64,000 nt of DNA from Dehalogenimonas sp. 4OHTPN (lineage in GTDB: Bacteria; Chloroflexota; Dehalococcoidia; Dehalococcoidales; Dehalococcoidaceae), in contig NZ_CP159307.1 of the NCBI RefSeq assembly GCF_040448695.1, positions 744,001 through 808,000 on the forward strand, written 5' to 3'. The notes under the pieces are model-generated. The model was given only the letters and a program-made list of their open reading frames with translations. It made no database searches and was not told the origin of the DNA. Below are positions 1 through 64,000 of the stretch, one piece after another (the first letter of the stretch is position 1; each line of letters starts with the position of its first letter). The position numbers were made by a program, and so were the translations under genes.

Positions 1-1
1 G

Positions 2-1624
2 TACGAACTGGTCAAACTTCTGGCTGGCCGCCACCGCAACGTGGCTGTGGTCGGCGATCCTGACCAGTCCATCTACTCGTGGCGGGCCGCCGACCTCCGG
101 AACGTCTTCAATTTCGAGCGGGACTTCCCGGACGCCCAGATTTACTACCTGGAGCAGAACTATCGCTCCACTGCAAGGATTCTCGAAGTCGCCTCCAGCG
201 TAATCGCCGACAACCGCGCCCGGAAAGACATCAAACTGTGGACGGAAAACGAACCGGGGGACCCTGTCTGCCTGCTTGAAGCTTACAACGAGCAGGAAGA
301 AGCTCAAATGGTGGTACGCGAGGCAGAGAGGCTGACCGGGTCGAAAAAATACCGACTTTCGGACATCGCCGTGATGTACCGCACCAACGCCCAATCCCGC
401 GCCCTGGAAGAGGCTTTCATCCGCTACGGGGTGCCTTACAAGCTGGTGGCCGGTACCCGCTTCTACGAGCGGCGCGAGGTCAAAGATTTAATCGCCTATT
501 TCAGGCTCATCCACAACCCGGCCGATTCCGTCTCCCTTATGCGCATTATCAATGTGCCCACACGCGGCCTGGGCGAGAAATCCATCGTCGAGATGCAGGC
601 CTGGGCCCGCGGGAAGGGGCTGTCGTTATTCGAAGCCCTTGAGGCTTCATCGACCGCTGTGGATAAGCCGCCGCTCACCGCTCGGGCGCTGGCCTCGTTC
701 GATATCTTCTATAAGCTGATCCACGGACTCATCGAAGACAGCCGCCAGATGTCCTTTCTGGAGTTCTTCGACCGGGTGCTGGAACGCAGCGGCTACGGGG
801 CTTACTTGAAGGCGCAGCCCGACAGCGAGGAGAGGTTGGAGAACATCGCCGAGCTTCGGACGGTGGCCGAGCCCTTCAACGGCCTGCCGCCGGGTGAGGC
901 GCTGTCGCCGTTCCTGGAGAGCGTCAGCCTGGTTTCCGACCTCGACAATCTGGACGAGACTGAGGGCGGGGTTACCCTGATCACCCTGCACCAGGCCAAG
1001 GGGCTGGAGTTCCCGGTGGTTTTTATCGTCGGTCTGGAGGAGGGGGTGCTGCCGCACTTTCGCTCCTTCGACGACCCCGCCCAAATGGAAGAGGAGCGGC
1101 GGTTGTGCTATGTTGGCGTGACCCGCGCCAAGCGGCGGCTGTACCTCCTGCGTGCTTTCCGCCGCAGCCTGATGGGGGGCAGTACGGTCAACGAGCCGTC
1201 GCGTTTCCTCTCCGCCATCCCATTGAGCCTGACGACAGAGGCACAACAAGAAGATACATGGGGTGTAAGTTACTACAAACACGAACAAGAAGCTTTAGCT
1301 AAAAAATTAGAGTATCTGAGGGGGCGGGGAGGGCCTGTGGAGATACCACCGCTCCAAAAGAAACTGTACCAATATTCCGAGCGGCCGTCGCAGGTCCAGG
1401 TGGCTCAGGCATCGAAATCTGCGGCCCCGGGGCTGTCTCGAACGCACGTAAAGCCTTCGGCGCCGGCCTACAAGACCGGCGACCAGGTGCGCCACCCGGT
1501 CTTCGGCGATGGCATTGTCATCAGCACCCTGCCGGTCAAGGACGACCATGAGATCGTCGTCTCCTTCAAGGACAAGGGGCTTAAGAAGCTGTTGCTGTCT
1601 TTCGCTAAGCTGGAGAAGATCTAA
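2..1624 (+). CDS. pcrA: ATP-dependent DNA helicase UvrD/PcrA (3' part; 5' end outside window)
   Basis: Superfamily 1A 3'-5' DNA helicase acting in nucleotide excision and mismatch repair and in replication-fork maintenance. The frame is open to the window edge, so only about 540 C-terminal residues are present and the Walker A region is missing. Visible motifs in order are GDPDQSIYSWR (motif III region), EQNYRS (motif IV), TLHQAKGLEF (motif V) and YVGVTRAKRRL (motif VI). The last 50 or so residues (VRHPVFGDGIV onward) form the Tudor-like RNA polymerase-binding tail typical of PcrA/UvrD rather than Rep. The stop at 1622-1624 is one base from the mutL start, so the two repair genes are probably co-transcribed. 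The family call is firm; the choice between PcrA and UvrD is naming only. Confidence 0.93.
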   Translation, partial: YELVKLLAGRHRNVAVVGDPDQSIYSWRAADLRNVFNFERDFPDAQIYYLEQNYRSTARILEVASSVIADNRARKDIKLWTENEPGDPVCLLEAYNEQEEAQMVVREAERLTGSKKYRLSDIAVMYRTNAQSRALEEAFIRYGVPYKLVAGTRFYERREVKDLIAYFRLIHNPADSVSLMRIINVPTRGLGEKSIVEMQAWARGKGLSLFEALEASSTAVDKPPLTARALASFDIFYKLIHGLIEDSRQMSFLEFFDRVLERSGYGAYLKAQPDSEERLENIAELRTVAEPFNGLPPGEALSPFLESVSLVSDLDNLDETEGGVTLITLHQAKGLEFPVVFIVGLEEGVLPHFRSFDDPAQMEEERRLCYVGVTRAKRRLYLLRAFRRSLMGGSTVNEPSRFLSAIPLSLTTEAQQEDTWGVSYYKHEQEALAKKLEYLRGRGGPVEIPPLQKKLYQYSERPSQVQVAQASKSAAPGLSRTHVKPSAPAYKTGDQVRHPVFGDGIVISTLPVKDDHEIVVSFKDKGLKKLLLSFAKLEKI

Positions 1625-1625
1625 A

Positions 1626-3329
1626 ATGCCCATCCGCCTTCTCGACCCCCGGACCGTGGCCAGGATTGCCGCCGGCGAGGTGGTTGAGCGGCCGACCTCG
1701 GCGGTCAAGGAACTGCTGGAGAACGCCCTCGACGCCGGCGCCCGGCGCATCGAGATCGAAATCAGGGGCGGCGGCGCCGGGTTGATCAGGGTAGCCGACG
1801 ACGGCTGCGGCATACCGGCAGACGAGCTGCCATTGGCTTTCACTCGTCACGCCACATCCAAAATCGTAACTTTCGATGATCTCTCGAGGCTTGAGACCCT
1901 GGGGTTTCGCGGCGAGGCGCTGGCTTCGATCGCTGCCGTAGCCGACGTTGAGGTCACCAGCGCCATCTCCGGAGCGTTTGCAGGCAGTCGTTTGACATTG
2001 CGCGCTGGTCACCAGGAAAAAATCGTACCTGCCGCCCGGGCTTGCGGCACCACCATCTCCGTCACGCATCTTTTCAAAGAGGTGCCCGCCCGTCTCAAAT
2101 TCCTCAAATCCGACGCTACCGAGACCGGTCATATCGTGAACACGGTTTCCAACTACGCCATGGCTTACCCCGGCATAAAGTTCCGCCTTTCTGTCGACGG
2201 TCGGGAAATCCTGTCAACGCCGGGCAGCGGCCAGCTGCGCGATGTCGCCGCTGAAGTCCTCGGTGGCGGCATCGCTGCCCGGATGATTGAAGCCGCCGCA
2301 GCCGAGGGCTCCTTTACGGTCGGAGGTCTGTTTTCTCCCCCGGACGTTTCCCGCGCCAATCGCAGCGGGATGTTCTTTTTCGTCAACCGGCGCTGGGTCA
2401 GGAACAGCATGTTGTCCAGGGCGGTCGAAGAGGCTTACCGCGGTTTGCTTACCGTCGGACGGTATCCCGTGGCGGTCGTCAATCTCGTGCTGCCGCCGTC
2501 TGACATCGATATCAACATTCATCCCGCCAAGACCGAGATCAAGTTCCGAGAGGACGGCACGGTCTTCAACTTCGTGCGGCGGACGGTGCGGGATGCGCTG
2601 CTCGGCGGATCTCCTGTGCCGGCTATCGAGGCGCAGCAAACTCCCGCTGCCGGTGAACCCGTGGCGATCTACCGACCGGGAGTTTTCAGGCCGTCACCCT
2701 CGGCGGATGATTTTTTCACCCGGGCGAGGGCGTTATCATCGGAGTCGGGACCAATCTTTTCACAGACTCTGCCGGCGCTGCGCCCGCTGGGACAGTTGGC
2801 AGGCTGCTATATCCTGGCCGAAGGCCCGGACGGGCTGTATATCATTGACCAGCACGCCGCCCATGAACGAATCATGTATGAAAAGGTACTGGCGGAACGG
2901 GCAAACCGCTCGCCGTCGTCGCAAGCCCTATTGGAGCCGCAGAATGTCGAGCTTTCCTCGGCCGAAGCCGGCCGCTATCCGGTACTGACGCCAGTACTTT
3001 CCGATTGTGGCTTCGTGACCGAAGCTTTCGGCGGCCGCAATATCCTAATCCGCGCCATACCACACGCCCTGTCCGGCGGCGACTGGCGAACAGCCTTGCA
3101 TGAATTCCTGAACTCGCCGGAGTCCGTCTCTCGTGGCGAGGAACGGTTGGCCGAACTCATCGCCTGTCATTCGGCGGTGCGGGCGGGCAAGACACTCTCC
3201 ATTGATGAGATCCGGGGGTTGCTGCTCGATCTGGAGAAGGCTAAAGTTCCCAACACCTGCCCCCACGGCCGCCCAACCCTGCTCAAACTGGATTCGGCGG
3301 CGCTGGAACGGCATTTCAAGCGCGCTTAA
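1626..3329 (+). CDS. mutL: DNA mismatch repair protein MutL (endonuclease type)
   Basis: Mismatch-repair mediator, 567 residues. The N-terminal GHKL ATPase has ENALDAGA (metal-binding Asn), DDGCGI and GFRGEAL in their usual order within the first 100 residues. The C-terminal domain carries DQHAAHERIMYE from about residue 408, matching the DQHA-x2-E-x4-E metal-binding motif of nicking MutL proteins, and CPHGRP near residue 545. This is therefore the nicking kind found in bacteria without MutH. The start is ATG 1626, immediately after the helicase stop; an upstream in-frame extension would overlap the helicase and lies outside the conserved N-terminus. The linker between the domains is short. 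No MutS is in the window. Confidence 0.96.
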   Translation: MPIRLLDPRTVARIAAGEVVERPTSAVKELLENALDAGARRIEIEIRGGGAGLIRVADDGCGIPADELPLAFTRHATSKIVTFDDLSRLETLGFRGEALASIAAVADVEVTSAISGAFAGSRLTLRAGHQEKIVPAARACGTTISVTHLFKEVPARLKFLKSDATETGHIVNTVSNYAMAYPGIKFRLSVDGREILSTPGSGQLRDVAAEVLGGGIAARMIEAAAAEGSFTVGGLFSPPDVSRANRSGMFFFVNRRWVRNSMLSRAVEEAYRGLLTVGRYPVAVVNLVLPPSDIDINIHPAKTEIKFREDGTVFNFVRRTVRDALLGGSPVPAIEAQQTPAAGEPVAIYRPGVFRPSPSADDFFTRARALSSESGPIFSQTLPALRPLGQLAGCYILAEGPDGLYIIDQHAAHERIMYEKVLAERANRSPSSQALLEPQNVELSSAEAGRYPVLTPVLSDCGFVTEAFGGRNILIRAIPHALSGGDWRTALHEFLNSPESVSRGEERLAELIACHSAVRAGKTLSIDEIRGLLLDLEKAKVPNTCPHGRPTLLKLDSAALERHFKRA

Positions 3330-3452
3330 AGGTTACTGAAAGCCGCCCTCGAAAAATCGGTCAAAGATGCTCGGACTGGGGTATCTTCGGAAGAACCCGG
3401 ATTCGGTGAATCCGTAACATGTTCCTCGACGTAGCTCATCAGGCTTTCATTG

Positions 3453-4397
3453 TCATTCCTGCTGGAACATAGCGCCGACCGAAAGTCCGGTGTGAATGCG
3501 GTGGATGGCCTCTCCCAGCAGGGGCGCAACGGGAAGAACGATAATTTTACTGGTTCGTTTCTCGGGCGGCACCGGCACCGTATCGGTGACGATTACTTCC
3601 CTGACCGCCGAGGCTTCAATCCGCTTGATGGCCGGCCCTGAGAGGATAGGGTGGGTGCAGCAGGCATAGACCTCGGTGGCGCCGGCTTCGAGCAGGGTCT
3701 TAACAGAATTGACCAGGGAGCCGGCGGTGTCGATCTCGTCGTCAATGGTCAAGGCGATCCGGCCTTTAACTTCACCGATGATGTTTAGCGTCTCTGTCTT
3801 GTCCTCGTTGCCGACGCGGCGTTTTTCAATGATGGCCAGCGGCGCGTTCAGCTTGGCGGCGAAGTCGCGAGCCCGTTTGGAAATGCCGATATCGGTGGCT
3901 ACCACCACCAGATTGGCCAACTCTTTCTTTCTGATGTAGCCGGTCAGCAGGTTGATGGCCGACAGTTCATCGACCGGGATGTTGAAAAAGCCCTGGATCT
4001 GGGCGGCGTGCAGGTCCACGGTGAGAACGCGGTTGGCGCCGGCTACAGTCAGCAGGTCTGCCAGCAGGCGGGCTGTGATTGGCACGCGGGGCTGGTCTTT
4101 TTTATCGGTGCGGCCGTACGCGTAGTAAGGGATGACGGCGGTGATCCGGCCGGCTGAGGCGCGTTTTAAGGCGTCGATCATGATCAAGAGTTCCAGGATG
4201 CTCTGGTTGACCGGAGTCGAAAACGGCTGGACGATGAAAGTATCGCGGTTGCGCACGTTGTCCAGGATTTTGACGAAGATGTTCTCGTTGGAGAACTGGA
4301 ACACCTGGCTGCCGCCCAGCGGAATGCCCAGGTACTCAACGACGGCCTTAGCCAGCGCCGGGTGGGCATTGCCGGTGAAGACCTTCAATTCATCCAT
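3453..4397 (-). CDS. prs: Ribose-phosphate pyrophosphokinase (PRPP synthetase)
   Basis: Makes 5-phosphoribosyl-1-diphosphate from ribose 5-phosphate and ATP, feeding purine, pyrimidine, His, Trp and NAD synthesis in the cytoplasm. It has 314 residues, the normal length for class I enzymes. Visible signatures are FSNENIFVKI, the YGRTDKKDQPRVPITA catalytic-loop region, VLTVDLHAAQIQGFF, and the PRPP-binding loop DDEIDTAGS. ATG 4397 has a GAGGAA ribosome site. The gene lies 17 bp after glyA on the same strand, so the pair probably forms an operon linking one-carbon and nucleotide supply. Confidence 0.96.
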   Translation of the reverse strand: MDELKVFTGNAHPALAKAVVEYLGIPLGGSQVFQFSNENIFVKILDNVRNRDTFIVQPFSTPVNQSILELLIMIDALKRASAGRITAVIPYYAYGRTDKKDQPRVPITARLLADLLTVAGANRVLTVDLHAAQIQGFFNIPVDELSAINLLTGYIRKKELANLVVVATDIGISKRARDFAAKLNAPLAIIEKRRVGNEDKTETLNIIGEVKGRIALTIDDEIDTAGSLVNSVKTLLEAGATEVYACCTHPILSGPAIKRIEASAVREVIVTDTVPVPPEKRTSKIIVLPVAPLLGEAIHRIHTGLSVGAMFQQE

Positions 4398-4414
4398 GGC
4401 GTTCCTCTTTCTGG

Positions 4415-5662
4415 CTAATCGGTGATACCGGGAACCGGGAATCCGGCGGTCATGGTTTTAACTTCGGCAGCGATGCGTTCCTCGATTTCCAAGTTGCCGA
4501 AATTACTGATGACTTCATTGATCCAGGAGGCGATTCTGACCATTTCCACCTTGCCGAAGCCGCGAGTGGTGACCGCAGCCGTCCCCAGCCGCATGCCGGC
4601 AGGCGCGGTGGCCTTCTGGTTGACGATGAACGGGACCGTGTTGCGGTTGACCACGATATTGCAGCGACCCAGCGCCTCCTCGGCGTCCTTGCCGTTGACT
4701 CCGGTCGCGGTGAGGTCGAGCAGCACCAGGTGGTTGTCGGTGCCCCCGGATACCAGCCGGAAGCCGAATTTTTCCAGCTCCCGCCCCAATATGGCGGTGT
4801 TGGCCACTACCTGCCTGGCGTACTGGGCGAACTCCAGCGTCGCGGCTTCGCGGAAGGCGACAGCCTTGCCGGCCAGGACGTGCATCAGCGGTCCGCCCTG
4901 GACGCCGGGGAAGACCGCCGAATCAATGGCGTGGGCGTATTCCTGCTTGCACAGGATGAATCCGCCGCGCGGGCCGCGGAGGGTCTTGTGGGTCGTTGAG
5001 GTGACGATATCGGCGTAAGGCACCGGCGACGGATGGACGCCGGCCGCTACCAGACCGGCGATGTGGGCGATGTCCACCACCATTTTGGCGCCGACGCGGT
5101 CGCAGGTGTGCCTGATGCGCTCGAAGTCGATGATCCGGGGATAAGCCGAGGCACCGGCCATGATGATCTTGGGCTGCGCTTCATCAGCCAGTTTCTCCAT
5201 GCCGGCGTAGTCTATGCGCTCCGTCGCCTGATCCAGGCCGTAAGCCACCACGTTGTACATTTTACCGGTGAAGTTGGCCTTGGCGCCGTGGGTCAGGTGG
5301 CCGCCGTGGGACAGGCTCATGCCCATGATGGTATCGCCGGGCTTGATCAGGGCGAAGTAAGCCGCCATGTTGGCCTGGGCGCCGGAGTGGGGCTGGACGT
5401 TGGCATGATCCGCCTTGAACAGCTCTTTGGCCCGTTCGATGGCGATGGTCTCGATGGTGTCCATGTTGTGGCAGCCGCCGTAGTAACGCCGGCCGGGATA
5501 GCCCTCGGCGTATTTGTTGGTCAGGGACGAGCCCTGAGCCTGGAGAATAGCCCTGGAGGCATAGTTTTCTGAGGCGATGAGGTTTATAGTTTCCTGCTGG
5601 CGGGTATCTTCGGCGGCGATGGCGTGGTAAATATCGGGGTCGTCAAAACGCAGTCTGGTCAC
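4415..5662 (-). CDS. glyA: Serine hydroxymethyltransferase
   Basis: PLP enzyme converting serine and tetrahydrofolate to glycine and 5,10-methylene-THF. It has 415 residues from a GTG at 5662 preceded by GAAAGGA; a longer frame to 5707 adds 15 residues with no family match and overlaps the likely transcription start, so GTG is preferred. Conserved motifs are LIASENYAS near the N-terminus, YPGRRYYGG, and the PLP-lysine motif [14 protein letters not shown] near residue 225. It is followed by prs. The product also supplies the methylene-THF used by ThyX (19852-20436). Confidence 0.96.
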
Positions 5663-5712
5663 ATTTTTCCTTTCAAAATGCCCTGCCCCTCGGCGGGCGG
5701 GGAGCAAAGGTC

Positions 5713-5741
5713 ATTATAGCAAGTCGGGCGGCGGGCGTCAT
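5713..5741 (-). promoter_or_regulatory. Proximal promoter of glyA-prs
   Basis: Read on the minus strand, an extended -10 box TGCTATAAT (core 5713-5718) lies 17 bp from ATGACG (5736-5741). Predicted transcription start is near 5706, giving a leader of about 45 nt for glyA. Confidence 0.6.
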
Positions 5742-6128
5742 ACTTTTCGGTGTCGCCGGCTGACAGGGGATTTGTATTTGTTCATCGCGAAAAAGAATGT
5801 ATTTTCGGGAAACGAAACCGAAAACCGGCGATGGGCTGAACGGGGGAAACGAAAATCGTCCGGTTTGAAAACAAAACCGGAAGGGTCCGCAACGTCCTGT
5901 CTTGTGATTGACATGGACGCCAGGCGTTAGCGGACGCTTCTGTCTCTATGGCGGAGCACGGCGGAACATCGGTTCTTATCACAGCCCGGGTATTATAGCA
6001 CAGGTGTTCCTGCAATTGTCAAGCGTGTTTTGTCGTTTTTGGGTTGAAAATTCTGCGTTTCTATTCCGGAGCAATTTCATAATGAAAACGTGACAGCATA
6101 ACGTTTACAAATTAATATCAAAAGTATA
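5742..6128. other. Intergenic region between glyA and the 6211 gene
   Basis: No convincing protein gene on either strand. It contains the distal minus-strand promoter and, downstream of it, a 7-bp hairpin (5860-5866 with 5874-5880) followed on the minus strand by a T-containing stretch that could end a transcript of about 125 nt. I do not recognise any known RNA family. Confidence 0.4.
5992..6022 (-). promoter_or_regulatory. Distal minus-strand promoter upstream of glyA
   Basis: TTGACA (6017-6022) and TATAAT (5992-5997), 19 bp apart, with an extended TGC before the -10, read on the minus strand. Start would be near 5985, more than 320 nt before glyA. It drives either a long glyA leader or a separate small RNA. 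Confidence 0.55.
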
Positions 6129-6157
6129 TTGACAGCTTATTGGAGTCAATATATCAT
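6129..6157 (+). promoter_or_regulatory. Strong sigma-70 type promoter
   Basis: TTGACA (6129-6134), 17-bp spacer, TATCAT (6152-6157). Start is predicted near 6164, with a leader of about 47 nt to the 6211 gene. It is one of the best matches to consensus in the window. Confidence 0.8.
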
Positions 6158-6210
6158 CGTCGAAACATGATTTTCACCTGGAACCGCAGCGATAGAAGAG
6201 GGTGCCGCTA

Positions 6211-6945
6211 ATGAAAAATAAATGGCTGTTCCGGCTCGGCGTGTTACTGACTTTTCTCCTGATAGTCTTCTTTGCCGCGGGTTATTTCCTGGGTAATGTG
6301 CCTATCGCCTCAAAGCTGCTCGGGACGAACACTCCCAGAGACCTGGGGGTGGAAATCAGTACCGAGAGCGCCGCGGACGGCTTGGCGGCGCTGCGAAAGC
6401 CGCTGACCACCTCAGAGCTTGAGGCGATCATTAAAAACCCCCTGATATACACCAGAGTTACCGGCAGCCTGACCAACGAACAGGCTTCCTCAATGCTGTC
6501 GCTCGGCGACATCCCGGATTTCCCGGTCAAATTTGTCCAGGTTAAGTTCGGCGACGGCGGACAGGTAGAGGTATCCGGGGTGCTGGATGTCGCCGGGCTG
6601 CAGGAGATACTGGAAGACTACGGGGTGTCCGGCGGCATCGTCGACACCGTCATGGGGATCGTCAAGACCGCCAAATGGGTGAATGTCTACGCCGCGGGAA
6701 CCCTCAGCATTTCCAACAACGTGGTCACCTCTGACCTGGAGAAGCTGGAAATCGGCCGCATCAGCGTCCCGCTCGGCTGGGTTGAGAGCAATACCGACTC
6801 AATACTTAACGGCATCGGCAACAGCCTGACGTCTGAAGGCTACAACATCCGGAGCATGACCATCAGCCAGGGGAAGGTCAATTTCGATATGGATCGGCCG
6901 CTGGCCAGCATCAGCCCGTGGCTGAAATTCGTCACCCCCGAATAG
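6211..6945 (+). CDS. Membrane-anchored protein of unknown function
   Basis: 244 residues, not recognised. Residues 5-28 form one hydrophobic segment after a short basic N-terminus, so the rest is probably outside the membrane. The remainder is soluble-looking, with no Cys and no catalytic motif I can name; it is rich in Ile, Val, Gly and Ser and plausibly beta-rich. ATG 6211 is preferred because GAGG sits about 9 bases upstream; an in-frame GTG at 6202 would sit on top of that ribosome site. The gene has its own strong promoter and lies 39 bp before the PAAR lipoprotein gene, so the two may be expressed together at the cell surface. Confidence 0.75.
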   Translation: MKNKWLFRLGVLLTFLLIVFFAAGYFLGNVPIASKLLGTNTPRDLGVEISTESAADGLAALRKPLTTSELEAIIKNPLIYTRVTGSLTNEQASSMLSLGDIPDFPVKFVQVKFGDGGQVEVSGVLDVAGLQEILEDYGVSGGIVDTVMGIVKTAKWVNVYAAGTLSISNNVVTSDLEKLEIGRISVPLGWVESNTDSILNGIGNSLTSEGYNIRSMTISQGKVNFDMDRPLASISPWLKFVTPE

Positions 6946-6984
6946 TTCATACGATCCGCGTAATTAACGAAAAGGAAAAACGAT

Positions 6985-7728
6985 ATGACTGAGATGGACC
7001 GCAGGAGATTTCTGGTTTTATCGATGGTGTCAACTCTGGGAATAACGCTGAGCGGTTGCGCGGGGTTCAGCGATGACATGACGCTTGATGAGATACTCGA
7101 GAAAATCCGCGAAGCCTTGAGTAGCGACGACGATGAAGATGAGGATGTCAACGGGCCGGTTAAACTGGCGATAAGATACCCGGCCGGCCGGAGTGAAAAC
7201 GTGTTCATCAGCGGCTGGAGTTTCGGTGCCACCTGTTCGGTCAACGGCACTGATATGTCCCAGAATGTGAGGTGGAGCGGTACCGCGTCCTTCAGTCCGG
7301 AAATCGGCGCCACCACCCGCCCGACTTTCAACTCCGCCGGCTCCAACCGGCTCACAGTGTCTATTGAAGTCGGCGGAAAAAAATACGAGAAATCCATCAA
7401 CGTCAACGCCGTGTCATCCGCAGGATATGCGGCGATAGGGGATAAGGCTCAATGCCCTGCGGATGCGCATGGCTGCCCCGCCTGCCCTCATCCGACGATT
7501 GGGCCGATTATCAGCGGCAGTCCCAACGTCCTGATCAACGGCCGACCGGCAGCCCGGGTAGGCGACCGGGGCGTCCATGCCGCCTGCTGCGGACCCAACA
7601 CATACGAAATTACCAGCGCCGGTCCCGATTCCAACGTGACGATCAATGGACGGAGGGCGGTCCGGCTCGGGGCCGAGACCCGGCACTGCGGCGGGACAGG
7701 GCAAGTAGTCACCGCCGGTTCCGGGTGA
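6985..7728 (+). CDS. Tat-type lipoprotein with C-terminal PAAR domain
   Basis: 247 residues. The N-terminus has RRRFL (residues 6-10), a hydrophobic stretch and a lipobox LSGC with Cys 25, indicating Tat export and lipid anchoring. After an acidic linker (DDDEDEDV) comes a region of about 80 residues that may be Ig-like. The C-terminal half is a PAAR-type domain: IGDKAQCP, ACPHPTIGPI, GSPNVLINGRPAARVGDRG and NVTINGRRAVRLGAETRHC, with Cys/His positions suited to zinc. PAAR proteins normally sharpen contractile injection spikes, but none of those genes is present here, and a lipoprotein version anchored to the cell is unusual. The ribosome site is AAGGAAAAA. The function is open. Confidence 0.82.
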   Translation: MTEMDRRRFLVLSMVSTLGITLSGCAGFSDDMTLDEILEKIREALSSDDDEDEDVNGPVKLAIRYPAGRSENVFISGWSFGATCSVNGTDMSQNVRWSGTASFSPEIGATTRPTFNSAGSNRLTVSIEVGGKKYEKSINVNAVSSAGYAAIGDKAQCPADAHGCPACPHPTIGPIISGSPNVLINGRPAARVGDRGVHAACCGPNTYEITSAGPDSNVTINGRRAVRLGAETRHCGGTGQVVTAGSG

Positions 7729-7771
7729 AGAAGAAGAGAAACCGGTTATTTCATGGCATCAGAAAGTTAGA

Positions 7772-8662
7772 ATGCTGGCGGAGGCGCTTGAGAGGATCGG
7801 GCTTTACTGTACGTCATGCCGCCAGGCGGACGACCGGATAGTCCAGCACCGCCTCACCTGCCTGCCTGATAAAACCGAAGGGTCATACATTATCTCCGGC
7901 AGTCTGGAATGTCCCAATTGCGGCACCCTTTACCCGATCACGAACGGCGTGCCGAGGTTTTTTGAGGGCATGGCTTCCCCGGAAATCCAGCTTAACCAGT
8001 ACCTCGATTCCCATTACGGCGGCACCAACGAGAGCTATTGGGACCAGATACCAATAACGGCGCCTCATAATGGGGTCCATCTCGACGCCGGGTGCGGCGT
8101 AGGGCGCAATACCTTTGAATCTGCCCGCCATACAGCCTTCGCTGTCGGATTGGACGCCAACGCCGGCTACCTGGAGGCGGCCGCCGCCATCCAGCGCAAA
8201 GGCCGGGCGAATTACCGCAAAAAGCACCGGGCAATGGCCGACACAGAGGTTGAATCCAAATTTGTTCCGCCGGAAAATGTAATTTTTGTCCTGGCCGATA
8301 TTCATAATCCGCCGTTCCTGATGGAGACTTTCGATTCGGTCAGCGCCCTGAATGTCATCGATTCCGTGGCGCAGCCGCTTCTGGCTTTGGGCCAAATGGA
8401 CGCGGCTCTGAAGGCGGGCGGCCGGCTGCTGCTCAGTTCTCCTTATACCTGGACTGAAAGCATCAGCAAAGGATGGCTGGAAACCCCGGAACAGACGCCC
8501 CACGCTTTCGTCCTCGATTTATTGACCGGCAGCGCACTGCCCTGGTGCGGTTTCCGCTACCGGATTCTGAGTGAAAAAAGCGGCATCGAGTGGCGCATTC
8601 AGGCGCAGGACACCATGGCTTACGTGTATTCCGTCGACCTTATAGAAGCGGAAAAAATCTAG
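7772..8662 (+). CDS. SAM-dependent methyltransferase with N-terminal zinc ribbon
   Basis: 296 residues. The N-terminus has two Cys pairs (Cys 13/16 and Cys 47/50) with a Trm112-like segment, LECPNCGTLYPITNGVPRFF. The Rossmann methyltransferase motif I is LDAGCGVGRN from about residue 104, followed by an acidic residue in VGLDAN and by VSALNVID. The substrate is not evident. The gene follows the PAAR lipoprotein by 43 bp, and its 3' end overlaps the convergent radical SAM gene by 4 bp. The zinc-ribbon plus methyltransferase layout is common among small-molecule, sugar and quinone methyltransferases. Confidence 0.85.
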   Translation: MLAEALERIGLYCTSCRQADDRIVQHRLTCLPDKTEGSYIISGSLECPNCGTLYPITNGVPRFFEGMASPEIQLNQYLDSHYGGTNESYWDQIPITAPHNGVHLDAGCGVGRNTFESARHTAFAVGLDANAGYLEAAAAIQRKGRANYRKKHRAMADTEVESKFVPPENVIFVLADIHNPPFLMETFDSVSALNVIDSVAQPLLALGQMDAALKAGGRLLLSSPYTWTESISKGWLETPEQTPHAFVLDLLTGSALPWCGFRYRILSEKSGIEWRIQAQDTMAYVYSVDLIEAEKI

Positions 8663-9945
8663 CCTGGCGACCAGGCGTAACTGTTGGATTCCTGAGCGAC
8701 GGCGGCGGCGCGAGCTATAATTCCCTGCCATGCTTCATCGGAGACGGACGCGTCGAGCAGCAGATGGTGGTCGAAAGATTTGATATCCAGCTTGCTCCAG
8801 TCCATGGGAATGCCGACTTTACCGAGGCTTAACGCGGTTTGCCACCATTCCGTACCCGGAAACGGTGTGGCGCAGAACGACCAGAATCCGCCGCGGTAAC
8901 GCCCGGCCTTTTTTTCCGCCGACAGGTACGCCATGAACAACAGGGTACTGTCCATATCGGACCTCGTCTCGCCGGGGGCGCCGAACATGAACGAGCCGTT
9001 CAGAGCGACATTGTAGCGGTCAGCCTGGCGCACCAGTTCATGATGCTTCTCGACGCTCGCTGAGCGGCCTTTGATCCGCTTGAGAACCCGGTCCGAGCCG
9101 GATTCGAAACCGCAGTTCCAGCTGACGACATTCAGATCCTTCAACGCACGGCAAAGACCGTCGTTTACGGTCGAACTGCGGATATTGACCGCCGCCTGGA
9201 AGGGGCCCAAGCGGCGGCGGTCCAATTCGGCGCGGACAGCCCTCAACCTTTCGGCGCTCAGGCTCACCGTATCATCCAGCATCATCAAGTAGCCCGCGCC
9301 CAGGACATTCAAGGCATATTCAAACTGGTCGGCGACCCACGGCACCGGGTAGTTCCGCAGCCGGTTCTGCATTGCCGGGTTGTAGCAGAAAGCGCAGTGA
9401 AACGGGCAGCCGCGGGAAGTTATAAAGCCGACACAGCCGCTTTCATATACATGCGGCGCGTAGACATGGAGCTTGGGGACGGGCAGCGTGCCCAGATCTA
9501 CCGGGGGCCTCGGGTTTATGATGACACGTTCGTCTTTTCGGCAGCACAAGCCGCGGATAGAGCCCAGCGTGTCCCGGCTTCCCCGCTCGATGATCTCTTT
9601 GAGAGTTTCTTCCCCGTCGCCGACAACCCCGGCATCGAATACCGGGTCAAGGCTTTCAGGTAGGCAGCTGATATGAGAACCGCCGATAAGCCGTATAGCT
9701 TGGGGCAGTACATCTTTAACGATCCGCATTTGCTCGATGCTTTCGCTGTAGGTAACGGTATACGAAGTGATGCCCACGATGTCCGGCTGAAAATCAATGA
9801 GGCAGCTTTCCAACGCGGCCTCCGTTGAATCGTGGACGCGGACATCGCAAATACCTTCGACATAAGTCGCCAGGGCGGCAAGATTGTAGAGGCCCCGGTG
9901 AACCCTGGTCAGGGACGGCGGCTGCAGCAAAAGAAGCTTGCGCAT
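8659..9945 (-). CDS. B12-binding domain radical SAM protein
   Basis: 428 residues. The N-terminal 130 residues resemble a cobalamin-binding fold (LLLQPPSL, a DIVGITSYTV strand, IGGSHISCLP). The radical SAM domain has the SRGCPFHCAFCYNP cluster motif (Cys-x3-Cys-x2-Cys) near residue 180. Family members carry out methyl transfers or rearrangements on unactivated carbon in lipid, cofactor or peptide synthesis. The substrate is unknown. No strong ribosome site lies close to ATG 9945; the nearest GAGGAG is about 18 bases upstream. Corrinoid dependence fits an organism that also makes RdhA. Confidence 0.87.
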   Translation of the reverse strand: MRKLLLLQPPSLTRVHRGLYNLAALATYVEGICDVRVHDSTEAALESCLIDFQPDIVGITSYTVTYSESIEQMRIVKDVLPQAIRLIGGSHISCLPESLDPVFDAGVVGDGEETLKEIIERGSRDTLGSIRGLCCRKDERVIINPRPPVDLGTLPVPKLHVYAPHVYESGCVGFITSRGCPFHCAFCYNPAMQNRLRNYPVPWVADQFEYALNVLGAGYLMMLDDTVSLSAERLRAVRAELDRRRLGPFQAAVNIRSSTVNDGLCRALKDLNVVSWNCGFESGSDRVLKRIKGRSASVEKHHELVRQADRYNVALNGSFMFGAPGETRSDMDSTLLFMAYLSAEKKAGRYRGGFWSFCATPFPGTEWWQTALSLGKVGIPMDWSKLDIKSFDHHLLLDASVSDEAWQGIIARAAAVAQESNSYAWSPG

Positions 9946-10051
9946 GGTGATACCGGCCGGCGACTCCTCTAGCTAAACATCCCAGCGGATTATAAGGCGA
10001 TGTGTTCCGCGGTTCAATCAACCGGGCGTGGAGAGCGGCGCTCCCCTGGAG

Positions 10052-10057
10052 TATAAT
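10052..10057 (+). promoter_or_regulatory. -10 box of the pentapeptide-repeat gene
   Basis: TATAAT with a weak -35 (TGGAGA, 10029-10034, 17-bp spacer). The spacing places the transcription start at about 10064, the GTG start codon itself. Confidence 0.55.
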
Positions 10058-10063
10058 GCGCCC

Positions 10064-10639
10064 GTGACTCAACCGCGGATTTCTTACAGCGGCGAAACAT
10101 TCGACAGCCTGGTCATGTCGCAGCAAACGCTGCGGGGCAGGCAATACGAAGGCTGTGAATTCCGGAAGTGCAGCTTCATCGAGGTCAGGCTGGACGGCTG
10201 CAAATTCATTGACTGCCGCTTCATTGAATGCCGGCTGATTGCCGTCAAACCCCCGAATTCACGGTTTACCGGGGTCAAGTTCGTCAATTCCCAGGTGGTG
10301 GGCATGGACTGGACGCTGGCCGAGGCCATCGAGGAACTGGAATTCATCGGCTGCAAAATCAATTACTCCAATTTCAAGCTGCTGGCGGTTCCCGGTATCC
10401 GCATAGAGAAGTGCGAGGCTAAAGAAGCCGCGTTTATCGAAGCGGACTTAAGCAGCGGCGTATTCACCGGCACCGACTTTGAAAACAGCCGTTTTTTCAA
10501 GACCAATTTGGCCGGCGCGGACTTCCGGGGCGCCAAAAACTATGCCATCAGCGCCTACCACAACAACCTTAAAGGCGCCAAGTTTTCCCTGCCGGAGGCG
10601 ATGAATCTGCTGTACGGGCTGGAGATAACAGTCGAGTAG
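10064..10639 (+). CDS. Pentapeptide-repeat protein
   Basis: 191 residues from GTG 10064. It consists of A(D/N)LXX-like pentapeptide repeats, for example CEFRKCSFIE, CKFIDCRFIECRLI, and later SRFFKTNLAGADFRGA, which should fold as a right-handed quadrilateral beta-helix. Size and layout resemble the Qnr/MfpA and EfsQnr group of DNA mimics, but no function can be assigned from sequence. A TATAAT box (10052-10057) lies only 6 bases before GTG 10064, so the transcript probably starts at or next to the start codon (leaderless). An in-frame GTG at 10028 lies upstream of that box and is disfavoured. Confidence 0.82.
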   Translation: MTQPRISYSGETFDSLVMSQQTLRGRQYEGCEFRKCSFIEVRLDGCKFIDCRFIECRLIAVKPPNSRFTGVKFVNSQVVGMDWTLAEAIEELEFIGCKINYSNFKLLAVPGIRIEKCEAKEAAFIEADLSSGVFTGTDFENSRFFKTNLAGADFRGAKNYAISAYHNNLKGAKFSLPEAMNLLYGLEITVE

Positions 10640-10669
10640 CGCTCGGCTGCGATGACGGCACTCATCCGA

Positions 10670-10698
10670 TTGACTCCGCCCCACTCCGGTGTTAATAT
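10670..10698 (+). promoter_or_regulatory. Promoter of the uracil-DNA glycosylase gene
   Basis: TTGACT (10670-10675), 17-bp spacer, TAATAT (10693-10698). Predicted start near 10705, 24 nt before ATG 10729. It probably drives the glycosylase, RNase J and the small membrane protein. Confidence 0.65.
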
Positions 10699-10728
10699 GC
10701 CTTTGAATGACGCTTCAACGAATAACTC

Positions 10729-11373
10729 ATGGCTGATGCCGCTGCCCTGGAAGCCCTGGCCCGCGAAATCGCCGGCTGCAAGCGCTGTGCCCTGGCCGCC
10801 GGCCGCACCTATGCCGTGCCCGGCGAAGGCAACCCCAATGCCGAGATCATGTTCATCGGCGAAGGACCGGGTTTCAACGAAGACCAGACTGGCAAACCGT
10901 TCTGCGGCGCGGCGGGCCAGTTTCTGACCCAGCTTATAGAATCCATCGGCCTGAAGCGGCCGGACGTTTATATCACCAATATCGTCAAATCACGGCCGCC
11001 GGGCAACCGCGACCCGCTGCCGGAAGAGATCCTGGCCTGCAAGCCATGGCTGGACCGGCAGCTTGAGATTATCAAGCCCAAAGTGATCGTCACCCTCGGC
11101 CGGTTCTCCATGGGACGCTTTTTCCCTGGGGCCACCATTTCCAGGATCCACGGCCAGGCTGAAAAATGCGGAGACTACACCTGCTTTGCCATGTACCACC
11201 CGGCGGCGGCGCTCCACCAGGGATCGCTGCGCTCGGTCATCGAAGCGGACATGCTCAAACTGCCGAAAATACTCGAGGATATAAGAAAAAGTGAACGACC
11301 AGCAGCCCCAGCCGCCCAGATCCAGCCGGCGCCGGCGGAAACCCACAGCCAGCTCAAGCTCTTCGGCTTCTAA
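10729..11373 (+). CDS. Uracil-DNA glycosylase, family 4 type, with an altered Fe-S cysteine
   Basis: 214 residues. Removes uracil from DNA as the first step of base-excision repair. Motif 1 is GEGPGFNEDQTGKPF, and the closing motif is MYHPAA. Family 4 enzymes normally bind [4Fe-4S] through four cysteines. Here Cys 17, Cys 20 (CKRC) and Cys 104 (LACKPW) are present, but the position usually written KCRPPGNRD reads KSRPPGNRD, with Ser 88 in place of the third Cys. Either Ser is a ligand or the cluster is modified. The 3' end overlaps the RNase J start by 83 bp in another frame. Confidence 0.92.
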   Translation: MADAAALEALAREIAGCKRCALAAGRTYAVPGEGNPNAEIMFIGEGPGFNEDQTGKPFCGAAGQFLTQLIESIGLKRPDVYITNIVKSRPPGNRDPLPEEILACKPWLDRQLEIIKPKVIVTLGRFSMGRFFPGATISRIHGQAEKCGDYTCFAMYHPAAALHQGSLRSVIEADMLKLPKILEDIRKSERPAAPAAQIQPAPAETHSQLKLFGF

Positions 11374-13072
11374 CGCCCAGTGCCGCGCCCCGCAGGCCGC
11401 CCAGCCGCCGCGCCGCGGGCCGGGTTCCAAGATCAGGATTATTCCGCTTGGCGGCCTGGGGGAAATCGGTAAGAACATGATGGTCATCGAGTACGCCGAT
11501 GACATCATCGTCATCGACTGCGGATTGATGTTCCCGGAAGAGGACATGCCGGGCATCGACCTGGTCATCCCTGACGTCACCTACCTCGTCGAGCGCAAGG
11601 ACAAGGTCCGCGGCATCATCATTACCCACGGCCATGAAGACCATATCGGCGCCCTGGCATATGTCCTGCCCCAGCTCGACGTGCCCATTTACTGCGCCCC
11701 GCTGCCCCACGGCCTGATTTCGGTCAAGCTCAAGGAATCCCGGGTGCACAACACCCGGATTCATGAGGTCCGCCCCGGCGGCAGCTTCCAGCTGGGGCAG
11801 TTCAATATCGAGTTCGTGGCCATGTGCCATTCCATCCCCGACGCCGCCGGGCTGATCATCCGCACCCCGGTAGGCACCATCGTCCACTCCGGCGATTTCA
11901 AGCTGGACTACACCCCGGTAGACTGCCGCCCGTCTGACCTTTCACGGCTGGCGCAGGTTGGGGCCGAGGGGGTGCTGCTCCTGATGGCCGACTCCACCCA
12001 CGTTGAACTGGCGGGCTATACCCCGTCGGAGAAGGTGGTCGGCGAGACCATCTCCAATATCATGTCCGCCGCGCCGGGCCGGGTGATCGTCACCACCTTC
12101 GCCTCGCTGGTGGCGCGCATCCAGCAGGTCATGGACGCCGCCGCCCGGTTCAACCGCAAGGTCTTCATCGCCGGTCGCGGTATGAACGAGATCGTCAAAA
12201 TGGCGCTCAAGATGGGCTATCTCAAGGCGGCGGACGGCCTCATCGGCGAGCTTACTGAGATGCACCGCCTCCCGGCCAACCGGGTGGCGCTCATTACCAC
12301 CGGCTCCCAGGGCGAGCCGACCTCTGCCCTGGTCCGCATCGCCAACCGGGAGCACCGCGAGGTGCAGATCAAGCAGGGCGACACGGTCATCATCTCCGCC
12401 TCGCCCATCCCCGGCAACGAGTCGGTGGTCTCCAAAACGATCGACAGCCTGTTCCGGCAGGGGGCCCAGGTTTTTTATGACCGGATAGCCAAGGTCCATG
12501 TCCACGGCCACGCTTCCCAGGAGGAACTGCGGCTGCTGCAAAGCCTCATCCGGCCCCAATACTTCGTGCCGGTGCACGGCGAGTACCGCCATTTAAAGCT
12601 CCACGCCCAGCTGGCGCGGGACATGGGGGTGCCGGAAGAAAACGTTTTCATTCTGGAAGACGGCGATATTCTTGAACTGGCGCTGGGCGGCGGCAAGGTG
12701 ACCGGCCACGTCCCAGCCTCCAACGTCTATGTCGACGGCGTGTCGGTGGGCGATATCAACGGCGTCGTCCTGCGCAACCGCAAGATGCTGTCGCAGGACG
12801 GCATCGTGGTGGCCATCGTCACCATGGACGCTTCGACCGGCCACCTGGCGGTGCGGCCGGATATCGTCTCCCGCGGCTTCGTTGATCCCGAAGCCGGCCG
12901 GGCGCTGATGGAAGAGAGCCGGGATATCGTCACCCGGCTGTTTGAGGAAGAAAAGCAGCGTATTTCGGACTCGACAGTCATCAGCAACCGGGTGCGCGAC
13001 CTGCTGTCCAAGTTCTATTACGACCGGACCCGGCGGCGGCCGATGGTGCTGCCGGTGCTGGTGACGGTTTAG
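11291..13072 (+). CDS. rnj: Ribonuclease J
   Basis: 593 residues; metallo-beta-lactamase/beta-CASP endo- and 5'-3' exoribonuclease for mRNA decay and rRNA maturation. The zinc motif HGHEDHIG starts at residue 113, with GDFKLD, the beta-CASP domain and the C-terminal dimerisation region behind it. The conserved core starts at GSKIRIIPLGG, about residue 45. The preceding residues are Arg, Ser, Pro and Gln rich and contain no Met, Val or Leu codon, so the only available start is GTG 11291, inside the 3' end of the glycosylase gene. The N-terminal tail is probably disordered and basic. Confidence 0.94.
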   Translation: MNDQQPQPPRSSRRRRKPTASSSSSASNAQCRAPQAAQPPRRGPGSKIRIIPLGGLGEIGKNMMVIEYADDIIVIDCGLMFPEEDMPGIDLVIPDVTYLVERKDKVRGIIITHGHEDHIGALAYVLPQLDVPIYCAPLPHGLISVKLKESRVHNTRIHEVRPGGSFQLGQFNIEFVAMCHSIPDAAGLIIRTPVGTIVHSGDFKLDYTPVDCRPSDLSRLAQVGAEGVLLLMADSTHVELAGYTPSEKVVGETISNIMSAAPGRVIVTTFASLVARIQQVMDAAARFNRKVFIAGRGMNEIVKMALKMGYLKAADGLIGELTEMHRLPANRVALITTGSQGEPTSALVRIANREHREVQIKQGDTVIISASPIPGNESVVSKTIDSLFRQGAQVFYDRIAKVHVHGHASQEELRLLQSLIRPQYFVPVHGEYRHLKLHAQLARDMGVPEENVFILEDGDILELALGGGKVTGHVPASNVYVDGVSVGDINGVVLRNRKMLSQDGIVVAIVTMDASTGHLAVRPDIVSRGFVDPEAGRALMEESRDIVTRLFEEEKQRISDSTVISNRVRDLLSKFYYDRTRRRPMVLPVLVTV

Positions 13073-13082
13073 GAGAAGACGC

Positions 13083-13283
13083 GTGTTAAAAACGCTCGCG
13101 GGTCTGGTTATCGGCGTCGCCGGGGCGGTGCTGCTGGCCAGCATCGTCATTGACGCCGGGTACCTCGCCTTCGCCAGCGAAGACTTCGCCCTGAGGATGG
13201 CCCTGTCGCTGGTCGGGCTGTTCATGGTTCACCAGGGCTACCGGCTGGTCACTTCATCCCGGGCGGGCGGCGCACGAAAATAG
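13083..13283 (+). CDS. Small membrane protein of unknown function
   Basis: 66 residues from GTG 13083, with AGGAGAAG just upstream. Two hydrophobic segments (about residues 5-24 and 38-55) flank a short acidic loop (ASEDF); the C-terminus is basic. It lies 10 bp after RNase J and is probably translated from the same mRNA. No family recognised. Confidence 0.7.
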   Translation: MLKTLAGLVIGVAGAVLLASIVIDAGYLAFASEDFALRMALSLVGLFMVHQGYRLVTSSRAGGARK

Positions 13284-13315
13284 CCCGGAGCGCCGAAACC
13301 GGTAATTTGGTACTC

Positions 13316-13344
13316 TTTACATCGGCAGCGGCGCCTGATAAACT
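13316..13344 (+). promoter_or_regulatory. Promoter of ftsK
   Basis: TTTACA (13316-13321), 17-bp spacer, TAAACT (13339-13344). Start predicted near 13351, leaving a leader of about 13 nt before ATG 13364. Confidence 0.5.
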
Positions 13345-13363
13345 CTGGTCTTGTAGAACACAT

Positions 13364-15718
13364 ATGTCAAATTCCAGGAACGGCAAAGCTAAGAAATCCG
13401 CCCGGACCGGGGGCCGCGCCTCCTCTAAACCAGCGCATGCCAACAAACGGCACGCCGGCCGGCAGGCCCCGCCCAAAAAGCTGAACCTGGGATGGCTGTT
13501 CAGGGCGGCGGCTGTTGCCGGCGTCATCGGTTTGATCATCTGGCAGCGGGACCGCATCGATACCCTGATCAACCAGGTCTTCTCCGGCACGGCGGCGGTT
13601 TTCGGCTGGGGGCTGCTGCTGGTACTTTTGGGCATCGGTCTGGCTCTGGCGGTGTTCAAACGCGAAACCGTCATCGCCTTCGCCAGGAAGACGACTTTCA
13701 TTTATTGGTACCGCTGGCTGGGGGCCGCCGTCCTCATTACCGCCGTCTGGGGACTGCTCGGCCTGGCCGGGGCGGGCGGAGCCATCGGCCTATCCATCAT
13801 CGGCTCCGATACCGGCGCCGGCGGCGTTTTCCGGGTGCTCGTCCTGTTTCTGCTCGCTTTGATTTTACTTGTCCCGGCGCCGGCCTGGAAAGCGGTGAAG
13901 CGACTGAGCGCCGCGCTCAGCCGCCCGTTCCGCGTTGACAGAGACCGGCCGATGCCGGAAGGCTTCCAGCTCAACCCGCCGCCGGCCGGCGGCCGCCCTC
14001 TCCGTCCCGCCTCAGTAGTTGACCGGACTGTACCCGATCCAGCCCCGGCGAAAGCGGAAACGGCCATCCCGGCCTCGACGCTGGTCGGCGCCGAGGATAA
14101 AGGCCCGGCCTCCGGCGCGGTCAAGGATGAAGTCAAGAGCGAAAAAGCGGGGGAACCGCGCGACCTGAAGCAGGTCGCCCAGGACGTCTGGCGCAAGTAC
14201 GGCGAAACGGCCGCCCTTTTAATGACCGACGGCTGGCGGCTGCCGCCGATGGATATTCTGGATTACACCCCTGAAATCGAGTACGGCGAGGCCGACAACC
14301 AGCAGCGGGCCCGGATGATCGAGGATGCCCTGGCATCCTACGGCGTCGAGGGCAGCGTGGTCCAGATCAACGCCGGACCGACGGTCACCCAGTTCGGCGT
14401 CGAACCCGGCTGGGACCGCCGGGTCAAGGAACTCAAGGAAAAAGATAAAGACGGCAACGTCGTCAGCAAGCAGGTGGAAACAGGGCGGACGCGGGTCAAA
14501 GTTGACCGCATCTCCAGCCTGGCCAACGACCTGGCTTTGGCGCTGGCCGCGCCGTCGATCCGCATCGAGGCGCCCATCCCCGGCAAGTCGCTGGTCGGCA
14601 TTGAAGTCCCCAATACCATGCTGGGCTCGGTGAGCATGCGCACCGTCATGGAAACCACCGCTTTCCAGAAGCTCAAGGCGAAAGCGCCGCTGGCGGTGGC
14701 TCTGGGCAAAGGGGCCGGCGGCGAAGCGGTGGTCGGCGATCTGGCCAAAATGCCGCACCTGCTCATTGCCGGCGCCACCGGCTCCGGCAAGACGGTATGC
14801 CTTAATGCCCTCATCTGCTGCATCCTGATGAACAATACCCCCAACGAGGTGCGCTTCATCATGATTGACCCCAAGCGGGTCGAACTCACGCCGTATAACT
14901 CGATGCCCCACCTGGCGGCGCCGGTCATCGTCGATGTCGACAAAGCCATCGGCGCCCTCAAGTGGCTGGCCGGGGAAATGGACCGGCGCTATAAGCGGAT
15001 GGCCGAGGTCACCGCCCGCAACATCGACGCTTACAACAAGAAGACGGGCATAGAGAAAATGCCTTATCTCATCCTGGTCATTGACGAACTGGCGGATCTG
15101 ATGATGGCCGGCTTCGATGACGTGGAACACCTGCTCTGCCGGCTGGCGCAGATGGCCCGCGCCGTGGGCATTCACCTCGTCGTCGCCACCCAGCGGCCAT
15201 CAGTGGACGTCATCACCGGCCTCATCAAAGCCAACTTCCCCACCCGCATTTCCTTTGCCGTGACCTCCCAGGTGGATTCCCGCACCATTCTTGATTCCGT
15301 CGGCGCTGAGAAGCTGCTCGGCCGCGGCGACATGCTGTATATGCCCACTGACGCCGCCAAGCCTAAGAGACTGCAGGGCTGCTATGTCTCCGACCTGGAG
15401 ACGGAACGCATGGTCTATTTCTGGAACGGGCAGCACCCGGAGGCCCAGGCGCCGATGCTCAGGGTGGAGGAACTCTCCGCGGCTCAGGCTCCGATGCCCG
15501 GCATCACCGGCAAGCAGCAGCGCGACAGCCTGTTCGATAATGCCATGCAGCTGGCTGAGGAAACGGGCACCATCTCGGCGTCGTTCTTACAGCGCAAGCT
15601 CCACATCGGCTATCCCCGGGCGGCGCGCCTCGCTGACGAGGTCAAAGAAGCCCTGGGCGAGGACACCGATGACGGCGGGGCGGAAGTGCCGGCGGACGAT
15701 GAGTATTCCGGCAGATGA
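13364..15718 (+). CDS. ftsK: DNA translocase FtsK/SpoIIIE
   Basis: 784 residues. Hexameric pump that moves chromosome ends through the closing septum. A basic N-terminus is followed by about four membrane helices (residues 45-190), a Pro/Ala-rich linker, the alpha/beta motor with Walker A GATGSGKTV at residue 470 and Walker B LILVIDELADLM, then a C-terminal winged-helix gamma domain (last 65 residues) that reads polar DNA motifs. ATG 13364 is chosen because the frame upstream (to 13307) covers the likely promoter. Confidence 0.95.
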   Translation: MSNSRNGKAKKSARTGGRASSKPAHANKRHAGRQAPPKKLNLGWLFRAAAVAGVIGLIIWQRDRIDTLINQVFSGTAAVFGWGLLLVLLGIGLALAVFKRETVIAFARKTTFIYWYRWLGAAVLITAVWGLLGLAGAGGAIGLSIIGSDTGAGGVFRVLVLFLLALILLVPAPAWKAVKRLSAALSRPFRVDRDRPMPEGFQLNPPPAGGRPLRPASVVDRTVPDPAPAKAETAIPASTLVGAEDKGPASGAVKDEVKSEKAGEPRDLKQVAQDVWRKYGETAALLMTDGWRLPPMDILDYTPEIEYGEADNQQRARMIEDALASYGVEGSVVQINAGPTVTQFGVEPGWDRRVKELKEKDKDGNVVSKQVETGRTRVKVDRISSLANDLALALAAPSIRIEAPIPGKSLVGIEVPNTMLGSVSMRTVMETTAFQKLKAKAPLAVALGKGAGGEAVVGDLAKMPHLLIAGATGSGKTVCLNALICCILMNNTPNEVRFIMIDPKRVELTPYNSMPHLAAPVIVDVDKAIGALKWLAGEMDRRYKRMAEVTARNIDAYNKKTGIEKMPYLILVIDELADLMMAGFDDVEHLLCRLAQMARAVGIHLVVATQRPSVDVITGLIKANFPTRISFAVTSQVDSRTILDSVGAEKLLGRGDMLYMPTDAAKPKRLQGCYVSDLETERMVYFWNGQHPEAQAPMLRVEELSAAQAPMPGITGKQQRDSLFDNAMQLAEETGTISASFLQRKLHIGYPRAARLADEVKEALGEDTDDGGAEVPADDEYSGR

Positions 15719-15774
15719 CTGGCAGCGGACGCTCTCAAGTTGCCTGCGGGTAGCTATTACGCTATCGTATAATT

Positions 15775-17169
15775 ATGCCTAAACTCACCTTCCTCGGCGC
15801 CGCGGGCAATGTCACCGGTTCTCGCTATCTTTTCGAGGATACCCATACCCAGCTTCTGGTAGACTGCGGGCTGTACCAGGAGCGGGAGTTCCTGTCGCGC
15901 AACTGGGACCCCTCGCCGCTGGAACCGGCTAAGATCGAAGCCGTGCTTCTGACCCACGCCCACCTTGATCATATCGGCTTATTGCCCAAACTGGTGCGCG
16001 ACGGCTTCAAAGGCAGGGTCTACGCCACCGACGCCACGCTGGAGATGGCCGAGGTGATGCTTCTGGACTCCGCCCGCATCCAGGAAGAAGACGCCGACGC
16101 CAAAAAGCGACGCCACCGCCGCGAGGGACGCATCGGCCCGTACCCGGAAGAACCGCTGTATACTGTCGAAGACGCCCAGGCCTGTGTTCCTATGTTTCAG
16201 CCGATCGAGTATGCTAAACCGGTCGCCTTCAATGGAATAAAAGCCGTCTTCGCCGACGCCGGGCATGTCCTGGGATCGGCCATGATTTATCTCGAGTTCA
16301 AGTCGGGCAGGGCGGAGCGCACCATCTGTTTCTCCGGGGATGTCGGCCGGCCGGAAAGACCGCTGCAGGACGCGCCTTCGCTTCCCCGGTCGAAGCTGGA
16401 CTACCTGGTCCTTGAATCCACCTACGGAGACCGCGAACACCCTCCGGCGGAGGAAGTCGAAGGCATACTGGGCGAAATCATCAATGAAACGGTGAAACGC
16501 GGCGGCAACGTCATCATCCCTGCCTTCGCGCTGGAGCGGACTCAGGAACTCCTGTTTTATCTGAAACGGCTGCTGGCTTCCGGAAGGGTGGCGCGGCTGC
16601 CGGTGTACGTCGACAGCCCGATGGCGATCAAGCTGACCGAGATCTTCACCCGGCATCCGGAACTCTGGGGCGGCGAGATCGACAATTACCGCAAAGGTTC
16701 TCCTTTTGAGTTCGGCGGCCTCAAGCTGACGGCTTCGGCGGCCGCCTCCCGGGCGATCGCCGATGATAAGAGTCCCGCCATCATTATCGCCGGTTCGGGC
16801 ATGGCCACCGGCGGCCGCATCAAACACCATCTCATTAATAACATCTCGAGAGCTGAAAGCACCATCCTGTTCGTCGGCTACCAGGCCCGCGGCACGCTGG
16901 GACGGGTGATTCTGAGCGGCACCACACCGGTCAGAATTCTCGGCCGGGAATACGAGGTTAAAGCCAGGATCGAACAAATCCCCGGGCTGTCCGCCCACGC
17001 CGGGCGGAGCGAACTCCTCGACTGGGCCTCGTCTTTCAAGCGTCCGTTGAAGCAGGTTTTCGTGACCCACGGCGAGGAAGACACCGAAAGAGAGTTTGCC
17101 GGGGAACTGGCGAGGCGCACCGGCTGGCCGGTGACGGTGCCGGAGTATGGCCAGAGTTTCGACCTATAA
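15775..17169 (+). CDS. MBL-fold/beta-CASP RNA-processing hydrolase (CPSF/YSH1-like)
   Basis: 464 residues. The metallo-beta-lactamase domain has THAHLDHIG (His 61, His 63, Asp 65, His 66); the SGDVGRPERP strand and a beta-CASP segment with SGMATGG follow, and a late His lies in LSAHAGR. This family cleaves RNA and is related to eukaryotic CPSF-73 and archaeal aCPSF. It is distinct from the RNase J at 11291 and lacks that protein's C-terminal domain. A TATAAT hexamer ends one base before the ATG; it is too close to serve as this gene's own -10 without a start inside the gene. The gene lies just upstream of rnpB. Confidence 0.9.
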   Translation: MPKLTFLGAAGNVTGSRYLFEDTHTQLLVDCGLYQEREFLSRNWDPSPLEPAKIEAVLLTHAHLDHIGLLPKLVRDGFKGRVYATDATLEMAEVMLLDSARIQEEDADAKKRRHRREGRIGPYPEEPLYTVEDAQACVPMFQPIEYAKPVAFNGIKAVFADAGHVLGSAMIYLEFKSGRAERTICFSGDVGRPERPLQDAPSLPRSKLDYLVLESTYGDREHPPAEEVEGILGEIINETVKRGGNVIIPAFALERTQELLFYLKRLLASGRVARLPVYVDSPMAIKLTEIFTRHPELWGGEIDNYRKGSPFEFGGLKLTASAAASRAIADDKSPAIIIAGSGMATGGRIKHHLINNISRAESTILFVGYQARGTLGRVILSGTTPVRILGREYEVKARIEQIPGLSAHAGRSELLDWASSFKRPLKQVFVTHGEEDTEREFAGELARRTGWPVTVPEYGQSFDL

Positions 17170-17170
17170 A

Positions 17171-17199
17171 TTGACATAAAGATGTCATTCAGCTAAAGT
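17171..17199 (+). promoter_or_regulatory. Promoter of rnpB
   Basis: TTGACA (17171-17176), 17-bp spacer, TAAAGT (17194-17199). Predicted start 17206-17207 coincides with the first base of the RNase P RNA P1 helix, which supports both calls. Confidence 0.75.
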
Positions 17200-17206
17200 A
17201 ATTACC

Positions 17207-17568
17207 GCCAAGCCGAGCGGGCAGCCGCCGGGGCCTTCGGGCCCGGGAGGAAAGTCCGAGCTCCGACGGACAGGGTGCCGGGTAACGCCCGGGAGGGGCG
17301 ACCCTACGGAAAGTGCCACAGAAACATACCGCCAGCGGTCCTTAGGGATGCGGGCAAGGGTGAAATGGCGAGTTAAGAGCTCACCGGCGGGCGGGAGACC
17401 GTCCGGCCGTGAAAACCCCACCCGGAGCAAGGCCAAATAGGGGGACTTAAGGCGTGTCCGCGCTGTTCCCGGGTTGGCCGCATGATCCCGCCGGTAACGG
17501 CGGGGCTAGATAGATGGCTGCCGTCCTTCTTTGAGGGATACAGAACTCGGCTTACAGCTCGGCTTGGC
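17207..17568 (+). ncRNA. rnpB: RNase P RNA (bacterial type A)
   Basis: Catalytic RNA that removes 5' leaders from pre-tRNAs. The ends form a 12-bp P1 helix (17207-17218 with 17557-17568). Conserved elements in order are GAGGAAAGTCCGAGCTCC (CR-I), ACAGAAACATACCGCC (CR-II), GGGTGAAATGGCG, GCAAGGCCAAATAGGGG, AGATAGATGGCTGCC (CR-IV/P4 side) and GATACAGAACTCGGCTTACA (CR-V). Length is about 362 nt. Confidence 0.96.
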
Positions 17569-17763
17569 CTTGAATATTAACATCCTTCCCCTTAGCCACG
17601 CGTCCAGACTGCCTCGACAGTTTCAATTATTGACGCCTCAGAGCGGGCTTGTCCAGGGTAGCACAGCGTGATGATAGCGAAAGATAGAGATAGCGGCGGT
17701 CTGGATACTGAACAAAGGCTATGACATCAGGCGCTGGATGCCTCTATTTCCATTTATTCGTTC
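17569..17763. other. Intergenic region after rnpB
   Basis: No gene or recognisable structured element seen. There is no clear T-run terminator directly after rnpB. Confidence 0.4.
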
Positions 17764-17794
17764 TTGATATGCCGCGGATATCTTCGGTTATAAT
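17764..17794 (+). promoter_or_regulatory. Promoter of the 17804 gene
   Basis: TTGATA (17764-17769), 19-bp spacer, TATAAT (17789-17794). Start is expected at 17801-17804, at the ATG; a leaderless mRNA is likely. Confidence 0.55.
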
Positions 17795-17803
17795 GCCGTC
17801 GTT

Positions 17804-18028
17804 ATGACTCACCCCCACCTCCACGAATTCGTCCTCCTCTGCGCCCGCCGCGCCGGAACCCAATGGATCGATCTCTATGACGAGATGTGCCGTTCGGCCG
17901 CCCGGAAGAAATTCCGCGGCCTGGGGTACGCTGAACTCAGAGAACTCGGCCTTTCGCTTGATTTGGACAGCCTCGATGCCACCGCGGCGATGGTTGACTC
18001 GGTGCTGAAGACCGCCGGCCAGAACTGA
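17804..18028 (+). CDS. Small hypothetical protein
   Basis: 74 residues, soluble, His- and Arg-rich at the N-terminus (MTHPHLHEF), predicted largely helical. No family recognised. Coding is supported by a promoter whose start would fall on the ATG and by an intrinsic terminator 19 bp after the stop, making this a stand-alone transcription unit. Confidence 0.65.
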   Translation: MTHPHLHEFVLLCARRAGTQWIDLYDEMCRSAARKKFRGLGYAELRELGLSLDLDSLDATAAMVDSVLKTAGQN

Positions 18029-18046
18029 TCACGGCCGGCGCTTGTT

Positions 18047-18084
18047 AAGAAGGGAGCCCCCGCAAGGGCTCCCTTCTTTTATTT
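18047..18084 (+). terminator. Intrinsic terminator
   Basis: 13-bp stem (18047-18059 with 18066-18078, AAGAAGGGAGCCC and its complement) followed by TTATTTTTT. Ends the 17804 unit and separates it from the convergent S41 protease. Confidence 0.88.
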
Positions 18085-18094
18085 TTTGGTGGTT

Positions 18095-19225
18095 TCAGCC
18101 GGCTGACAGGTAATCTACCGCCCAGTCCAGCAGGCCGCCGCCGGTTAGCTCCAGCGGATAGTCCGGGGTGATGCCGACGCCCTCTATCAGGTGGCCGTCC
18201 GGGGTCAGCCAACGGGCGATCGTCAGATAGATGCCGGTGTCCCCGGGCAGCTGAAAGAGCTGGTTGACGCTGCCTTTGCCGAAGGTCTGGGCGCCGGCGA
18301 CCACCGCCCGGCCGTGGTCCTGCAGAGCCCCGGCCAGCACTTCCGAACCTGAGGCGGAAAATCCGTCCACCAACACTACCATCGGCAGGTCGGTGAAGGC
18401 TCCCTGGGTGACCGTCCGGTGGGTGGTTGTGGCGCCGCCGCTGTCACGGATGGTCAGCACCACGCTGTCGCGAAGGAAATATGAAGCGGTGTTGACCACC
18501 GTGGTCACCAACCCGCCGGGATTGCCCCGCAGGTCCAGGATGATCGAGGCGGCGCCGTTTGAGGACAACCCCTGGATGATCGGCAGCAGGTCTTCATCGG
18601 CGTGCTGGTTGAAGCTGAAGATCTCGATATGTGCCACCGTTCCCAGCATCTCGAACCTGACCGAAGGCGGGGTGATCGTCTCCCTGGTCATGGTGAAAGA
18701 CAAAGCGGCGCCGCCGCGGTCGACGGTGATACTGACCTGGGTGCCGAGTTCACCCCGCACCAGCGGCCCCAGTTCGGCCAGGGTCAACCCCTCCGTCGAG
18801 GTGCCGTTGACGGCGGTGATGCGGTCGCCAGCCTGCATGCCGGCCCTGGCGGCGGGAGAGCCGGGATAAACGGCGATAACCACCAGCCGGCCGTCGCTCA
18901 GCCCCATTTCCGCCCCGATGCCGCTGTAGGTGCCTTCGAAATCGTCCTGCATGGCGGCGTAGCCCGCGGCGTCGAGGTAAGCCGAGTAGGGGTCGTTCAG
19001 GTAGTCCATCATGCCCTGGATGGCCGCCTCGGCCAGGGCGTTGCGGTCGATTTTATCCGGCTCGACGTATCTGCCGGTGATGGTGTCCCAGGCATCGACT
19101 ACCCGGTCGAGTTCATCGCCGGAGGCCGGCGCCAGCAGCGCGGTGAAATACCCCGCGCCGAAGGAAAAGGCTATCAGCACCACGGCCAGGACGCTGCCCA
19201 GGGCTATTTTCCAGCGGGTAGACAT
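18095..19225 (-). CDS. ctpA: S41-family C-terminal processing peptidase
   Basis: 376 residues. One N-terminal membrane segment (residues 6-28) puts the protease outside the membrane. Then come a PDZ domain (DGRLVVIAVYPGSPAARAGMQAGD) and the S41 core with DLRGNPGG, the catalytic Ser in GFSASGSEVLAGALQD, and Lys in TFGKGSVNQ. ATG 19225 has AGGAGC upstream; a longer frame to 19270 is disfavoured. Likely processes or removes exported proteins at their C-termini. The symbol follows family usage only. Confidence 0.92.
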   Translation of the reverse strand: MSTRWKIALGSVLAVVLIAFSFGAGYFTALLAPASGDELDRVVDAWDTITGRYVEPDKIDRNALAEAAIQGMMDYLNDPYSAYLDAAGYAAMQDDFEGTYSGIGAEMGLSDGRLVVIAVYPGSPAARAGMQAGDRITAVNGTSTEGLTLAELGPLVRGELGTQVSITVDRGGAALSFTMTRETITPPSVRFEMLGTVAHIEIFSFNQHADEDLLPIIQGLSSNGAASIILDLRGNPGGLVTTVVNTASYFLRDSVVLTIRDSGGATTTHRTVTQGAFTDLPMVVLVDGFSASGSEVLAGALQDHGRAVVAGAQTFGKGSVNQLFQLPGDTGIYLTIARWLTPDGHLIEGVGITPDYPLELTGGGLLDWAVDYLSAG

Positions 19226-19341
19226 AACGTGCTCCTGACGGGGGAATACTTCAGTAATATGATAAGCCAAATACGGTTCCGGCGCACCATAGAGCGCCGT
19301 GCTTCTCCTACCTGGGAACGTCAGATCGAGCCGGCGGGCGG

Positions 19342-19803
19342 TCAGGGCGCATCGAGATCGAGGCGGAAGACCTGCCAGGCTTTGAGGTGCCGCCCGCCCA
19401 TTTTGCCATAGAATTTATGGGCGGGGGTATTCCAGTCCAGCGCCGTCCACTCCATCACGGCGCAGCCGCGCCGCCTTGCCTCGGCCGCGAGGTATTCAAA
19501 AAGGGCTTTGCCAACTCCGTGCCGGCGGAAGGCCGGCAGCACGAAGATGTCTTCAAGATATAGCTTCGGCTTCGCCAGGAAGCTGGAGTAGGTTTCAAAT
19601 ACCAGAGTGAAACCGACCGGTTCGCCGTCGCATTCGGCGATGAAGGCTTCGAACCGGGGGTTGGGCGAAGCCATCTCCGCCGCCAGGCGGGCGCGGGCTT
19701 CGTCACTCGGCGGTTCAAGCGCCTCATATTCCGCCAGCGCCTCGATGAGATTGACTACCACCGGCGCGTCAGCCGCCGTCGCCTGTCTGACTGCGATATT
19801 CAT
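19342..19803 (-). CDS. GNAT-family N-acetyltransferase
   Basis: 153 residues. Shows the GNAT fold: N-terminal VRQATAADAP, the acetyl-CoA loop FRRHGVGKALFEYLA and a C-terminal LDWNTPAHKFYGKMG. It resembles the diamine/amino-acid acetyltransferase branch (for example LYLEDIFVLPAFRRHGVG, as in spermidine/thialysine acetyltransferases). The substrate is not determined. It is on the same strand as thyX, 48 bp downstream of it. Confidence 0.88.
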   Translation of the reverse strand: MNIAVRQATAADAPVVVNLIEALAEYEALEPPSDEARARLAAEMASPNPRFEAFIAECDGEPVGFTLVFETYSSFLAKPKLYLEDIFVLPAFRRHGVGKALFEYLAAEARRRGCAVMEWTALDWNTPAHKFYGKMGGRHLKAWQVFRLDLDAP

Positions 19804-19851
19804 GTCTCTGCTATTTTACCGCAACCGGGTAGCGGCGGGCACCTGAAATGG

Positions 19852-20436
19852 CTACATATCCCCGAAGATCTTCGGCGCCTGATGCTGCATGATGGACTTG
19901 ATGCCGGCCACCACCTGTCGCATCTCCGGCAGGGCCGCCGGGCCGCTGCGCAGCCGGATAAGATGCCGGATTTCCCGGAAGTTCCAGGTGCAGATGATTT
20001 CGGTGGCGCAGGCGTTGGGCAGGACGTAGCGGGCAATCTCAGGTTTGACCCCCGCCTCCAGCAGTCTACGGTAAGCCTCCCAGGCGGCGGTCATGGCTTC
20101 TTTGAAAATGCCTTCGGCGCCATCGGCTTCGCCGAGCTCGGCCGGAGTGATGTAGTCCGCCGCCGTTTCCTTGACATAGCGCTGGCTGCGCTGGGAATAG
20201 GAAGCGATGCGGTGGCGGACGAGCTCGTGGGTCAGCGCCCGCGAAGCCTTGATGTAAAAGGTGGCCGAGGCATGCTCGATCAGGCTCTCGTGCCCCTGCC
20301 GGATCCGCGCCTGCAGCCAGTTCTCATTGGTGCCCAGTTTATTGCCGCTGGCGTAGCACAGTCGGCCGGCCTGCTCCGTCAGCAGTTCGGCGTCCGGGGT
20401 AATGGCCAGCAGCCTGACCGACACTTCATATGCCAT
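19852..20436 (-). CDS. thyX: FAD-dependent thymidylate synthase
   Basis: 194 residues. Makes dTMP from dUMP with methylene-THF, NADPH and FAD. The ThyX signature RHRIASYSQRSQR lies at residues 74-86, and the N-terminal half holds HESLIEHASATFYI. No thyA or folA is seen here, as expected for ThyX organisms. The methylene-THF donor comes from GlyA. Confidence 0.95.
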   Translation of the reverse strand: MAYEVSVRLLAITPDAELLTEQAGRLCYASGNKLGTNENWLQARIRQGHESLIEHASATFYIKASRALTHELVRHRIASYSQRSQRYVKETAADYITPAELGEADGAEGIFKEAMTAAWEAYRRLLEAGVKPEIARYVLPNACATEIICTWNFREIRHLIRLRSGPAALPEMRQVVAGIKSIMQHQAPKIFGDM

Positions 20437-20481
20437 TTTAAGACCTCTCTTCTATTGAAATATGTCTGCCGCCCGCGGTCC

Positions 20482-22179
20482 TCAGCTCATCGTGCCCTGG
20501 CGCAGGCTGTTCAGCAGGTACTGAATCTCCGTGGCGTTGACGCCGTAGCGGTGCAGGGCGTGGCGGGTGATCTCCAGCGAGGCTTCAAACTGCGGCTTGA
20601 CCAGTTCGTTGACGCCGATATCCTTTAGAATCTCGGCGTCGGTATCACGTTCAACCCTTGCCACGATATCGAGTTTTGGATTAATGCGGCGAGCGTTAGT
20701 AACCGTCAACTCTACATCCAAGAAGTTCGGATAAGTACACACCAGCAATTTGGCTTTCCCGACATGGGCGGCAGAAAGGATTTCCGGATTGCTGGCATCG
20801 CCATAAATACACTGCACCCCTTGCCGTCTTAAGTTATTGATAATGACCGGGTCCAGCTCAATGACCACATAACTCAGATTGCGCCGAGTCATAATCTTGG
20901 TCAGGGGTGAAGCGGTACGGCCATGCCCGCAGATAACGGCGTGCCCCGAATAAGAGGGCTGTGGAATTACCCAGTTTTCGCCTTTGCCCTTAACGATCAA
21001 TCGTTGTCCGATGGGATTGTCTTTTAACCTGCGGTATAGCCAGGTTCCGGTGTTCATTAGGAATGGTGTCAAAATCATGGTAATGGCGACCAGGGTCAGA
21101 GTAATGGAGAAAAGCCCCGAAGAAACGATAGACAGGCTCAGTCCGGTGCTGGCAAGAATAAAGCTGAATTCGCCCATCGGAATGAGTCCCATGCCGGCAA
21201 GAATCGCAGTTCGGCTGCCGAAGCCGAAAATCCATGGGATCGCGCTGCAGATGATGAACTTGAAAACAAGCGAAAAGAATACTACGGCCAAGAGTAAACC
21301 TGGGTGCTGGAATGCTTCTGTTAAATTAGCCAGCATTCCCAATGAAACAAAGAAGAGAGCGCCGAAAATATCCCTCAATGGGACAACGTGGGCGAGCGCC
21401 TGCCGGGCGAAAATCGATTGACCAATCAAGATACCGGCAACAAAAGCGCCGATGGCTGCGGACAAACCAAACAGAAGTGCACCGAATGCTGTCAGCATCG
21501 CCATGACAATGATGAACAGAAGGAACAACTCTCGGCTGTGGACCGCAGCTGCCCTGGATAACAAACGCGGCAGGACCCAGGCGCCGACCGTCAGTACCAG
21601 AATCACAAACAGAATGGCTTTGCCCAAAGCCAGCGCCAATGATTGGGCGAGGTTGACTTCAACCCCGGCCAGCATCGGCAGAACAACCAGCAGAGGAACA
21701 GTGCTGATGTCCTGTACGAGTGAAATGCCTAAAATAATACGGCCGTGAGCGGAGTCCAATTCCCCCCGCTCCGAGAGGGCTTTAAAGGTAACGGCGGTTG
21801 AAGTCTGGGCAATAATGAAGCCGAGGAAAATGGATTCGGCCGTGCTCCAGCCCAGGAGCTGGCCGAGGCAAAAACCTGCGGCGGCTGTCAGCACCACCTG
21901 GGCGATGCCGCCCAATAAGGCTACCTTGCCGGTCCGCCTAAGTTCCGGCAACGAGAACTCGAGCCCTATGGTGAAGAGCATCAGGATGAGGCCAACTGTC
22001 GCTACGCCGTTGATAGTAGCTGTTTCTTCGACCAGGCTGAACCCTGAAGGTCCGATGATGATACCGCCGATAAGGTATCCAAGAAAAATCGGCAGCTTTA
22101 GTCGGCGCGCCAGAAAACCGCCGAATAACGCGGCGATTAGCACAAGGGAAAATTGAAGCCCTAAAAAGGCGTCGTCCAA
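20482..22179 (-). CDS. Monovalent cation:proton antiporter-2 (KefB-type) with TrkA-N domain
   Basis: 565 residues. Residues 1-390 hold about 12-13 membrane helices of the CPA2 fold (GYLIGGIIIGPSG, GLEFSLPELR, QTSTAVTFKAL). Residues 410-530 form a Rossmann TrkA-N domain (HAVICGHGRTASP, VIELDP, YGDASNPEIL). Probably a K+ or Na+/H+ antiporter gated by a nucleotide. Start is TTG 22179 with GGAG upstream. The C-terminal tail lacks a clear TrkA-C domain. Confidence 0.92.
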   Translation of the reverse strand: MDDAFLGLQFSLVLIAALFGGFLARRLKLPIFLGYLIGGIIIGPSGFSLVEETATINGVATVGLILMLFTIGLEFSLPELRRTGKVALLGGIAQVVLTAAAGFCLGQLLGWSTAESIFLGFIIAQTSTAVTFKALSERGELDSAHGRIILGISLVQDISTVPLLVVLPMLAGVEVNLAQSLALALGKAILFVILVLTVGAWVLPRLLSRAAAVHSRELFLLFIIVMAMLTAFGALLFGLSAAIGAFVAGILIGQSIFARQALAHVVPLRDIFGALFFVSLGMLANLTEAFQHPGLLLAVVFFSLVFKFIICSAIPWIFGFGSRTAILAGMGLIPMGEFSFILASTGLSLSIVSSGLFSITLTLVAITMILTPFLMNTGTWLYRRLKDNPIGQRLIVKGKGENWVIPQPSYSGHAVICGHGRTASPLTKIMTRRNLSYVVIELDPVIINNLRRQGVQCIYGDASNPEILSAAHVGKAKLLVCTYPNFLDVELTVTNARRINPKLDIVARVERDTDAEILKDIGVNELVKPQFEASLEITRHALHRYGVNATEIQYLLNSLRQGTMS

Positions 22180-22323
22180 ATCGACTCCGCAGCAGTTGGA
22201 GGATACGTGATATTATCATAAATATCCAATTTAAAGAAGGTGAGGGAGGACATAAGTCATTCGAAAACCGATTGTGCTTCCGGTCATTCGCAACCTGAAA
22301 CACGAAACTGATATACTTATCGC

Positions 22324-23343
22324 ATGTCCAGGATTCGAGTCGGCATTTTAAACGTCACCGGCTATGCCGGAGCCGAACTGGCGCGGCTGCTGGCCGACCA
22401 TCCGCTGGTCGAATTGGTCTCCGTCACCGGCCGCAGCGCCGCCGGTCAGAAGCTGGGGCAGGTTTTCCCCCACTTGGCGCCGCTTGACCTTGCCATCGAA
22501 GCCGAATTGGGCGAAGTTGATTTCGTATTCTCGGCCCTGCCGCACCATGAGAGCGCCGAAAAGCTGCTGCCGTTCATTGAAAAGGGCGTCCCGGCGGTGG
22601 ACCTGTCGGCTGATTTCCGGCTCAAAGACGCCGCCCTGTACGATGAATGGTACGCGTTCCGCCATCCGGCGCCCCAACTCCTCGCCGGCGCTGTTTACGG
22701 CTTGCCGGAGCTTTACCGGGCGGAAATCCAGTCGGCCCGGCTGGTGGCCAATCCCGGCTGCTACCCCACCGCCTCAATCCTGGCGCTGGTCCCGGCGCTC
22801 AAAGCCGGCATTATTAGCGGCGGCATCATCGTCGACGCCAAGAGCGGCATCTCCGGCGCCGGCCGGACGCTCAAGCTTGCCAGTCACTTCTGCGAGGCGG
22901 ACGAGGACGTCTGCGCCTATGCCATCGCCGCCCACCGCCACCAGCCCGAGATATTTCAGGCTCTTAAGGCAATTGACGGCACCTTACCGGCGCTGACCTT
23001 TACGCCTCACCTTATCCCCATGACCCGCGGCATCCTGGCTACCTGCTACGCCAGACTCAGCGGCGAGCTCACGGCTGAGGAGGCCGTCCGGCTGTATGCC
23101 GGGTTCTACGCCGGAGAACCTTTCGTCCGGGTGGTGTCGGAACCGCCGCACACCAAGTACGCTTCCGGCAGCAACGCCTGCCTGGTGAATGCCGCCGTGG
23201 ACCGGCGCGCCGGGATGCTCATTGTGACCGCCGCCATCGACAATCTGGTCAAGGGCGCCGCCGGTCAGGCGATCCAGAACATGAACCTGATGCTGGGCTA
23301 TCCTGAAACAACCGGCCTGCCCAGGCTCGCCCTGTTCCCTTAG
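22324..23343 (+). CDS. argC: N-acetyl-gamma-glutamyl-phosphate reductase
   Basis: 339 residues. NADPH-dependent third step of arginine synthesis. N-terminal GYAGAELARLL nucleotide-binding loop; the catalytic Cys 146 lies in NPGCYPTAS; HRHQPEI and the C-terminal NLVKGAAGQAIQNMN are typical. No other arg gene is adjacent. A TATACT box (22312-22317) ends 6 bases before the ATG, and no ribosome site is visible, so translation is probably leaderless. Confidence 0.96.
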   Translation: MSRIRVGILNVTGYAGAELARLLADHPLVELVSVTGRSAAGQKLGQVFPHLAPLDLAIEAELGEVDFVFSALPHHESAEKLLPFIEKGVPAVDLSADFRLKDAALYDEWYAFRHPAPQLLAGAVYGLPELYRAEIQSARLVANPGCYPTASILALVPALKAGIISGGIIVDAKSGISGAGRTLKLASHFCEADEDVCAYAIAAHRHQPEIFQALKAIDGTLPALTFTPHLIPMTRGILATCYARLSGELTAEEAVRLYAGFYAGEPFVRVVSEPPHTKYASGSNACLVNAAVDRRAGMLIVTAAIDNLVKGAAGQAIQNMNLMLGYPETTGLPRLALFP

Positions 23344-23481
23344 CCCTGCCCCTGGTTAGCTGCCGCCTAACTCGGCTTCTTCCGCACTGCCGCCGGAGAA
23401 TTAACGCGATGGCGAGGAGGGCAAAAACGCTTGCGGGTGCTCTATAGAAACTAAATTACATCGTAGGACGATAGATATCAG

Positions 23482-26400
23482 ATGAAGGACTCGCCGGCTG
23501 GAACTTCGGACATGCCCGCACAGGCTGATGCCCCGGAATATTATCTGGGCCTTGATATCGGTTCTGTCACCGTCAAACTGTGCCTGGTGGATTCAGCCGG
23601 ACAGGCGGTCAGGACAGACGCCGAAAGGATAACCTCCGACGCCCGCGACGCGGTCAACCGCCTGCTGGACCGCCTGCCGGAGCTCATCCGGGTGGCAGGC
23701 GCCGGAGTGTCGGGTTCAGGCAAGGGCATCATTCCGGCAGATTGGGGCTGGGGGGATTACTCCAGCTCGCTGGCGGCCGCCGCCGGGGTTCTCGAATCCT
23801 TCCCGGCAGCCAGGACCGTCGTCCAGATCGGCGGCCAGACATCGCTGGTGATCACTCTCGAAGACGGTTTGAAACGGCCCTGGCAGGCGGCCTCCAATCC
23901 GTTATGCGCCGCCGGCACCGGCCGCTTCCTGGAACAGCAGGCTTACCGGCTGGGATTGTCCATGGAGGATTTCACCCGGCTGGCGCTGGAACATACCGGC
24001 CCGGCGCCACGCATCGCGGCCCGCTGCAGCGTCTTCGCCAAGAGCGACCTGATCCACCTGCAGCAAAAAGGGGTGTCGCTGCCGGCGATGCTCTACGCCC
24101 TGTGCGAAAGCATCGCCAGGATGATCGTTTCCCTTAAAAAAGGAAATTTCGAAGAGCCGATTTATCTCATCGGCGGGGTGGCGGCCAACGGCGCGGTGGC
24201 TAAGACGTTAACCGAGATCCTCTCGGGACGGGCTGGAAAACCGGTGACAGTCGCCGTGCCGCCTGACGGATTGTTTACCGAGGCCTTCGGCGCCGCCCTG
24301 CTGTCCCGGGGTATCCGCTCAACCGTTGGCGTCATCCCGGCGGCCGCGGAACGTGAGCGCTATTTGCATTCGCCCCCGCTGGTCAGGGGCGCCGACCCGC
24401 CTCCGGCGGCGCCGCCGCCGGTTACCGCTTCGGTAAGGGGTTATCTCGGTATTGACATCGGTTCCACCAGCACCAAGGCGGTCATACTGGATGAAACCGG
24501 CGGCGCCATATTGGCCAAGACCTATCTGATGACCGCCGGCCGGCCGATCGAAGCGGTCAAACAGGTGATGGAACGCCTGCTGGAAGCGGGCGCCGGCCAG
24601 GTGGAAATTCACGGCGCCGGGGTCACCGGTTCCGGCCGCTACCTGGTGGGCGGCTTCATCGGGGCCGACCTGATAAAAAATGAAATCACTGCCCAGACCC
24701 GGGCGGCGCTTGAAATCGACCCCGATGCCGATATTATCGAAATCGGCGGCCAGGACTCCAAACTGGTGCTCAAGCGGCGCGGGGTGGTCATTGACTACCA
24801 GATGAATAAAGCCTGCGCCGCCGGCACCGGCAGCTTCATTGACGAACTGGCCGAGATGCTGGGGGTCAAGGTGACCAACGGCGATTTTGCCCGCCTGGCT
24901 TTCACCGCGCCTTATACCATAGATCTCGGCACCCGCTGCGCCGCTTTCATGAGCCAGTCGGTAACCGCCGCCCAGCAGGAAGGGGTAGCGCTGCCGGTCA
25001 TCACCGCCTCGCTGGCCAACGCCATCGCCAAGAATTACCTTTCAAAGGTTGTGTCGCACCGGAAATTGGGCCGCCGGATCATTCTCACCGGGGCGGTATT
25101 TTACAACGAAGCGGTGGTTGCCGCCTTCAGGCAGCAGCTGCCCGATCATGAGTTGAAGGTAGCCGGGCACCGGGAGGTCAGCGGGGCCATCGGCGCCGCG
25201 CTGCTGGCGCGCGACCGGCGCCCGGCCAGCGAAGGCTCGGCTTTCCGCGGCTTTCAAACGGTGGCCGACAGCCGCTGCGACCTTAAGACCTTTACCTGTC
25301 ACCACTGCGACAACTACTGCACCATCACCCAGATGGAGCTTCCCGGCGGCAGATTGAGCTACTACGGCAGCCGCTGTGACCGCTATGACGCCCGCACCGA
25401 CCGGGCCAAGCAGGCCACGCCGTTCGACGACCGCGAAGATCTGCTGCTGGCGGAATACCGGCCGGCACCAGGCCCCGGGGTGCGGGTAGGGATTCCCCGG
25501 GCGCTCATGACCCATGACCTGGCGCCGCTGCTGACCGGGTTTCTAAACGCCCTCGGCGCGCGGGCAATCCTTTCCGGGCGGACCACCGGCAAAATCATCG
25601 AGCAGTCAGTGGAACTGGCTTATACCGACAGCTGCTTCCCGATGAAACTGCTTCACGGCCACGCGGCGTCGCTCATTGATAAAACCGATTTCATTTTATA
25701 TCCCACCGCCATCCGCCTGGGCGCCAAGCAGGGCGATGAGGACCAAAAATACGCCTGTCCCCTGGTTCAGGCGTCAGGCGATGTCATCCGGGAAGCTCTG
25801 GGCCTGGGCGGCCGCCTGTTGACGCCGGTGCTGGACTTCAGCCTGGGGTCCGATGAAGTTATCGCCAACCTGACCAGGGCGGGCGTGCAGATGGGCTTCA
25901 GGGCTGACCTGGCCAGAAAGGCCAGCCTGGCGGGTTTGGCGGCGCAGCGGCGTTTCGAAGAGGCCAGGGCGGCCCGCGGCCGGGCCTGTCTCGAACAACT
26001 CGACCGGAACGGCAAGATCGGGGTGGTAATCATTACCCGGTCTTATATGTCAGGCGACCCCGGCGCCAACCTGGGCATCGCCGAGACTCTAGCCCAGCTG
26101 GGCGTGGTTCCCATCCCGCTGGATTATCTGCCGCTGGATACGGTGGATATCCGCGCTTTCTCCGACCGGCCGTACTGGTCGTATGAGAGCAAATTCATCG
26201 CCGCCGCGGCCATCATCGCCCGGACGCCTAACCTTTACGGGCTGTTCCTGACCAACTTCGGCTGCGGCCCCAACTCTTTCATCCTGCCGCTATTGGAAGA
26301 CATCATGGGCGGCAAACCGATGGGTCAACTGGAGATTGACGAGCACGCCGCCGAAGCCGGCATCGTCACCCGGCTGGAGGCTTTTGTTGATACCATCGCC

Positions 26401-27642
26401 GGCTACAGCCAGTCCGGCCAGCCGGCGGAGCCGCCGCCCGCAGTCTATCGCCACACCCGGCCGATCGACCGGACCTCCCGGACGCTGGTCGCCCCCAGCA
26501 TGGGTCCGTTCATCGAGCTCGTCGCCGGCGCCATCGAGGCCGACGGCGGCAAGGTGCTGGTGCTGCCGGATTCGGATGAACGCAGCCTGGAGCTGTCCAA
26601 CAAAGTGACGGCGGGGACGGAATGCCTGCCGTACCGCCTGACCCTGGGTGATTTTCTGCGCTTCTGCCATGACTGCTCCGGCCGGGAAAATGAATTTGAG
26701 TTAATCATGGCCTCAGCCTACGGCCCGTGCCGGCTGGGCAAATACGCTCTGGAGCAGGGCGTCGAACTGCGGCAGGCCGGCTTCGATATCCCCATCCGCT
26801 CCACCACCTCCAACGCCGGCTACCATGATATGAACCTGGGTCCGGACTTCCCGCGCCGCGCCGCCGGCGCGGTTTTCGCCGCCGACTGCCTGGAAAAACT
26901 GCTGTGGCGGACCCGCCCGTACGAGAGCCAACCCGGCGCCGCCGACCGCCTGTTTGATGAAAGCCTGGCCCGCCTCAAGGCCGCCGCCCGCCGCCGCCAG
27001 GATCTCGGCCTTGTTCTGAAATCTGTCGCCGCTGATTTCGACCATATCCGGGATAAATCCCTGCCCCGGCGGCCGCTGGTGGGCATCAACGGCGAAATCT
27101 ACCTCCGGGCCAACCGCTTCGCCAACAACGACCTGGCCCGAAGCTGTGAGGCGGCCGGGCTGGAGGTGACCGTCTCCCCGGTAGGCGAGTGGATCAAATA
27201 CATCCTGTACCGCCAGGTGGAGGACCATTTCCGCTTCCGCCGCTTCGGCAAGCTGCCCAAGAGTTACCTCCGCTACCGCTTCATCAGCGCCGACGCCGAC
27301 CGGCTGTTTGCCGCCGCCGACCGGGGCGGCAACGGCCTGCAGCATGAATCGGTGAAAGCCATCCTGGCCGAATCCCGCCGCCACCTGTCGCCCCGCTGCG
27401 GCAGCGAAGCGGTGATGTCCATCGGCTCCGGCCTGGAATGGCTTAAAAGCGATGAATTCGCTGGCGTCATCTCGGTCATGCCCCACGGCTGCATGCCCGG
27501 CGGCATTGTCGCCGCCATGGCCGAAAAACTCGCCTCCGGCGGCAAGCCGTGGCTGACCCTGACCTATGACGGCATCATGGAGAGCAATAACCGGACGCGT
27601 ATCTCCAACTTCGCCGAGATTATCCGGTACTGCCGGCGGTGA
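23482..27642 (+). CDS. 2-hydroxyacyl-CoA dehydratase activase-like fusion protein
   Basis: 1386 residues. Two BadF/BadG/BcrA-type ATPase activase domains lie in tandem (residues about 20-290 and 320-580). Each starts with a phosphate-binding loop (DIGSVTVKL, DIGSTSTKAV) and has the paired cluster cysteines: Cys 142 (CAAGTGRF) with Cys 182 (CSVFAKSD), and Cys 445 (CAAGTGSF) with Cys 486 (CAAFMSQS). A CHHCDNYC Cys-rich segment near residue 609 leads into a DUF2229-like and dehydratase-subunit-like C-terminus (TDSCFPMKLLHGHA, FGCGPNS, PHGCMPGG). Such giant activases are widespread in anaerobes and their substrate is unsettled. No separate dehydratase subunits are adjacent. Confidence 0.9.
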   Translation: MKDSPAGTSDMPAQADAPEYYLGLDIGSVTVKLCLVDSAGQAVRTDAERITSDARDAVNRLLDRLPELIRVAGAGVSGSGKGIIPADWGWGDYSSSLAAAAGVLESFPAARTVVQIGGQTSLVITLEDGLKRPWQAASNPLCAAGTGRFLEQQAYRLGLSMEDFTRLALEHTGPAPRIAARCSVFAKSDLIHLQQKGVSLPAMLYALCESIARMIVSLKKGNFEEPIYLIGGVAANGAVAKTLTEILSGRAGKPVTVAVPPDGLFTEAFGAALLSRGIRSTVGVIPAAAERERYLHSPPLVRGADPPPAAPPPVTASVRGYLGIDIGSTSTKAVILDETGGAILAKTYLMTAGRPIEAVKQVMERLLEAGAGQVEIHGAGVTGSGRYLVGGFIGADLIKNEITAQTRAALEIDPDADIIEIGGQDSKLVLKRRGVVIDYQMNKACAAGTGSFIDELAEMLGVKVTNGDFARLAFTAPYTIDLGTRCAAFMSQSVTAAQQEGVALPVITASLANAIAKNYLSKVVSHRKLGRRIILTGAVFYNEAVVAAFRQQLPDHELKVAGHREVSGAIGAALLARDRRPASEGSAFRGFQTVADSRCDLKTFTCHHCDNYCTITQMELPGGRLSYYGSRCDRYDARTDRAKQATPFDDREDLLLAEYRPAPGPGVRVGIPRALMTHDLAPLLTGFLNALGARAILSGRTTGKIIEQSVELAYTDSCFPMKLLHGHAASLIDKTDFILYPTAIRLGAKQGDEDQKYACPLVQASGDVIREALGLGGRLLTPVLDFSLGSDEVIANLTRAGVQMGFRADLARKASLAGLAAQRRFEEARAARGRACLEQLDRNGKIGVVIITRSYMSGDPGANLGIAETLAQLGVVPIPLDYLPLDTVDIRAFSDRPYWSYESKFIAAAAIIARTPNLYGLFLTNFGCGPNSFILPLLEDIMGGKPMGQLEIDEHAAEAGIVTRLEAFVDTIAGYSQSGQPAEPPPAVYRHTRPIDRTSRTLVAPSMGPFIELVAGAIEADGGKVLVLPDSDERSLELSNKVTAGTECLPYRLTLGDFLRFCHDCSGRENEFELIMASAYGPCRLGKYALEQGVELRQAGFDIPIRSTTSNAGYHDMNLGPDFPRRAAGAVFAADCLEKLLWRTRPYESQPGAADRLFDESLARLKAAARRRQDLGLVLKSVAADFDHIRDKSLPRRPLVGINGEIYLRANRFANNDLARSCEAAGLEVTVSPVGEWIKYILYRQVEDHFRFRRFGKLPKSYLRYRFISADADRLFAAADRGGNGLQHESVKAILAESRRHLSPRCGSEAVMSIGSGLEWLKSDEFAGVISVMPHGCMPGGIVAAMAEKLASGGKPWLTLTYDGIMESNNRTRISNFAEIIRYCRR

Positions 27643-27649
27643 CCCGGGC

Positions 27650-28351
27650 TTAGCGCCTGTCCCGCCGTCGGCAGCAATCCACCCGAACCGCCGCCGCCCG
27701 GTTATCGATGCCCGCCGCCGTCCTCATTGAGACCGCCGGCCGTTCCGCCGCCCAGCGCAGCAGCGTCATCAGCTCCAGCCAGATCAACCCGTTCAGCATG
27801 ATCAACCGTTCGATGGCGCCGATCCACGCCGCGTCGGTGTGTACCGCGACAAAGCCTGCCGCGTTGAAGACGGTGCCGATGATGCCGGCCGTCACGCTGA
27901 AGCTCACCGCCGCCCGATGCGCTGGGTCTTTGCGCAGCCGGTAAGCCAGGCAGAAGCAGGCCGCCGGCAGCAGCGCGGCGATGGTTTGGGCTGAGAGTTC
28001 ATGGATTAGCGATGCCGCCGTCTGCCCGCCGCCCGGCGCCTGGGTCGGAAAAACGGCGATCAGCATAAAGCCCGCCGCCGCCAGGCCCAGCGGCAAAGCG
28101 GCTTCCCGCAGCCTTAAGGCCGAAAGCGCCATGACCGCGGCGAAACAGGCGAACATCGCCGCTTCGACCCAGCCGAACGGTCCCCAGACCAGCTCGCTGA
28201 TGGTATTAGCCACCCGGTCGAAGCCCGGCTGGATCGTCTCCAGCGCCGTGGTGGCAGCCATAAACAGCAGCGGAAAGCCCAGGCAGGCCGCGTCCGCCGC
28301 CCGGCTCGCCGCCGCTTTCGGGATAGCCATCCGCCTGACCGATATATTCAT
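27650..28351 (-). CDS. DUF998-like polytopic membrane protein
   Basis: 233 residues with about six hydrophobic segments (ACLGFPLLFMAATTAL, a segment near AAMFACFAAVMALSA, LGLAAAGFMLIAVFP, and three more). The short N-terminus and the RVANTISELVWGPFGW loop match the DUF998 family of unknown function. ATG 28351 follows GAGGG. The frame runs further upstream to 28561, but that part is the reverse of the tRNA-Val gene and is not coding. The gene is convergent with the activase gene, 7 bp away. Confidence 0.78.
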   Translation of the reverse strand: MNISVRRMAIPKAAASRAADAACLGFPLLFMAATTALETIQPGFDRVANTISELVWGPFGWVEAAMFACFAAVMALSALRLREAALPLGLAAAGFMLIAVFPTQAPGGGQTAASLIHELSAQTIAALLPAACFCLAYRLRKDPAHRAAVSFSVTAGIIGTVFNAAGFVAVHTDAAWIGAIERLIMLNGLIWLELMTLLRWAAERPAVSMRTAAGIDNRAAAVRVDCCRRRDRR

Positions 28352-28456
28352 GGCCCTCAGTTTATCCCGCCGCCCGCCGCCTGAAACCGCCCGCCGGAAT
28401 GGATTTGGACTGGACGGAAGGCGGGTTTTTAAGCTATACCTGCCGCCCGGTCCCAT

Positions 28457-28486
28457 TTGAAACCCCGCGGCGGTTCGGGTTACAAT
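28457..28486 (+). promoter_or_regulatory. Promoter of tRNA-Val
   Basis: TTGAAA (28457-28462), 18-bp spacer, TACAAT (28481-28486). Start near 28493, five bases before the tRNA. Confidence 0.55.
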
Positions 28487-28497
28487 GGACTTCCTCT

Positions 28498-28570
28498 GGG
28501 CGGCTAGTTCAGTGGTTAGAACGCCTGCTTCACACGCAGGAAGTCCGTGGTTCGAGTCCACGGCCGCCCA
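28498..28570 (+). tRNA. tRNA-Val (CAC anticodon)
   Basis: 73-nt cloverleaf. Acceptor GGGCGGC pairs with GCCGCCC; the anticodon arm CCTGC-TTCACAC-GCAGG gives CAC, reading GUG; the T arm has GGTTCGAGTCC. CCA is not encoded; the discriminator is A. Confidence 0.97.
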
Positions 28571-28670
28571 TTTTCTATCACTTTCATGTCACTTCTGTGT
28601 CATAATGATGACAGAAAAGTGACCGGCTGATGTAGCTTTTACCCATTTAGTCGATCAATCAAACCTTGAA

Positions 28671-28712
28671 AAATAAATCAGGGCTCTCGACTGAGAGCCC
28701 TGATTTATTTAT
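28671..28712. terminator. Bidirectional intrinsic terminator
   Basis: 18-bp stem (28671-28688 with 28693-28710) with a GC core GGGCTCTC and A/T-rich flanks that give a T-run on either strand. Ends the giant MBG-repeat gene from the right and tRNA-Val transcription from the left. Confidence 0.88.
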
Positions 28713-28722
28713 TCCTAGTACT

Positions 28723-31700
28723 CTAACTGGTTTGCTTCCGTTTTTTGAGGAGAATAATACCTAACAGTAGCGAGGCGCCAGCCAAAGCTAACCCGATAGG
28801 GAGAAGGGACATACTGTCGCCGTTTTCTTCTTCAGGAGTGAAGGTAGGTTGCGTCGTGCTGGCCGGCGGTGCGGTGGTAGGCGGCGGTGCCGTGGTTGTG
28901 GGAGCAGGTGCCGTGGTCGTTGGAGGAACAGTTGTCGACGGTGGAGGTGTTGTCGTCGTTGGCGGCGGTGGTTGCTGAGCGATAAGGGCAAACGTGGTAA
29001 AGTGGGAAACCCGGGCCGTAATTGTTCTTGCCGCGGCGTCCACAGTGCTATCCAGTTTAACCCATTTGACTCCGTCCCACCACGCGATATATAGCGAGGT
29101 TGCGGCAACACCAGCCGGTAGCTCGTTGAAGGTGTAGCTCATGGTGAGGGTAATTGTCGGATTGAACGTCGCACCGCTTGGGCCAAGTTCATATGTACGA
29201 AGGAAGATACTGTTAGGTGGCGGTTGCATTGAAGACGACGGTTCCCCTGCGGACAAGAAGGCAAGGCCGGCACCAGCGGCGTTCCACACATAGGTACCAA
29301 CCGGTATGGTCAGGCTAAGAAGCCCGTCTTCAGTCCGTATCCAACCTTCGGTTAAGGCGCGTCCATTGCCATCCATCCAGGGCGAGTTGCCGGATAAGCC
29401 GATGCCGACCAGTTGCGAACCGAAGCCCCCGCCGCCGCCACCGGTTGATTGCTGCTCATTGATATCCGCCGTGGTCGTAACCGTAGTCGCGGAGAGTGCA
29501 TAGTTGCCGGCGTCGGCGCCGGTGAGGGTCAAGCCGGTGACCGTCACCGTCTTATCGTTGCCGACTGCGGCGTTGTCGAAAGCAGCGGTGCCGCCTGAAA
29601 GAATCACTGCATCCCCGGTAATGACCCCGACAAGCGACCGTCCACTTATGGTAGCCGATGTGGTGCCGTCGTAGGTCTTGTCAGCCACAGCGACGCTTGG
29701 CGTGACGGAAGACTTGGCAATTACCATAGTTATGTTGGAACTGGCCTGGTAATTCACGTCGCTGACCGTAACGCTTACGGCATAGCTGCCGGCGGCCGTC
29801 GGCGCAACCGCCGAGCCGTTGTAGGTTACGGAGACCGGAAGGTTGGCCGGGCCGGTGACCACCGAGACCGACTTGGCCGTCCGGTCATAAACATGATTCA
29901 ACCCGCTTATTTCCAGCGACGCCGAGGCTTTGTCAATGACCAGGACCGCCGTGCCGACGCCTTCGTAGTTGGCGTCGACAACTTCGGCACGGACGTTAAA
30001 TGTGCCTGCGTTGGTCGGGGTCGTCGTGGATCCGTTGTAGGTGACGGTCACCGTCAGCGCGCTGGGATCGGTGGTGACCGTAGCCTGCTTGGCGGAGCCG
30101 TCGTAAATGTATTCCAGGTCTGCGAAAGTGACATTGGCTGAGGCTTTATTAACGTTGATGGTGACAGTTTGGGTCACCGTATCGTAGTTGAGCGAATCGG
30201 CAGGGGTGAACTCGACCGAGAGTTCCTGGCCCGCACCCGCGTTGAGGACCGTACCGGCCGGTGGATTGTAGATGAAGGCGCCTGATATGGCGGCCGTGGC
30301 GTTCAGTTGGGTCTCGTCAAGTTCATGGCCGTAGGTTACGGAGTCCGGGGTATTCCAGGTGATGATAGGTGTAGCTTTTTGGATGAAGAGTGAGCCGGCT
30401 ATACTGCCGGTGTAATTAGCATCGGTAATGGTGACCACAACCGAGTATTCCCCGGCGTTAATCGGTGCAGGGGGCGAACCGTCGTATGTGACGGTATAGG
30501 CGATACCGGAAGGAACGGTTTCCACGATTATTTCTCGGGGAGTCCCATCGTACGTCTGATTAAGACCGCTGACGTTGATGCCAGCAGTCGCTTTACCGAT
30601 TGTCATCGTGCTACTGGCTGTACCCTGGTAGTTGAGTTCGCTAATCGAGGCGACTACCGTGTAGCTGCCAGCGTCGGTTGGCGGTATCAGCTGGCTGTCA
30701 TAGGTGAAGCTGACGTTTAGGCCTCCAGGAGTGGTGGCAGCCGTAACCGGCTGCGGGGCACCGTTGTAGGTGAAGGTCAGGTTATCGAAAGCGATGGTTG
30801 CCGTTGCCTTGTCAATGAACAGGTAATCGGTCGCAGATCCCTGATAGTTCTGATGATTGATAGTAGCGACTACCTGGTGGCTACCGGCGTTGACCGGCAA
30901 ATCCGTATCGCCGTCATAGATGAAGACCACCGGCATAGCGGCTATAGGGGAGGTTGTGGCCGTTGCCGCCTTGCCGGTACCGTCATAGACGTGGGTGAGG
31001 CTGCCCAGGGTAACCATAGCTTCGGCTTTCTCAATGTGAAGGGTGCCGGTGGTAGTGCCCTCGTAGTTGGCGTCGCTAATCGTACCGATGACGGTATAGT
31101 CACCCGCGTTTATCGGTGGTGTTACCGAGCCGCCGTAGGTAATGTCAACGGTCAAACCAGCTGGGCTGGTGGCCGCGGAGATGGGTTTGGGCGAGCCGTC
31201 ATATACCTGGTTTAAGCCGTCGAGCAAAACCGAAGCGGTAGCCTTAGTGACAATAATTTCCCGGGTGATGGTTACCGTATTGTAGTTGGCCGCATCTGTC
31301 GGGGTGAATGTAGCCGACAGAGTCCGGGTGCCGGCACCGAGGGTGGCGCCCGCCGCGGGGTCGTAGTTGAATGAACCGGCGATTTCCGCGGTAGCGTTCA
31401 AATGCTCAGCGCCCAGCGGCGTATTGTAAACGAATCCTGCTGGCGCCCAAGTGACCGCCGGATCAGCTTTACTGATGACGAAAGTATCCGTTACCTCGCC
31501 GGTGTAGTTGTTGTCGTTGATGATAACGACCAGTACGTAAGAACCGGCATTGACCGGCGCCGTCGCTAAACCATTGAAGGTGACATCGGCATCAAGCCCT
31601 GGTGGGTCAGTCGTTAGTATGGGAGTTTGCGAGGTCCCGTCGTAAACGTGGGCCAGGTTGGATAACGAAATTTGTGCCGCGGCTTTCAGTATCTCCCCGT

Positions 31701-34101
31701 TGTTGTTGGTAACGAAGGTATAGGTGTAGTTGTTGCCATCGTTGCCGTCATTTGCGTAACCGCCAGGGATAAGCGTCTTTTCTTCCCCGGCATTGGCGTC
31801 GGCGAAGTTCTGGCTGAAAACTGCGGTGTCTCCGGCAGCCAACCCAACCGAGGTGGTCGGAATACCGCTTGAGGCGGTGGTGCCGTCATAAGTTTTAGTG
31901 TCTGGCACGGCGGTCACGGTAATTGGGAGCCGGTTGATGCGGCCGGAATTGTTCTGGAAGACTACCTCGTAGTTGTTGCCGCCGTTGCCGTCAACGGCAC
32001 TGCCGGAGGCGATGATCACCTGATTAGGAGCGTAGGCATGCTTCGAACCGAAATTCTGCACGAACCCGCTTTCGTCGCCGTCTGCCAGCCCGATGACGTT
32101 GGGCGCCAGGGAACAGTTGGCGGTCCCATCGTAAGTCTTGGTCTCGGATTGGGCGGACACGTTAATAGTCCGCTTGGTGATATCCCCCGTGGCCGTTGCC
32201 GAGGTCGAGGACAGTGCATAGTTGCTGGAATCAGTGCCAGCCAGGCTCAAGCCGGTGACGGTAACCTCTTTACCGACACCAGCGTGCTCATCCCCAAAGG
32301 CCGCAGCGCCGCCTACCAGGCTCACATCGTCTAAGCCGAAAATAGTGCCAAGCAGCGTGAGGGTCTCGATGGTGGTATCGGTGGTGTTGTCGTAGGTCTT
32401 GCTGCCCACGGTAACGCTGGGAGCGAGGGGTGCCGGGTTGATATCGGCGTTGGCCGTAACGCTCGTCGAAGACAGTGTGTAGTTTGATGCGTCGGTGCCC
32501 GACAGGCTCAAGCCGGTGACGTTCACCGTCTTTCCGTCGCCGATATTCTTGTCTTCGAACGACGCCGCGCCTCCGGCAAGACTGACATCGTCACCGACAA
32601 GTGTATTAACCAGGCTCCTGGAAAGTATAACGGCATCGGTGGTTCCGTCGTAGGTCCTGCTCTCCACGGCGACCGCCGGAGTCACGGTACGCGGATTAAT
32701 CGTCAACAAAGCTGCGTCCGTAGCTACATCGTTTTGGCCGGCGCTAGTGGTATTGGTGAAGACCGCCCGGAATTGGGCGCCGTTGTAAGCCAATTCCACA
32801 TCCGGCACCGTCAACGTGACGGATGTGGCCCCGTCTATGTTAACGAAGCCGGCGCCGTAGTCGACCTGCCACTGAACGGTGGGCGCGGGGATTCCTGAGG
32901 CCGCGGCGGTGAAAACGGCGTCATCCCCATATTGAACCGTGGCATTATCCGGTTGATCGGTGATCGTTGGAGCCATTTCCAGAGTGGTGTCGGTTGTTAG
33001 GAAGACTTCGTTGTTTGTGCCGTCGGAGGCGAGGTAATAGCCGAATACGTGGTCATCGCTAAATGCCAATGCGGGACTGGTTCCAGTACCAACGGTTATC
33101 GGTGTGCCAAACGCGGTTGCTTCAGTTGAATATAGAACATTAACTCCGTCGACCCAGACAAGACCTATCGTATCGGAGCTATTAGAAGCGAGAGAAGCCT
33201 CGGAAATAGCTCCCAATGAGATTTCGTTCCAGGAAGGAGTGGGGGATCCATTGACAGGACTGGCATAGTAAGTCACGCCGCTTTGGGTATAAACTAATCT
33301 GGCGGTACCATCTGAAGCTAAAGCGATAGGATTTTTTGATAAGCTCGGGGATGCATTCCCCCGATATGGGTTATTAGTCCCAAAACCGCCGTTTGAGTTG
33401 GTCGTGTAAACCACGTACTGGTAGTTATCGACCCAACCCGGAGCACTATCTCTTGCGGAGTGGGTCGCAACAATATGATAGAATCCCGTCGGATCGATTT
33501 GGATTTTTGGGTTGTTGTAGTATCTGCCAGTTCCAAAACCGCTTGAATACTCCCAAAAACCACTCCAAATTACGGTTGGTGCTGAGATCGTCCCACCGAC
33601 GTTATTCAGATACCCGATATCTACGTACCCATCACTTGGGTACCCTTGGTTGATATGGGCAACAAAAGCGATATGTGCCCAATCATTCACATCTGTATCG
33701 ATATCAATCGGCCCGTTATACGAGGAGATTTGGACCGGGGTTAGCCAAGTGTTGTCGGCTTTAGCGGTGTAAAATTGACCACTAGCGCTAGCAAATACTA
33801 CCTGTGGCACTCCGTTCGATCCAACAGCAATCGCTGGGTTGGACCCCGCTGCCACCAATTCCTCAGAGCCGTTGGCCAAACAATAGTAAATGTTGCCGCT
33901 CCGCTCGTAAACCGCGTGCGGCAGGCCATCGGGACCAACCGCTACATCGATGTTAGTATTGTTTGCCGGCGAATCAGTGATCTGGTAGGTGTTCCACGCC
34001 GCGGAATGGACACCGGCCGGATTGACCAGCATCGTCAGGAACAGCATGACCAAGGCGACCGGGAATACGAGAAATAACAGACGGTGGACGGCAGCTCGCA
34101 C
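28723..34101 (-). CDS. Giant MBG/YDG-repeat surface protein with C-terminal membrane anchor
   Basis: About 1792 residues. After a signal segment (LLFLVFPVALVMLFLTML), residues 30-365 look like a beta-propeller or sialidase-like domain. There follow an Ig-like domain (ITDQPDNATVQYGDDAVF), two to three YDG repeats (for example SRTYDGTTDA), about ten MBG-type repeats (LNQVYDGSPKPI pattern) and a last YDG repeat. After a Gly run comes a domain of about 200 residues, then a Pro/Thr stalk (TTTTPPPSTTVPP) and one membrane helix ending in KKRKQTS. It is an adhesin or envelope stalk protein held in the membrane, without LPXTG. The start is GTG 34101, because AAGGAGG lies 5 bases upstream, inside a nominally longer frame. 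Repeats have diverged, unlike those at 38-41 kb. Confidence 0.88.
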   Translation of the reverse strand: MRAAVHRLLFLVFPVALVMLFLTMLVNPAGVHSAAWNTYQITDSPANNTNIDVAVGPDGLPHAVYERSGNIYYCLANGSEELVAAGSNPAIAVGSNGVPQVVFASASGQFYTAKADNTWLTPVQISSYNGPIDIDTDVNDWAHIAFVAHINQGYPSDGYVDIGYLNNVGGTISAPTVIWSGFWEYSSGFGTGRYYNNPKIQIDPTGFYHIVATHSARDSAPGWVDNYQYVVYTTNSNGGFGTNNPYRGNASPSLSKNPIALASDGTARLVYTQSGVTYYASPVNGSPTPSWNEISLGAISEASLASNSSDTIGLVWVDGVNVLYSTEATAFGTPITVGTGTSPALAFSDDHVFGYYLASDGTNNEVFLTTDTTLEMAPTITDQPDNATVQYGDDAVFTAAASGIPAPTVQWQVDYGAGFVNIDGATSVTLTVPDVELAYNGAQFRAVFTNTTSAGQNDVATDAALLTINPRTVTPAVAVESRTYDGTTDAVILSRSLVNTLVGDDVSLAGGAASFEDKNIGDGKTVNVTGLSLSGTDASNYTLSSTSVTANADINPAPLAPSVTVGSKTYDNTTDTTIETLTLLGTIFGLDDVSLVGGAAAFGDEHAGVGKEVTVTGLSLAGTDSSNYALSSTSATATGDITKRTINVSAQSETKTYDGTANCSLAPNVIGLADGDESGFVQNFGSKHAYAPNQVIIASGSAVDGNGGNNYEVVFQNNSGRINRLPITVTAVPDTKTYDGTTASSGIPTTSVGLAAGDTAVFSQNFADANAGEEKTLIPGGYANDGNDGNNYTYTFVTNNNGEILKAAAQISLSNLAHVYDGTSQTPILTTDPPGLDADVTFNGLATAPVNAGSYVLVVIINDNNYTGEVTDTFVISKADPAVTWAPAGFVYNTPLGAEHLNATAEIAGSFNYDPAAGATLGAGTRTLSATFTPTDAANYNTVTITREIIVTKATASVLLDGLNQVYDGSPKPISAATSPAGLTVDITYGGSVTPPINAGDYTVIGTISDANYEGTTTGTLHIEKAEAMVTLGSLTHVYDGTGKAATATTSPIAAMPVVFIYDGDTDLPVNAGSHQVVATINHQNYQGSATDYLFIDKATATIAFDNLTFTYNGAPQPVTAATTPGGLNVSFTYDSQLIPPTDAGSYTVVASISELNYQGTASSTMTIGKATAGINVSGLNQTYDGTPREIIVETVPSGIAYTVTYDGSPPAPINAGEYSVVVTITDANYTGSIAGSLFIQKATPIITWNTPDSVTYGHELDETQLNATAAISGAFIYNPPAGTVLNAGAGQELSVEFTPADSLNYDTVTQTVTINVNKASANVTFADLEYIYDGSAKQATVTTDPSALTVTVTYNGSTTTPTNAGTFNVRAEVVDANYEGVGTAVLVIDKASASLEISGLNHVYDRTAKSVSVVTGPANLPVSVTYNGSAVAPTAAGSYAVSVTVSDVNYQASSNITMVIAKSSVTPSVAVADKTYDGTTSATISGRSLVGVITGDAVILSGGTAAFDNAAVGNDKTVTVTGLTLTGADAGNYALSATTVTTTADINEQQSTGGGGGGFGSQLVGIGLSGNSPWMDGNGRALTEGWIRTEDGLLSLTIPVGTYVWNAAGAGLAFLSAGEPSSSMQPPPNSIFLRTYELGPSGATFNPTITLTMSYTFNELPAGVAATSLYIAWWDGVKWVKLDSTVDAAARTITARVSHFTTFALIAQQPPPPTTTTPPPSTTVPPTTTAPAPTTTAPPPTTAPPASTTQPTFTPEEENGDSMSLLPIGLALAGASLLLGIILLKKRKQTS

Positions 34102-34161
34102 AAGAACCTCCTTCAACTAAAAAAGATAACCATTATTAATACAAACGAAGTCGGGCGTCAT

Positions 34162-34177
34162 CACCCCTAGGGGTGAA
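34162..34177. promoter_or_regulatory. 16-bp perfect palindrome between divergent surface-protein and LuxR genes
   Basis: TCACCCCTAGGGGTGA is self-complementary over all 16 bases and GC-rich in an AT-rich intergenic region. Two-fold symmetry suits a LuxR-type dimer. On the minus strand it lies directly upstream of a possible ATGACG/TAATAA promoter for the MBG protein gene. Confidence 0.6.
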
Positions 34178-34290
34178 TTTTGGAGCTTCAATCGTGGAAA
34201 GCGGAATGGTATTTTGGTAAGATATGGAATTTCCGAAGGCAATGGGTGGCCCAGCTTTGTCTGGATTCACCAACAAGGATTCAGACGCTG

Positions 34291-35718
34291 ATGCAGAAGG
34301 CTCAGAACAAAGCGCTACGTGAGAGATCTCTGTTCATCAGAGAGGCACTGGTATTTTTCAGCCTTGTTCGCCAGTACTGGCCACTGATATTGTCCATTGG
34401 CCTATTCTTCGGCTGGCTTCTGTCTTATCCTATGCAAGGGCCTATACTGGGGTCTGCTGCGGCTGCTGAGGGGGCTAATCCGCTGTTGCCTATTGTTCGT
34501 TTTCTTGCCGGCATCATCGTCGGTCAGATAGCGTTCGGGATACTCGGGTACTATTTTCAAAAGGCTCTCCGGTGGTTCGCGCTCAGTGGCTTTCTCTGCC
34601 TCTTGTGTAGTGTCGCGGCTTTGAACACGCCGATGGCAAATTCAGAATCTCTATTCGCTTTGATGGGCTTGGCTTCCGCACCGTTGATCATAAGCTGGGG
34701 TGCTGCCTTCACCCGGTCGGTTCTGCCCAATCAGAGGGGACGGGTCTTGGTGAGCGCTATAGCGCTGTCAAACATAATCTTATATATCATAATCCAGGCC
34801 AGCGCGGTGCTGTCATCAGATACTCTCGTACTGCTCACCCTGCCTCTGCTAGTACTGGCACCGATGGCGCTATTCTATAGTTACAGCCAAATCGCTATGT
34901 TGCCGCCGCCAACGCCTGAAGTCCCGGCAAAACTGTTTTCCTTCTGGCCACTGCTGCCTTTCGTGTTCGCCGTCTATATCGTAGGCGGACTGATGTACAC
35001 CATCATTTCCACCAGTTGGGCTGGATCCGGCATAAGTGCGGTATATAGCGTTATTCCCTACATCGTGCTGGTCTTTATAGCTGGTTCGATCGCCGACCGC
35101 CGCGGCCGTCGCGTGAACGCCATACTGGGCACCGGCATCCTCGGCGTAGGCTTCATGCTTTACGGCATATCCGGAGGTATCATGCTGCCCATCGTCATCC
35201 ATACTCTGGTCGTTGGCGGGTTTGCCTTCATGGATACCTTTACATGGACGGTACCGGCGGACCTAGCCACGGGACGGCGAGCTCCGGTGTTCTATGGGGG
35301 CGTCCTGGGCGCTAACGTCATTGCTATTCTCATAGGTATCCTGCTGGGCGAACAGCTTGGCGATTCCATAAGTGAGGCTCTGGTATTGACTGTCAGCGTC
35401 GCCGGCCTTTTGTTGTTCGCATCCCTGGCATTCCTACCGAAGTTGGCAGAAACGCTCACACGCAATATTGCGCCGGAACTATCGATTTCCGAAAAAATTA
35501 CGAAAGTGTTTCAGCGTGCCGGGCTGACGCCGCGTGAACTGGAGGTCGCCGGGTTGGTAGTGACCGGCGCCAGCACAGAGGAGATGCACGAGCATCTGTA
35601 TATTTCCCCCGATACGCTCAAAAGCCATCTGCGTAACATCTATCGTAAACTCGGGGTTAAAAACCGTCTGGAGATGACACAGAGATTATTAAACAGTAGT
35701 TTTGATGAATTTTCATAA
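34291..35718 (+). CDS. Membrane-bound LuxR-type transcriptional regulator
   Basis: 475 residues from ATG 34291. Residues about 20-395 are polytopic, with around 12 membrane helices and an MFS-like loop SIADRRGRRVNAILG. The C-terminal 65 residues are a LuxR helix-turn-helix (LTPRELEVAGLVVTG, YISPDTLKSHLRNIYRKLGVKNR). This suggests a one-component sensor that regulates from the membrane. Starts at 34180 (TTG) and 34246 (GTG) are also in frame but lack a good ribosome site; AAGGA lies 11 bases before 34291. Divergent from the MBG protein gene and upstream of the repeat surface protein, it is the natural candidate regulator of either. The signal is unknown. Confidence 0.85.
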   Translation: MQKAQNKALRERSLFIREALVFFSLVRQYWPLILSIGLFFGWLLSYPMQGPILGSAAAAEGANPLLPIVRFLAGIIVGQIAFGILGYYFQKALRWFALSGFLCLLCSVAALNTPMANSESLFALMGLASAPLIISWGAAFTRSVLPNQRGRVLVSAIALSNIILYIIIQASAVLSSDTLVLLTLPLLVLAPMALFYSYSQIAMLPPPTPEVPAKLFSFWPLLPFVFAVYIVGGLMYTIISTSWAGSGISAVYSVIPYIVLVFIAGSIADRRGRRVNAILGTGILGVGFMLYGISGGIMLPIVIHTLVVGGFAFMDTFTWTVPADLATGRRAPVFYGGVLGANVIAILIGILLGEQLGDSISEALVLTVSVAGLLLFASLAFLPKLAETLTRNIAPELSISEKITKVFQRAGLTPRELEVAGLVVTGASTEEMHEHLYISPDTLKSHLRNIYRKLGVKNRLEMTQRLLNSSFDEFS

Positions 35719-36040
35719 ACATATCTGTTTCTTAAACAACATATTCCTGCCATCAGCGTTTACCGGTTGTTTATTGATTGAAAGAACCTGTTATTTTTAG
35801 TCATTCGACAAGGAATCTCAGGCGTACCTTGAAGATAGTGGGGGAGCGGTTAGGTTGTATCGAAGCTTATCTCGAACACGGGGGTTCTGTCTGTCGAACA
35901 CTGTAGCCCACCACCTCCCATCCCCCCTTCTTCAACCGCTTATTTCAAACCCCCGCAACCCGATAAACAATAACGTATTGTTATATCTATCCGGTCTAAA
36001 CCATCAGATTATCAGCCCATTTTCAAAAATACCCTCAAAA
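35719..36040. other. Intergenic region, no gene seen
   Basis: AT-richer stretch after the LuxR gene. Short open frames here have no ribosome sites, and I see no terminator or structured RNA. Confidence 0.4.
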
Positions 36041-36063
36041 AGTAAGGTTTAGTAAGGTTTAGT
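36041..36063 (+). repeat. Tandem 10-bp repeat beside the leader promoter
   Basis: AGTAAGGTTT occurs twice head-to-tail followed by AGT, ending 4 bp before the -35 box at 36068. The 10-bp period, one DNA turn, is what a regulator binding one face of the helix would need. Confidence 0.6.
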
Positions 36064-36067
36064 CATC

Positions 36068-36096
36068 TTGACTTCAGCTATACGCGGCTTTAGTAT
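36068..36096 (+). promoter_or_regulatory. Promoter of the attenuator leader and giant repeat protein
   Basis: TTGACT (36068-36073), 17-bp spacer, TAGTAT (36091-36096). Start near 36103, about 11 nt before the first leader peptide ATG and about 435 nt before the main gene. Confidence 0.7.
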
Positions 36097-36113
36097 GGAA
36101 TATCCAGGAGGCT

Positions 36114-36176
36114 ATGACCCGGCGCCCCCTATCTGGTCACTTGGGGCCCGGCGAGCCAGCAGTGAAACCGGCCTGA
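36114..36176 (+). CDS. Leader peptide A, 20 residues
   Basis: ATG 36114 has AGGAGG two bases upstream. The product is MTRRPLSGHLGPGEPAVKPA. The TGA (36174-36176) lies in the loop of the intrinsic terminator of element A, so a ribosome finishing the peptide would cover the terminator's 5' arm. It shares GHL, GEP and VKPA with leader peptide B. Whether the peptide or the RNA is what is conserved cannot be settled from two copies. Confidence 0.55.
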   Translation: MTRRPLSGHLGPGEPAVKPA

Positions 36177-36196
36177 TAACGGCCGGTTTTTCTTTT
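36118..36196 (+). promoter_or_regulatory. Attenuator element A (first copy)
   Basis: Helix 1 pairs CCGG (36119-36122) with 36148-36151 and GCCCC (36124-36128) with 36143-36147, displaying the loop sequence CTGGTCACTT. A terminator follows: ACCGGCC (36167-36173) with GGCCGGT (36181-36187), then TTTTCTTTT. An alternative pairing of GGTCACT (36135-36141) with AGTG..ACC (36161-36169) would use the terminator's 5' arm. The two states exclude each other, as in riboswitches and translational attenuators. No known riboswitch class was recognised. Confidence 0.65.
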
Positions 36197-36370
36197 GGAG
36201 GAGGAGAAACCGCCGCCCGCGGCATTTGTAAAGATTCCGTATCCTCGACGGCGAAATTACATGGACTTACGGATACTGCGCAGCATTAGGCAGCCGTTAC
36301 AATTTCAAAGAATGAGGAGGTGAAGCTGAACAAAATCATCTGACTGCATTTATCCGCCTGACAGGAAGCC

Positions 36371-36439
36371 ATGATCCGCCCCTCCGTAACTGGTCACTTG
36401 GAGGACGGGGAGCCAGTAGTGAAACCGGCCTGGGACTAA
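36371..36439 (+). CDS. Leader peptide B, 22 residues
   Basis: ATG 36371 follows AGGA by a few bases. The product starts MIRPSVTGHLEDGEPVVKPA and ends with two further residues, Trp-Asp. TAA (36437-36439) lies in the loop of terminator B. It aligns with leader peptide A over all 20 positions without gaps, with 12 identical residues (GHL, GEP, VKPA). Confidence 0.55.
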   Translation: MIRPSVTGHLEDGEPVVKPAWD

Positions 36440-36456
36440 AGGTCGGTTTTTCGTTT
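36376..36456 (+). promoter_or_regulatory. Attenuator element B (second copy)
   Basis: Helix 1 is CCG (36376-36378) with CGG (36406-36408) and CCTCC (36381-36385) with GGAGG (36400-36404). Compared with copy A the paired bases differ but pairing is kept, while the loop CTGGTCACTTGG is unchanged. Terminator: ACCGGCC (36424-36430) with GGTCGGT (36441-36447), then TTTTCGTTTT. The main gene starts 82 bp after this T-run, so terminator read-through is required for expression from the 36068 promoter. Confidence 0.65.
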
Positions 36457-36537
36457 TCTAAAAGAAGGAAGGTGAGTTACAGACACAAAACGGCAACCCC
36501 TGACCCAACACACGAGCAAACGGAGGAGGTTTGAAAC

Positions 36538-39500
36538 ATGAAAAGGGTCTTGAAAAGGTTATTCTCAGTTCTTGGAGTATTTGCGACACTTTCGGCTATT
36601 CTCATTCCAGCTTTGGCAGCACCGGTCAGTGCCGCCCCATCGGGGGTCGGTGCTGATTTCTACGGCTGGAATCTGGATTCCCCGCGGGGTACCTACCCCG
36701 GTTGGGCAGGTGACTGGACCAAAGGTAACCTCGGCAGCCTTTATCGGGAAGGCGACTGGGTTTCCTACGTCTTCATCTTGACCAATAAAAGCGGCGCCGC
36801 CGTCACCCCGGAACAGATCAGCGGCGTTGCTGGATCCTGGGGCAATATATATTATGACTTCTTCAACAGCGGTAAGAATGCCGTTTTTGTGGATCTACTT
36901 CGAAATTTCAGATATTTGGAAGTGAACCCTATTGGGGGCAGTGGGAAACCGAGCAACACTACCTACAATCCCTCAACTGACCTTGGATTGGGGACTGCTT
37001 TCACACCGAGTATCTTGAATGCGCCTTTCCCGGCGGGAACATCTGAAACCGCCGCGGCTCCAGCCGCCAGCCACTACTTCAGTCTCAACGCTGGTGCCGG
37101 CGGATTGCCTACTTCATTGCCCTCCAACAAAGCCTTTTTAATTTTCTTTGAAGCCCATCTCTCTCAGACCTTTGTCTGGGGCCAGGGGCAGGAAAACCTG
37201 TTCAATCAATCCCCGACCAATGCCTGGGGTGGTTCTGCTTATGCTGGCTGGACCGCCACCCACAACGGTTCCGGTTTTACCTCCGGCTCAAGCCCCCACT
37301 TCAACTTTGACGCCCCCGGCTTCGGGGCAATCACAGTCCCCATCCCTATCCCTGAACAACCCGGATCTTCAATCTCGGGCTACAAGTACAATGACTTGAA
37401 CGGAAATGGATCCGACAACAGTGAACCCCGTTTAGCTGGATGGGAGATCAACCTACATATCTATATTGAAAGTATAGAGTTCACCCGGACAACTACTACT
37501 GCAGCCACTACTGGGGCTTATTCATTCACGGGCTTGCCTCCTGGACAATATACAATCCATGAAGTGCTTCAGAATGGTTGGATGCAGACTCAACCTGTTA
37601 CTGCAGAGGTGGTAATCGACATTACTACCAACTCCCAGTCGGCGACGCAGGTGTTTGGCAACTTCCAGCCAAACCCCGGCATCGCCATCGTTAAGACTGT
37701 TACCCCCACCTCCGTATCCGCCCCCGGCAACGTAACATATACCTACGTTGTCACCAACACCGGCAACGTTCCATTGAGCAGCGTTTCCGTTAAAGATGAC
37801 AATGCTACGCCGGGCAACACGGCTGACGACTTCTTTGCTACCTACGTCAGCGGCGATACCAACGGCAACAGCAAACTTGATCTGACTGAGTCCTGGACGT
37901 TCACCGCCACCCGCGGCATAACTCAAGACATGATTGATTCCGGCGCCGCCCGAACTAACATTGGTACGGCAACCGGCACTCCACCCGTCGGCGGCAACGT
38001 TACTGCTACCGACGACGCCACGGTGACCATTGTTCAGAACCCGGCCTACACCATTGACAAGACGGTGGTATCGGTGACTGGTGGTAGTGGTGGCTCGGCT
38101 GATTCCGCCGGTGACATCATCAACTACCAGGTGGTCCTGACCAACACTGGCAACGTCACTCTGACCTCCATCACCATGGCTGACACTCTGGTGACCCTTG
38201 GCGCTCCGACCAGCAAGTCGGCCAATGAGGATAATGATCTCGACGTCGGTGAGTCTTGGACCTGGACCTACAGCTACACCGTGACTCAGGCTGACCTTGA
38301 CAACAAGGGCGGCGGAGACGGTGACATCGACAACACTGCCACCGGGGACTGCGCTGAGCTTGACCCGATCAGTGACAGTGAGGACGTACCGCTGGTCTTC
38401 AACCCGGCCTACACCATTGACAAGACGGTGGTATCGGTGACTGGTGGTAGTGGTGGCTCGGCTGATTCCGCCGGTGACATCATCAACTACCAGGTGGTCC
38501 TGACCAACACTGGCAACGTCACTCTGACCTCCATCACCATGGCTGACACTCTGGTGACCCTTGGCGCTCCGACCAGCAAGTCGGCCAATGAGGATAATGA
38601 TCTCGACGTCGGTGAGTCTTGGACCTGGACCTACAGCTACACCGTGACTCAGGCTGACCTTGACAACAAGGGCGGCGGAGACGGTGACATCGACAACACT
38701 GCCACCGGGGACTGCGCTGAGCTTGACCCGATCAGTGACAGTGAGGACGTACCGCTGGTCTTCAACCCGGCCTACACCATTGACAAGACGGTGGTATCGG
38801 TGACTGGTGGTAGTGGTGGCTCGGCTGATTCCGCCGGTGACATCATCAACTACCAGGTGGTCCTGACCAACACTGGCAACGTCACTCTGACCTCCATCAC
38901 CATGGCTGACACTCTGGTGACCCTTGGCGCTCCGACCAGCAAGTCGGCCAATGAGGATAATGATCTCGACGTCGGTGAGTCTTGGACCTGGACCTACAGC
39001 TACACCGTGACTCAGGCTGACCTTGACAACAAGGGCGGCGGAGACGGTGACATCGACAACACTGCCACCGGGGACTGCGCTGAGCTTGACCCGATCAGTG
39101 ACAGTGAGGACGTACCGCTGGTCTTCAACCCGGCCTACACCATTGACAAGACGGTGGTATCGGTGACTGGTGGTAGTGGTGGCTCGGCTGATTCCGCCGG
39201 TGACATCATCAACTACCAGGTGGTCCTGACCAACACTGGCAACGTCACTCTGACCTCCATCACCATGGCTGACACTCTGGTGACCCTTGGCGCTCCGACC
39301 AGCAAGTCGGCCAATGAGGATAATGATCTCGACGTCGGTGAGTCTTGGACCTGGACCTACAGCTACACCGTGACTCAGGCTGACCTTGACAACAAGGGCG
39401 GCGGAGACGGTGACATCGACAACACTGCCACCGGGGACTGCGCTGAGCTTGACCCGATCAGTGACAGTGAGGACGTACCGCTGGTCTTCAACCCGGCCTA

Positions 39501-42500
39501 CACCATTGACAAGACGGTGGTATCGGTGACTGGTGGTAGTGGTGGCTCGGCTGATTCCGCCGGTGACATCATCAACTACCAGGTGGTCCTGACCAACACT
39601 GGCAACGTCACTCTGACCTCCATCACCATGGCTGACACTCTGGTGACCCTTGGCGCTCCGACCAGCAAGTCGGCCAATGAGGATAATGATCTCGACGTCG
39701 GTGAGTCTTGGACCTGGACCTACAGCTACACCGTGACTCAGGCTGACCTTGACAACAAGGGCGGCGGAGACGGTGACATCGACAACACTGCCACCGGGGA
39801 CTGCGCTGAGCTTGACCCGATCAGTGACAGTGAGGACGTACCGCTGGTCTTCAACCCGGCCTACACCATTGACAAGACGGTGGTATCGGTGACTGGTGGT
39901 AGTGGTGGCTCGGCTGATTCCGCCGGTGACATCATCAACTACCAGGTGGTCCTGACCAACACTGGCAACGTCACTCTGACCTCCATCACCATGGCTGACA
40001 CTCTGGTGACCCTTGGCGCTCCGACCAGCAAGTCGGCCAATGAGGATAATGATCTCGACGTCGGTGAGTCTTGGACCTGGACCTACAGCTACACCGTGAC
40101 TCAGGCTGACCTTGACAACAAGGGCGGCGGAGACGGTGACATCGACAACACTGCCACCGGGGACTGCGCTGAGCTTGACCCGATCAGTGACAGTGAGGAC
40201 GTACCGCTGGTCTTCAACCCGGCCTACACCATTGACAAGACGGTGGTATCGGTGACTGGTGGTAGTGGTGGCTCGGCTGATTCCGCCGGTGACATCATCA
40301 ACTACCAGGTGGTCCTGACCAACACTGGCAACGTCACTCTGACCTCCATCACCATGGCTGACACTCTGGTGACCCTTGGCGCTCCGACCAGCAAGTCGGC
40401 CAATGAGGATAATGATCTCGACGTCGGTGAGTCTTGGACCTGGACCTACAGCTACACCGTGACTCAGGCTGACCTTGACAACAAGGGCGGCGGAGACGGT
40501 GACATCGACAACACTGCCACCGGGGACTGCGCTGAGCTTGACCCGATCAGTGACAGTGAGGACGTACCGCTGGTCTTCAACCCGGCCTACACCATTGACA
40601 AGACGGTGGTATCGGTGACTGGTGGTAGTGGTGGCTCGGCTGATTCCGCCGGTGACATCATCAACTACCAGGTGGTCCTGACCAACACTGGCAACGTCAC
40701 TCTGACCTCCATCACCATGGCTGACACTCTGGTGACCCTTGGCGCTCCGACCAGCAAGTCGGCCAATGAGGATAATGATCTCGACGTCGGTGAGTCTTGG
40801 ACCTGGACCTACAGCTACACCGTGACTCAGGCTGACCTTGACAACAAGGGCGGCGGAGACGGTGACATCGACAACACTGCCACCGGGGACTGCGCTGAGC
40901 TTGACCCGATCAGTGACAGTGAGGACGTACCGCTGGTCTTCAACCCGGCCTACACCATTGACAAGACGGTGGTATCGGTGACTGGTGGTAGTGGTGGCTC
41001 GGCTGATTCCGCCGGTGACATCATCAACTACCAGGTGGTCCTGACCAACACTGGCAACGTCACTCTGACCTCCATCACCATGGCTGACACTCTGGTGACC
41101 CTTGGCGCTCCGACCAGCAAGTCGGCCAATGAGGATAATGATCTCGACGTCGGTGAGTCTTGGACCTGGACCTACAGCTACACCGTGACTCAGGCTGACC
41201 TTGACAACAAGGGCGGCGGAGACGGTGACATCGACAACACTGCCACCGGGGACTGCGCTGAGCTTGACCCGATCAGTGACAGTGAGGACGTACCGCTGGC
41301 CTTCAACCCGGCCGTTGATATCGAGAAATTTGTCTCGGTTGACGGTGGCGTAACTTGGCTAGACGCTGACTCAGCGCTAGGGCCGTATGTTTTAGTTGGT
41401 GATTCTGTTAAGTTTAAGGTCATCGTCACCAATACAGGCAACGTTACTCTTGGAATTGGGGTAGTTGATACTGACTTTACTTTCGCCGGTATCGTCACAT
41501 CGCTTGCTCCTGGCGCCTCTGACGAGAGTGATGTCTTTACCACTACTGCTGTAATAGGACAGCAGTGGGACGAGGCAGTTGTTACCGGTACACCGCTGGT
41601 TGGTACTCCAGTGACCGATAGTGATCGTGCCTACTACTTCGGCGCCTACCCGCACACCACCATGCAGACTATCGCTTACGTGTGGGAGACCTCAGACTTT
41701 GGTAACGTCACCCTCACCATCCGCGATACCAATGACGGCAATGTTCCGCTAACAGGTTCTCACATCCACCTGTATCTAACTCCTGGTGGTGAATACACCG
41801 GTTCGCCTTACGGTCATACCGGGCTTCCGGCCTTCGTTGCCTTCAGTGGTGACACCGGATCGGATGGCATCATGAGCCCCGGTGAGACCTGGCAGTGGAT
41901 AATCCAGGTTGAGATCGCGGTCACCACCACCTTCGATGTTCAAGGTGAAGGCTACTTCACGCCGCTTGACTTCCTGGTCGCCGGCCCAAGCGAGCATGCT
42001 AGCCTGACCGTTCAGGTCAACCTGGCTACCCGTACCCAGGGCTTCTGGTCAACCCATCTGGCGTTCACCACCCAGATCTTCAACTCGATGGATACCTTGC
42101 CGCTTGATGACACAAACGTCGTTATCGATTTGGGTTACAAGCAGATCAGAACAATCGACGAGTTGATGGGCATCTTCTGGGCTAACAACGCCAAGAACGC
42201 AGATGGTTCTAAACGCGACAAGCTTGGACAGGCACGTGAAACCGCCGCTCAACAGGCGCTGGCAGCCATTCTTAACAGCGTCATGCCGGGTGGTAAGCCG
42301 CTGCCTGCCGGGTACAGCTTGACTGACATCAAGAACGTCCTCGGTGGTACAAACCAAAATGCCATCAAGGCTCTTGGTTCAGCTCTTGATGCCTTCAACA
42401 ACAGCGGTGATAATGTCGCCCTGCCTCCGGGCACAGTCACCGGCAAAGCTGATCCCAACGGTGCCAGAGATATCGCGGACATTGGGTTCGCTGACACCTG

Positions 42501-42501
42501 A
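36538..42501 (+). CDS. Giant secreted protein with nine identical 121-residue repeats
   Basis: 1987 residues. A Sec signal peptide (LKRLFSVLGVFATLSAILIPALA as a basic-hydrophobic run ending AAPVSAAP) opens the protein. Residues 45-275 form a unique N-domain; residues about 280-380 are an SdrD B-like domain (SISGYKYNDLNGNG, YSFTGLPPGQYTIHE); about 381-500 is a DUF11/DUF7507-type repeat (VTPTSVSAPGNVTYTYVVTNTGNV). Residues 501-1589 are nine 121-residue repeats of the same fold. A further divergent repeat and an approx. 180-residue C-domain (TRTQGFWSTHL) follow, with no membrane anchor or sorting signal. Likely an S-layer or matrix component. GGAGGAGG lies 8 bases before the ATG; expression is behind the tandem attenuator. 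Confidence 0.9.
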   Translation: MKRVLKRLFSVLGVFATLSAILIPALAAPVSAAPSGVGADFYGWNLDSPRGTYPGWAGDWTKGNLGSLYREGDWVSYVFILTNKSGAAVTPEQISGVAGSWGNIYYDFFNSGKNAVFVDLLRNFRYLEVNPIGGSGKPSNTTYNPSTDLGLGTAFTPSILNAPFPAGTSETAAAPAASHYFSLNAGAGGLPTSLPSNKAFLIFFEAHLSQTFVWGQGQENLFNQSPTNAWGGSAYAGWTATHNGSGFTSGSSPHFNFDAPGFGAITVPIPIPEQPGSSISGYKYNDLNGNGSDNSEPRLAGWEINLHIYIESIEFTRTTTTAATTGAYSFTGLPPGQYTIHEVLQNGWMQTQPVTAEVVIDITTNSQSATQVFGNFQPNPGIAIVKTVTPTSVSAPGNVTYTYVVTNTGNVPLSSVSVKDDNATPGNTADDFFATYVSGDTNGNSKLDLTESWTFTATRGITQDMIDSGAARTNIGTATGTPPVGGNVTATDDATVTIVQNPAYTIDKTVVSVTGGSGGSADSAGDIINYQVVLTNTGNVTLTSITMADTLVTLGAPTSKSANEDNDLDVGESWTWTYSYTVTQADLDNKGGGDGDIDNTATGDCAELDPISDSEDVPLVFNPAYTIDKTVVSVTGGSGGSADSAGDIINYQVVLTNTGNVTLTSITMADTLVTLGAPTSKSANEDNDLDVGESWTWTYSYTVTQADLDNKGGGDGDIDNTATGDCAELDPISDSEDVPLVFNPAYTIDKTVVSVTGGSGGSADSAGDIINYQVVLTNTGNVTLTSITMADTLVTLGAPTSKSANEDNDLDVGESWTWTYSYTVTQADLDNKGGGDGDIDNTATGDCAELDPISDSEDVPLVFNPAYTIDKTVVSVTGGSGGSADSAGDIINYQVVLTNTGNVTLTSITMADTLVTLGAPTSKSANEDNDLDVGESWTWTYSYTVTQADLDNKGGGDGDIDNTATGDCAELDPISDSEDVPLVFNPAYTIDKTVVSVTGGSGGSADSAGDIINYQVVLTNTGNVTLTSITMADTLVTLGAPTSKSANEDNDLDVGESWTWTYSYTVTQADLDNKGGGDGDIDNTATGDCAELDPISDSEDVPLVFNPAYTIDKTVVSVTGGSGGSADSAGDIINYQVVLTNTGNVTLTSITMADTLVTLGAPTSKSANEDNDLDVGESWTWTYSYTVTQADLDNKGGGDGDIDNTATGDCAELDPISDSEDVPLVFNPAYTIDKTVVSVTGGSGGSADSAGDIINYQVVLTNTGNVTLTSITMADTLVTLGAPTSKSANEDNDLDVGESWTWTYSYTVTQADLDNKGGGDGDIDNTATGDCAELDPISDSEDVPLVFNPAYTIDKTVVSVTGGSGGSADSAGDIINYQVVLTNTGNVTLTSITMADTLVTLGAPTSKSANEDNDLDVGESWTWTYSYTVTQADLDNKGGGDGDIDNTATGDCAELDPISDSEDVPLVFNPAYTIDKTVVSVTGGSGGSADSAGDIINYQVVLTNTGNVTLTSITMADTLVTLGAPTSKSANEDNDLDVGESWTWTYSYTVTQADLDNKGGGDGDIDNTATGDCAELDPISDSEDVPLAFNPAVDIEKFVSVDGGVTWLDADSALGPYVLVGDSVKFKVIVTNTGNVTLGIGVVDTDFTFAGIVTSLAPGASDESDVFTTTAVIGQQWDEAVVTGTPLVGTPVTDSDRAYYFGAYPHTTMQTIAYVWETSDFGNVTLTIRDTNDGNVPLTGSHIHLYLTPGGEYTGSPYGHTGLPAFVAFSGDTGSDGIMSPGETWQWIIQVEIAVTTTFDVQGEGYFTPLDFLVAGPSEHASLTVQVNLATRTQGFWSTHLAFTTQIFNSMDTLPLDDTNVVIDLGYKQIRTIDELMGIFWANNAKNADGSKRDKLGQARETAAQQALAAILNSVMPGGKPLPAGYSLTDIKNVLGGTNQNAIKALGSALDAFNNSGDNVALPPGTVTGKADPNGARDIADIGFADT
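38038..41304 (+). repeat. Nine tandem 363-bp repeats
   Basis: The AACCCGGCCTACACCATTGA start recurs at 38038, 38401, 38764, 39127, 39490, 39853, 40216, 40579 and 40942: exactly nine units of 363 bp with no indels. The copies read as identical at nucleotide level; the one change I noticed is T to C near 41300 in the last unit (Val to Ala). Each unit encodes one DUF11-like beta-sandwich. The copy number depends on correct assembly. Confidence 0.97.
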
Positions 42502-42520
42502 TAAGTACTCCATCGTGGAA

Positions 42521-42553
42521 AAAGGGAGGGGCTTCGGCCCCTCCCTTTCTTTT
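42521..42553 (+). terminator. Intrinsic terminator of the giant repeat protein gene
   Basis: 12-bp stem (42521-42532 with 42537-42548) capped by a TTCG tetraloop and followed by CTTTT. Confidence 0.9.
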
Positions 42554-42588
42554 ACCAAAAATATCGCCCCAAAAACGACAAAACTCGC

Positions 42589-42620
42589 TTGACGGCCATA
42601 GGGAACACGTGTGCTATAAT
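42589..42620 (+). promoter_or_regulatory. Plus-strand promoter pointing into the 3' end of the hydrogenase operon
   Basis: TTGACG (42589-42594) and extended -10 TGCTATAAT (core 42615-42620), 20 bp apart. The start would be near 42627, beside an ATG at 42629. No credible gene follows on this strand, so it would make an antisense or small RNA. Confidence 0.45.
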
Positions 42621-42726
42621 ATCCGCCTATGAACTTCACACACGTATTTGCTGGACAAATGCCGCCCCGGCTTTATGCGGCAGAGAATCGTTCCTTTCGT
42701 TTTCGCGATGAGGGTGTGAAGAAAAA

Positions 42727-43197
42727 TCAGGCGGCGCGCCGTGGAAAGAGCCTCTGGAGGTGCTGCACCGCCTTGTCAGCCGCCTGCTGGACGTCAGCGG
42801 ACAGCTCAAAGCTCCACTCCATGAGCATCGGGCGGGTCACCAGGAACTCCACCTTCGGCTTTAACCCGATCACCCCCGCGATCTGCAGCAGCTCGACGAC
42901 TCCCACCTGGTGGAAAGACAGCTTCGACGCCTCCGCCGACTTGAAGTCCTCATCGAGCTCAAACCACCCGATCTCGCCCGCCGGCATGTCGGCATCCATC
43001 ACATCGACGATCACCAGCCGCTCGACACCCGGCAATAAACCAAGAAGGTCGAACCCGGCGACTCCGCCGGCCTCGACCTTCACATTATCCGAAACCCCGA
43101 TTTCCTTGATCCGCCTGGCGACGTGTATGCCGAAGCCTTCGTCGCCCAGCGCCACGTTCCCCACGCCGAGGATCAGCGTCGCGGCGGTTTCCTCCAT
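42727..43197 (-). CDS. hupD: Hydrogenase maturation protease
   Basis: 156 residues. Ni-dependent endopeptidase that trims the C-terminus of the [NiFe] large subunit. The N-terminal ILGVGNVALGDEGFGIHVAR has the metal-binding Glu, and VIVDVMDADMPAGEI has the Asp. ATG 43197 is one base after the large-subunit stop, so translation is coupled. A longer frame upstream is antisense-like and not used. Confidence 0.93.
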   Translation of the reverse strand: MEETAATLILGVGNVALGDEGFGIHVARRIKEIGVSDNVKVEAGGVAGFDLLGLLPGVERLVIVDVMDADMPAGEIGWFELDEDFKSAEASKLSFHQVGVVELLQIAGVIGLKPKVEFLVTRPMLMEWSFELSADVQQAADKAVQHLQRLFPRRAA

Positions 43198-43198
43198 G

Positions 43199-44809
43199 CT
43201 ACTGGAGGTTGATGACCTTGACCTTGCCGGTCCGCCCGTCGATGACGTGGACGCCGCAGGCAATGCACGGGTCAAACGACCGGATGATGCGCACCACGTT
43301 GATCGGGTTCTCGGTGTCCGGCACCGGCGCCCCGATGAGAGACTGCTCGTACGGGCCTTTGACGCCGTTCTCGTCCCGGGGTCCGGCGTTCCAGGTGGAC
43401 GGCACCACCATCTGGTAGTTCTTGATACGGTGATTCTCGATCTCCACCCAGTGGCCAAGAGCGCCGCGGGGAGCGTCCCACACGCCGAAGCCCTTGGCGT
43501 TGCGGGGCACCGCCTTCTCGTTCATGCCCACCAGCGGGCCGGCGGTCCTGAGTTCGATCAGCCGGTCGATCCAGGCAATCCCCTGGTCGACGATAGACTT
43601 GGTAATCAGCGCGCGGCACAGGTGCCTGGCCACGACGCCTTCACGGCCGCCGGCTTTGAAGAAGTCCACCAGCGCCGGGAATTTGTTGACCAGGCCCCGG
43701 GCCAGCGGGCCGACTTCCATCGGCTTGCTGCTGTACCTCGGGGATTTGAAATAGGAGTAGGCGCCGGACTTGTTCAGGTTGAACTCGGTCACCCCGGCCG
43801 AAGGATGCAGAGCATTGGTGCCGGCCGGGTAGTTGTACCAGGAACTGGTGACGGACTCGGTGATCTTGGAGTAATCCACTGGGGCTACATTTATCCCGGC
43901 GATGTCGGAAAGCGTGCCGCGGGCGCCGGAAGCGTTGACAACGCCGCCTTTGAACAGGTGGTTTGATCCACCAAAGGAAATGTCTTCCGTCTTAGCCGCG
44001 CCGTCCTGCGGCAACATCGGGTAGGCTAAATAGTTGCCGTCAGTGGCGCCGATGGCCAGCTTGGCCAACGGGAAAAGCGGGCCAGTGCCGACAGCCAGCA
44101 CGTCCGGCAGGTAAACGTTATCGACGAACTCTTTCTGCTCCATCCATAGTTCGCGCAAAGCGAGCAGCTGTTCTCGTGATGGCGTTGCGACACAACCGCC
44201 GACCATGACGGTGTTGGGATGAGGCTGGATGCCAGTGATGAAATTCAGCATCTTCTGGGACTTAGCCTTCATCTCGATGGCTTTGATGTAATGAGAGACC
44301 AGCGTGGTCACCGTGTCCGGGTCGTTGACGGTGAAGGCGTCCGGTTCATAGCGGGGGGTGAACGGCGAGGTGTCACCCTTGACCACCAGCCCGACGATTT
44401 TGTCCTTGATGCCGAGCAGTCCCGGATCGCTCCCTTTATAATTGGCGATAGCCATGATATCCAGGTAGTCTAGGGCGGATAAGACATAGAAATGAACGTA
44501 GTGGTCGTGAACGTAATAACCAGCGCAGAAGACGTTGCGCATCAGCCGTCCGGCTTCGGTCAGTTCGATATCGAAGGCATCTTCCAGCGCCTGCGCCGAG
44601 GCGATGGCGTGGACGCCTTCGCAAACGCCGCACAACCGGCTGGTGACGTACGGGGCGTCCCAGGGGTCGCGGTTCTTGAGCAGAATTTCGATGCCGCGCG
44701 CCATGGTGCCGGCTGACCAGGCATCGGTAATGACGCCGTTGTTGACTTCGACTTCTATCCTGAGGTGACCTTCAATTCTGGTTAACGGGTCAACGACTAC
44801 TCGGGTCAT
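43199..44809 (-). CDS. hupL: [NiFe] hydrogenase large subunit
   Basis: 536 residues. Bears the Ni-Fe centre that splits H2 in uptake hydrogenases. RLCGVC (Cys 60, Cys 63) is the L1 motif, and DPCIACGVH (Cys 515, Cys 518) is L5. The 15 residues after His 521 are the tail cut by HupD. The N-terminal VVVDPLTRIEGHLRIEVEV is typical of group 1 enzymes. The protein has no signal of its own and should be carried out by the Tat signal on the small subunit. Confidence 0.97.
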   Translation of the reverse strand: MTRVVVDPLTRIEGHLRIEVEVNNGVITDAWSAGTMARGIEILLKNRDPWDAPYVTSRLCGVCEGVHAIASAQALEDAFDIELTEAGRLMRNVFCAGYYVHDHYVHFYVLSALDYLDIMAIANYKGSDPGLLGIKDKIVGLVVKGDTSPFTPRYEPDAFTVNDPDTVTTLVSHYIKAIEMKAKSQKMLNFITGIQPHPNTVMVGGCVATPSREQLLALRELWMEQKEFVDNVYLPDVLAVGTGPLFPLAKLAIGATDGNYLAYPMLPQDGAAKTEDISFGGSNHLFKGGVVNASGARGTLSDIAGINVAPVDYSKITESVTSSWYNYPAGTNALHPSAGVTEFNLNKSGAYSYFKSPRYSSKPMEVGPLARGLVNKFPALVDFFKAGGREGVVARHLCRALITKSIVDQGIAWIDRLIELRTAGPLVGMNEKAVPRNAKGFGVWDAPRGALGHWVEIENHRIKNYQMVVPSTWNAGPRDENGVKGPYEQSLIGAPVPDTENPINVVRIIRSFDPCIACGVHVIDGRTGKVKVINLQ

Positions 44810-44857
44810 TCTAGAATTCCCTTTCCAAGCATATTTTGAATCTTCACTCCAGGGATA

Positions 44858-45823
44858 CTACTTTACGCCGAAGTCATAGTCGTGGGCGTAGAGGGGGCTG
44901 GTTTCCTGATAGAACTCAGGCTGGGAACAGGCGACGCAGGGGACCCCCGCCTGGATGCAGTAATTGGACCGCTGATTCCACTGGCGTTCCCAGCAATCCT
45001 GGAAGGCGATCGGTCCCTTACAGCCCTTGAGAATTAGACACCGTCCCTGCTGGGCCGGGTCTTTGAAATCGGTAACGAAGCGCCGGGCTTCAAACTGGCC
45101 GCGGCGGGCGCAGTTGTCGTGCTGCAGCTTTCCATAGAAAGCTAGCGGCCGATGGTAATTATCCATTTCCGGCGCTTTGCCGAAGGTTAGATAGTAGACG
45201 ATGGTGGCTACCAATCGCTCATTATGCACCGGGCAGGTCGGCAGGTTGATGACCGGCTTGTTGCCGACATCGTCGAAGACATGATGAAGTTCCTTACCGC
45301 GGAAGAGGTAACCCACGGCGTCGGTCGGGCCGGAGCGCGGAATGCCGCCAAAAGATGAACAGGCTCCGACGTTGATGATCACCGCTGCGTTTTTAGCCGA
45401 TTCACGCACAATATCGACGAAGGTTTTCCCTGCGATGGTGCAGAATTTGCCGTTCTGGGCAAGGGGAATAGCACCCTCGATAACCAGAACGTAACCCCCG
45501 GCTTTAATAGTGTCGGTAAGGGCTTTGTCTGCCTGGTGACCCGAGGCGGCCATTGCCGTCTCGTGGTATCTCAAAGAAATGGTGTCGAGGAGAATCGAGA
45601 CTGCGGAAGGCTCAAGATTATTGAGGAAAGACTCGGTGCAGCCGGTGCAGCCCTGGCCTTCGAGCCAGATGACCGGAGGTTTAGCCGGGGCGACCTGCTC
45701 CAATGCCTCGACAATCCGGGGATTCAGCGCCTGGCTCAGTCCCATCGCGGCTACAGTCAAGCTGGCTATCTTGACAAAATCCCGGCGGTTCAGTTGAGGC
45801 CTGGTTAAAGTTGCGAGATCCAT
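44858..45823 (-). CDS. hupS: [NiFe] hydrogenase small subunit, Tat-exported
   Basis: 321 residues from ATG 45823 (AGGAGA upstream). The Tat motif NRRDFVKIA is at residues 12-20. Cluster cysteines: CTGCTES (proximal), ACSSFGG, PTCPVHNE, DNCARRG, then the CLILKGCKGP, DCWERQW and CIQAGVPCVACSQP Cys set for the medial and distal clusters. No C-terminal membrane helix is evident, so attachment to the membrane must come from a partner, plausibly the cytochrome lipoprotein encoded 46 bp upstream. Confidence 0.96.
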   Translation of the reverse strand: MDLATLTRPQLNRRDFVKIASLTVAAMGLSQALNPRIVEALEQVAPAKPPVIWLEGQGCTGCTESFLNNLEPSAVSILLDTISLRYHETAMAASGHQADKALTDTIKAGGYVLVIEGAIPLAQNGKFCTIAGKTFVDIVRESAKNAAVIINVGACSSFGGIPRSGPTDAVGYLFRGKELHHVFDDVGNKPVINLPTCPVHNERLVATIVYYLTFGKAPEMDNYHRPLAFYGKLQHDNCARRGQFEARRFVTDFKDPAQQGRCLILKGCKGPIAFQDCWERQWNQRSNYCIQAGVPCVACSQPEFYQETSPLYAHDYDFGVK

Positions 45824-45869
45824 TCTATCTCCTGTAGCGGGAGGCATCCCGCGGTTATTTTGTGGGAAC

Positions 45870-46490
45870 TTACGGGGTTTCCTTTAACCATTTTGCAACC
45901 AGGTCACGTCGTTCCTTGTCCAAATTCTGCCCGGACTGATGAGCGGAGATGAAGGTGCTGAGCCTGGCTTCAGTGGTGAAGTTGGTGATTTGGTTAGGAG
46001 TGATATTGGGTCCGGCCAACCCGCCCTGGCGGAAAGCGCCGTGACACAGCGAGCAATTGGCGGCGTAGACCGCCGCCGGGTCGATCGGACCGGTTTGTGG
46101 TGGAGGGGTGACAGAGTTTGTTTTAAGGTAGTTCGCGAGCGAGTTGCGAAGCGGTTCGGCCATACCCACCCCGGTGAAATGGACGCTGAAAAAGGAACTC
46201 AGGAATGAGGCGCTGAAGTTGCTCACGTCGGTGAGTGCCGGCGCCACACCTCCCTGACGGTTGGTGCCGTGGCAGGATGCGCATTTACTGGAGTACAAGA
46301 GGGTTGCGTCCACTCCGGCTACTGTCGGTAACAGCGTCCCGTCTGCTGTCGTTGGCGGGGGAGTTGTGGTTGCGGTCGGCTCAGTTGTCGACCCGGTGCA
46401 GCCGCCGATTCCGAGTACCGGCAATACAAGCACCAGCAGAGCCACAATAGTTCCGGGAATGATACTGACCTTCGAGTCGTGTTTCCGCAA
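45870..46490 (-). CDS. Diheme c-type cytochrome lipoprotein
   Basis: 206 residues from TTG 46490 (AGGAGG six bases upstream). A lipobox GIGGC (Cys 31) follows the signal segment, then a Thr/Pro linker. Two CxxCH heme sites, CASCH (Cys 70-His 74) and CSLCH (Cys 146-His 150), lie in duplicated domains of about 70 residues. First gene of the hydrogenase operon, it could take electrons from the small subunit's distal cluster. Well-known Dehalococcoides hup operons have an Fe-S subunit here instead, and cytochromes c are not usual in this group. Confidence 0.9.
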   Translation of the reverse strand: MRKHDSKVSIIPGTIVALLVLVLPVLGIGGCTGSTTEPTATTTPPPTTADGTLLPTVAGVDATLLYSSKCASCHGTNRQGGVAPALTDVSNFSASFLSSFFSVHFTGVGMAEPLRNSLANYLKTNSVTPPPQTGPIDPAAVYAANCSLCHGAFRQGGLAGPNITPNQITNFTTEARLSTFISAHQSGQNLDKERRDLVAKWLKETP

Positions 46491-46517
46491 AGCCAGCCTC
46501 CTTGAAGAGATAAATGA

Positions 46518-46546
46518 ATGATAGAGCGTGGGCTTGAACTAGTCAA
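46518..46546 (-). promoter_or_regulatory. Promoter of the cytochrome-hydrogenase operon
   Basis: On the minus strand: TTGACT (46541-46546), 17-bp spacer, TATCAT (46518-46523). Start near 46511, about 20 nt before the TTG start. Confidence 0.75.
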
Positions 46547-46561
46547 GATAAAAATAATAAC

Positions 46562-46571
46562 GTACTAGTAC
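46562..46571. promoter_or_regulatory. GTACTAGTAC palindrome upstream of the hydrogenase promoter
   Basis: A perfect 10-bp palindrome centred about 55 bp upstream of the predicted start, separated from the -35 by 15 bp. This is an activator-like position. The same 10-mer occurs upstream of rdhA at 62148-62157. Confidence 0.5.
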
Positions 46572-46685
46572 TGCTTAAACGTAAATAACATAGATTGGAC
46601 ATTACTGTTTAATTACTCATAACCTTCCCGGAAGATCGGGTTATGCAGAACCTGCACGAAGTTGATCTTTACCCCCGGATCACGA

Positions 46686-47042
46686 TTACGCTGGTCTATC
46701 GGCCTCGTTCTCGGTGGGCTTTGCCGCATTCAGGTGACAGACGCCGACCACTTTTTGAACTGGTATGACGAAAGCTATGCCTGATCCTGGTTCATCCAAC
46801 TCGCACGTATTAATAACGCTGTCCAGAATCGCTTGGGTCTTGTTTGGATAGGTAACAGACAATACGATTTCTTTTTCAGGCTCGATCGGAATACCCAGGA
46901 TATTTTGCTTTTCTTCGTGGATACCTACCCCGCGTCCCATGATTATGGTTCCGCCTTCCGCGCCTGCTTTCATCGCGGAACGCATCGCCTGTTCTCCCCA
47001 TCCTTTGTTGACAATGGTGATGATTAACGATCCGTCGCTCAT
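46686..47042 (-). CDS. P-II family (GlnB-like) regulatory protein
   Basis: 118 residues with the ferredoxin-like P-II fold: LIITIVNKGWGEQAMRSAMKAGAEGGTIIMGRG is the N-terminal half, and EKEIVLSVTY follows the loop. The T-loop is short and lacks the Tyr uridylylation site of classical GlnB. It is encoded directly behind two DUF1538 membrane proteins and probably regulates them by binding nucleotides. GGAGGC lies upstream of ATG 47042. Confidence 0.85.
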   Translation of the reverse strand: MSDGSLIITIVNKGWGEQAMRSAMKAGAEGGTIIMGRGVGIHEEKQNILGIPIEPEKEIVLSVTYPNKTQAILDSVINTCELDEPGSGIAFVIPVQKVVGVCHLNAAKPTENEADRPA

Positions 47043-47043
47043 T

Positions 47044-47778
47044 CTAGTTGCCTCCTGTGACGCTTTTATTTCTGATGATGATACCGAGCACCATTACTGA
47101 AATGATTGGGGCCAGAGCTATCAGAGCCACCAAGCCCAGGCCATAAACTGCGGCTTCTCCGGAACCGGCGGCTGAGGCTAGACCGAGCCCAAGTCCCAGC
47201 AGAAAGGTGTTGGCGACGGGACCGGTGGCAACACCGCCGGCGTCAAAAGCAATCGAAATATAGGCAGGCTGAGTAAATCTGAGAAGCAAGAGAACTATAA
47301 GGTACCCTGGGATCAATATGTATAAAATGGGAATACTGTAGATGATCCTTGCCATTCCCAGAGCGACAAACCCACCGACGCCGAAACAGGCGGAAAATAG
47401 AATCAGTGATGCCCTGATCGAACCGGCTGATGTTTTTTCGACCTGATTGCACAGGACGCGGACAGCCGGTTCACTTCTGGTTGTCACGAAGCCGAGGATA
47501 AAACCGAGGGGAATCACCAGCCATCGGTGATCCATGGTATCAAATGCCTCGCCAATGGCATATCCAAAAGGCAGGAATCCTTCCTGGACCCCGAACAGGA
47601 ACAGCAGCAGTCCCGTCGCCGAAAGCAAAGCGCCTTTTAGTAGGTTCAATAAATACCTCGGCGGCAACCGAAGGAAAAAGGTTTGGAAAACGAACAATAC
47701 AAAAAGCAAGGGCAAGACCGCCTCAACCACACCCCTTGCGGTGATGATGAAAGTCTGCCACAGATCCAGCAGATTCAA
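47044..47778 (-). CDS. DUF1538 membrane protein, second copy
   Basis: 244 residues with about six to seven helices and the repeated DUF1538 pattern (LFGVQEGFLPFGYAIG, VTTRSEPAVRVLCNQVE, DAGGVATGPVANTFLLGLGLG). TTG 47778 overlaps the stop of the preceding DUF1538 gene (TTGA), indicating coupled translation; the P-II gene follows after one base. The internally symmetric ATGP and EP motifs recall transport proteins; the substrate is unknown. Confidence 0.85.
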   Translation of the reverse strand: MNLLDLWQTFIITARGVVEAVLPLLFVLFVFQTFFLRLPPRYLLNLLKGALLSATGLLLFLFGVQEGFLPFGYAIGEAFDTMDHRWLVIPLGFILGFVTTRSEPAVRVLCNQVEKTSAGSIRASLILFSACFGVGGFVALGMARIIYSIPILYILIPGYLIVLLLLRFTQPAYISIAFDAGGVATGPVANTFLLGLGLGLASAAGSGEAAVYGLGLVALIALAPIISVMVLGIIIRNKSVTGGN

Positions 47779-48470
47779 CCGGTAATTATCCCCATGATCA
47801 TTACCGCGATGATAGGGCCGATGGAAGCAAAACCGATCAGGCCAAAGCCGTCTGAGACCGGTGAACGGCCGGCCAAGACCGAACTGAAGCCAATCCCCAG
47901 CGATATGACGATCGGGGCGGTCAGCGCTCCGGTAGTCACGCTTCCTGAATCGAAGGCCAGCGGAACAAAGTCAGCGGGCGTCAAGACGGCCAGGATAATA
48001 ACCACCAGATAGCTGGCGGCTAACAAATAAGCCATTTTGATCCCAGCCAGGATGCGCAGCATGGCCAATACGGTAAACACCGCCAGCCCGATACCAATAA
48101 TATAAACCAGAGAATTGCCGTTTATCTCCCCACCGGAAATCTCTTCAGCTTGCATCGAAAGCACCAGTACATCAGGTTCGGCAATGGTTGTACTGAAGCC
48201 GATTAAAAAGGCCACCGCGGCGATCAGCCAGATAGACCGGCTTTGGATTAAGCCGGAACCGACCAAACGGCCGGCCGGCAGGATGCCTATTTCGATACCA
48301 AGGAGGAACAACACGATCCCGGCGATAACCAGTAACGTGCCGATAACGAATCTGAGGAATAGGACGCCCGAAGCTTGGACAAACACCACCTGCAAGAGAA
48401 TAATAACGACGATCAGCGGCGCGGTCGCCTTAACAACCCCGATCAGTGTCTCTCTAAAAAGGTTGCCCAA
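47775..48470 (-). CDS. DUF1538 membrane protein, first copy
   Basis: 231 residues, about seven helices, with motifs parallel to its neighbour: LLGIEIGILPAGRLVG, STTIAEPDVLVLSMQAEE and DSGSVTTGALTAPIVISLGIG. The two genes look like halves of a transporter fused into one polypeptide in some bacteria. Start TTG 48470, with AGGAC near. Confidence 0.85.
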   Translation of the reverse strand: MGNLFRETLIGVVKATAPLIVVIILLQVVFVQASGVLFLRFVIGTLLVIAGIVLFLLGIEIGILPAGRLVGSGLIQSRSIWLIAAVAFLIGFSTTIAEPDVLVLSMQAEEISGGEINGNSLVYIIGIGLAVFTVLAMLRILAGIKMAYLLAASYLVVIILAVLTPADFVPLAFDSGSVTTGALTAPIVISLGIGFSSVLAGRSPVSDGFGLIGFASIGPIIAVMIMGIITG

Positions 48471-48504
48471 GTCCTATTGTCCTTTCGGGGGTGGTTGGTT
48501 GGGT

Positions 48505-49869
48505 TCAACCCAGGCTCTTGAGGGGCGCTCGCCACCGGGTAACAGCCAGGATACAGTAACCAAGGGAGAGGAAGGTGATCGCTAAGGCTATTCTAACATA
48601 TACGATATCGCCGGATGTTTCCTGGGTCCAACCGAAATGGGAAAGCACCGTCGAGGCGGCAGGATAGACCGGCGAAACGTAGTTGAACCAGAAGGCAACG
48701 TTGAAGAACCAGAGCCACAGGCTTGGGAAAAGCGCCAAAGCAAGGCTCCATAAACGCTCGGTCAGATATAAAGACCTCGCGGCGATATAGATCGCTAGCG
48801 GAATGAAAATCACCAGGTACTGGTAGTTGATCCGGTAAAAGGTAGAGATGAATATGAGGATCCCGATCAGCATAGCCCGTGCGGGCGACAGTTTCAGCCA
48901 GTAAGTCGCCGCCAGTCCCGCGATGATGCCCAACACCATTACAGGGGTGTTGATATTCAACCACCCCACCGTGTCCCAGCCGTAAACGTTGTGGAGATAA
49001 GTGACCAACGCCCCGCTGCCTGAAAAAGCGTAGACCATCGGCTCCTGGTAAGCCGGCGCCTGACCCGGCAGCAGGACAGCGTTCAAGTATTCTCCGCCAG
49101 CCCCGGTAACCATGAACGGCAGCGAGACCGCTGCGATGACCCCAGTAAAAACGCCGAGGTTAGCAACAATCTGCCGCCGCGGCAACATTCTCAAGGCGGA
49201 AGCGATCATGAAAACAACCGGAATCAAAGTGTGTTGCTTGGTGAGGACAGCCACGGCAGCGGCGGCGAAAGCCCATCGGTAATGTTGTTTTTCAAAAAGG
49301 ACCAAAGCGCCCAGCAAAAAAACGGCGGCAATGGCGTCGAACTGGCCGAAAACCGAGGACTGGTACCACACCGCCGGATTCAGCAGCCATAACGAAGCGA
49401 AGAGCAGTTTCTTCCAGGCGGAACCGGGTACAGCGGCAAACAGGATAAGCCCGATTGCCAGGTCGGCGGTGATGATCGGTATTTTCATAGCAAGGCGCCA
49501 CGCGGTATCCACGAAATCTTGCCCGGCGGCGGCACCGGGCGCAGCCACTGCCGCTAGGCCCAGAATCAGGAGCCAGACAGGAGGATACACGAATCCCCAG
49601 CCCTGCCACGGGTTGACAGGGTCGGTGCCGGCATAATGACTGTAGAAATCAAGACCGTGCCGCTTAAACAACTGGGCGAACGACCAGAACTGAGCCGTGT
49701 CCTGGGTGGCTGAGAAAGGCGCCGCTAAAATCCGGGCCGCCGCGGCCGTAAAAATAACCAACATGAAAGCCGCCTTCGCCCACCGGTCTGAAGCAAGCAT
49801 CATCAGCTTGACACCGGCGGCGTCCAGCAGCCGCCGGACGGGGGGTTCCGTTGATGGTTGTCGGACCAT
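48505..49869 (-). CDS. Polytopic GT-C type glycosyltransferase
   Basis: 454 residues with about 10-12 membrane helices. The first outer loop carries ATQDTAQFWSFAQLFKRHG, an acidic site of the kind used by GT-C mannosyl- and glucosyltransferases. NPAVWYQSSVFGQFDA and LTKQHTLIPV are typical of the bacterial GT87/ALG-like branch. It probably uses a polyprenyl-phosphate sugar to decorate extracellular protein or glycan. Located between the P-II/DUF1538 operon and the serpin; a role in modifying the giant surface proteins is only a guess. Confidence 0.82.
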   Translation of the reverse strand: MVRQPSTEPPVRRLLDAAGVKLMMLASDRWAKAAFMLVIFTAAAARILAAPFSATQDTAQFWSFAQLFKRHGLDFYSHYAGTDPVNPWQGWGFVYPPVWLLILGLAAVAAPGAAAGQDFVDTAWRLAMKIPIITADLAIGLILFAAVPGSAWKKLLFASLWLLNPAVWYQSSVFGQFDAIAAVFLLGALVLFEKQHYRWAFAAAAVAVLTKQHTLIPVVFMIASALRMLPRRQIVANLGVFTGVIAAVSLPFMVTGAGGEYLNAVLLPGQAPAYQEPMVYAFSGSGALVTYLHNVYGWDTVGWLNINTPVMVLGIIAGLAATYWLKLSPARAMLIGILIFISTFYRINYQYLVIFIPLAIYIAARSLYLTERLWSLALALFPSLWLWFFNVAFWFNYVSPVYPAASTVLSHFGWTQETSGDIVYVRIALAITFLSLGYCILAVTRWRAPLKSLG

Positions 49870-49970
49870 GGGTGAGATTATAACCCAGAAACGGCATCAG
49901 GTATCAACGACCTCGAGTTCAGCCCATGCAAATGTATCGAAACGGTCGCGAGTAGTTTGAAAACTCTTAG

Positions 49971-51236
49971 CTACGAAGGGTCCACGACGCGACCGGTGAA
50001 AATAATAGCCCCGGAGGCGATATCGTGAATGAGGAAAATGAACGGGCGGTCGAGGGTGACGGTTGCCGGGTCCAGCGGCGCCGAAGTTGTGCCGACGACG
50101 ACGCCGGTGGCCGCGGCGGCTTCAGTGCCGGCTTCATCGACAGATATGAAGGCTTTATGCACCACGTCCTGAATCTGCAAGTCCCGCCGCCCGGTCATGC
50201 CCGAAAAATCGGCGCTGTCGGAAAAGGCGACGGGCATGCCCAAGGCTGTCAGAGTTTCCTTGAGGCCGAACTCTGAATCGAACTCAAATTTAGGCATGGT
50301 CAGATTGACGGTATTGTTCCTCAAGGCTGCGAGGATTGATGCCAGTTCGGCGCTGCCGAGGCTGTTTTCGAAGGCGCTGAAGGTGCCTCCCGCTGGCAGG
50401 ATGATGACCATGGAGAGTTCGCCGCCGTCGTATTTCAACTCCACCGCCTGATATCCGTCCCCGACAGCGTAGCCCATGCCGGAACTTTGGAACATCATCG
50501 GCACGATGACCTTACGACCGTTCAGCAGATTGAAAGCGCCGTCTCGGGTGGCATCTTCGGAAAAGGGGTTCAGCCAGCCTCCGTTGAAATAGACGGCATT
50601 GGTCAGAACCAACCGAGTTAGATCATTGACCGAGCCCTGAGGGAGAAGGTCCTTAATCCGTTGCTCCGTCTCCTTGGACACCCAATTGTTGATCGTCTGG
50701 CGGGAATTTTCGGTGTCCTTGATAAAATCGACAAGGCGCAGTCCGGCACCGTAATTCTCGGCCAGCAGGTCGAGGTAGCTTGTCTCAAACTTGAATTCGC
50801 GCTGGCCCCAGAGAGCGTTGGCTACCTTGAGTACGAAAGGCTCTTCGTCCTTGCCTTTGGCTCCCTGTCCGCGGGAGTTAAGGGCGGTGTCCAACGCATT
50901 AAAGGCGGCGTGAAGGCGGGACTGCTCCAGGGTAAAACGCAGGGTGTCAGCCATCTGCCGTTCTGTTTGGCCGCGGGCGCCGCCGAAGGTCATGGCTAGC
51001 GCCGCCGAGATGCTGTAAGGGGAATAGAAGATGTTGCCATCCTCCACCTTCAATAATTGATAAAGCGCCAGGGCGAATGTGGTGTTGCCGGCAACGAGTT
51101 CTGAAAGGTCGGTGGCCGGAGCGTTGGGGGAAAGGCGCGCTTTATCTGATTTGAGTTCTTCTCCGTAGGTTGGTCGGGCGCAACCAGAAAACAGCAGCGC
51201 CGCGGATAAAGCGATAGGCAAGAGAAATGTTTTCAT
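49971..51236 (-). CDS. Serpin lipoprotein
   Basis: 421 residues. The lipobox FSGC (Cys 19) indicates an anchored extracellular protein. The full serpin fold is visible: NIFYSPYSISAALAMTFGGARG, NWVSKETEQRIKDLLP, VLTNAVYFNGGW, and the C-terminal DRPFIFLIHDIASGAIIFTGRV. The reactive-loop hinge EAGTEAAAATGVVVG has small residues at P12-P9, as in inhibitory serpins; the scissile region is about GTTSAP, suggesting a target that cuts after a small residue. Uncommon in bacteria and plausibly guards surface proteins. Confidence 0.93.
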   Translation of the reverse strand: MKTFLLPIALSAALLFSGCARPTYGEELKSDKARLSPNAPATDLSELVAGNTTFALALYQLLKVEDGNIFYSPYSISAALAMTFGGARGQTERQMADTLRFTLEQSRLHAAFNALDTALNSRGQGAKGKDEEPFVLKVANALWGQREFKFETSYLDLLAENYGAGLRLVDFIKDTENSRQTINNWVSKETEQRIKDLLPQGSVNDLTRLVLTNAVYFNGGWLNPFSEDATRDGAFNLLNGRKVIVPMMFQSSGMGYAVGDGYQAVELKYDGGELSMVIILPAGGTFSAFENSLGSAELASILAALRNNTVNLTMPKFEFDSEFGLKETLTALGMPVAFSDSADFSGMTGRRDLQIQDVVHKAFISVDEAGTEAAAATGVVVGTTSAPLDPATVTLDRPFIFLIHDIASGAIIFTGRVVDPS

Positions 51237-51391
51237 TTTATTCTCTTAGGGTTCGGATTTCTATATTGTACAACGCTGCAGAAGGCATAAGGTAAGCATC
51301 ATGCATTTCACCTGCCAAGTAAGACGTCTTCAGTACTTAATTTCATGCGCAGATACCTGGCCTGGCTTTGGTTGGGAAATATCGGAGGGAT

Positions 51392-51832
51392 TTACAGCAA
51401 GCCCAGGTTGCGGGCGATATGGAACGGCACGGTGAAAGCCAGGGATAGTGCCAGCCCGGGATGGAGATAGTTGAGGATGCCGTTTATTCGGTGTAAATAC
51501 CAGAACCTCTTGATCATGCCGGTAAGGATGAGACCGGACAGCATCAGGTACATCAGGAAGCCGGTATCGAAATCAGGGAACCGCAAACGTTGGGCGAAAT
51601 GGATTGTGATTAAGCCGAAGGCCAGAATGTTGCCGAAGATATGGGCCGGCAGCATGGCTTTCGAACGCAGTTTAACGAAGCGCTTGAGTATCGAGTAAGC
51701 CGGCACCGAGACTGCCAGAAAGCCGACGCCTAACCAGCCCATCCAGTGGGTTAGAAGATATGGTCCAACAACCGATTCAAACTGTATCAAATCAAAGTGA
51801 ATGCCCAGCGCCAGGCTGATAATAAGCAGCAA
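51392..51832 (-). CDS. Small polytopic membrane protein (possible cytochrome b561/ferric reductase-like)
   Basis: 146 residues with four hydrophobic segments. Four His residues sit in or near helices: HWMGW, PAHIFGNILAF, HFAQRL and HPGLALSLAF/HIARN. This pattern would suit heme-binding, but I do not recognise the family with certainty. The start is uncertain: TTG 51832 lacks a good ribosome site, and no in-frame ATG or GTG lies upstream before a stop. The gene follows tRNA-Arg on the same strand. Confidence 0.6.
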   Translation of the reverse strand: MLLIISLALGIHFDLIQFESVVGPYLLTHWMGWLGVGFLAVSVPAYSILKRFVKLRSKAMLPAHIFGNILAFGLITIHFAQRLRFPDFDTGFLMYLMLSGLILTGMIKRFWYLHRINGILNYLHPGLALSLAFTVPFHIARNLGLL

Positions 51833-51889
51833 CAGACCGAGCGGGATCCAGAATGGGATTCTCAGGAGGAGCCTCCATTAAAAAAGAAC

Positions 51890-51966
51890 TGGTACCCCTG
51901 GCGCGATTCGAACGCGCGACACGCGGTTTAGGAAACCGCTGCTCTATCCTACTGAGCTACAGGGGC
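51890..51966 (-). tRNA. tRNA-Arg (CCT anticodon)
   Basis: 77 nt with encoded CCA. Acceptor GCCCCTG pairs with CAGGGGT; the anticodon arm GCGGT-TTCCTAA-ACCGC gives CCT, reading AGG; the T arm has GTTCGAATC. Confidence 0.97.
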
Positions 51967-51975
51967 ACTCTCGGA

Positions 51976-51981
51976 ATTATA
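51976..51981 (-). promoter_or_regulatory. Extended -10 box of tRNA-Arg
   Basis: Minus-strand TTGCTATAAT, with start near 51969, three bases before the tRNA. The -35 is weak (TTCACT, 18-bp spacer). Confidence 0.6.
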
Positions 51982-52030
51982 GCAATAATTAGCTCCATTA
52001 GTGAATTTCAGGGCTTTCTTTCGGATTCGG

Positions 52031-52036
52031 TATAAT
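52031..52036 (+). promoter_or_regulatory. -10 box of the two-component system operon
   Basis: TATAAT with a poor -35, divergent from the tRNA-Arg promoter 50 bp away. Start near 52043, followed by GGAGGAGG and ATG 52057. A weak -35 is common where an activator, possibly the response regulator itself, is needed. Confidence 0.5.
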
Positions 52037-52056
52037 GTATCCGAACGGAGGAGGAC

Positions 52057-52731
52057 ATGGTACGGATCCTGGTGGTCGAAGACGAAAGACGCTTGGCCCA
52101 GATCATTAAAAGGGGTCTGGAAGAAGCGGGCTATGCTGTCGACAACGCTTTCGACGGCATCGAAGGCCAAGCGCTGGCCGAAAGCACGTCATATGACCTG
52201 ATCATCCTCGATGTGATGCTGCCGAAACAGGATGGCGTCCAGACATGCCGCGAACTGCGGAACCGGAAAATAGCCGCGCCCGTCCTCATGCTGACAGCCC
52301 GCGACGCCATTGAAGACCGGGTGGCGGGACTGGACGCCGGCGCCGACGACTACATGATCAAACCCTTCGCGTTTTCGGAACTGCTTGCCAGAGTCAGAGC
52401 ATTATTGAGGCGGGGCGTCCCCTTAAGTACCTCGAAGTTAACTGCGGCGGACCTGGAACTGGACACAGCCACCAGGACGGCCGTTCGGTGCGGGCGGAAG
52501 ATCGAGCTAACCAGCCGGGAGTACGCCATACTGGAGTACTTGATGCGCCATCCGGGTGTCTTGATCACACGCACCATGCTGGAGGAGCGGATCTGGGACT
52601 ACCAGAGCGACCGCTTATCCAATGTGATCGACGTTTACATCAAGAAGCTGCGGAACAAAATCGACCAGCCAGGTCAACCCAGCCTGATAAAGACCGTTCG
52701 AGGCGCCGGGTATCGAATGGAGGCGAAATGA
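52057..52731 (+). CDS. OmpR-family response regulator
   Basis: 224 residues. Receiver domain with the acidic pair in VVEDERR, the phosphorylation site Asp 52 in LIILDVMLP, and Lys near 102 in MIKPF. Residues 128-222 form a winged-helix DNA-binding domain (LTSREYAILEYLMRHPG, NVIDVYIKKLRNKID, IKTVRGAGYRM). GGAGGAGG sits close before ATG. The stop overlaps the kinase start (ATGA). The targets are not evident. Confidence 0.95.
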   Translation: MVRILVVEDERRLAQIIKRGLEEAGYAVDNAFDGIEGQALAESTSYDLIILDVMLPKQDGVQTCRELRNRKIAAPVLMLTARDAIEDRVAGLDAGADDYMIKPFAFSELLARVRALLRRGVPLSTSKLTAADLELDTATRTAVRCGRKIELTSREYAILEYLMRHPGVLITRTMLEERIWDYQSDRLSNVIDVYIKKLRNKIDQPGQPSLIKTVRGAGYRMEAK

Positions 52732-54143
52732 CTCTCTTCAAGAGCGTCAAATTTCTGCTGACGATATGGTACCTTTTTGTATTAGGCGCTCTGCTGCTAT
52801 TTTTTATATCAATCTCATATGTTTACCTGTCAAACAGTCTGAATTCCAGTTTTGATGATTCGCTGGAAACGACTGCGAATAACATCAGAGTCAATATAGG
52901 CATCATCAATGGAAGCCCGGTCTTGGAGGAGAATCCGACGGTGTTTTTTGAGACACAGTCGCTTGAACTGTTGATGCTCTTCGATGCAACGGGGAACCAG
53001 CTCCAGGTCATGGGCGACGTTTTTCCTATCCCCGGTCTCGACCAGCTGCTCGATGAGGCGGCCGCCGAAAAGTCAGCCTTTGCGACGATGAACCGGCCCG
53101 GGCGAGAGCCGACAAGAATATTTCTGTCACCTGCCGCAGGTGACTCAAACGCAAGTATCCTTTTGATAGGGCGATCAACCGCCTCGGTGTCCCAGGTGCT
53201 GGACCAGCTTGCCGTAATTCACGTAATCGGTGGACTGATCACATTGCTGTTAGCCGGCGCCGGCGGCCTGTTCATGGCTAACCGGGCGTTGAAACCTGTC
53301 GACGAAATGACCAGGGCGGCGCAGGAGATCAGCAGCACCGATCTGTCACGGCGGATCGAGGTCAGCGCAAACGACGAACTTGGGAAACTTGCCGAAACAC
53401 TGAACCAGATGATCGGCCGGCTGGACCAGTCATTCACGGCCCAGCGCCGCTTCACCGCCGACGCTTCCCACGAACTCCGAACACCGGCGGCGATAATTCA
53501 GGCAGAATCCACCCTGGCTTTAAGCAAGAGCCGTAACCCCGAAGAATACCGGTCCTCTCTGGAGGTAATCAGCCGGGAATCCGAGCATATGGCGGGGCTG
53601 ATCGACAAGCTGCTTTCGGTGTCCCGCAGCGATTCCGGCCAGCCACTGAAACTTGATGAAATTGAGCTTGACAAGCTGCTGAAAGATCTGATCGAGGAAT
53701 TCAACCCGCTTTGTCTATCCAGGCACCTAGCCTGCCGCATCAACAGGTTGGAACCGGCCAAGGTCATCGGCGACAGGCTAGAACTGCGGCGCCTGTTCAT
53801 CAACCTCTACGATAATGCCATCCGCTACACCCCGCCGGGAGGCAGCGTTACGCTGTCGGCTGCGATACGTGTCGGCTTTGCTGCGGTATCTGTGACCGAT
53901 ACTGGCATAGGGATTCCCAAAGAAAACCTGGCTCACATCTTCGACCGGTTTTACCGGGTGGATAAGGCGCGTTCGAGGGCTGAAGGGGGTTCGGGATTAG
54001 GTCTAGCCATCTGCCGCCAGATTGCCGAAGCCCACGGGGGGCGCATCGAGGTGAAGAGCGAACCCGGCCATGGCAGCACTTTCACCGTGTTCTTACCGCT
54101 ATCAGATAAACCTGACCATTCGGGATTACCACTCCGGCCGTGA
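52728..54143 (+). CDS. Sensor histidine kinase
   Basis: 471 residues. Two membrane helices (about residues 9-31 and 161-183) flank an extracellular sensing domain of about 130 residues; HAMP follows (NRALKPVDEMTRAAQEI). The HisKA domain has DASHELRTPAAI with phospho-acceptor His 248, and the HATPase has NLYDNAIRYTPPGG (N box), DTGIGIP (G1) and GGSGLGLAI (G2). Overall layout resembles BaeS/CusS. The sensing domain matches nothing I can name. ATG 52728 overlaps the regulator stop. Confidence 0.95.
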   Translation: MTLFKSVKFLLTIWYLFVLGALLLFFISISYVYLSNSLNSSFDDSLETTANNIRVNIGIINGSPVLEENPTVFFETQSLELLMLFDATGNQLQVMGDVFPIPGLDQLLDEAAAEKSAFATMNRPGREPTRIFLSPAAGDSNASILLIGRSTASVSQVLDQLAVIHVIGGLITLLLAGAGGLFMANRALKPVDEMTRAAQEISSTDLSRRIEVSANDELGKLAETLNQMIGRLDQSFTAQRRFTADASHELRTPAAIIQAESTLALSKSRNPEEYRSSLEVISRESEHMAGLIDKLLSVSRSDSGQPLKLDEIELDKLLKDLIEEFNPLCLSRHLACRINRLEPAKVIGDRLELRRLFINLYDNAIRYTPPGGSVTLSAAIRVGFAAVSVTDTGIGIPKENLAHIFDRFYRVDKARSRAEGGSGLGLAICRQIAEAHGGRIEVKSEPGHGSTFTVFLPLSDKPDHSGLPLRP

Positions 54144-54169
54144 TATAATCAAATTCTTTTGTTGATTAG

Positions 54170-54541
54170 ATGAAACACGGCCGTCGAATCATTCTCATCG
54201 GCATCGGGACCCTGGCGCTCTCCCTGGGCGTCCTGGGGGTTTTCCTGCCGCTACTGCCGACGACGCCTTTCCTGTTGCTGGCTGCCGCCTGCTACACCCG
54301 TTCATCGCCGCGGTTCTACCACTGGCTGATACATCATCACTGGCTGGGGGAATACATTCGAAATTACCGGGAACATCGGGCTATCAAGCTCAGAGCCAAG
54401 GTTTCAGCGATAGTTATACTTTGGCTCGCCATTTTTATTAGCATGATGGCTGTAGATGTCACCTGGATTCGGCTGCTGCTTGTCGTTATCGCCGCCGGTG
54501 TAACCGTCCACCTGCTTACACTGCGTACCATCAAGAGCTGA
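54170..54541 (+). CDS. DUF454 (YbaN-like) membrane protein
   Basis: 123 residues, four helices. Matches the DUF454 family: LGVLGVFLPLLPTTPFLLLAAACYTRSSPRFYHWL and YRNYREHRAI-like segment near residue 65. Function unknown. It has its own extended -10, TGATATAAT (core 54144-54149), overlapping the end of the kinase gene, with start near 54157. Confidence 0.88.
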   Translation: MKHGRRIILIGIGTLALSLGVLGVFLPLLPTTPFLLLAAACYTRSSPRFYHWLIHHHWLGEYIRNYREHRAIKLRAKVSAIVILWLAIFISMMAVDVTWIRLLLVVIAAGVTVHLLTLRTIKS

Positions 54542-54594
54542 ACAGTTTATCTTCGGCGAGATATGCGATATCCCGGCGACTTGTCTATCAAAGG

Positions 54595-54987
54595 CTAAGG
54601 CGAGATCAAGCCCTCTTTTCTGAACCGCTCATAGCCAGTTTTCACCAGTCTCTGAAGTTCGGAAATCAGCTCAGGATCGATCCTGGTGAAATTGAAGCAG
54701 CTTTTACCCTGCATCCGCTGCTTGAGCGCCGGGGAGATATCCCGCAGTAGTTCCGGGAAGGCATAGACCGGCATCAAGTGGAAGCTGACGTATCGTTTGG
54801 CCACCACCGCTCCGCCGAACCAGACCTCTTTGCCTCGGCTTGCCGGCGTCGGCGGACCGGTCAGGGCGTAATGTCGCGGTTCGTCAGTCACGTTCAGACC
54901 GCCGGCGAAAGGCACAAGTAGTTTTTTGAGCTCATGGAATACCGGGATCAGTTTTTCCGGGGCGCCTTCGGCTGGTCTGAGGGGCAT
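54595..54987 (-). CDS. Hypothetical protein, DUF1801/DUF5655-like
   Basis: 130 residues from ATG 54987 (AAGGAG upstream); a longer frame to 55017 has no ribosome site. Soluble alpha/beta protein with AKRYVSFHLMPVYAFPEL and KQRMQGKSCFNFTRIDPELI, which resembles the small YdhG-like fold. No known activity. Confidence 0.7.
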   Translation of the reverse strand: MPLRPAEGAPEKLIPVFHELKKLLVPFAGGLNVTDEPRHYALTGPPTPASRGKEVWFGGAVVAKRYVSFHLMPVYAFPELLRDISPALKQRMQGKSCFNFTRIDPELISELQRLVKTGYERFRKEGLISP

Positions 54988-55068
54988 GATGGACTCCTTG
55001 GAGATTTCGTTCACCAAAATTATAACACCGTTTGGCTGAACTTCATCGCCGGGAGGCCCAAACCAGGA

Positions 55069-56751
55069 TTATACTTTACCCAGGATGTCTGGCTCGTGCC
55101 TTTTATCAGACTGACCCATAGTCGCATCCAATTCGACGCCAAGCTCCTCGGCCGCCGGGCGGTGGCTCTTTCGCAGGGGCAGCTGCGGCAGGAAAAAGGA
55201 CGCCGCGAATGCAACGATCATAAGCGTGGCGCCGATGATAAAAACGTAGTCGATCGACTGGCTGAAGGCGGTCTTCAGGATCTCGAGAAATTGGTCGAAA
55301 GCCGCAGAAATTTGCTCCCGGATAGCCTCCGGCGCCTGGGCGATCAGCGCGCGAATCTGAGCCTGGCCGTCATTGGAAAGGAATGTCTGGATGGTATTAC
55401 CGTCGATCACCACCGGCGTGCCGGGACTGACCTGTTCGGCAGCGACAATGAACGGATGGTTCTCGATGCCTATTAGATTGGAAGCGAGCTGGGCGTTCAT
55501 GACACCGCCGAGAACCGCGCCGCCTACGGTGCCTCCCACCGTCCGGAACAATTGGATACCAGCAGTGACTTCGCCGATGCGGCTGTGGCTGAAGGCGTTC
55601 TGTACCGCCACGGTGAAGATGGGCATGGTGAACCCAAGACCTATGCCCATGACAATCATCCGTATAATGAGATCAAACTGAGAGGTCGATTCGCTCACCT
55701 GGGAGAACAATGCCATACCAAGGGTCGCGATACCCAGGCCGGAGACGGCCAGGACTTTGTATTTGCCGGTGCGCGACATCACCTGACCGGCAAACATAGA
55801 GCCGGCGACAATGGCCAACATCATCGGCATCATAATCAAACCGGAATTGGTGGCGGAAAACCCGGCCACGCCTTGGGCAAAAACGGGGATGAACAAAATT
55901 GAACCGAACATACCCAGTGAAGCAAGAAAAGTTGCGATCACTGATATGGTAAAAACCCGATTTTTAAACAGGCTCAGGGTGACGATGGGGTCCCGGGCTT
56001 TGGTTTCGCGCCACAGGAAACCAAGCAAGGCAATCGCGGAAACAGCCAGCAGGGTGATGATTTCGGGAGAACCCCAGGGATACTGGCTGCCGCCCCAAAC
56101 CAGCGCCAGCAGGAGCGGCACCAGAGTGGCGGTCAGCAGGACGGCGCCGAAGTAGTCAATAGATCTCTCACCGTTGCCGTGGGTGGCGGTGGCGTGTCTG
56201 GGCATGCCGGCGAAGATCACCGCCAGGGCGACCAACCCGATCGGGATATTTACATAGAATATCCAGCGCCAGGAAAAACTGTCGGTGAGCCAGCCGCCCA
56301 GCAGCGGGCCAGCGACTGAGGTGATGCCGAAGACCGCGCCGAAGAGACCCTGGACTTTACCGCGCTGCGCCGGCGGAAACAAGTCGGCGACGATGGCGAA
56401 AGCATTCACCATGATGGCGCCGGCGCCGACACCCTGAATGCCGCGGAAGAAAATCAGCTGCGTCATGTTCTGGGCCAGGCCGGACAACATCGAACCGCCT
56501 AAGAAAATAAGCACGGCAATAATAAGCAGTCGTCGGCGGCCGAAAAGATCGGTCAGCTTGCCGTATATGGGCACAGTTACCGCCGAAGCCAGCATGTAAG
56601 CGGTAAAAACCCACGACAGGTGGGAAAGGCCTTGGAACTCCTGAACGATGCGGGGCATGGCTGTGGCGACGATAGTTTGATCCAGGGAGGCCAGGATCAA
56701 AGATAGCATCATGCCGGCCAGTACCAGAGGAGTTTTAAGGGTGGATGACAT
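55069..56751 (-). CDS. DHA2-family (EmrB/QacA) multidrug efflux MFS transporter
   Basis: 560 residues, 14 predicted helices. Early motif LDQTIVATAMPRIVQEF (motif D1), motif A GKLTDLFGRRRLLI, and GPLLGGWLTDSFSWRWIFYVNIPIG (motif C region). A large extracytoplasmic loop near residues 425-495 is usual for the family. Follows the MarR regulator gene by one base and is likely repressed by it. Confidence 0.94.
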   Translation of the reverse strand: MSSTLKTPLVLAGMMLSLILASLDQTIVATAMPRIVQEFQGLSHLSWVFTAYMLASAVTVPIYGKLTDLFGRRRLLIIAVLIFLGGSMLSGLAQNMTQLIFFRGIQGVGAGAIMVNAFAIVADLFPPAQRGKVQGLFGAVFGITSVAGPLLGGWLTDSFSWRWIFYVNIPIGLVALAVIFAGMPRHATATHGNGERSIDYFGAVLLTATLVPLLLALVWGGSQYPWGSPEIITLLAVSAIALLGFLWRETKARDPIVTLSLFKNRVFTISVIATFLASLGMFGSILFIPVFAQGVAGFSATNSGLIMMPMMLAIVAGSMFAGQVMSRTGKYKVLAVSGLGIATLGMALFSQVSESTSQFDLIIRMIVMGIGLGFTMPIFTVAVQNAFSHSRIGEVTAGIQLFRTVGGTVGGAVLGGVMNAQLASNLIGIENHPFIVAAEQVSPGTPVVIDGNTIQTFLSNDGQAQIRALIAQAPEAIREQISAAFDQFLEILKTAFSQSIDYVFIIGATLMIVAFAASFFLPQLPLRKSHRPAAEELGVELDATMGQSDKRHEPDILGKV

Positions 56752-56752
56752 A

Positions 56753-57193
56753 CTACTCCTTTTTATGATTGCGGCTGCAGACCCTGTCCGTAAGGTCTAT
56801 GAATGTGCGGAGTTCGTCTTCTGACAGAACTTTGAAAATTGAAGCAATGCGTTCCAGTCGCTGCTTCTTGGCGGCCTCCACCCGGCGGCGGCTTTCCTCC
56901 GGAAGACTGAGACAAAGCGCCCGCCGGTCATCCGGCGAAGCTTGGCGGACCAGGAAACCCTTGTTGACTAGTCCGTTGACGACTTGAGTCGCCGCGGAGG
57001 AAGTAATACCGAGCTGCGATGCTAAGTCTTTGATGCCGATGCCTTCCTGGTGGCTGACCAGGTGAAGTACCAACCATTGGGACGGGGCTAACTCCTGATG
57101 GCAGCCGGGCCCGTGGCCTTCTGGGGTCATCAGCCGTTTCAACGAGTGCAGCTTTTCCATTAGCTGCTCGATGTGTCTTTCGCGGTCTTCCAT
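56753..57193 (-). CDS. MarR-family transcriptional regulator
   Basis: 146 residues. Winged-helix core LASQLGITSSAATQVVNGLVNKGFLVRQASPDDRRALCLSL with the Asp-Arg wing. It heads the operon with the DHA2 efflux pump. A 27-bp operator-like inverted repeat overlaps its promoter, indicating autorepression relieved by a ligand that the pump exports. Confidence 0.94.
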   Translation of the reverse strand: MEDRERHIEQLMEKLHSLKRLMTPEGHGPGCHQELAPSQWLVLHLVSHQEGIGIKDLASQLGITSSAATQVVNGLVNKGFLVRQASPDDRRALCLSLPEESRRRVEAAKKQRLERIASIFKVLSEDELRTFIDLTDRVCSRNHKKE

Positions 57194-57202
57194 ACAAAAA
57201 TA

Positions 57203-57229
57203 TAAGGTGCTAACTAATTTAGCACCTTA
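57203..57229. promoter_or_regulatory. MarR operator (11-bp inverted repeat)
   Basis: TAAGGTGCTAA (57203-57213), five-base spacer, TTAGCACCTTA (57219-57229). Perfect symmetry, overlapping the -10 of the MarR-efflux promoter. Confidence 0.85.
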
Positions 57230-57244
57230 ATAATAAACCGTCAA
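57216..57244 (-). promoter_or_regulatory. Promoter of the MarR-efflux operon
   Basis: Minus strand: TTGACG (57239-57244), 17-bp spacer, TAAATT (57216-57221). Start near 57209; repressor bound at the inverted repeat would cover the -10 and start. Confidence 0.75.
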
Positions 57245-57267
57245 TATAGACTGAAGGCTCTTGAGGG

Positions 57268-58110
57268 TCAGGCTTTAAGCCTGAAAGCTACGGCGATTAC
57301 TCCAGGCCCGCCGTGGACGCCAAGCACTGGCCCAAAACGGGCGATGTGGATTTTATCCGCCGGCAGGAATTCACCGATACGGTTAGCCAGTATTTGGGCT
57401 TCGTCAGGCGTGGTGGAATGGATGACCGCCAGTTCGGCGATGTTGTTGGAGGCATCCCTGGCCAATTCAAACAGCCGGTCGATGCCTTTGACCCGGCTCC
57501 TTACCTGGCCGACCGGCACGAATTCCCCATCCTTGATGGACAGCAGCGGTTTGACGTTCAGGATGGAACCCAGCAGCGCTTTGGCTCTACCAATGCGACC
57601 GCCGCGGGCGATATATTTGAGGGTGTCGAAAAGGACCAGCAGATGAATGTCATCAACGAACCCGCGGGCCGCAGCGGCGGCTGATTTCAAGTCCTTCGTC
57701 GTTCTGGCCAGATGCGCCGCGGCAAGGACGACCAGGCCCTGGGCCATTGAGGTGAACTTGGAGTCAACGACCTCAACCGGCACAGCGCGTTTCATCAGCC
57801 GGGCGCCCTGTTTGGCTGAGTTGATTGTGCCGCTCATTTTTTCAGAGATATGGATTGAAAGGATACCTTCGGCGCCGTCAGCGACGCTGTCGTAGGCTGT
57901 GGCGAAGTCCTGGGGTGAGGGTTGGGCGGTGGTAGGGTGTACCGGATCGGTCACCAGCCGGGTGTAAAACTCGTTTTCGGTGATGTCTACCCGGTCACGG
58001 AAAGATTCGCTGCCGAACTGAACATAAAGGGGAACCGAGGTGACACCGAGCTCTGACGCCAGCGGCGCCGGAATGTCGGAAGTAGAATCGGTGACTACTT
58101 TGATGACCAT
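57268..58110 (-). CDS. DegV family fatty acid-binding protein
   Basis: 280 residues from ATG 58110 (AGGAGC upstream). DegV/FakB-type: VVTDSTSDIP at the N-terminus, IHISEKMSGTINSA, VEVVDSKFTSMAQGLVV, and KPLLSIKDGEFVPVGQVRS. These proteins present fatty acids to the FakA kinase; no fakA is adjacent, so the lipid role here is from family knowledge. The nominal upstream extension to 58149 lacks support. Confidence 0.93.
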   Translation of the reverse strand: MVIKVVTDSTSDIPAPLASELGVTSVPLYVQFGSESFRDRVDITENEFYTRLVTDPVHPTTAQPSPQDFATAYDSVADGAEGILSIHISEKMSGTINSAKQGARLMKRAVPVEVVDSKFTSMAQGLVVLAAAHLARTTKDLKSAAAAARGFVDDIHLLVLFDTLKYIARGGRIGRAKALLGSILNVKPLLSIKDGEFVPVGQVRSRVKGIDRLFELARDASNNIAELAVIHSTTPDEAQILANRIGEFLPADKIHIARFGPVLGVHGGPGVIAVAFRLKA

Positions 58111-58292
58111 CTTGGCGCTCCTTTGATTTTGTTCCCCATTCAGCGCCAAGTATACCCCATCTAAGCCTTTTTAGCTATGGTTCTCGAACCCGGATAGCCG
58201 GCCCGGGATTAACTTCAAGAAGCGTGCAGGTAAAAAGTTTCGTGGCGGAAATATCTTACTCAGGGGAATGGTTTATTTTAAGCCAAGCCGAT

Positions 58293-59525
58293 TTAGCCTG
58301 TCGCCGGACGCCGTCGGCGGCTTCGGTCGACATTCGGCGCTGCCGTCTGCGGCCGGGTGTGACGCCGGGGCGGACGGGCGAATTCAGTCTTAACGGGTTC
58401 GGGGGCGTCGTACTTGAAACCATCAACAATTCGCCGTTCGATGGGAGCCTTTAGCAATCTCTCGAGTGATTTAACCATTAACTCATCTTCGGCGGTGACA
58501 AAAGTGAAGGCGTCGCCTGTCTTACCGATGCGGCCGGTGCGGCCGATGCGGTGGATATAGGCGTCAGCGGTGTCCGGCATATCGTAATTAATTACGTGGG
58601 AAACATCGGAAACGTCAATGCCGCGGGAAGCGATGTCGGTAGCCACCAACACCTTGTATTTGCCGTCCTTAAAGCCGTCAAGGGCTTCCTGGCGGCGGTA
58701 CTGGGACAGATTACCCTGGATGGAGGCGACGGAGTGGCCGGCCTGGGCCAGCGCCAGGGCTACCCGTTCGGTGCGGTGTTTGGTGCGGGTGAAGACCAGG
58801 ATGGAACCGGTGTCGATTTGCTTCAGTACCGCTTTCAGCAACGGCGTCTTCAGGTCCTGGCGCACCGGATAAAGGGCATGAGCCACGGTGTTGGCCGGCG
58901 CTACCGTGCCTATCTGCACCGTAACCGGGTCCTTGAGGACCTCGCGCACCAGCTTGCGGACATCATCCGGCATGGTGGCGGAGAAGAGCAGCGTCTGACG
59001 CTGGTGCATCAGGCATTTTAATATCTTCCTCACGTCGGGCAGGAAACCCATGTCGAACATCCTGTCCGCCTCGTCGATAACCAGCAGTTCAACGTCAGTG
59101 AAGTCGATAGTGCCCTGCCAGACGTGATCTAAAAGTCGGCCGGGACAGGCGACAACGATGTCCACGCCGGTGCGAATTTTGGATTTTTGCGGTTCCATGC
59201 CGACGCCGCCGTAGATAGCCATGGCGCGCAGGCTGGTATAGTAAGATAGCCCCTTGATGGTGTCGTAGATCTGCTCGGCCAGCTCACGCGTTGGGGAAAT
59301 GATAAGCGCCCGCAACTTCCCGGTCGGGCCCTTTAGCAGACGCTGTAGCATGGGGATCACGAAGGCGGCAGTCTTGCCGGTGCCGGTCTGGGCCAGGCCG
59401 ATGAGGTCTTTACCTTCAAGCGCCGGCGGGATGGCCTGGGCCTGGATGGGGGTGGGTTCGGTATAACCGACGGCTTTGACGCCGTTCATGACAGCAGGGT
59501 GAAGATTAAAGGATTCGAAAGTCAT
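58293..59525 (-). CDS. DEAD-box ATP-dependent RNA helicase (RhlE/CshA type)
   Basis: 410 residues. Q motif (GYTEPTPIQAQAIP), Walker A AQTGTGKT, DEAD in LVIDEADRMFDMGF, SAT (LLFSATMPDD), and HRIGRTGRIG. The C-terminal 45 residues are basic and rich in Arg and Pro, suiting RNA contact. A promoter is predicted about 135-165 bp upstream of the start, so there is a leader of about 128 nt, as is usual for cold-inducible helicases. Confidence 0.95.
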   Translation of the reverse strand: MTFESFNLHPAVMNGVKAVGYTEPTPIQAQAIPPALEGKDLIGLAQTGTGKTAAFVIPMLQRLLKGPTGKLRALIISPTRELAEQIYDTIKGLSYYTSLRAMAIYGGVGMEPQKSKIRTGVDIVVACPGRLLDHVWQGTIDFTDVELLVIDEADRMFDMGFLPDVRKILKCLMHQRQTLLFSATMPDDVRKLVREVLKDPVTVQIGTVAPANTVAHALYPVRQDLKTPLLKAVLKQIDTGSILVFTRTKHRTERVALALAQAGHSVASIQGNLSQYRRQEALDGFKDGKYKVLVATDIASRGIDVSDVSHVINYDMPDTADAYIHRIGRTGRIGKTGDAFTFVTAEDELMVKSLERLLKAPIERRIVDGFKYDAPEPVKTEFARPPRRHTRPQTAAPNVDRSRRRRPATG

Positions 59526-59659
59526 TGTTTCCCTATAGCTTTATTTTTCGGTTTTCTGGAAAACGGCCGGCACGACTGGCGGGCGTTGTGGTTGAAGGCA
59601 GAACTGGAAGGGAGGTACGGCGCAATCAAAATAAGGATAAATCCACTTGTTTTACATAA

Positions 59660-59689
59660 ATTATACAGTGACCGCGGGTATCAATACAA
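59660..59689 (-). promoter_or_regulatory. Promoter of the DEAD-box helicase gene
   Basis: Minus strand: TTGTAT (59684-59689), 18-bp spacer, TATAAT (59660-59665). Start near 59653, 128 nt before ATG 59525. Confidence 0.55.
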
Positions 59690-59748
59690 ATCAATTGGGA
59701 AAAAGAAGGGAAAATCTGACGCTTGATCGGTACCTGTCTCATCAAATA

Positions 59749-60951
59749 TCAGGCGGTTTTGTTCACCGTCCCGCAATGCGGGCAGCGCACCGCAGGGGCG
59801 GTGAAATTGGGTGGCAGCCGGAGCGTCGTGCCGCAATTGGCGCAGTTCAGCTGGCGATAGTTGGCCATGCCGAAGAGCATATTCTGGGTCTCCCGCGTCC
59901 GGGCGAATTTGTCCGGCTCGCCGACGGCGCCTTCCGCGGAGGGTGCCCGAACTGGGACCGAATCGGCTCCGGTGAGCGCCGAGGCGGGAATGATATGTTT
60001 TTTAGAGGTCTCCTCGGCGGCTCGTTCGTAAGCCTGGTATGAGGCGGAATGGCCCATCCGCCTCAGGATTTTCACTCGTTCCGAGATGGGCGGGTGGGTG
60101 CTGGTAAGGTCGGCGGCCTTTCGCCCCTCTTCTCGGAAAGGATTGACAGTATACATCGGCGCAGTGGCCTGATTGGCTCCCTTGATCTGATTGGTGGAAG
60201 CGCCCAGCTTCTCCAGCGCCGAAGCCAGTCCCTCCGGATACCGGGTGTACAAAGCCGCCGAGGCGTCGGCCAGGTATTCCCGCCGACGGGAGATGGCGAA
60301 ATAGATGAGTTGGGCAAAGATCGGCGCCAGGATCATGAAGACCAGTCCGATCAACGCGATGATAGCGCCGCCGCCTCCTGAATCCGAAGAGCGCCGCGAG
60401 CCGCGGCCGCCGGAGTAGAAGAGCATTCGCGAGGCGTAGTAGGAAATAATGACGATAGTGCCAAGGAGAACGGCGGCCATCGACATGAGCAGCGGGTCGC
60501 GGTTCTTGACGTGCGCCATCTCATGAGCCATGACACCCTGAAGTTCGTCGCGGTTCAACTTCTGCAGCAGGCCCGAGGTGATGGCAACCGCTGACTTGCC
60601 GGGGTCGCGGCCGACGGCGAAGGCATTGAGCGCCGGATCGTCAATGATATAGACATCAGGCATCCTGGGCAGGCCGCAGGCGATGGTCATCTCCTCGACG
60701 ATGTTGAACAGGCGGGGGTGATCTTTTTTCTCGATCTTCTTGGCTCCCGCGGTCGCCAGGAGGATGCTGTCACCCTGAAAATAGGCCACCAGGGTCATGA
60801 TGATCCAAACTACTGCGGCCACGGCGACGCCCCCCCAGGGCTCATCAAGTAAATAAATACCGACGGCGTAGCCCAGTATAATGAGCACGGCGCCCATCAT
60901 AATGACCAGGACGGCCGAACGGGTGCGGTTAGCGCTGATCTGTTCCCACAT
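59749..60951 (-). CDS. htpX: HtpX-like M48 zinc metalloprotease with C-terminal zinc ribbon
   Basis: 400 residues. Two N-terminal membrane helices, catalytic HEMAHVKNRD near residue 141, two further helices, and the third zinc ligand Glu in RREYLADA. The last 40 residues add a zinc ribbon (CANCG...CPHCG), which is not part of classical HtpX. Membrane-protein quality control is the likely role. Encoded after lemA, a common pairing. Confidence 0.93.
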   Translation of the reverse strand: MWEQISANRTRSAVLVIMMGAVLIILGYAVGIYLLDEPWGGVAVAAVVWIIMTLVAYFQGDSILLATAGAKKIEKKDHPRLFNIVEEMTIACGLPRMPDVYIIDDPALNAFAVGRDPGKSAVAITSGLLQKLNRDELQGVMAHEMAHVKNRDPLLMSMAAVLLGTIVIISYYASRMLFYSGGRGSRRSSDSGGGGAIIALIGLVFMILAPIFAQLIYFAISRRREYLADASAALYTRYPEGLASALEKLGASTNQIKGANQATAPMYTVNPFREEGRKAADLTSTHPPISERVKILRRMGHSASYQAYERAAEETSKKHIIPASALTGADSVPVRAPSAEGAVGEPDKFARTRETQNMLFGMANYRQLNCANCGTTLRLPPNFTAPAVRCPHCGTVNKTA

Positions 60952-60972
60952 AATGTTATCTTAGGCACGCAA

Positions 60973-61002
60973 GGGCAGGGGCGCGGTGCCGCGCCCCTGC
61001 CC
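60973..61002. other. Perfect GC-rich hairpin between lemA and htpX
   Basis: 30 bases, 13-bp stem GGGCAGGGGCGCG with a GTGC loop. No T-run on the minus strand, so probably not a terminator; more like an mRNA stability or processing hairpin reducing or protecting one cistron. Confidence 0.7.
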
Positions 61003-61017
61003 GAACGACATTTAGAT

Positions 61018-61581
61018 TTAGCTGAAGCTGACCTTGGGGGCGACGCGCTCGGCTTCTACTTTCAGTTCGAAGAATTCACTCATGGTGAAGCCGAACATGC
61101 CGGCGATGATGTTGGAAGGGAACATCTGGATCTTGTTGTTGTAGGTTAAAACTGAATCATTGTAGAACTGGCGGGAGAAGGAGATCTTGTTTTCGGTTGA
61201 AGCCAGTTCTTCCTGCAAGGCCAGGAAGTTCTGATTGGCCTTAAGGTCAGGATAGGCTTCTGCCACCGCCAGCAGGCGCCCCAGGACAGCGGACAACTCA
61301 CCCTCAGCCTGAGCCCGGATGTGGGGCGCTGATGACGATACTTGCTGGGCAAGGTTGCGGGCTTTAGTAACGTTCTCAAAAACCTCGCGTTCATGTTTAG
61401 CATAGCCCTTGACCGTCTCCACCAGGTTGGGGATGAGGTCGTACCGCCGTTTGAGCTGCACGTCAATCTGCGCCCAGGCGTTTTTAACCTGATTGCGCAA
61501 GCCCACCAGGGCATTGTAGATGCCGATAAAAATAAGAAACAGGACGACGATGATACCCAGGGCAATAAGCAGTCCTACCAT
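61018..61581 (-). CDS. lemA: LemA family membrane protein
   Basis: 187 residues. N-terminal membrane helix (residues 2-24), then the LemA four-helix core: [39 protein letters not shown] and [18 protein letters not shown]. Function uncertain; frequently linked to M48 proteases as here. Start ATG 61581. Confidence 0.94.
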
Positions 61582-61590
61582 ATTACCTCC

Positions 61591-62010
61591 TTATTCGTTG
61601 ATATCAGCTTTGAGAGTCTCTTTGAGAAAAGCCAGTAACCTGGCGTCCTGATTACCGCCGGCTGCGGTTTGGACCTGCGACAGCACCTGGTGCAATTCCC
61701 CGCCGTCGAACCAAAGACCGTCACCCCGGCCGCAGGAGTCTATCAACACCGCCGGCTGCTGCCCGATGTGTTCTTTACGCATATTGTGGTTGCAGATGGG
61801 GCAGCGGCGCCGAGCTTCGGCGGTTGTCGCTTCCGGGCGGGTTAAAAGATCGGCAGTACAGGTATCCGCTTCACCGCCGCAAGCCAGCTCCATCAGTAGT
61901 TCGAGTTCACCCCGGTCAAACCACACGCCGCGACATTCCGGGCAATAGTCCAGCGCTATCCGGTTGTGCTCAACCACGATCATCGGGCTGTGGTCCTTGG
62001 GGCAATTCAT
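61591..62010 (-). CDS. Protein with two TFIIB-type zinc ribbons
   Basis: 139 residues. First ribbon CPKDHSPM...CPECRGVWFDRGELELL, second CPICNHNM...CGRGDGLWFDGGELHQVL. In the second the distal pair is CGRGDG, so one Cys of that pair is missing. Small cytosolic proteins of this type often neighbour LemA/HtpX; function unknown. Head gene of the lemA-htpX group, 9 bp upstream of lemA. Confidence 0.88.
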   Translation of the reverse strand: MNCPKDHSPMIVVEHNRIALDYCPECRGVWFDRGELELLMELACGGEADTCTADLLTRPEATTAEARRRCPICNHNMRKEHIGQQPAVLIDSCGRGDGLWFDGGELHQVLSQVQTAAGGNQDARLLAFLKETLKADINE

Positions 62011-62147
62011 ATTCCAGTCCCCAGTTTAGGCCCAGGAAATGCCCGTGTCAATATTCGGGGCGGGACGCCATGATTTGGGAAAATAAAGATTAAGAACAGT
62101 TAATACATCACGAATAAACGCCGCATTAACGAATATAAATCAGCATG

Positions 62148-62157
62148 GTACTAGTAC
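62148..62157. promoter_or_regulatory. GTACTAGTAC palindrome upstream of rdhA
   Basis: Exact match to the 10-bp palindrome at 46562-46571. It is followed after 16 bp by TTGGCC (62174-62179), close to the 15-bp distance seen in the hydrogenase promoter, although no good -10 stands at 17 bp here. Confidence 0.45.
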
Positions 62158-62341
62158 TAAAGGACGATGCCTTTTGGCCAATTAGGCAATATTATATGCA
62201 TATAAAAATATTAAATATATTTAGAGCCTGCTTTTTTGCGCCTACGCCAATTTGTAAAGGTCTTGAAAATTAAGTGAGCCGTGTCAGGTACAATCCTGCT
62301 TTTTCGTATGTTTCGAGTGCACAGGAGGTGAAGCCGGGTTG

Positions 62342-62410
62342 ATGACGATCGGGAGAGACCGGTTGGCGGGGGAACAGACCACAGCGCCCAGAGTTATAAC
62401 CAGTAGATAA
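62342..62410 (+). CDS. Possible 22-residue leader peptide before rdhA
   Basis: ATG 62342 to TAA 62410, starting MTIGRDRLAG. A full anti-SD match AGGAGGTG lies 13 bases before ATG and 10 bases before an in-frame TTG at 62339. The position just ahead of rdhA suggests a role in translation coupling or attenuation. No homologue recognised. Confidence 0.35.
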   Translation: MTIGRDRLAGEQTTAPRVITSR

Positions 62411-62424
62411 GAAAGAGAGTAAGT

Positions 62425-63978
62425 ATGTCATTATTTCACAGCACTGTCTCCCGCCGCGATTTCATGAAGGGCTTGGGGCTAGTCGGCGGCATTGGCGGCG
62501 CAGCCGCCGTCACGCCTGCATTCCATGATCTGGATGAGGTCATTTCAGCAGCCGAATCCACCCGCAAGCGTGCTTGGTTCGTTAAAGAAGTTGACGAACC
62601 CACTGTAGAAATAGACTGGGCGCTGGTCAAGCGCCATCATGGCGGACACAGCACTCAGTCTGCTGCGGTCGTCGCCCGCTACCCCGGCCTCGAGGCATAC
62701 AATGCCATGACCCGGTCCGGGAAATCCGATGCCGACCGCATGAAGGACAACGAGCCGGGCTACCGCCTGCGCGACGCGGCGCTCGGTTCTGCCAACGGCG
62801 GCGTCTTCTCCGGGATATCCCTGGCAGGCAGCCCTGGTGCCGTCGGTGGCGTCATCCCAACCTGTGAAGCCGACAAATTCGGCCGCAGGAAAGTCCAGAC
62901 CCCCGAACAGCGCGGTGTTCCCAAGTGGACCGGCACCCCGGAGGAAGCCACCAAGATGCTCCGTGCCGTGATGGTCTTCTTCGGCGCCGCTAACCTCGGC
63001 GTGGGTGAGCTTGACGATCACCACAAGAACTTTGTGGGTTTGACCGGCGATAACATCGGCACCCAATACTATCCTAACATCGACAAAGCCCCCACTACGG
63101 TTACCAAACCGGTAGTTTTTGCCGACCAGCCTACCTTCACCTGGGACCAGGCTAAAAATATCACCTACGTGCCCAATATTCCTCTTTGGGCTGTCACCTA
63201 CCTAATTCCCCAGCACCAGGAACTTAACATGAGGCGGCCGACTGTCCTGGGCAGAACCACCCAGACGCGCTATCGGCTGCGCCGCGAAACCACCACCTGC
63301 ACCCAGGACTTCATCACCGGCATCGGTTACCAGAGCATGGCTGATGTGCCGTACCGTGTCCTGCCTTCGGGCCCCGGCATCGTTTTAGGGGGTTTAGGCG
63401 AGAACGCCCGGCATTCCATCATGACCCTTAGCCCTGAAGTCGGCGCTTTCGGCGGCTACTTCGATATGTTGACCGACCTGGAACTGGCGCCGACCAAGCC
63501 TATCGACGCCGGCATGTGGCGTTTCTGCCACAGCTGCGGCCTGTGCGCCGACCTTTGCCCTTCGGGCTCAATCACTAAGAAAGGCGAGGCTGAACCTTCC
63601 TACGAAGTCCGGCCGAGCCATCTCACTCCCAAAGACCCACCGCTACCTGGCATGCGCGAGTCCGGCGAGTGGCACAAACTTGGGCGCAAGACTTATTGGA
63701 CCGACATGCCCGGCAGTCAGATCTATCAGAGATCGGTTGACGTATGCAATGTCTGCTGGGGCAACTGCGTTTTCAACGGCGCCAACGGTGCCATGATTCA
63801 CCAGGTGGTCAAAGGCACGGCTTCCATCACGCCGCTGTTCAACGCTTTCTTCGCCGCCATGCACGAACCTATGGGTTACGGCATGAAGCACGGCGAGGAG
63901 GTTGAGGAGTGGTGGAACATGTCCCTGCCGTCGAACGGTTTCTCCTCAACCATGATGGCCCGTCACATGGGTTACTAA
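62425..63978 (+). CDS. rdhA: Reductive dehalogenase catalytic subunit RdhA
   Basis: 517 residues. Corrinoid/Fe-S enzyme that uses a halogenated organic compound as terminal electron acceptor at the outer face of the membrane. Tat signal SRRDFMKGLG at residues 9-18. The cluster motif Cys 368-x2-Cys 371-x2-Cys 374-x3-Cys 378-Pro is complete. The second motif has only Cys 441, Cys 444 and Cys 448, the last followed by Val rather than Pro, with no other Cys between 378 and 441. The substrate cannot be read from sequence. The rdhB anchor gene is expected just past the window end. Electrons may come from the Hup-type hydrogenase at 43-46 kb. Confidence 0.95.
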   Translation: MSLFHSTVSRRDFMKGLGLVGGIGGAAAVTPAFHDLDEVISAAESTRKRAWFVKEVDEPTVEIDWALVKRHHGGHSTQSAAVVARYPGLEAYNAMTRSGKSDADRMKDNEPGYRLRDAALGSANGGVFSGISLAGSPGAVGGVIPTCEADKFGRRKVQTPEQRGVPKWTGTPEEATKMLRAVMVFFGAANLGVGELDDHHKNFVGLTGDNIGTQYYPNIDKAPTTVTKPVVFADQPTFTWDQAKNITYVPNIPLWAVTYLIPQHQELNMRRPTVLGRTTQTRYRLRRETTTCTQDFITGIGYQSMADVPYRVLPSGPGIVLGGLGENARHSIMTLSPEVGAFGGYFDMLTDLELAPTKPIDAGMWRFCHSCGLCADLCPSGSITKKGEAEPSYEVRPSHLTPKDPPLPGMRESGEWHKLGRKTYWTDMPGSQIYQRSVDVCNVCWGNCVFNGANGAMIHQVVKGTASITPLFNAFFAAMHEPMGYGMKHGEEVEEWWNMSLPSNGFSSTMMARHMGY

Positions 63979-64000
63979 ACACACGAACGGAAATCGCAAA

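Follow-up and report, generated by a model that had tools for sequence, protein, structure and literature searches.

A window of 64,000 nucleotides from Dehalogenimonas sp. 4OHTPN (contig NZ_CP159307.1, positions 744,001 to 808,000) contains a giant gene preceded by two related elements in series. What do these elements sense, and in which direction do they switch the gene? A preliminary description, made from the letters alone, had noted the pair and the large gene downstream, had placed leader peptides in its title, and had recognised no riboswitch class. The pair and the 5,964-nt gene are as described: a repeat search and alignment across the window gave 82% identity over 71 nt between 36105-36175 and 36362-36432, at a spacing of 257. 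We are confident that 36098-36456 is a tandem of complete class-II cyclic di-GMP (c-di-GMP) riboswitches within the 5′ leader of a gene for a giant surface protein (Table 1).

Table 1. Features of the tandem leader and its surroundings (window positions unless a genome is named)
Feature	Position	Strand	Remarks
Direct repeat AGTAAGGTTT-AGTAAGGTTT	36041-36062	+	just 5′ of the -35 box
Sigma-70-like promoter, TTGACT-17-TAGTAT	36068-36096	+	9/12 matches
Riboswitch 1, class-II c-di-GMP aptamer	36098-36181	+	RF01786 58.3 bits, E 2.3e-10
Riboswitch 1, helix P1	36105-36108 with 36172-36175		P2 and P3 in addition
Riboswitch 1, pseudoknot	36135-36141 with 36161-36169
Riboswitch 1, contacts	U37=36134, G39=36136, A61=36158, A69=36166, A70=36167, G73=36170
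Terminator 1	36164-36196	+	-16.0 kcal/mol, z -4.3; 5′ arm is the aptamer 3′ strand; end TTTTTCTTTT
Spacer between riboswitches	36197-36354	+	without significant RNA fold
Riboswitch 2, class-II c-di-GMP aptamer	36355-36439	+	RF03169 45.7 bits; RF01786 51.8 bits
Riboswitch 2, contacts	U37=36391, G39=36393, A61=36415, A69=36423, A70=36424, G73=36427
Terminator 2	36421-36456	+	-16.0 kcal/mol, z -3.3; 5′ arm is the aptamer 3′ strand; end TTTTTCGTTT
Regulated gene, 1987-aa secreted repeat protein	36538-42501	+	5,964 nt; SD GGAGGAGG before the ATG
TACGTA pair, G007	C1:1725033-1725060
TACGTA pair, G003	C1:128631-128668
TACGTA pair, G006	C11:76100-76127

Class and ligand contacts of the two elements

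The class that had gone unrecognised is c-di-GMP-II. When the whole window was scanned with Rfam at curated thresholds, RF01786 (c-di-GMP-II) fell on copy 1 and RF03169 (c-di-GMP-II-GAG) on copy 2. A local scan of 701 nt had RF01786 as the top model for both copies: 58.3 bits for copy 1 (E 2.5e-12) and 51.8 bits for copy 2 (E 1.7e-10). Copy 1 thus lies above the RF01786 gathering score of 53.5 and copy 2 slightly under it; copy 2 exceeds that of RF03169 (45.7 vs 40). A covariance model that used no sequences but the two copies, as had been proposed, found matches in 21 of 61 genomes of the order, the strong ones being the Rfam c-di-GMP-II loci. The window also holds an ordinary bacterial RNase P RNA of class A at 17209-17570 (RF00010, 294.9 bits).

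The assignment gives the parts of the first description their proper names. The elements exist but start about 10 nt earlier than proposed, with P1 formed by 36105-36108 and 36172-36175. The loop called invariant, CTGGTCACTT, is indeed present in both copies; it supplies the 5′ strand of the pseudoknot of class II. The pairing of GGTCACT with AGTG..ACC that was called alternative does reuse the terminator strand; it is, however, the conserved, ligand-binding pseudoknot of the class. Likewise, the helix that changes from GCCCC/GGGGC to CCTCC/GGAGG does so as described, but it is P3 of the aptamer.

The ligand contacts listed for structure 3Q3Z include U37, G39, A61, C68, A69, A70, C71, C72 and G73 (PMC7288161). 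In the Rfam and copy alignments, both copies retain U37, G39, A61, A69, A70, C71, C72 and G73, and C68 is replaced by A68 together with its partner G by U40, a compensated pair. The likeness to the Clostridium acetobutylicum riboswitch (RF01786; 3Q3Z) extends over P1-P3, the pseudoknot and the contact bases, and to the position in a 5′ leader before an adhesin-type target. The differences are the clade-wide U40-A68 in place of G-C in the pseudoknot, a GC-rich terminator formed from the aptamer 3′ strand, and the non-clostridial lineage. Because of A69 and the unchanged contact bases, we file both copies as canonical class II and predict that both bind c-di-GMP.

The listing of copy 2 under RF03169 in the whole-window scan, and its score below the RF01786 gathering value, could be taken to mean that the ligands differ, with c-di-GMP for copy 1 and another dinucleotide for copy 2, making the leader a two-input gate. 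The bases argue otherwise. The GAG consensus is GCGA-G-A-CC-G, whereas copy 2 reads GTGA-A-A-CC-G, with A69 as in copy 1 and in RF01786; the consensus line has GCGAGACCG in RF03169 and GUGCAACCG in RF01786, and both window copies have GUGAAACCG. The letters GAG would stand for positions 69, 70 and 73, and the signature (G at position 69, GA-CC-G) is absent from both copies. In other respects the fold is like that of the variant family, whose gathering score copy 2 passes. Copy 2 nevertheless scores higher with RF01786 than with RF03169 (51.8 vs 45.7). Moreover, since copy 1 and another aptamer of the genome, at 986070, also pass RF03169, that model is non-selective in this lineage. With A at position 69 disfavouring a different ligand for copy 2, we consider the two-input gate extremely unlikely.

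Relatives, covariation and the downstream gene

Four class-II aptamers lie in the host genome, a single contig of 1,750,158 bases: the tandem pair and those at 986070 and 1609685. In the order, 20 of 61 genomes gave matches, with 44 aptamers in total; in the class sample, 44 of 244 genomes did. Tandem pairs with a spacing of 257-272 nt occur in four of the eight genus members (G000, G003, G006 and G007), and closely spaced pairs are also found in G069 and G090 of the class. Two genus members, G001 and G005, have a GGDEF protein and gave no match to the riboswitch class, a point against the present reading.

Covariation had been claimed from the two copies, and it is real. In a set of 41 distinct aptamers with 22 pairs, 16 pairs show changes of both partners, with a covariation score of 0.390 (0.185 when shuffled). 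Paired cells amount to 92.2%, against 81.9% in shuffled alignments; with slid partners the share is about 45% at most. In the pseudoknot 98.6% of cells pair, and there are three compensatory pairs (U-A to C-G, A-U to G-C and C-G to A-U).

The same comparison bears on the leader peptides. Translation-coupled attenuation would have peptides MTRRPLSGHLGPGEPAVKPA and MIRPSVTGHLEDGEPVVKPAWD set terminator formation, and both copies do carry an SD-like AGGAGG or AGGAAG before an ATG and a frame of 20-22 codons. The AGGAGGC..ATGA stretch, however, belongs to the conserved aptamer core, and start codon, frame and length vary across the 44 aptamers. In G007, the nearest orthologue, the first copy reads GTG and is frameshifted and the second reads ATA, yet the RNA pairs persist. 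The frame that starts at the conserved ATGA arises simply from the aptamer consensus. With start and frame lost across the 44 aptamers, G007 included, we reject the leader peptide and give attenuation by translation practically no credence.

What follows the tandem is conserved in type. All four genus tandems precede a long secreted repeat protein, and those of G000, G003, G006 and G007 all start with a signal-peptide-like stretch. The 1987-aa protein of the window has a signal-like N terminus, 11 DUF7507 stretches, DUF7619, DUF11 and a weak SpaA match; it is probably an adhesin. Among G000, G003 and G007 the downstream proteins share 29-33% identity at the N terminus and 44-55% at the C terminus and have differing middles; in G006 the contig ends within the protein, and the N-terminal match is weak. 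The middles consist of DUF7507 repeats in G000 and G006, and of SdrD_B and SpaA in G003 and G007.

Since most single-copy loci in the order use one riboswitch, the first copy might be decayed or redundant and regulation left to the second. Against this, copy 1 outscores copy 2 on RF01786, its contact bases are intact and its terminator is strong, and both copies are retained in four species. We judge a redundant first copy very unlikely.

Some single aptamers deserve mention in their own right. At 1609685-1609770 of the host genome (L036 9686-9771, minus strand), A replaces the contact G73 and also disrupts a terminator pair (CCAGCC against GGCCGG), which may reflect altered affinity or decay; this aptamer precedes a secreted protein with an InhA-MAM domain. 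In G004 (L043 7278-9062, minus strand) a single class-II aptamer with a terminator stands before a 594-aa GlmS-like gene, whose product has SIS and glutamine amidotransferase domains, an unusual c-di-GMP target. In G041 and G040 (L054 691-1815 and L009 77-1213) the aptamer precedes a gene for a T2SSE/PilT-like ATPase, a call made by Pfam on the G041 protein, to which that of G040 is 66% identical. The arrangement suggests a type IV pilus function under c-di-GMP control.

Terminators, transcription start and the predicted switch

Intrinsic terminators are predicted at 36164-36190 and 36421-36450, one for each copy as had been proposed, and both fold better than shuffled sequence (z -4.3 and -3.3, folding energy being the measure). 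The change of one terminator pair to G-U between the copies was also seen correctly. The 5′ arm of the terminator lies in the aptamer 3′ strand A69-C76 and includes the contacts A69, A70 and G73; the arm at 36165-36173 covers A68, C71 and C72 of the pseudoknot, A69, A70 and G73 of the contacts, and C75-C76 of P1. The shared strand makes the bound aptamer and the terminator mutually exclusive, from which an ON switch is predicted. This design is general: in 42 of the 44 aptamers of the order the terminator follows directly and its 5′ arm is the 3′ end of the aptamer, with the motif AACCGRCC..GGYCGGTTTT, where AACCGRCC is that 3′ end. The energy of free folding, computed without terms for the pseudoknot, favours the terminator and so cannot show the bound state.

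The RNA probably starts at aptamer 1, because a promoter-like site lies just before copy 1 and CATCTTGA at the promoter position is kept in four genomes. Promoter-like matches in the window are not above chance in number. The promoter scan of the window found no second promoter between the copies, and RNA structure was sought in the spacer and was not significant (z about 0.3-0.5).

A direct repeat, AGTAAGGTTTAGTAAGGTTTAG, at 36041-36062 adjoins the -35 box; similar repeats occur at the same position in G007 and G003, and it may be an activator site beside the control by riboswitch. Further upstream of the leader, 34180-35718 encodes a 512-aa protein with an MFS-like membrane part and a C-terminal LuxR-type HTH; in G007 a gene like it was not evident upstream, as judged from the list of open reading frames rather than from domains. 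The riboswitch spacer of G003, G006 and G007 has a pair of TACGTA palindromes, which is decayed in the spacer of the window. In G007 this pair is the only one of its kind genome-wide, and the G003 pair folds into a long hairpin. The pair is possibly a DNA operator.

The proposed mechanism is as follows. The transcript would begin near 36100, and aptamer 1 would be made first. With c-di-GMP bound, the strand AAACCGGCC would be held by the pseudoknot and P1, no terminator would form, and the RNA polymerase would continue. Without c-di-GMP, AAACCGGCC would pair with GGCCGGTTT and transcription would stop at 36190-36196. Aptamer 2 would impose a second, identical decision, with a stop at 36450-36456. 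Full read-through would need both aptamers occupied, which would make the gene an ON target of c-di-GMP with low leakiness and a steep response. That the ligand switches the gene ON is our inference from the shared strand and from analogy. The predicted direction is consistent with the class-II riboswitches of C. difficile, which are transcriptional ON switches with adhesins among the controlled genes (PMC11477304).

A steep switch is also what published tandem c-di-GMP riboswitches lead one to expect (PMC4759541, PMC9481103). For c-di-GMP-II, 59 doublets and 9 triplets have been described and called pseudo-cooperative, most of them standing before COG4932 surface-anchor genes in Paraclostridium (PMC9481103). 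The present locus has that architecture: one leader carries two complete aptamers of the same class, a terminator following each, serially before a large surface protein (with weak SpaA here). It differs in belonging to a probable Dehalococcoidia genus and in its DUF7507 repeats (SdrD_B/SpaA in relatives). In Bacillus thuringiensis, the triple-tandem c-di-GMP-I riboswitch Bc3-5 before the cspABCDE surface proteins was measured to respond more stringently and digitally than a single copy (PMC4759541). Bc3-5 is likewise a series of ON switches (ON being predicted here), although it is of the unrelated class I and has three copies. The arrangement reported here is therefore not new in kind; it is a new example in a new lineage, the Dehalococcoidia.

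Ligand supply and meaning for the lineage

The host genome encodes one GGDEF-domain protein. It has GGEEF together with the RxxD motif of an inhibitory site, and in its HD-GYP domain the HD and HHE..DGTGYP motifs are intact. Two further HD-GYP-type proteins are present, and searches of the genome for EAL and PilZ gave no matches. As the GGEEF/HD-GYP enzyme is intact, it is plausible that c-di-GMP is made in the host. Each of the four class-II riboswitches of the genome stands before a secreted protein of surface type, the tandem pair before the largest. One bifunctional enzyme, no PilZ or EAL matches, four riboswitches and a small genome (1.75 Mb) raise the thought, to us tentative and rather doubtful, that in this probably organohalide-respiring lineage c-di-GMP is read out mainly by RNA, in an adhesion circuit that would be nearly RNA-only. 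In the parts of the literature available to us, we found no paper describing c-di-GMP riboswitches in Dehalogenimonas or Dehalococcoides.

In sum, a supposed unknown riboswitch class is removed and a testable prediction stands in its place: c-di-GMP would turn on giant repeat surface proteins through two serial terminators in probable organohalide respirers. The published pattern of tandem class-II riboswitches before surface anchors is extended from Clostridia to Dehalococcoidia. Finally, the locus may offer a handle on the timing of attachment and aggregation, which would be of practical use for bioremediation cultures.
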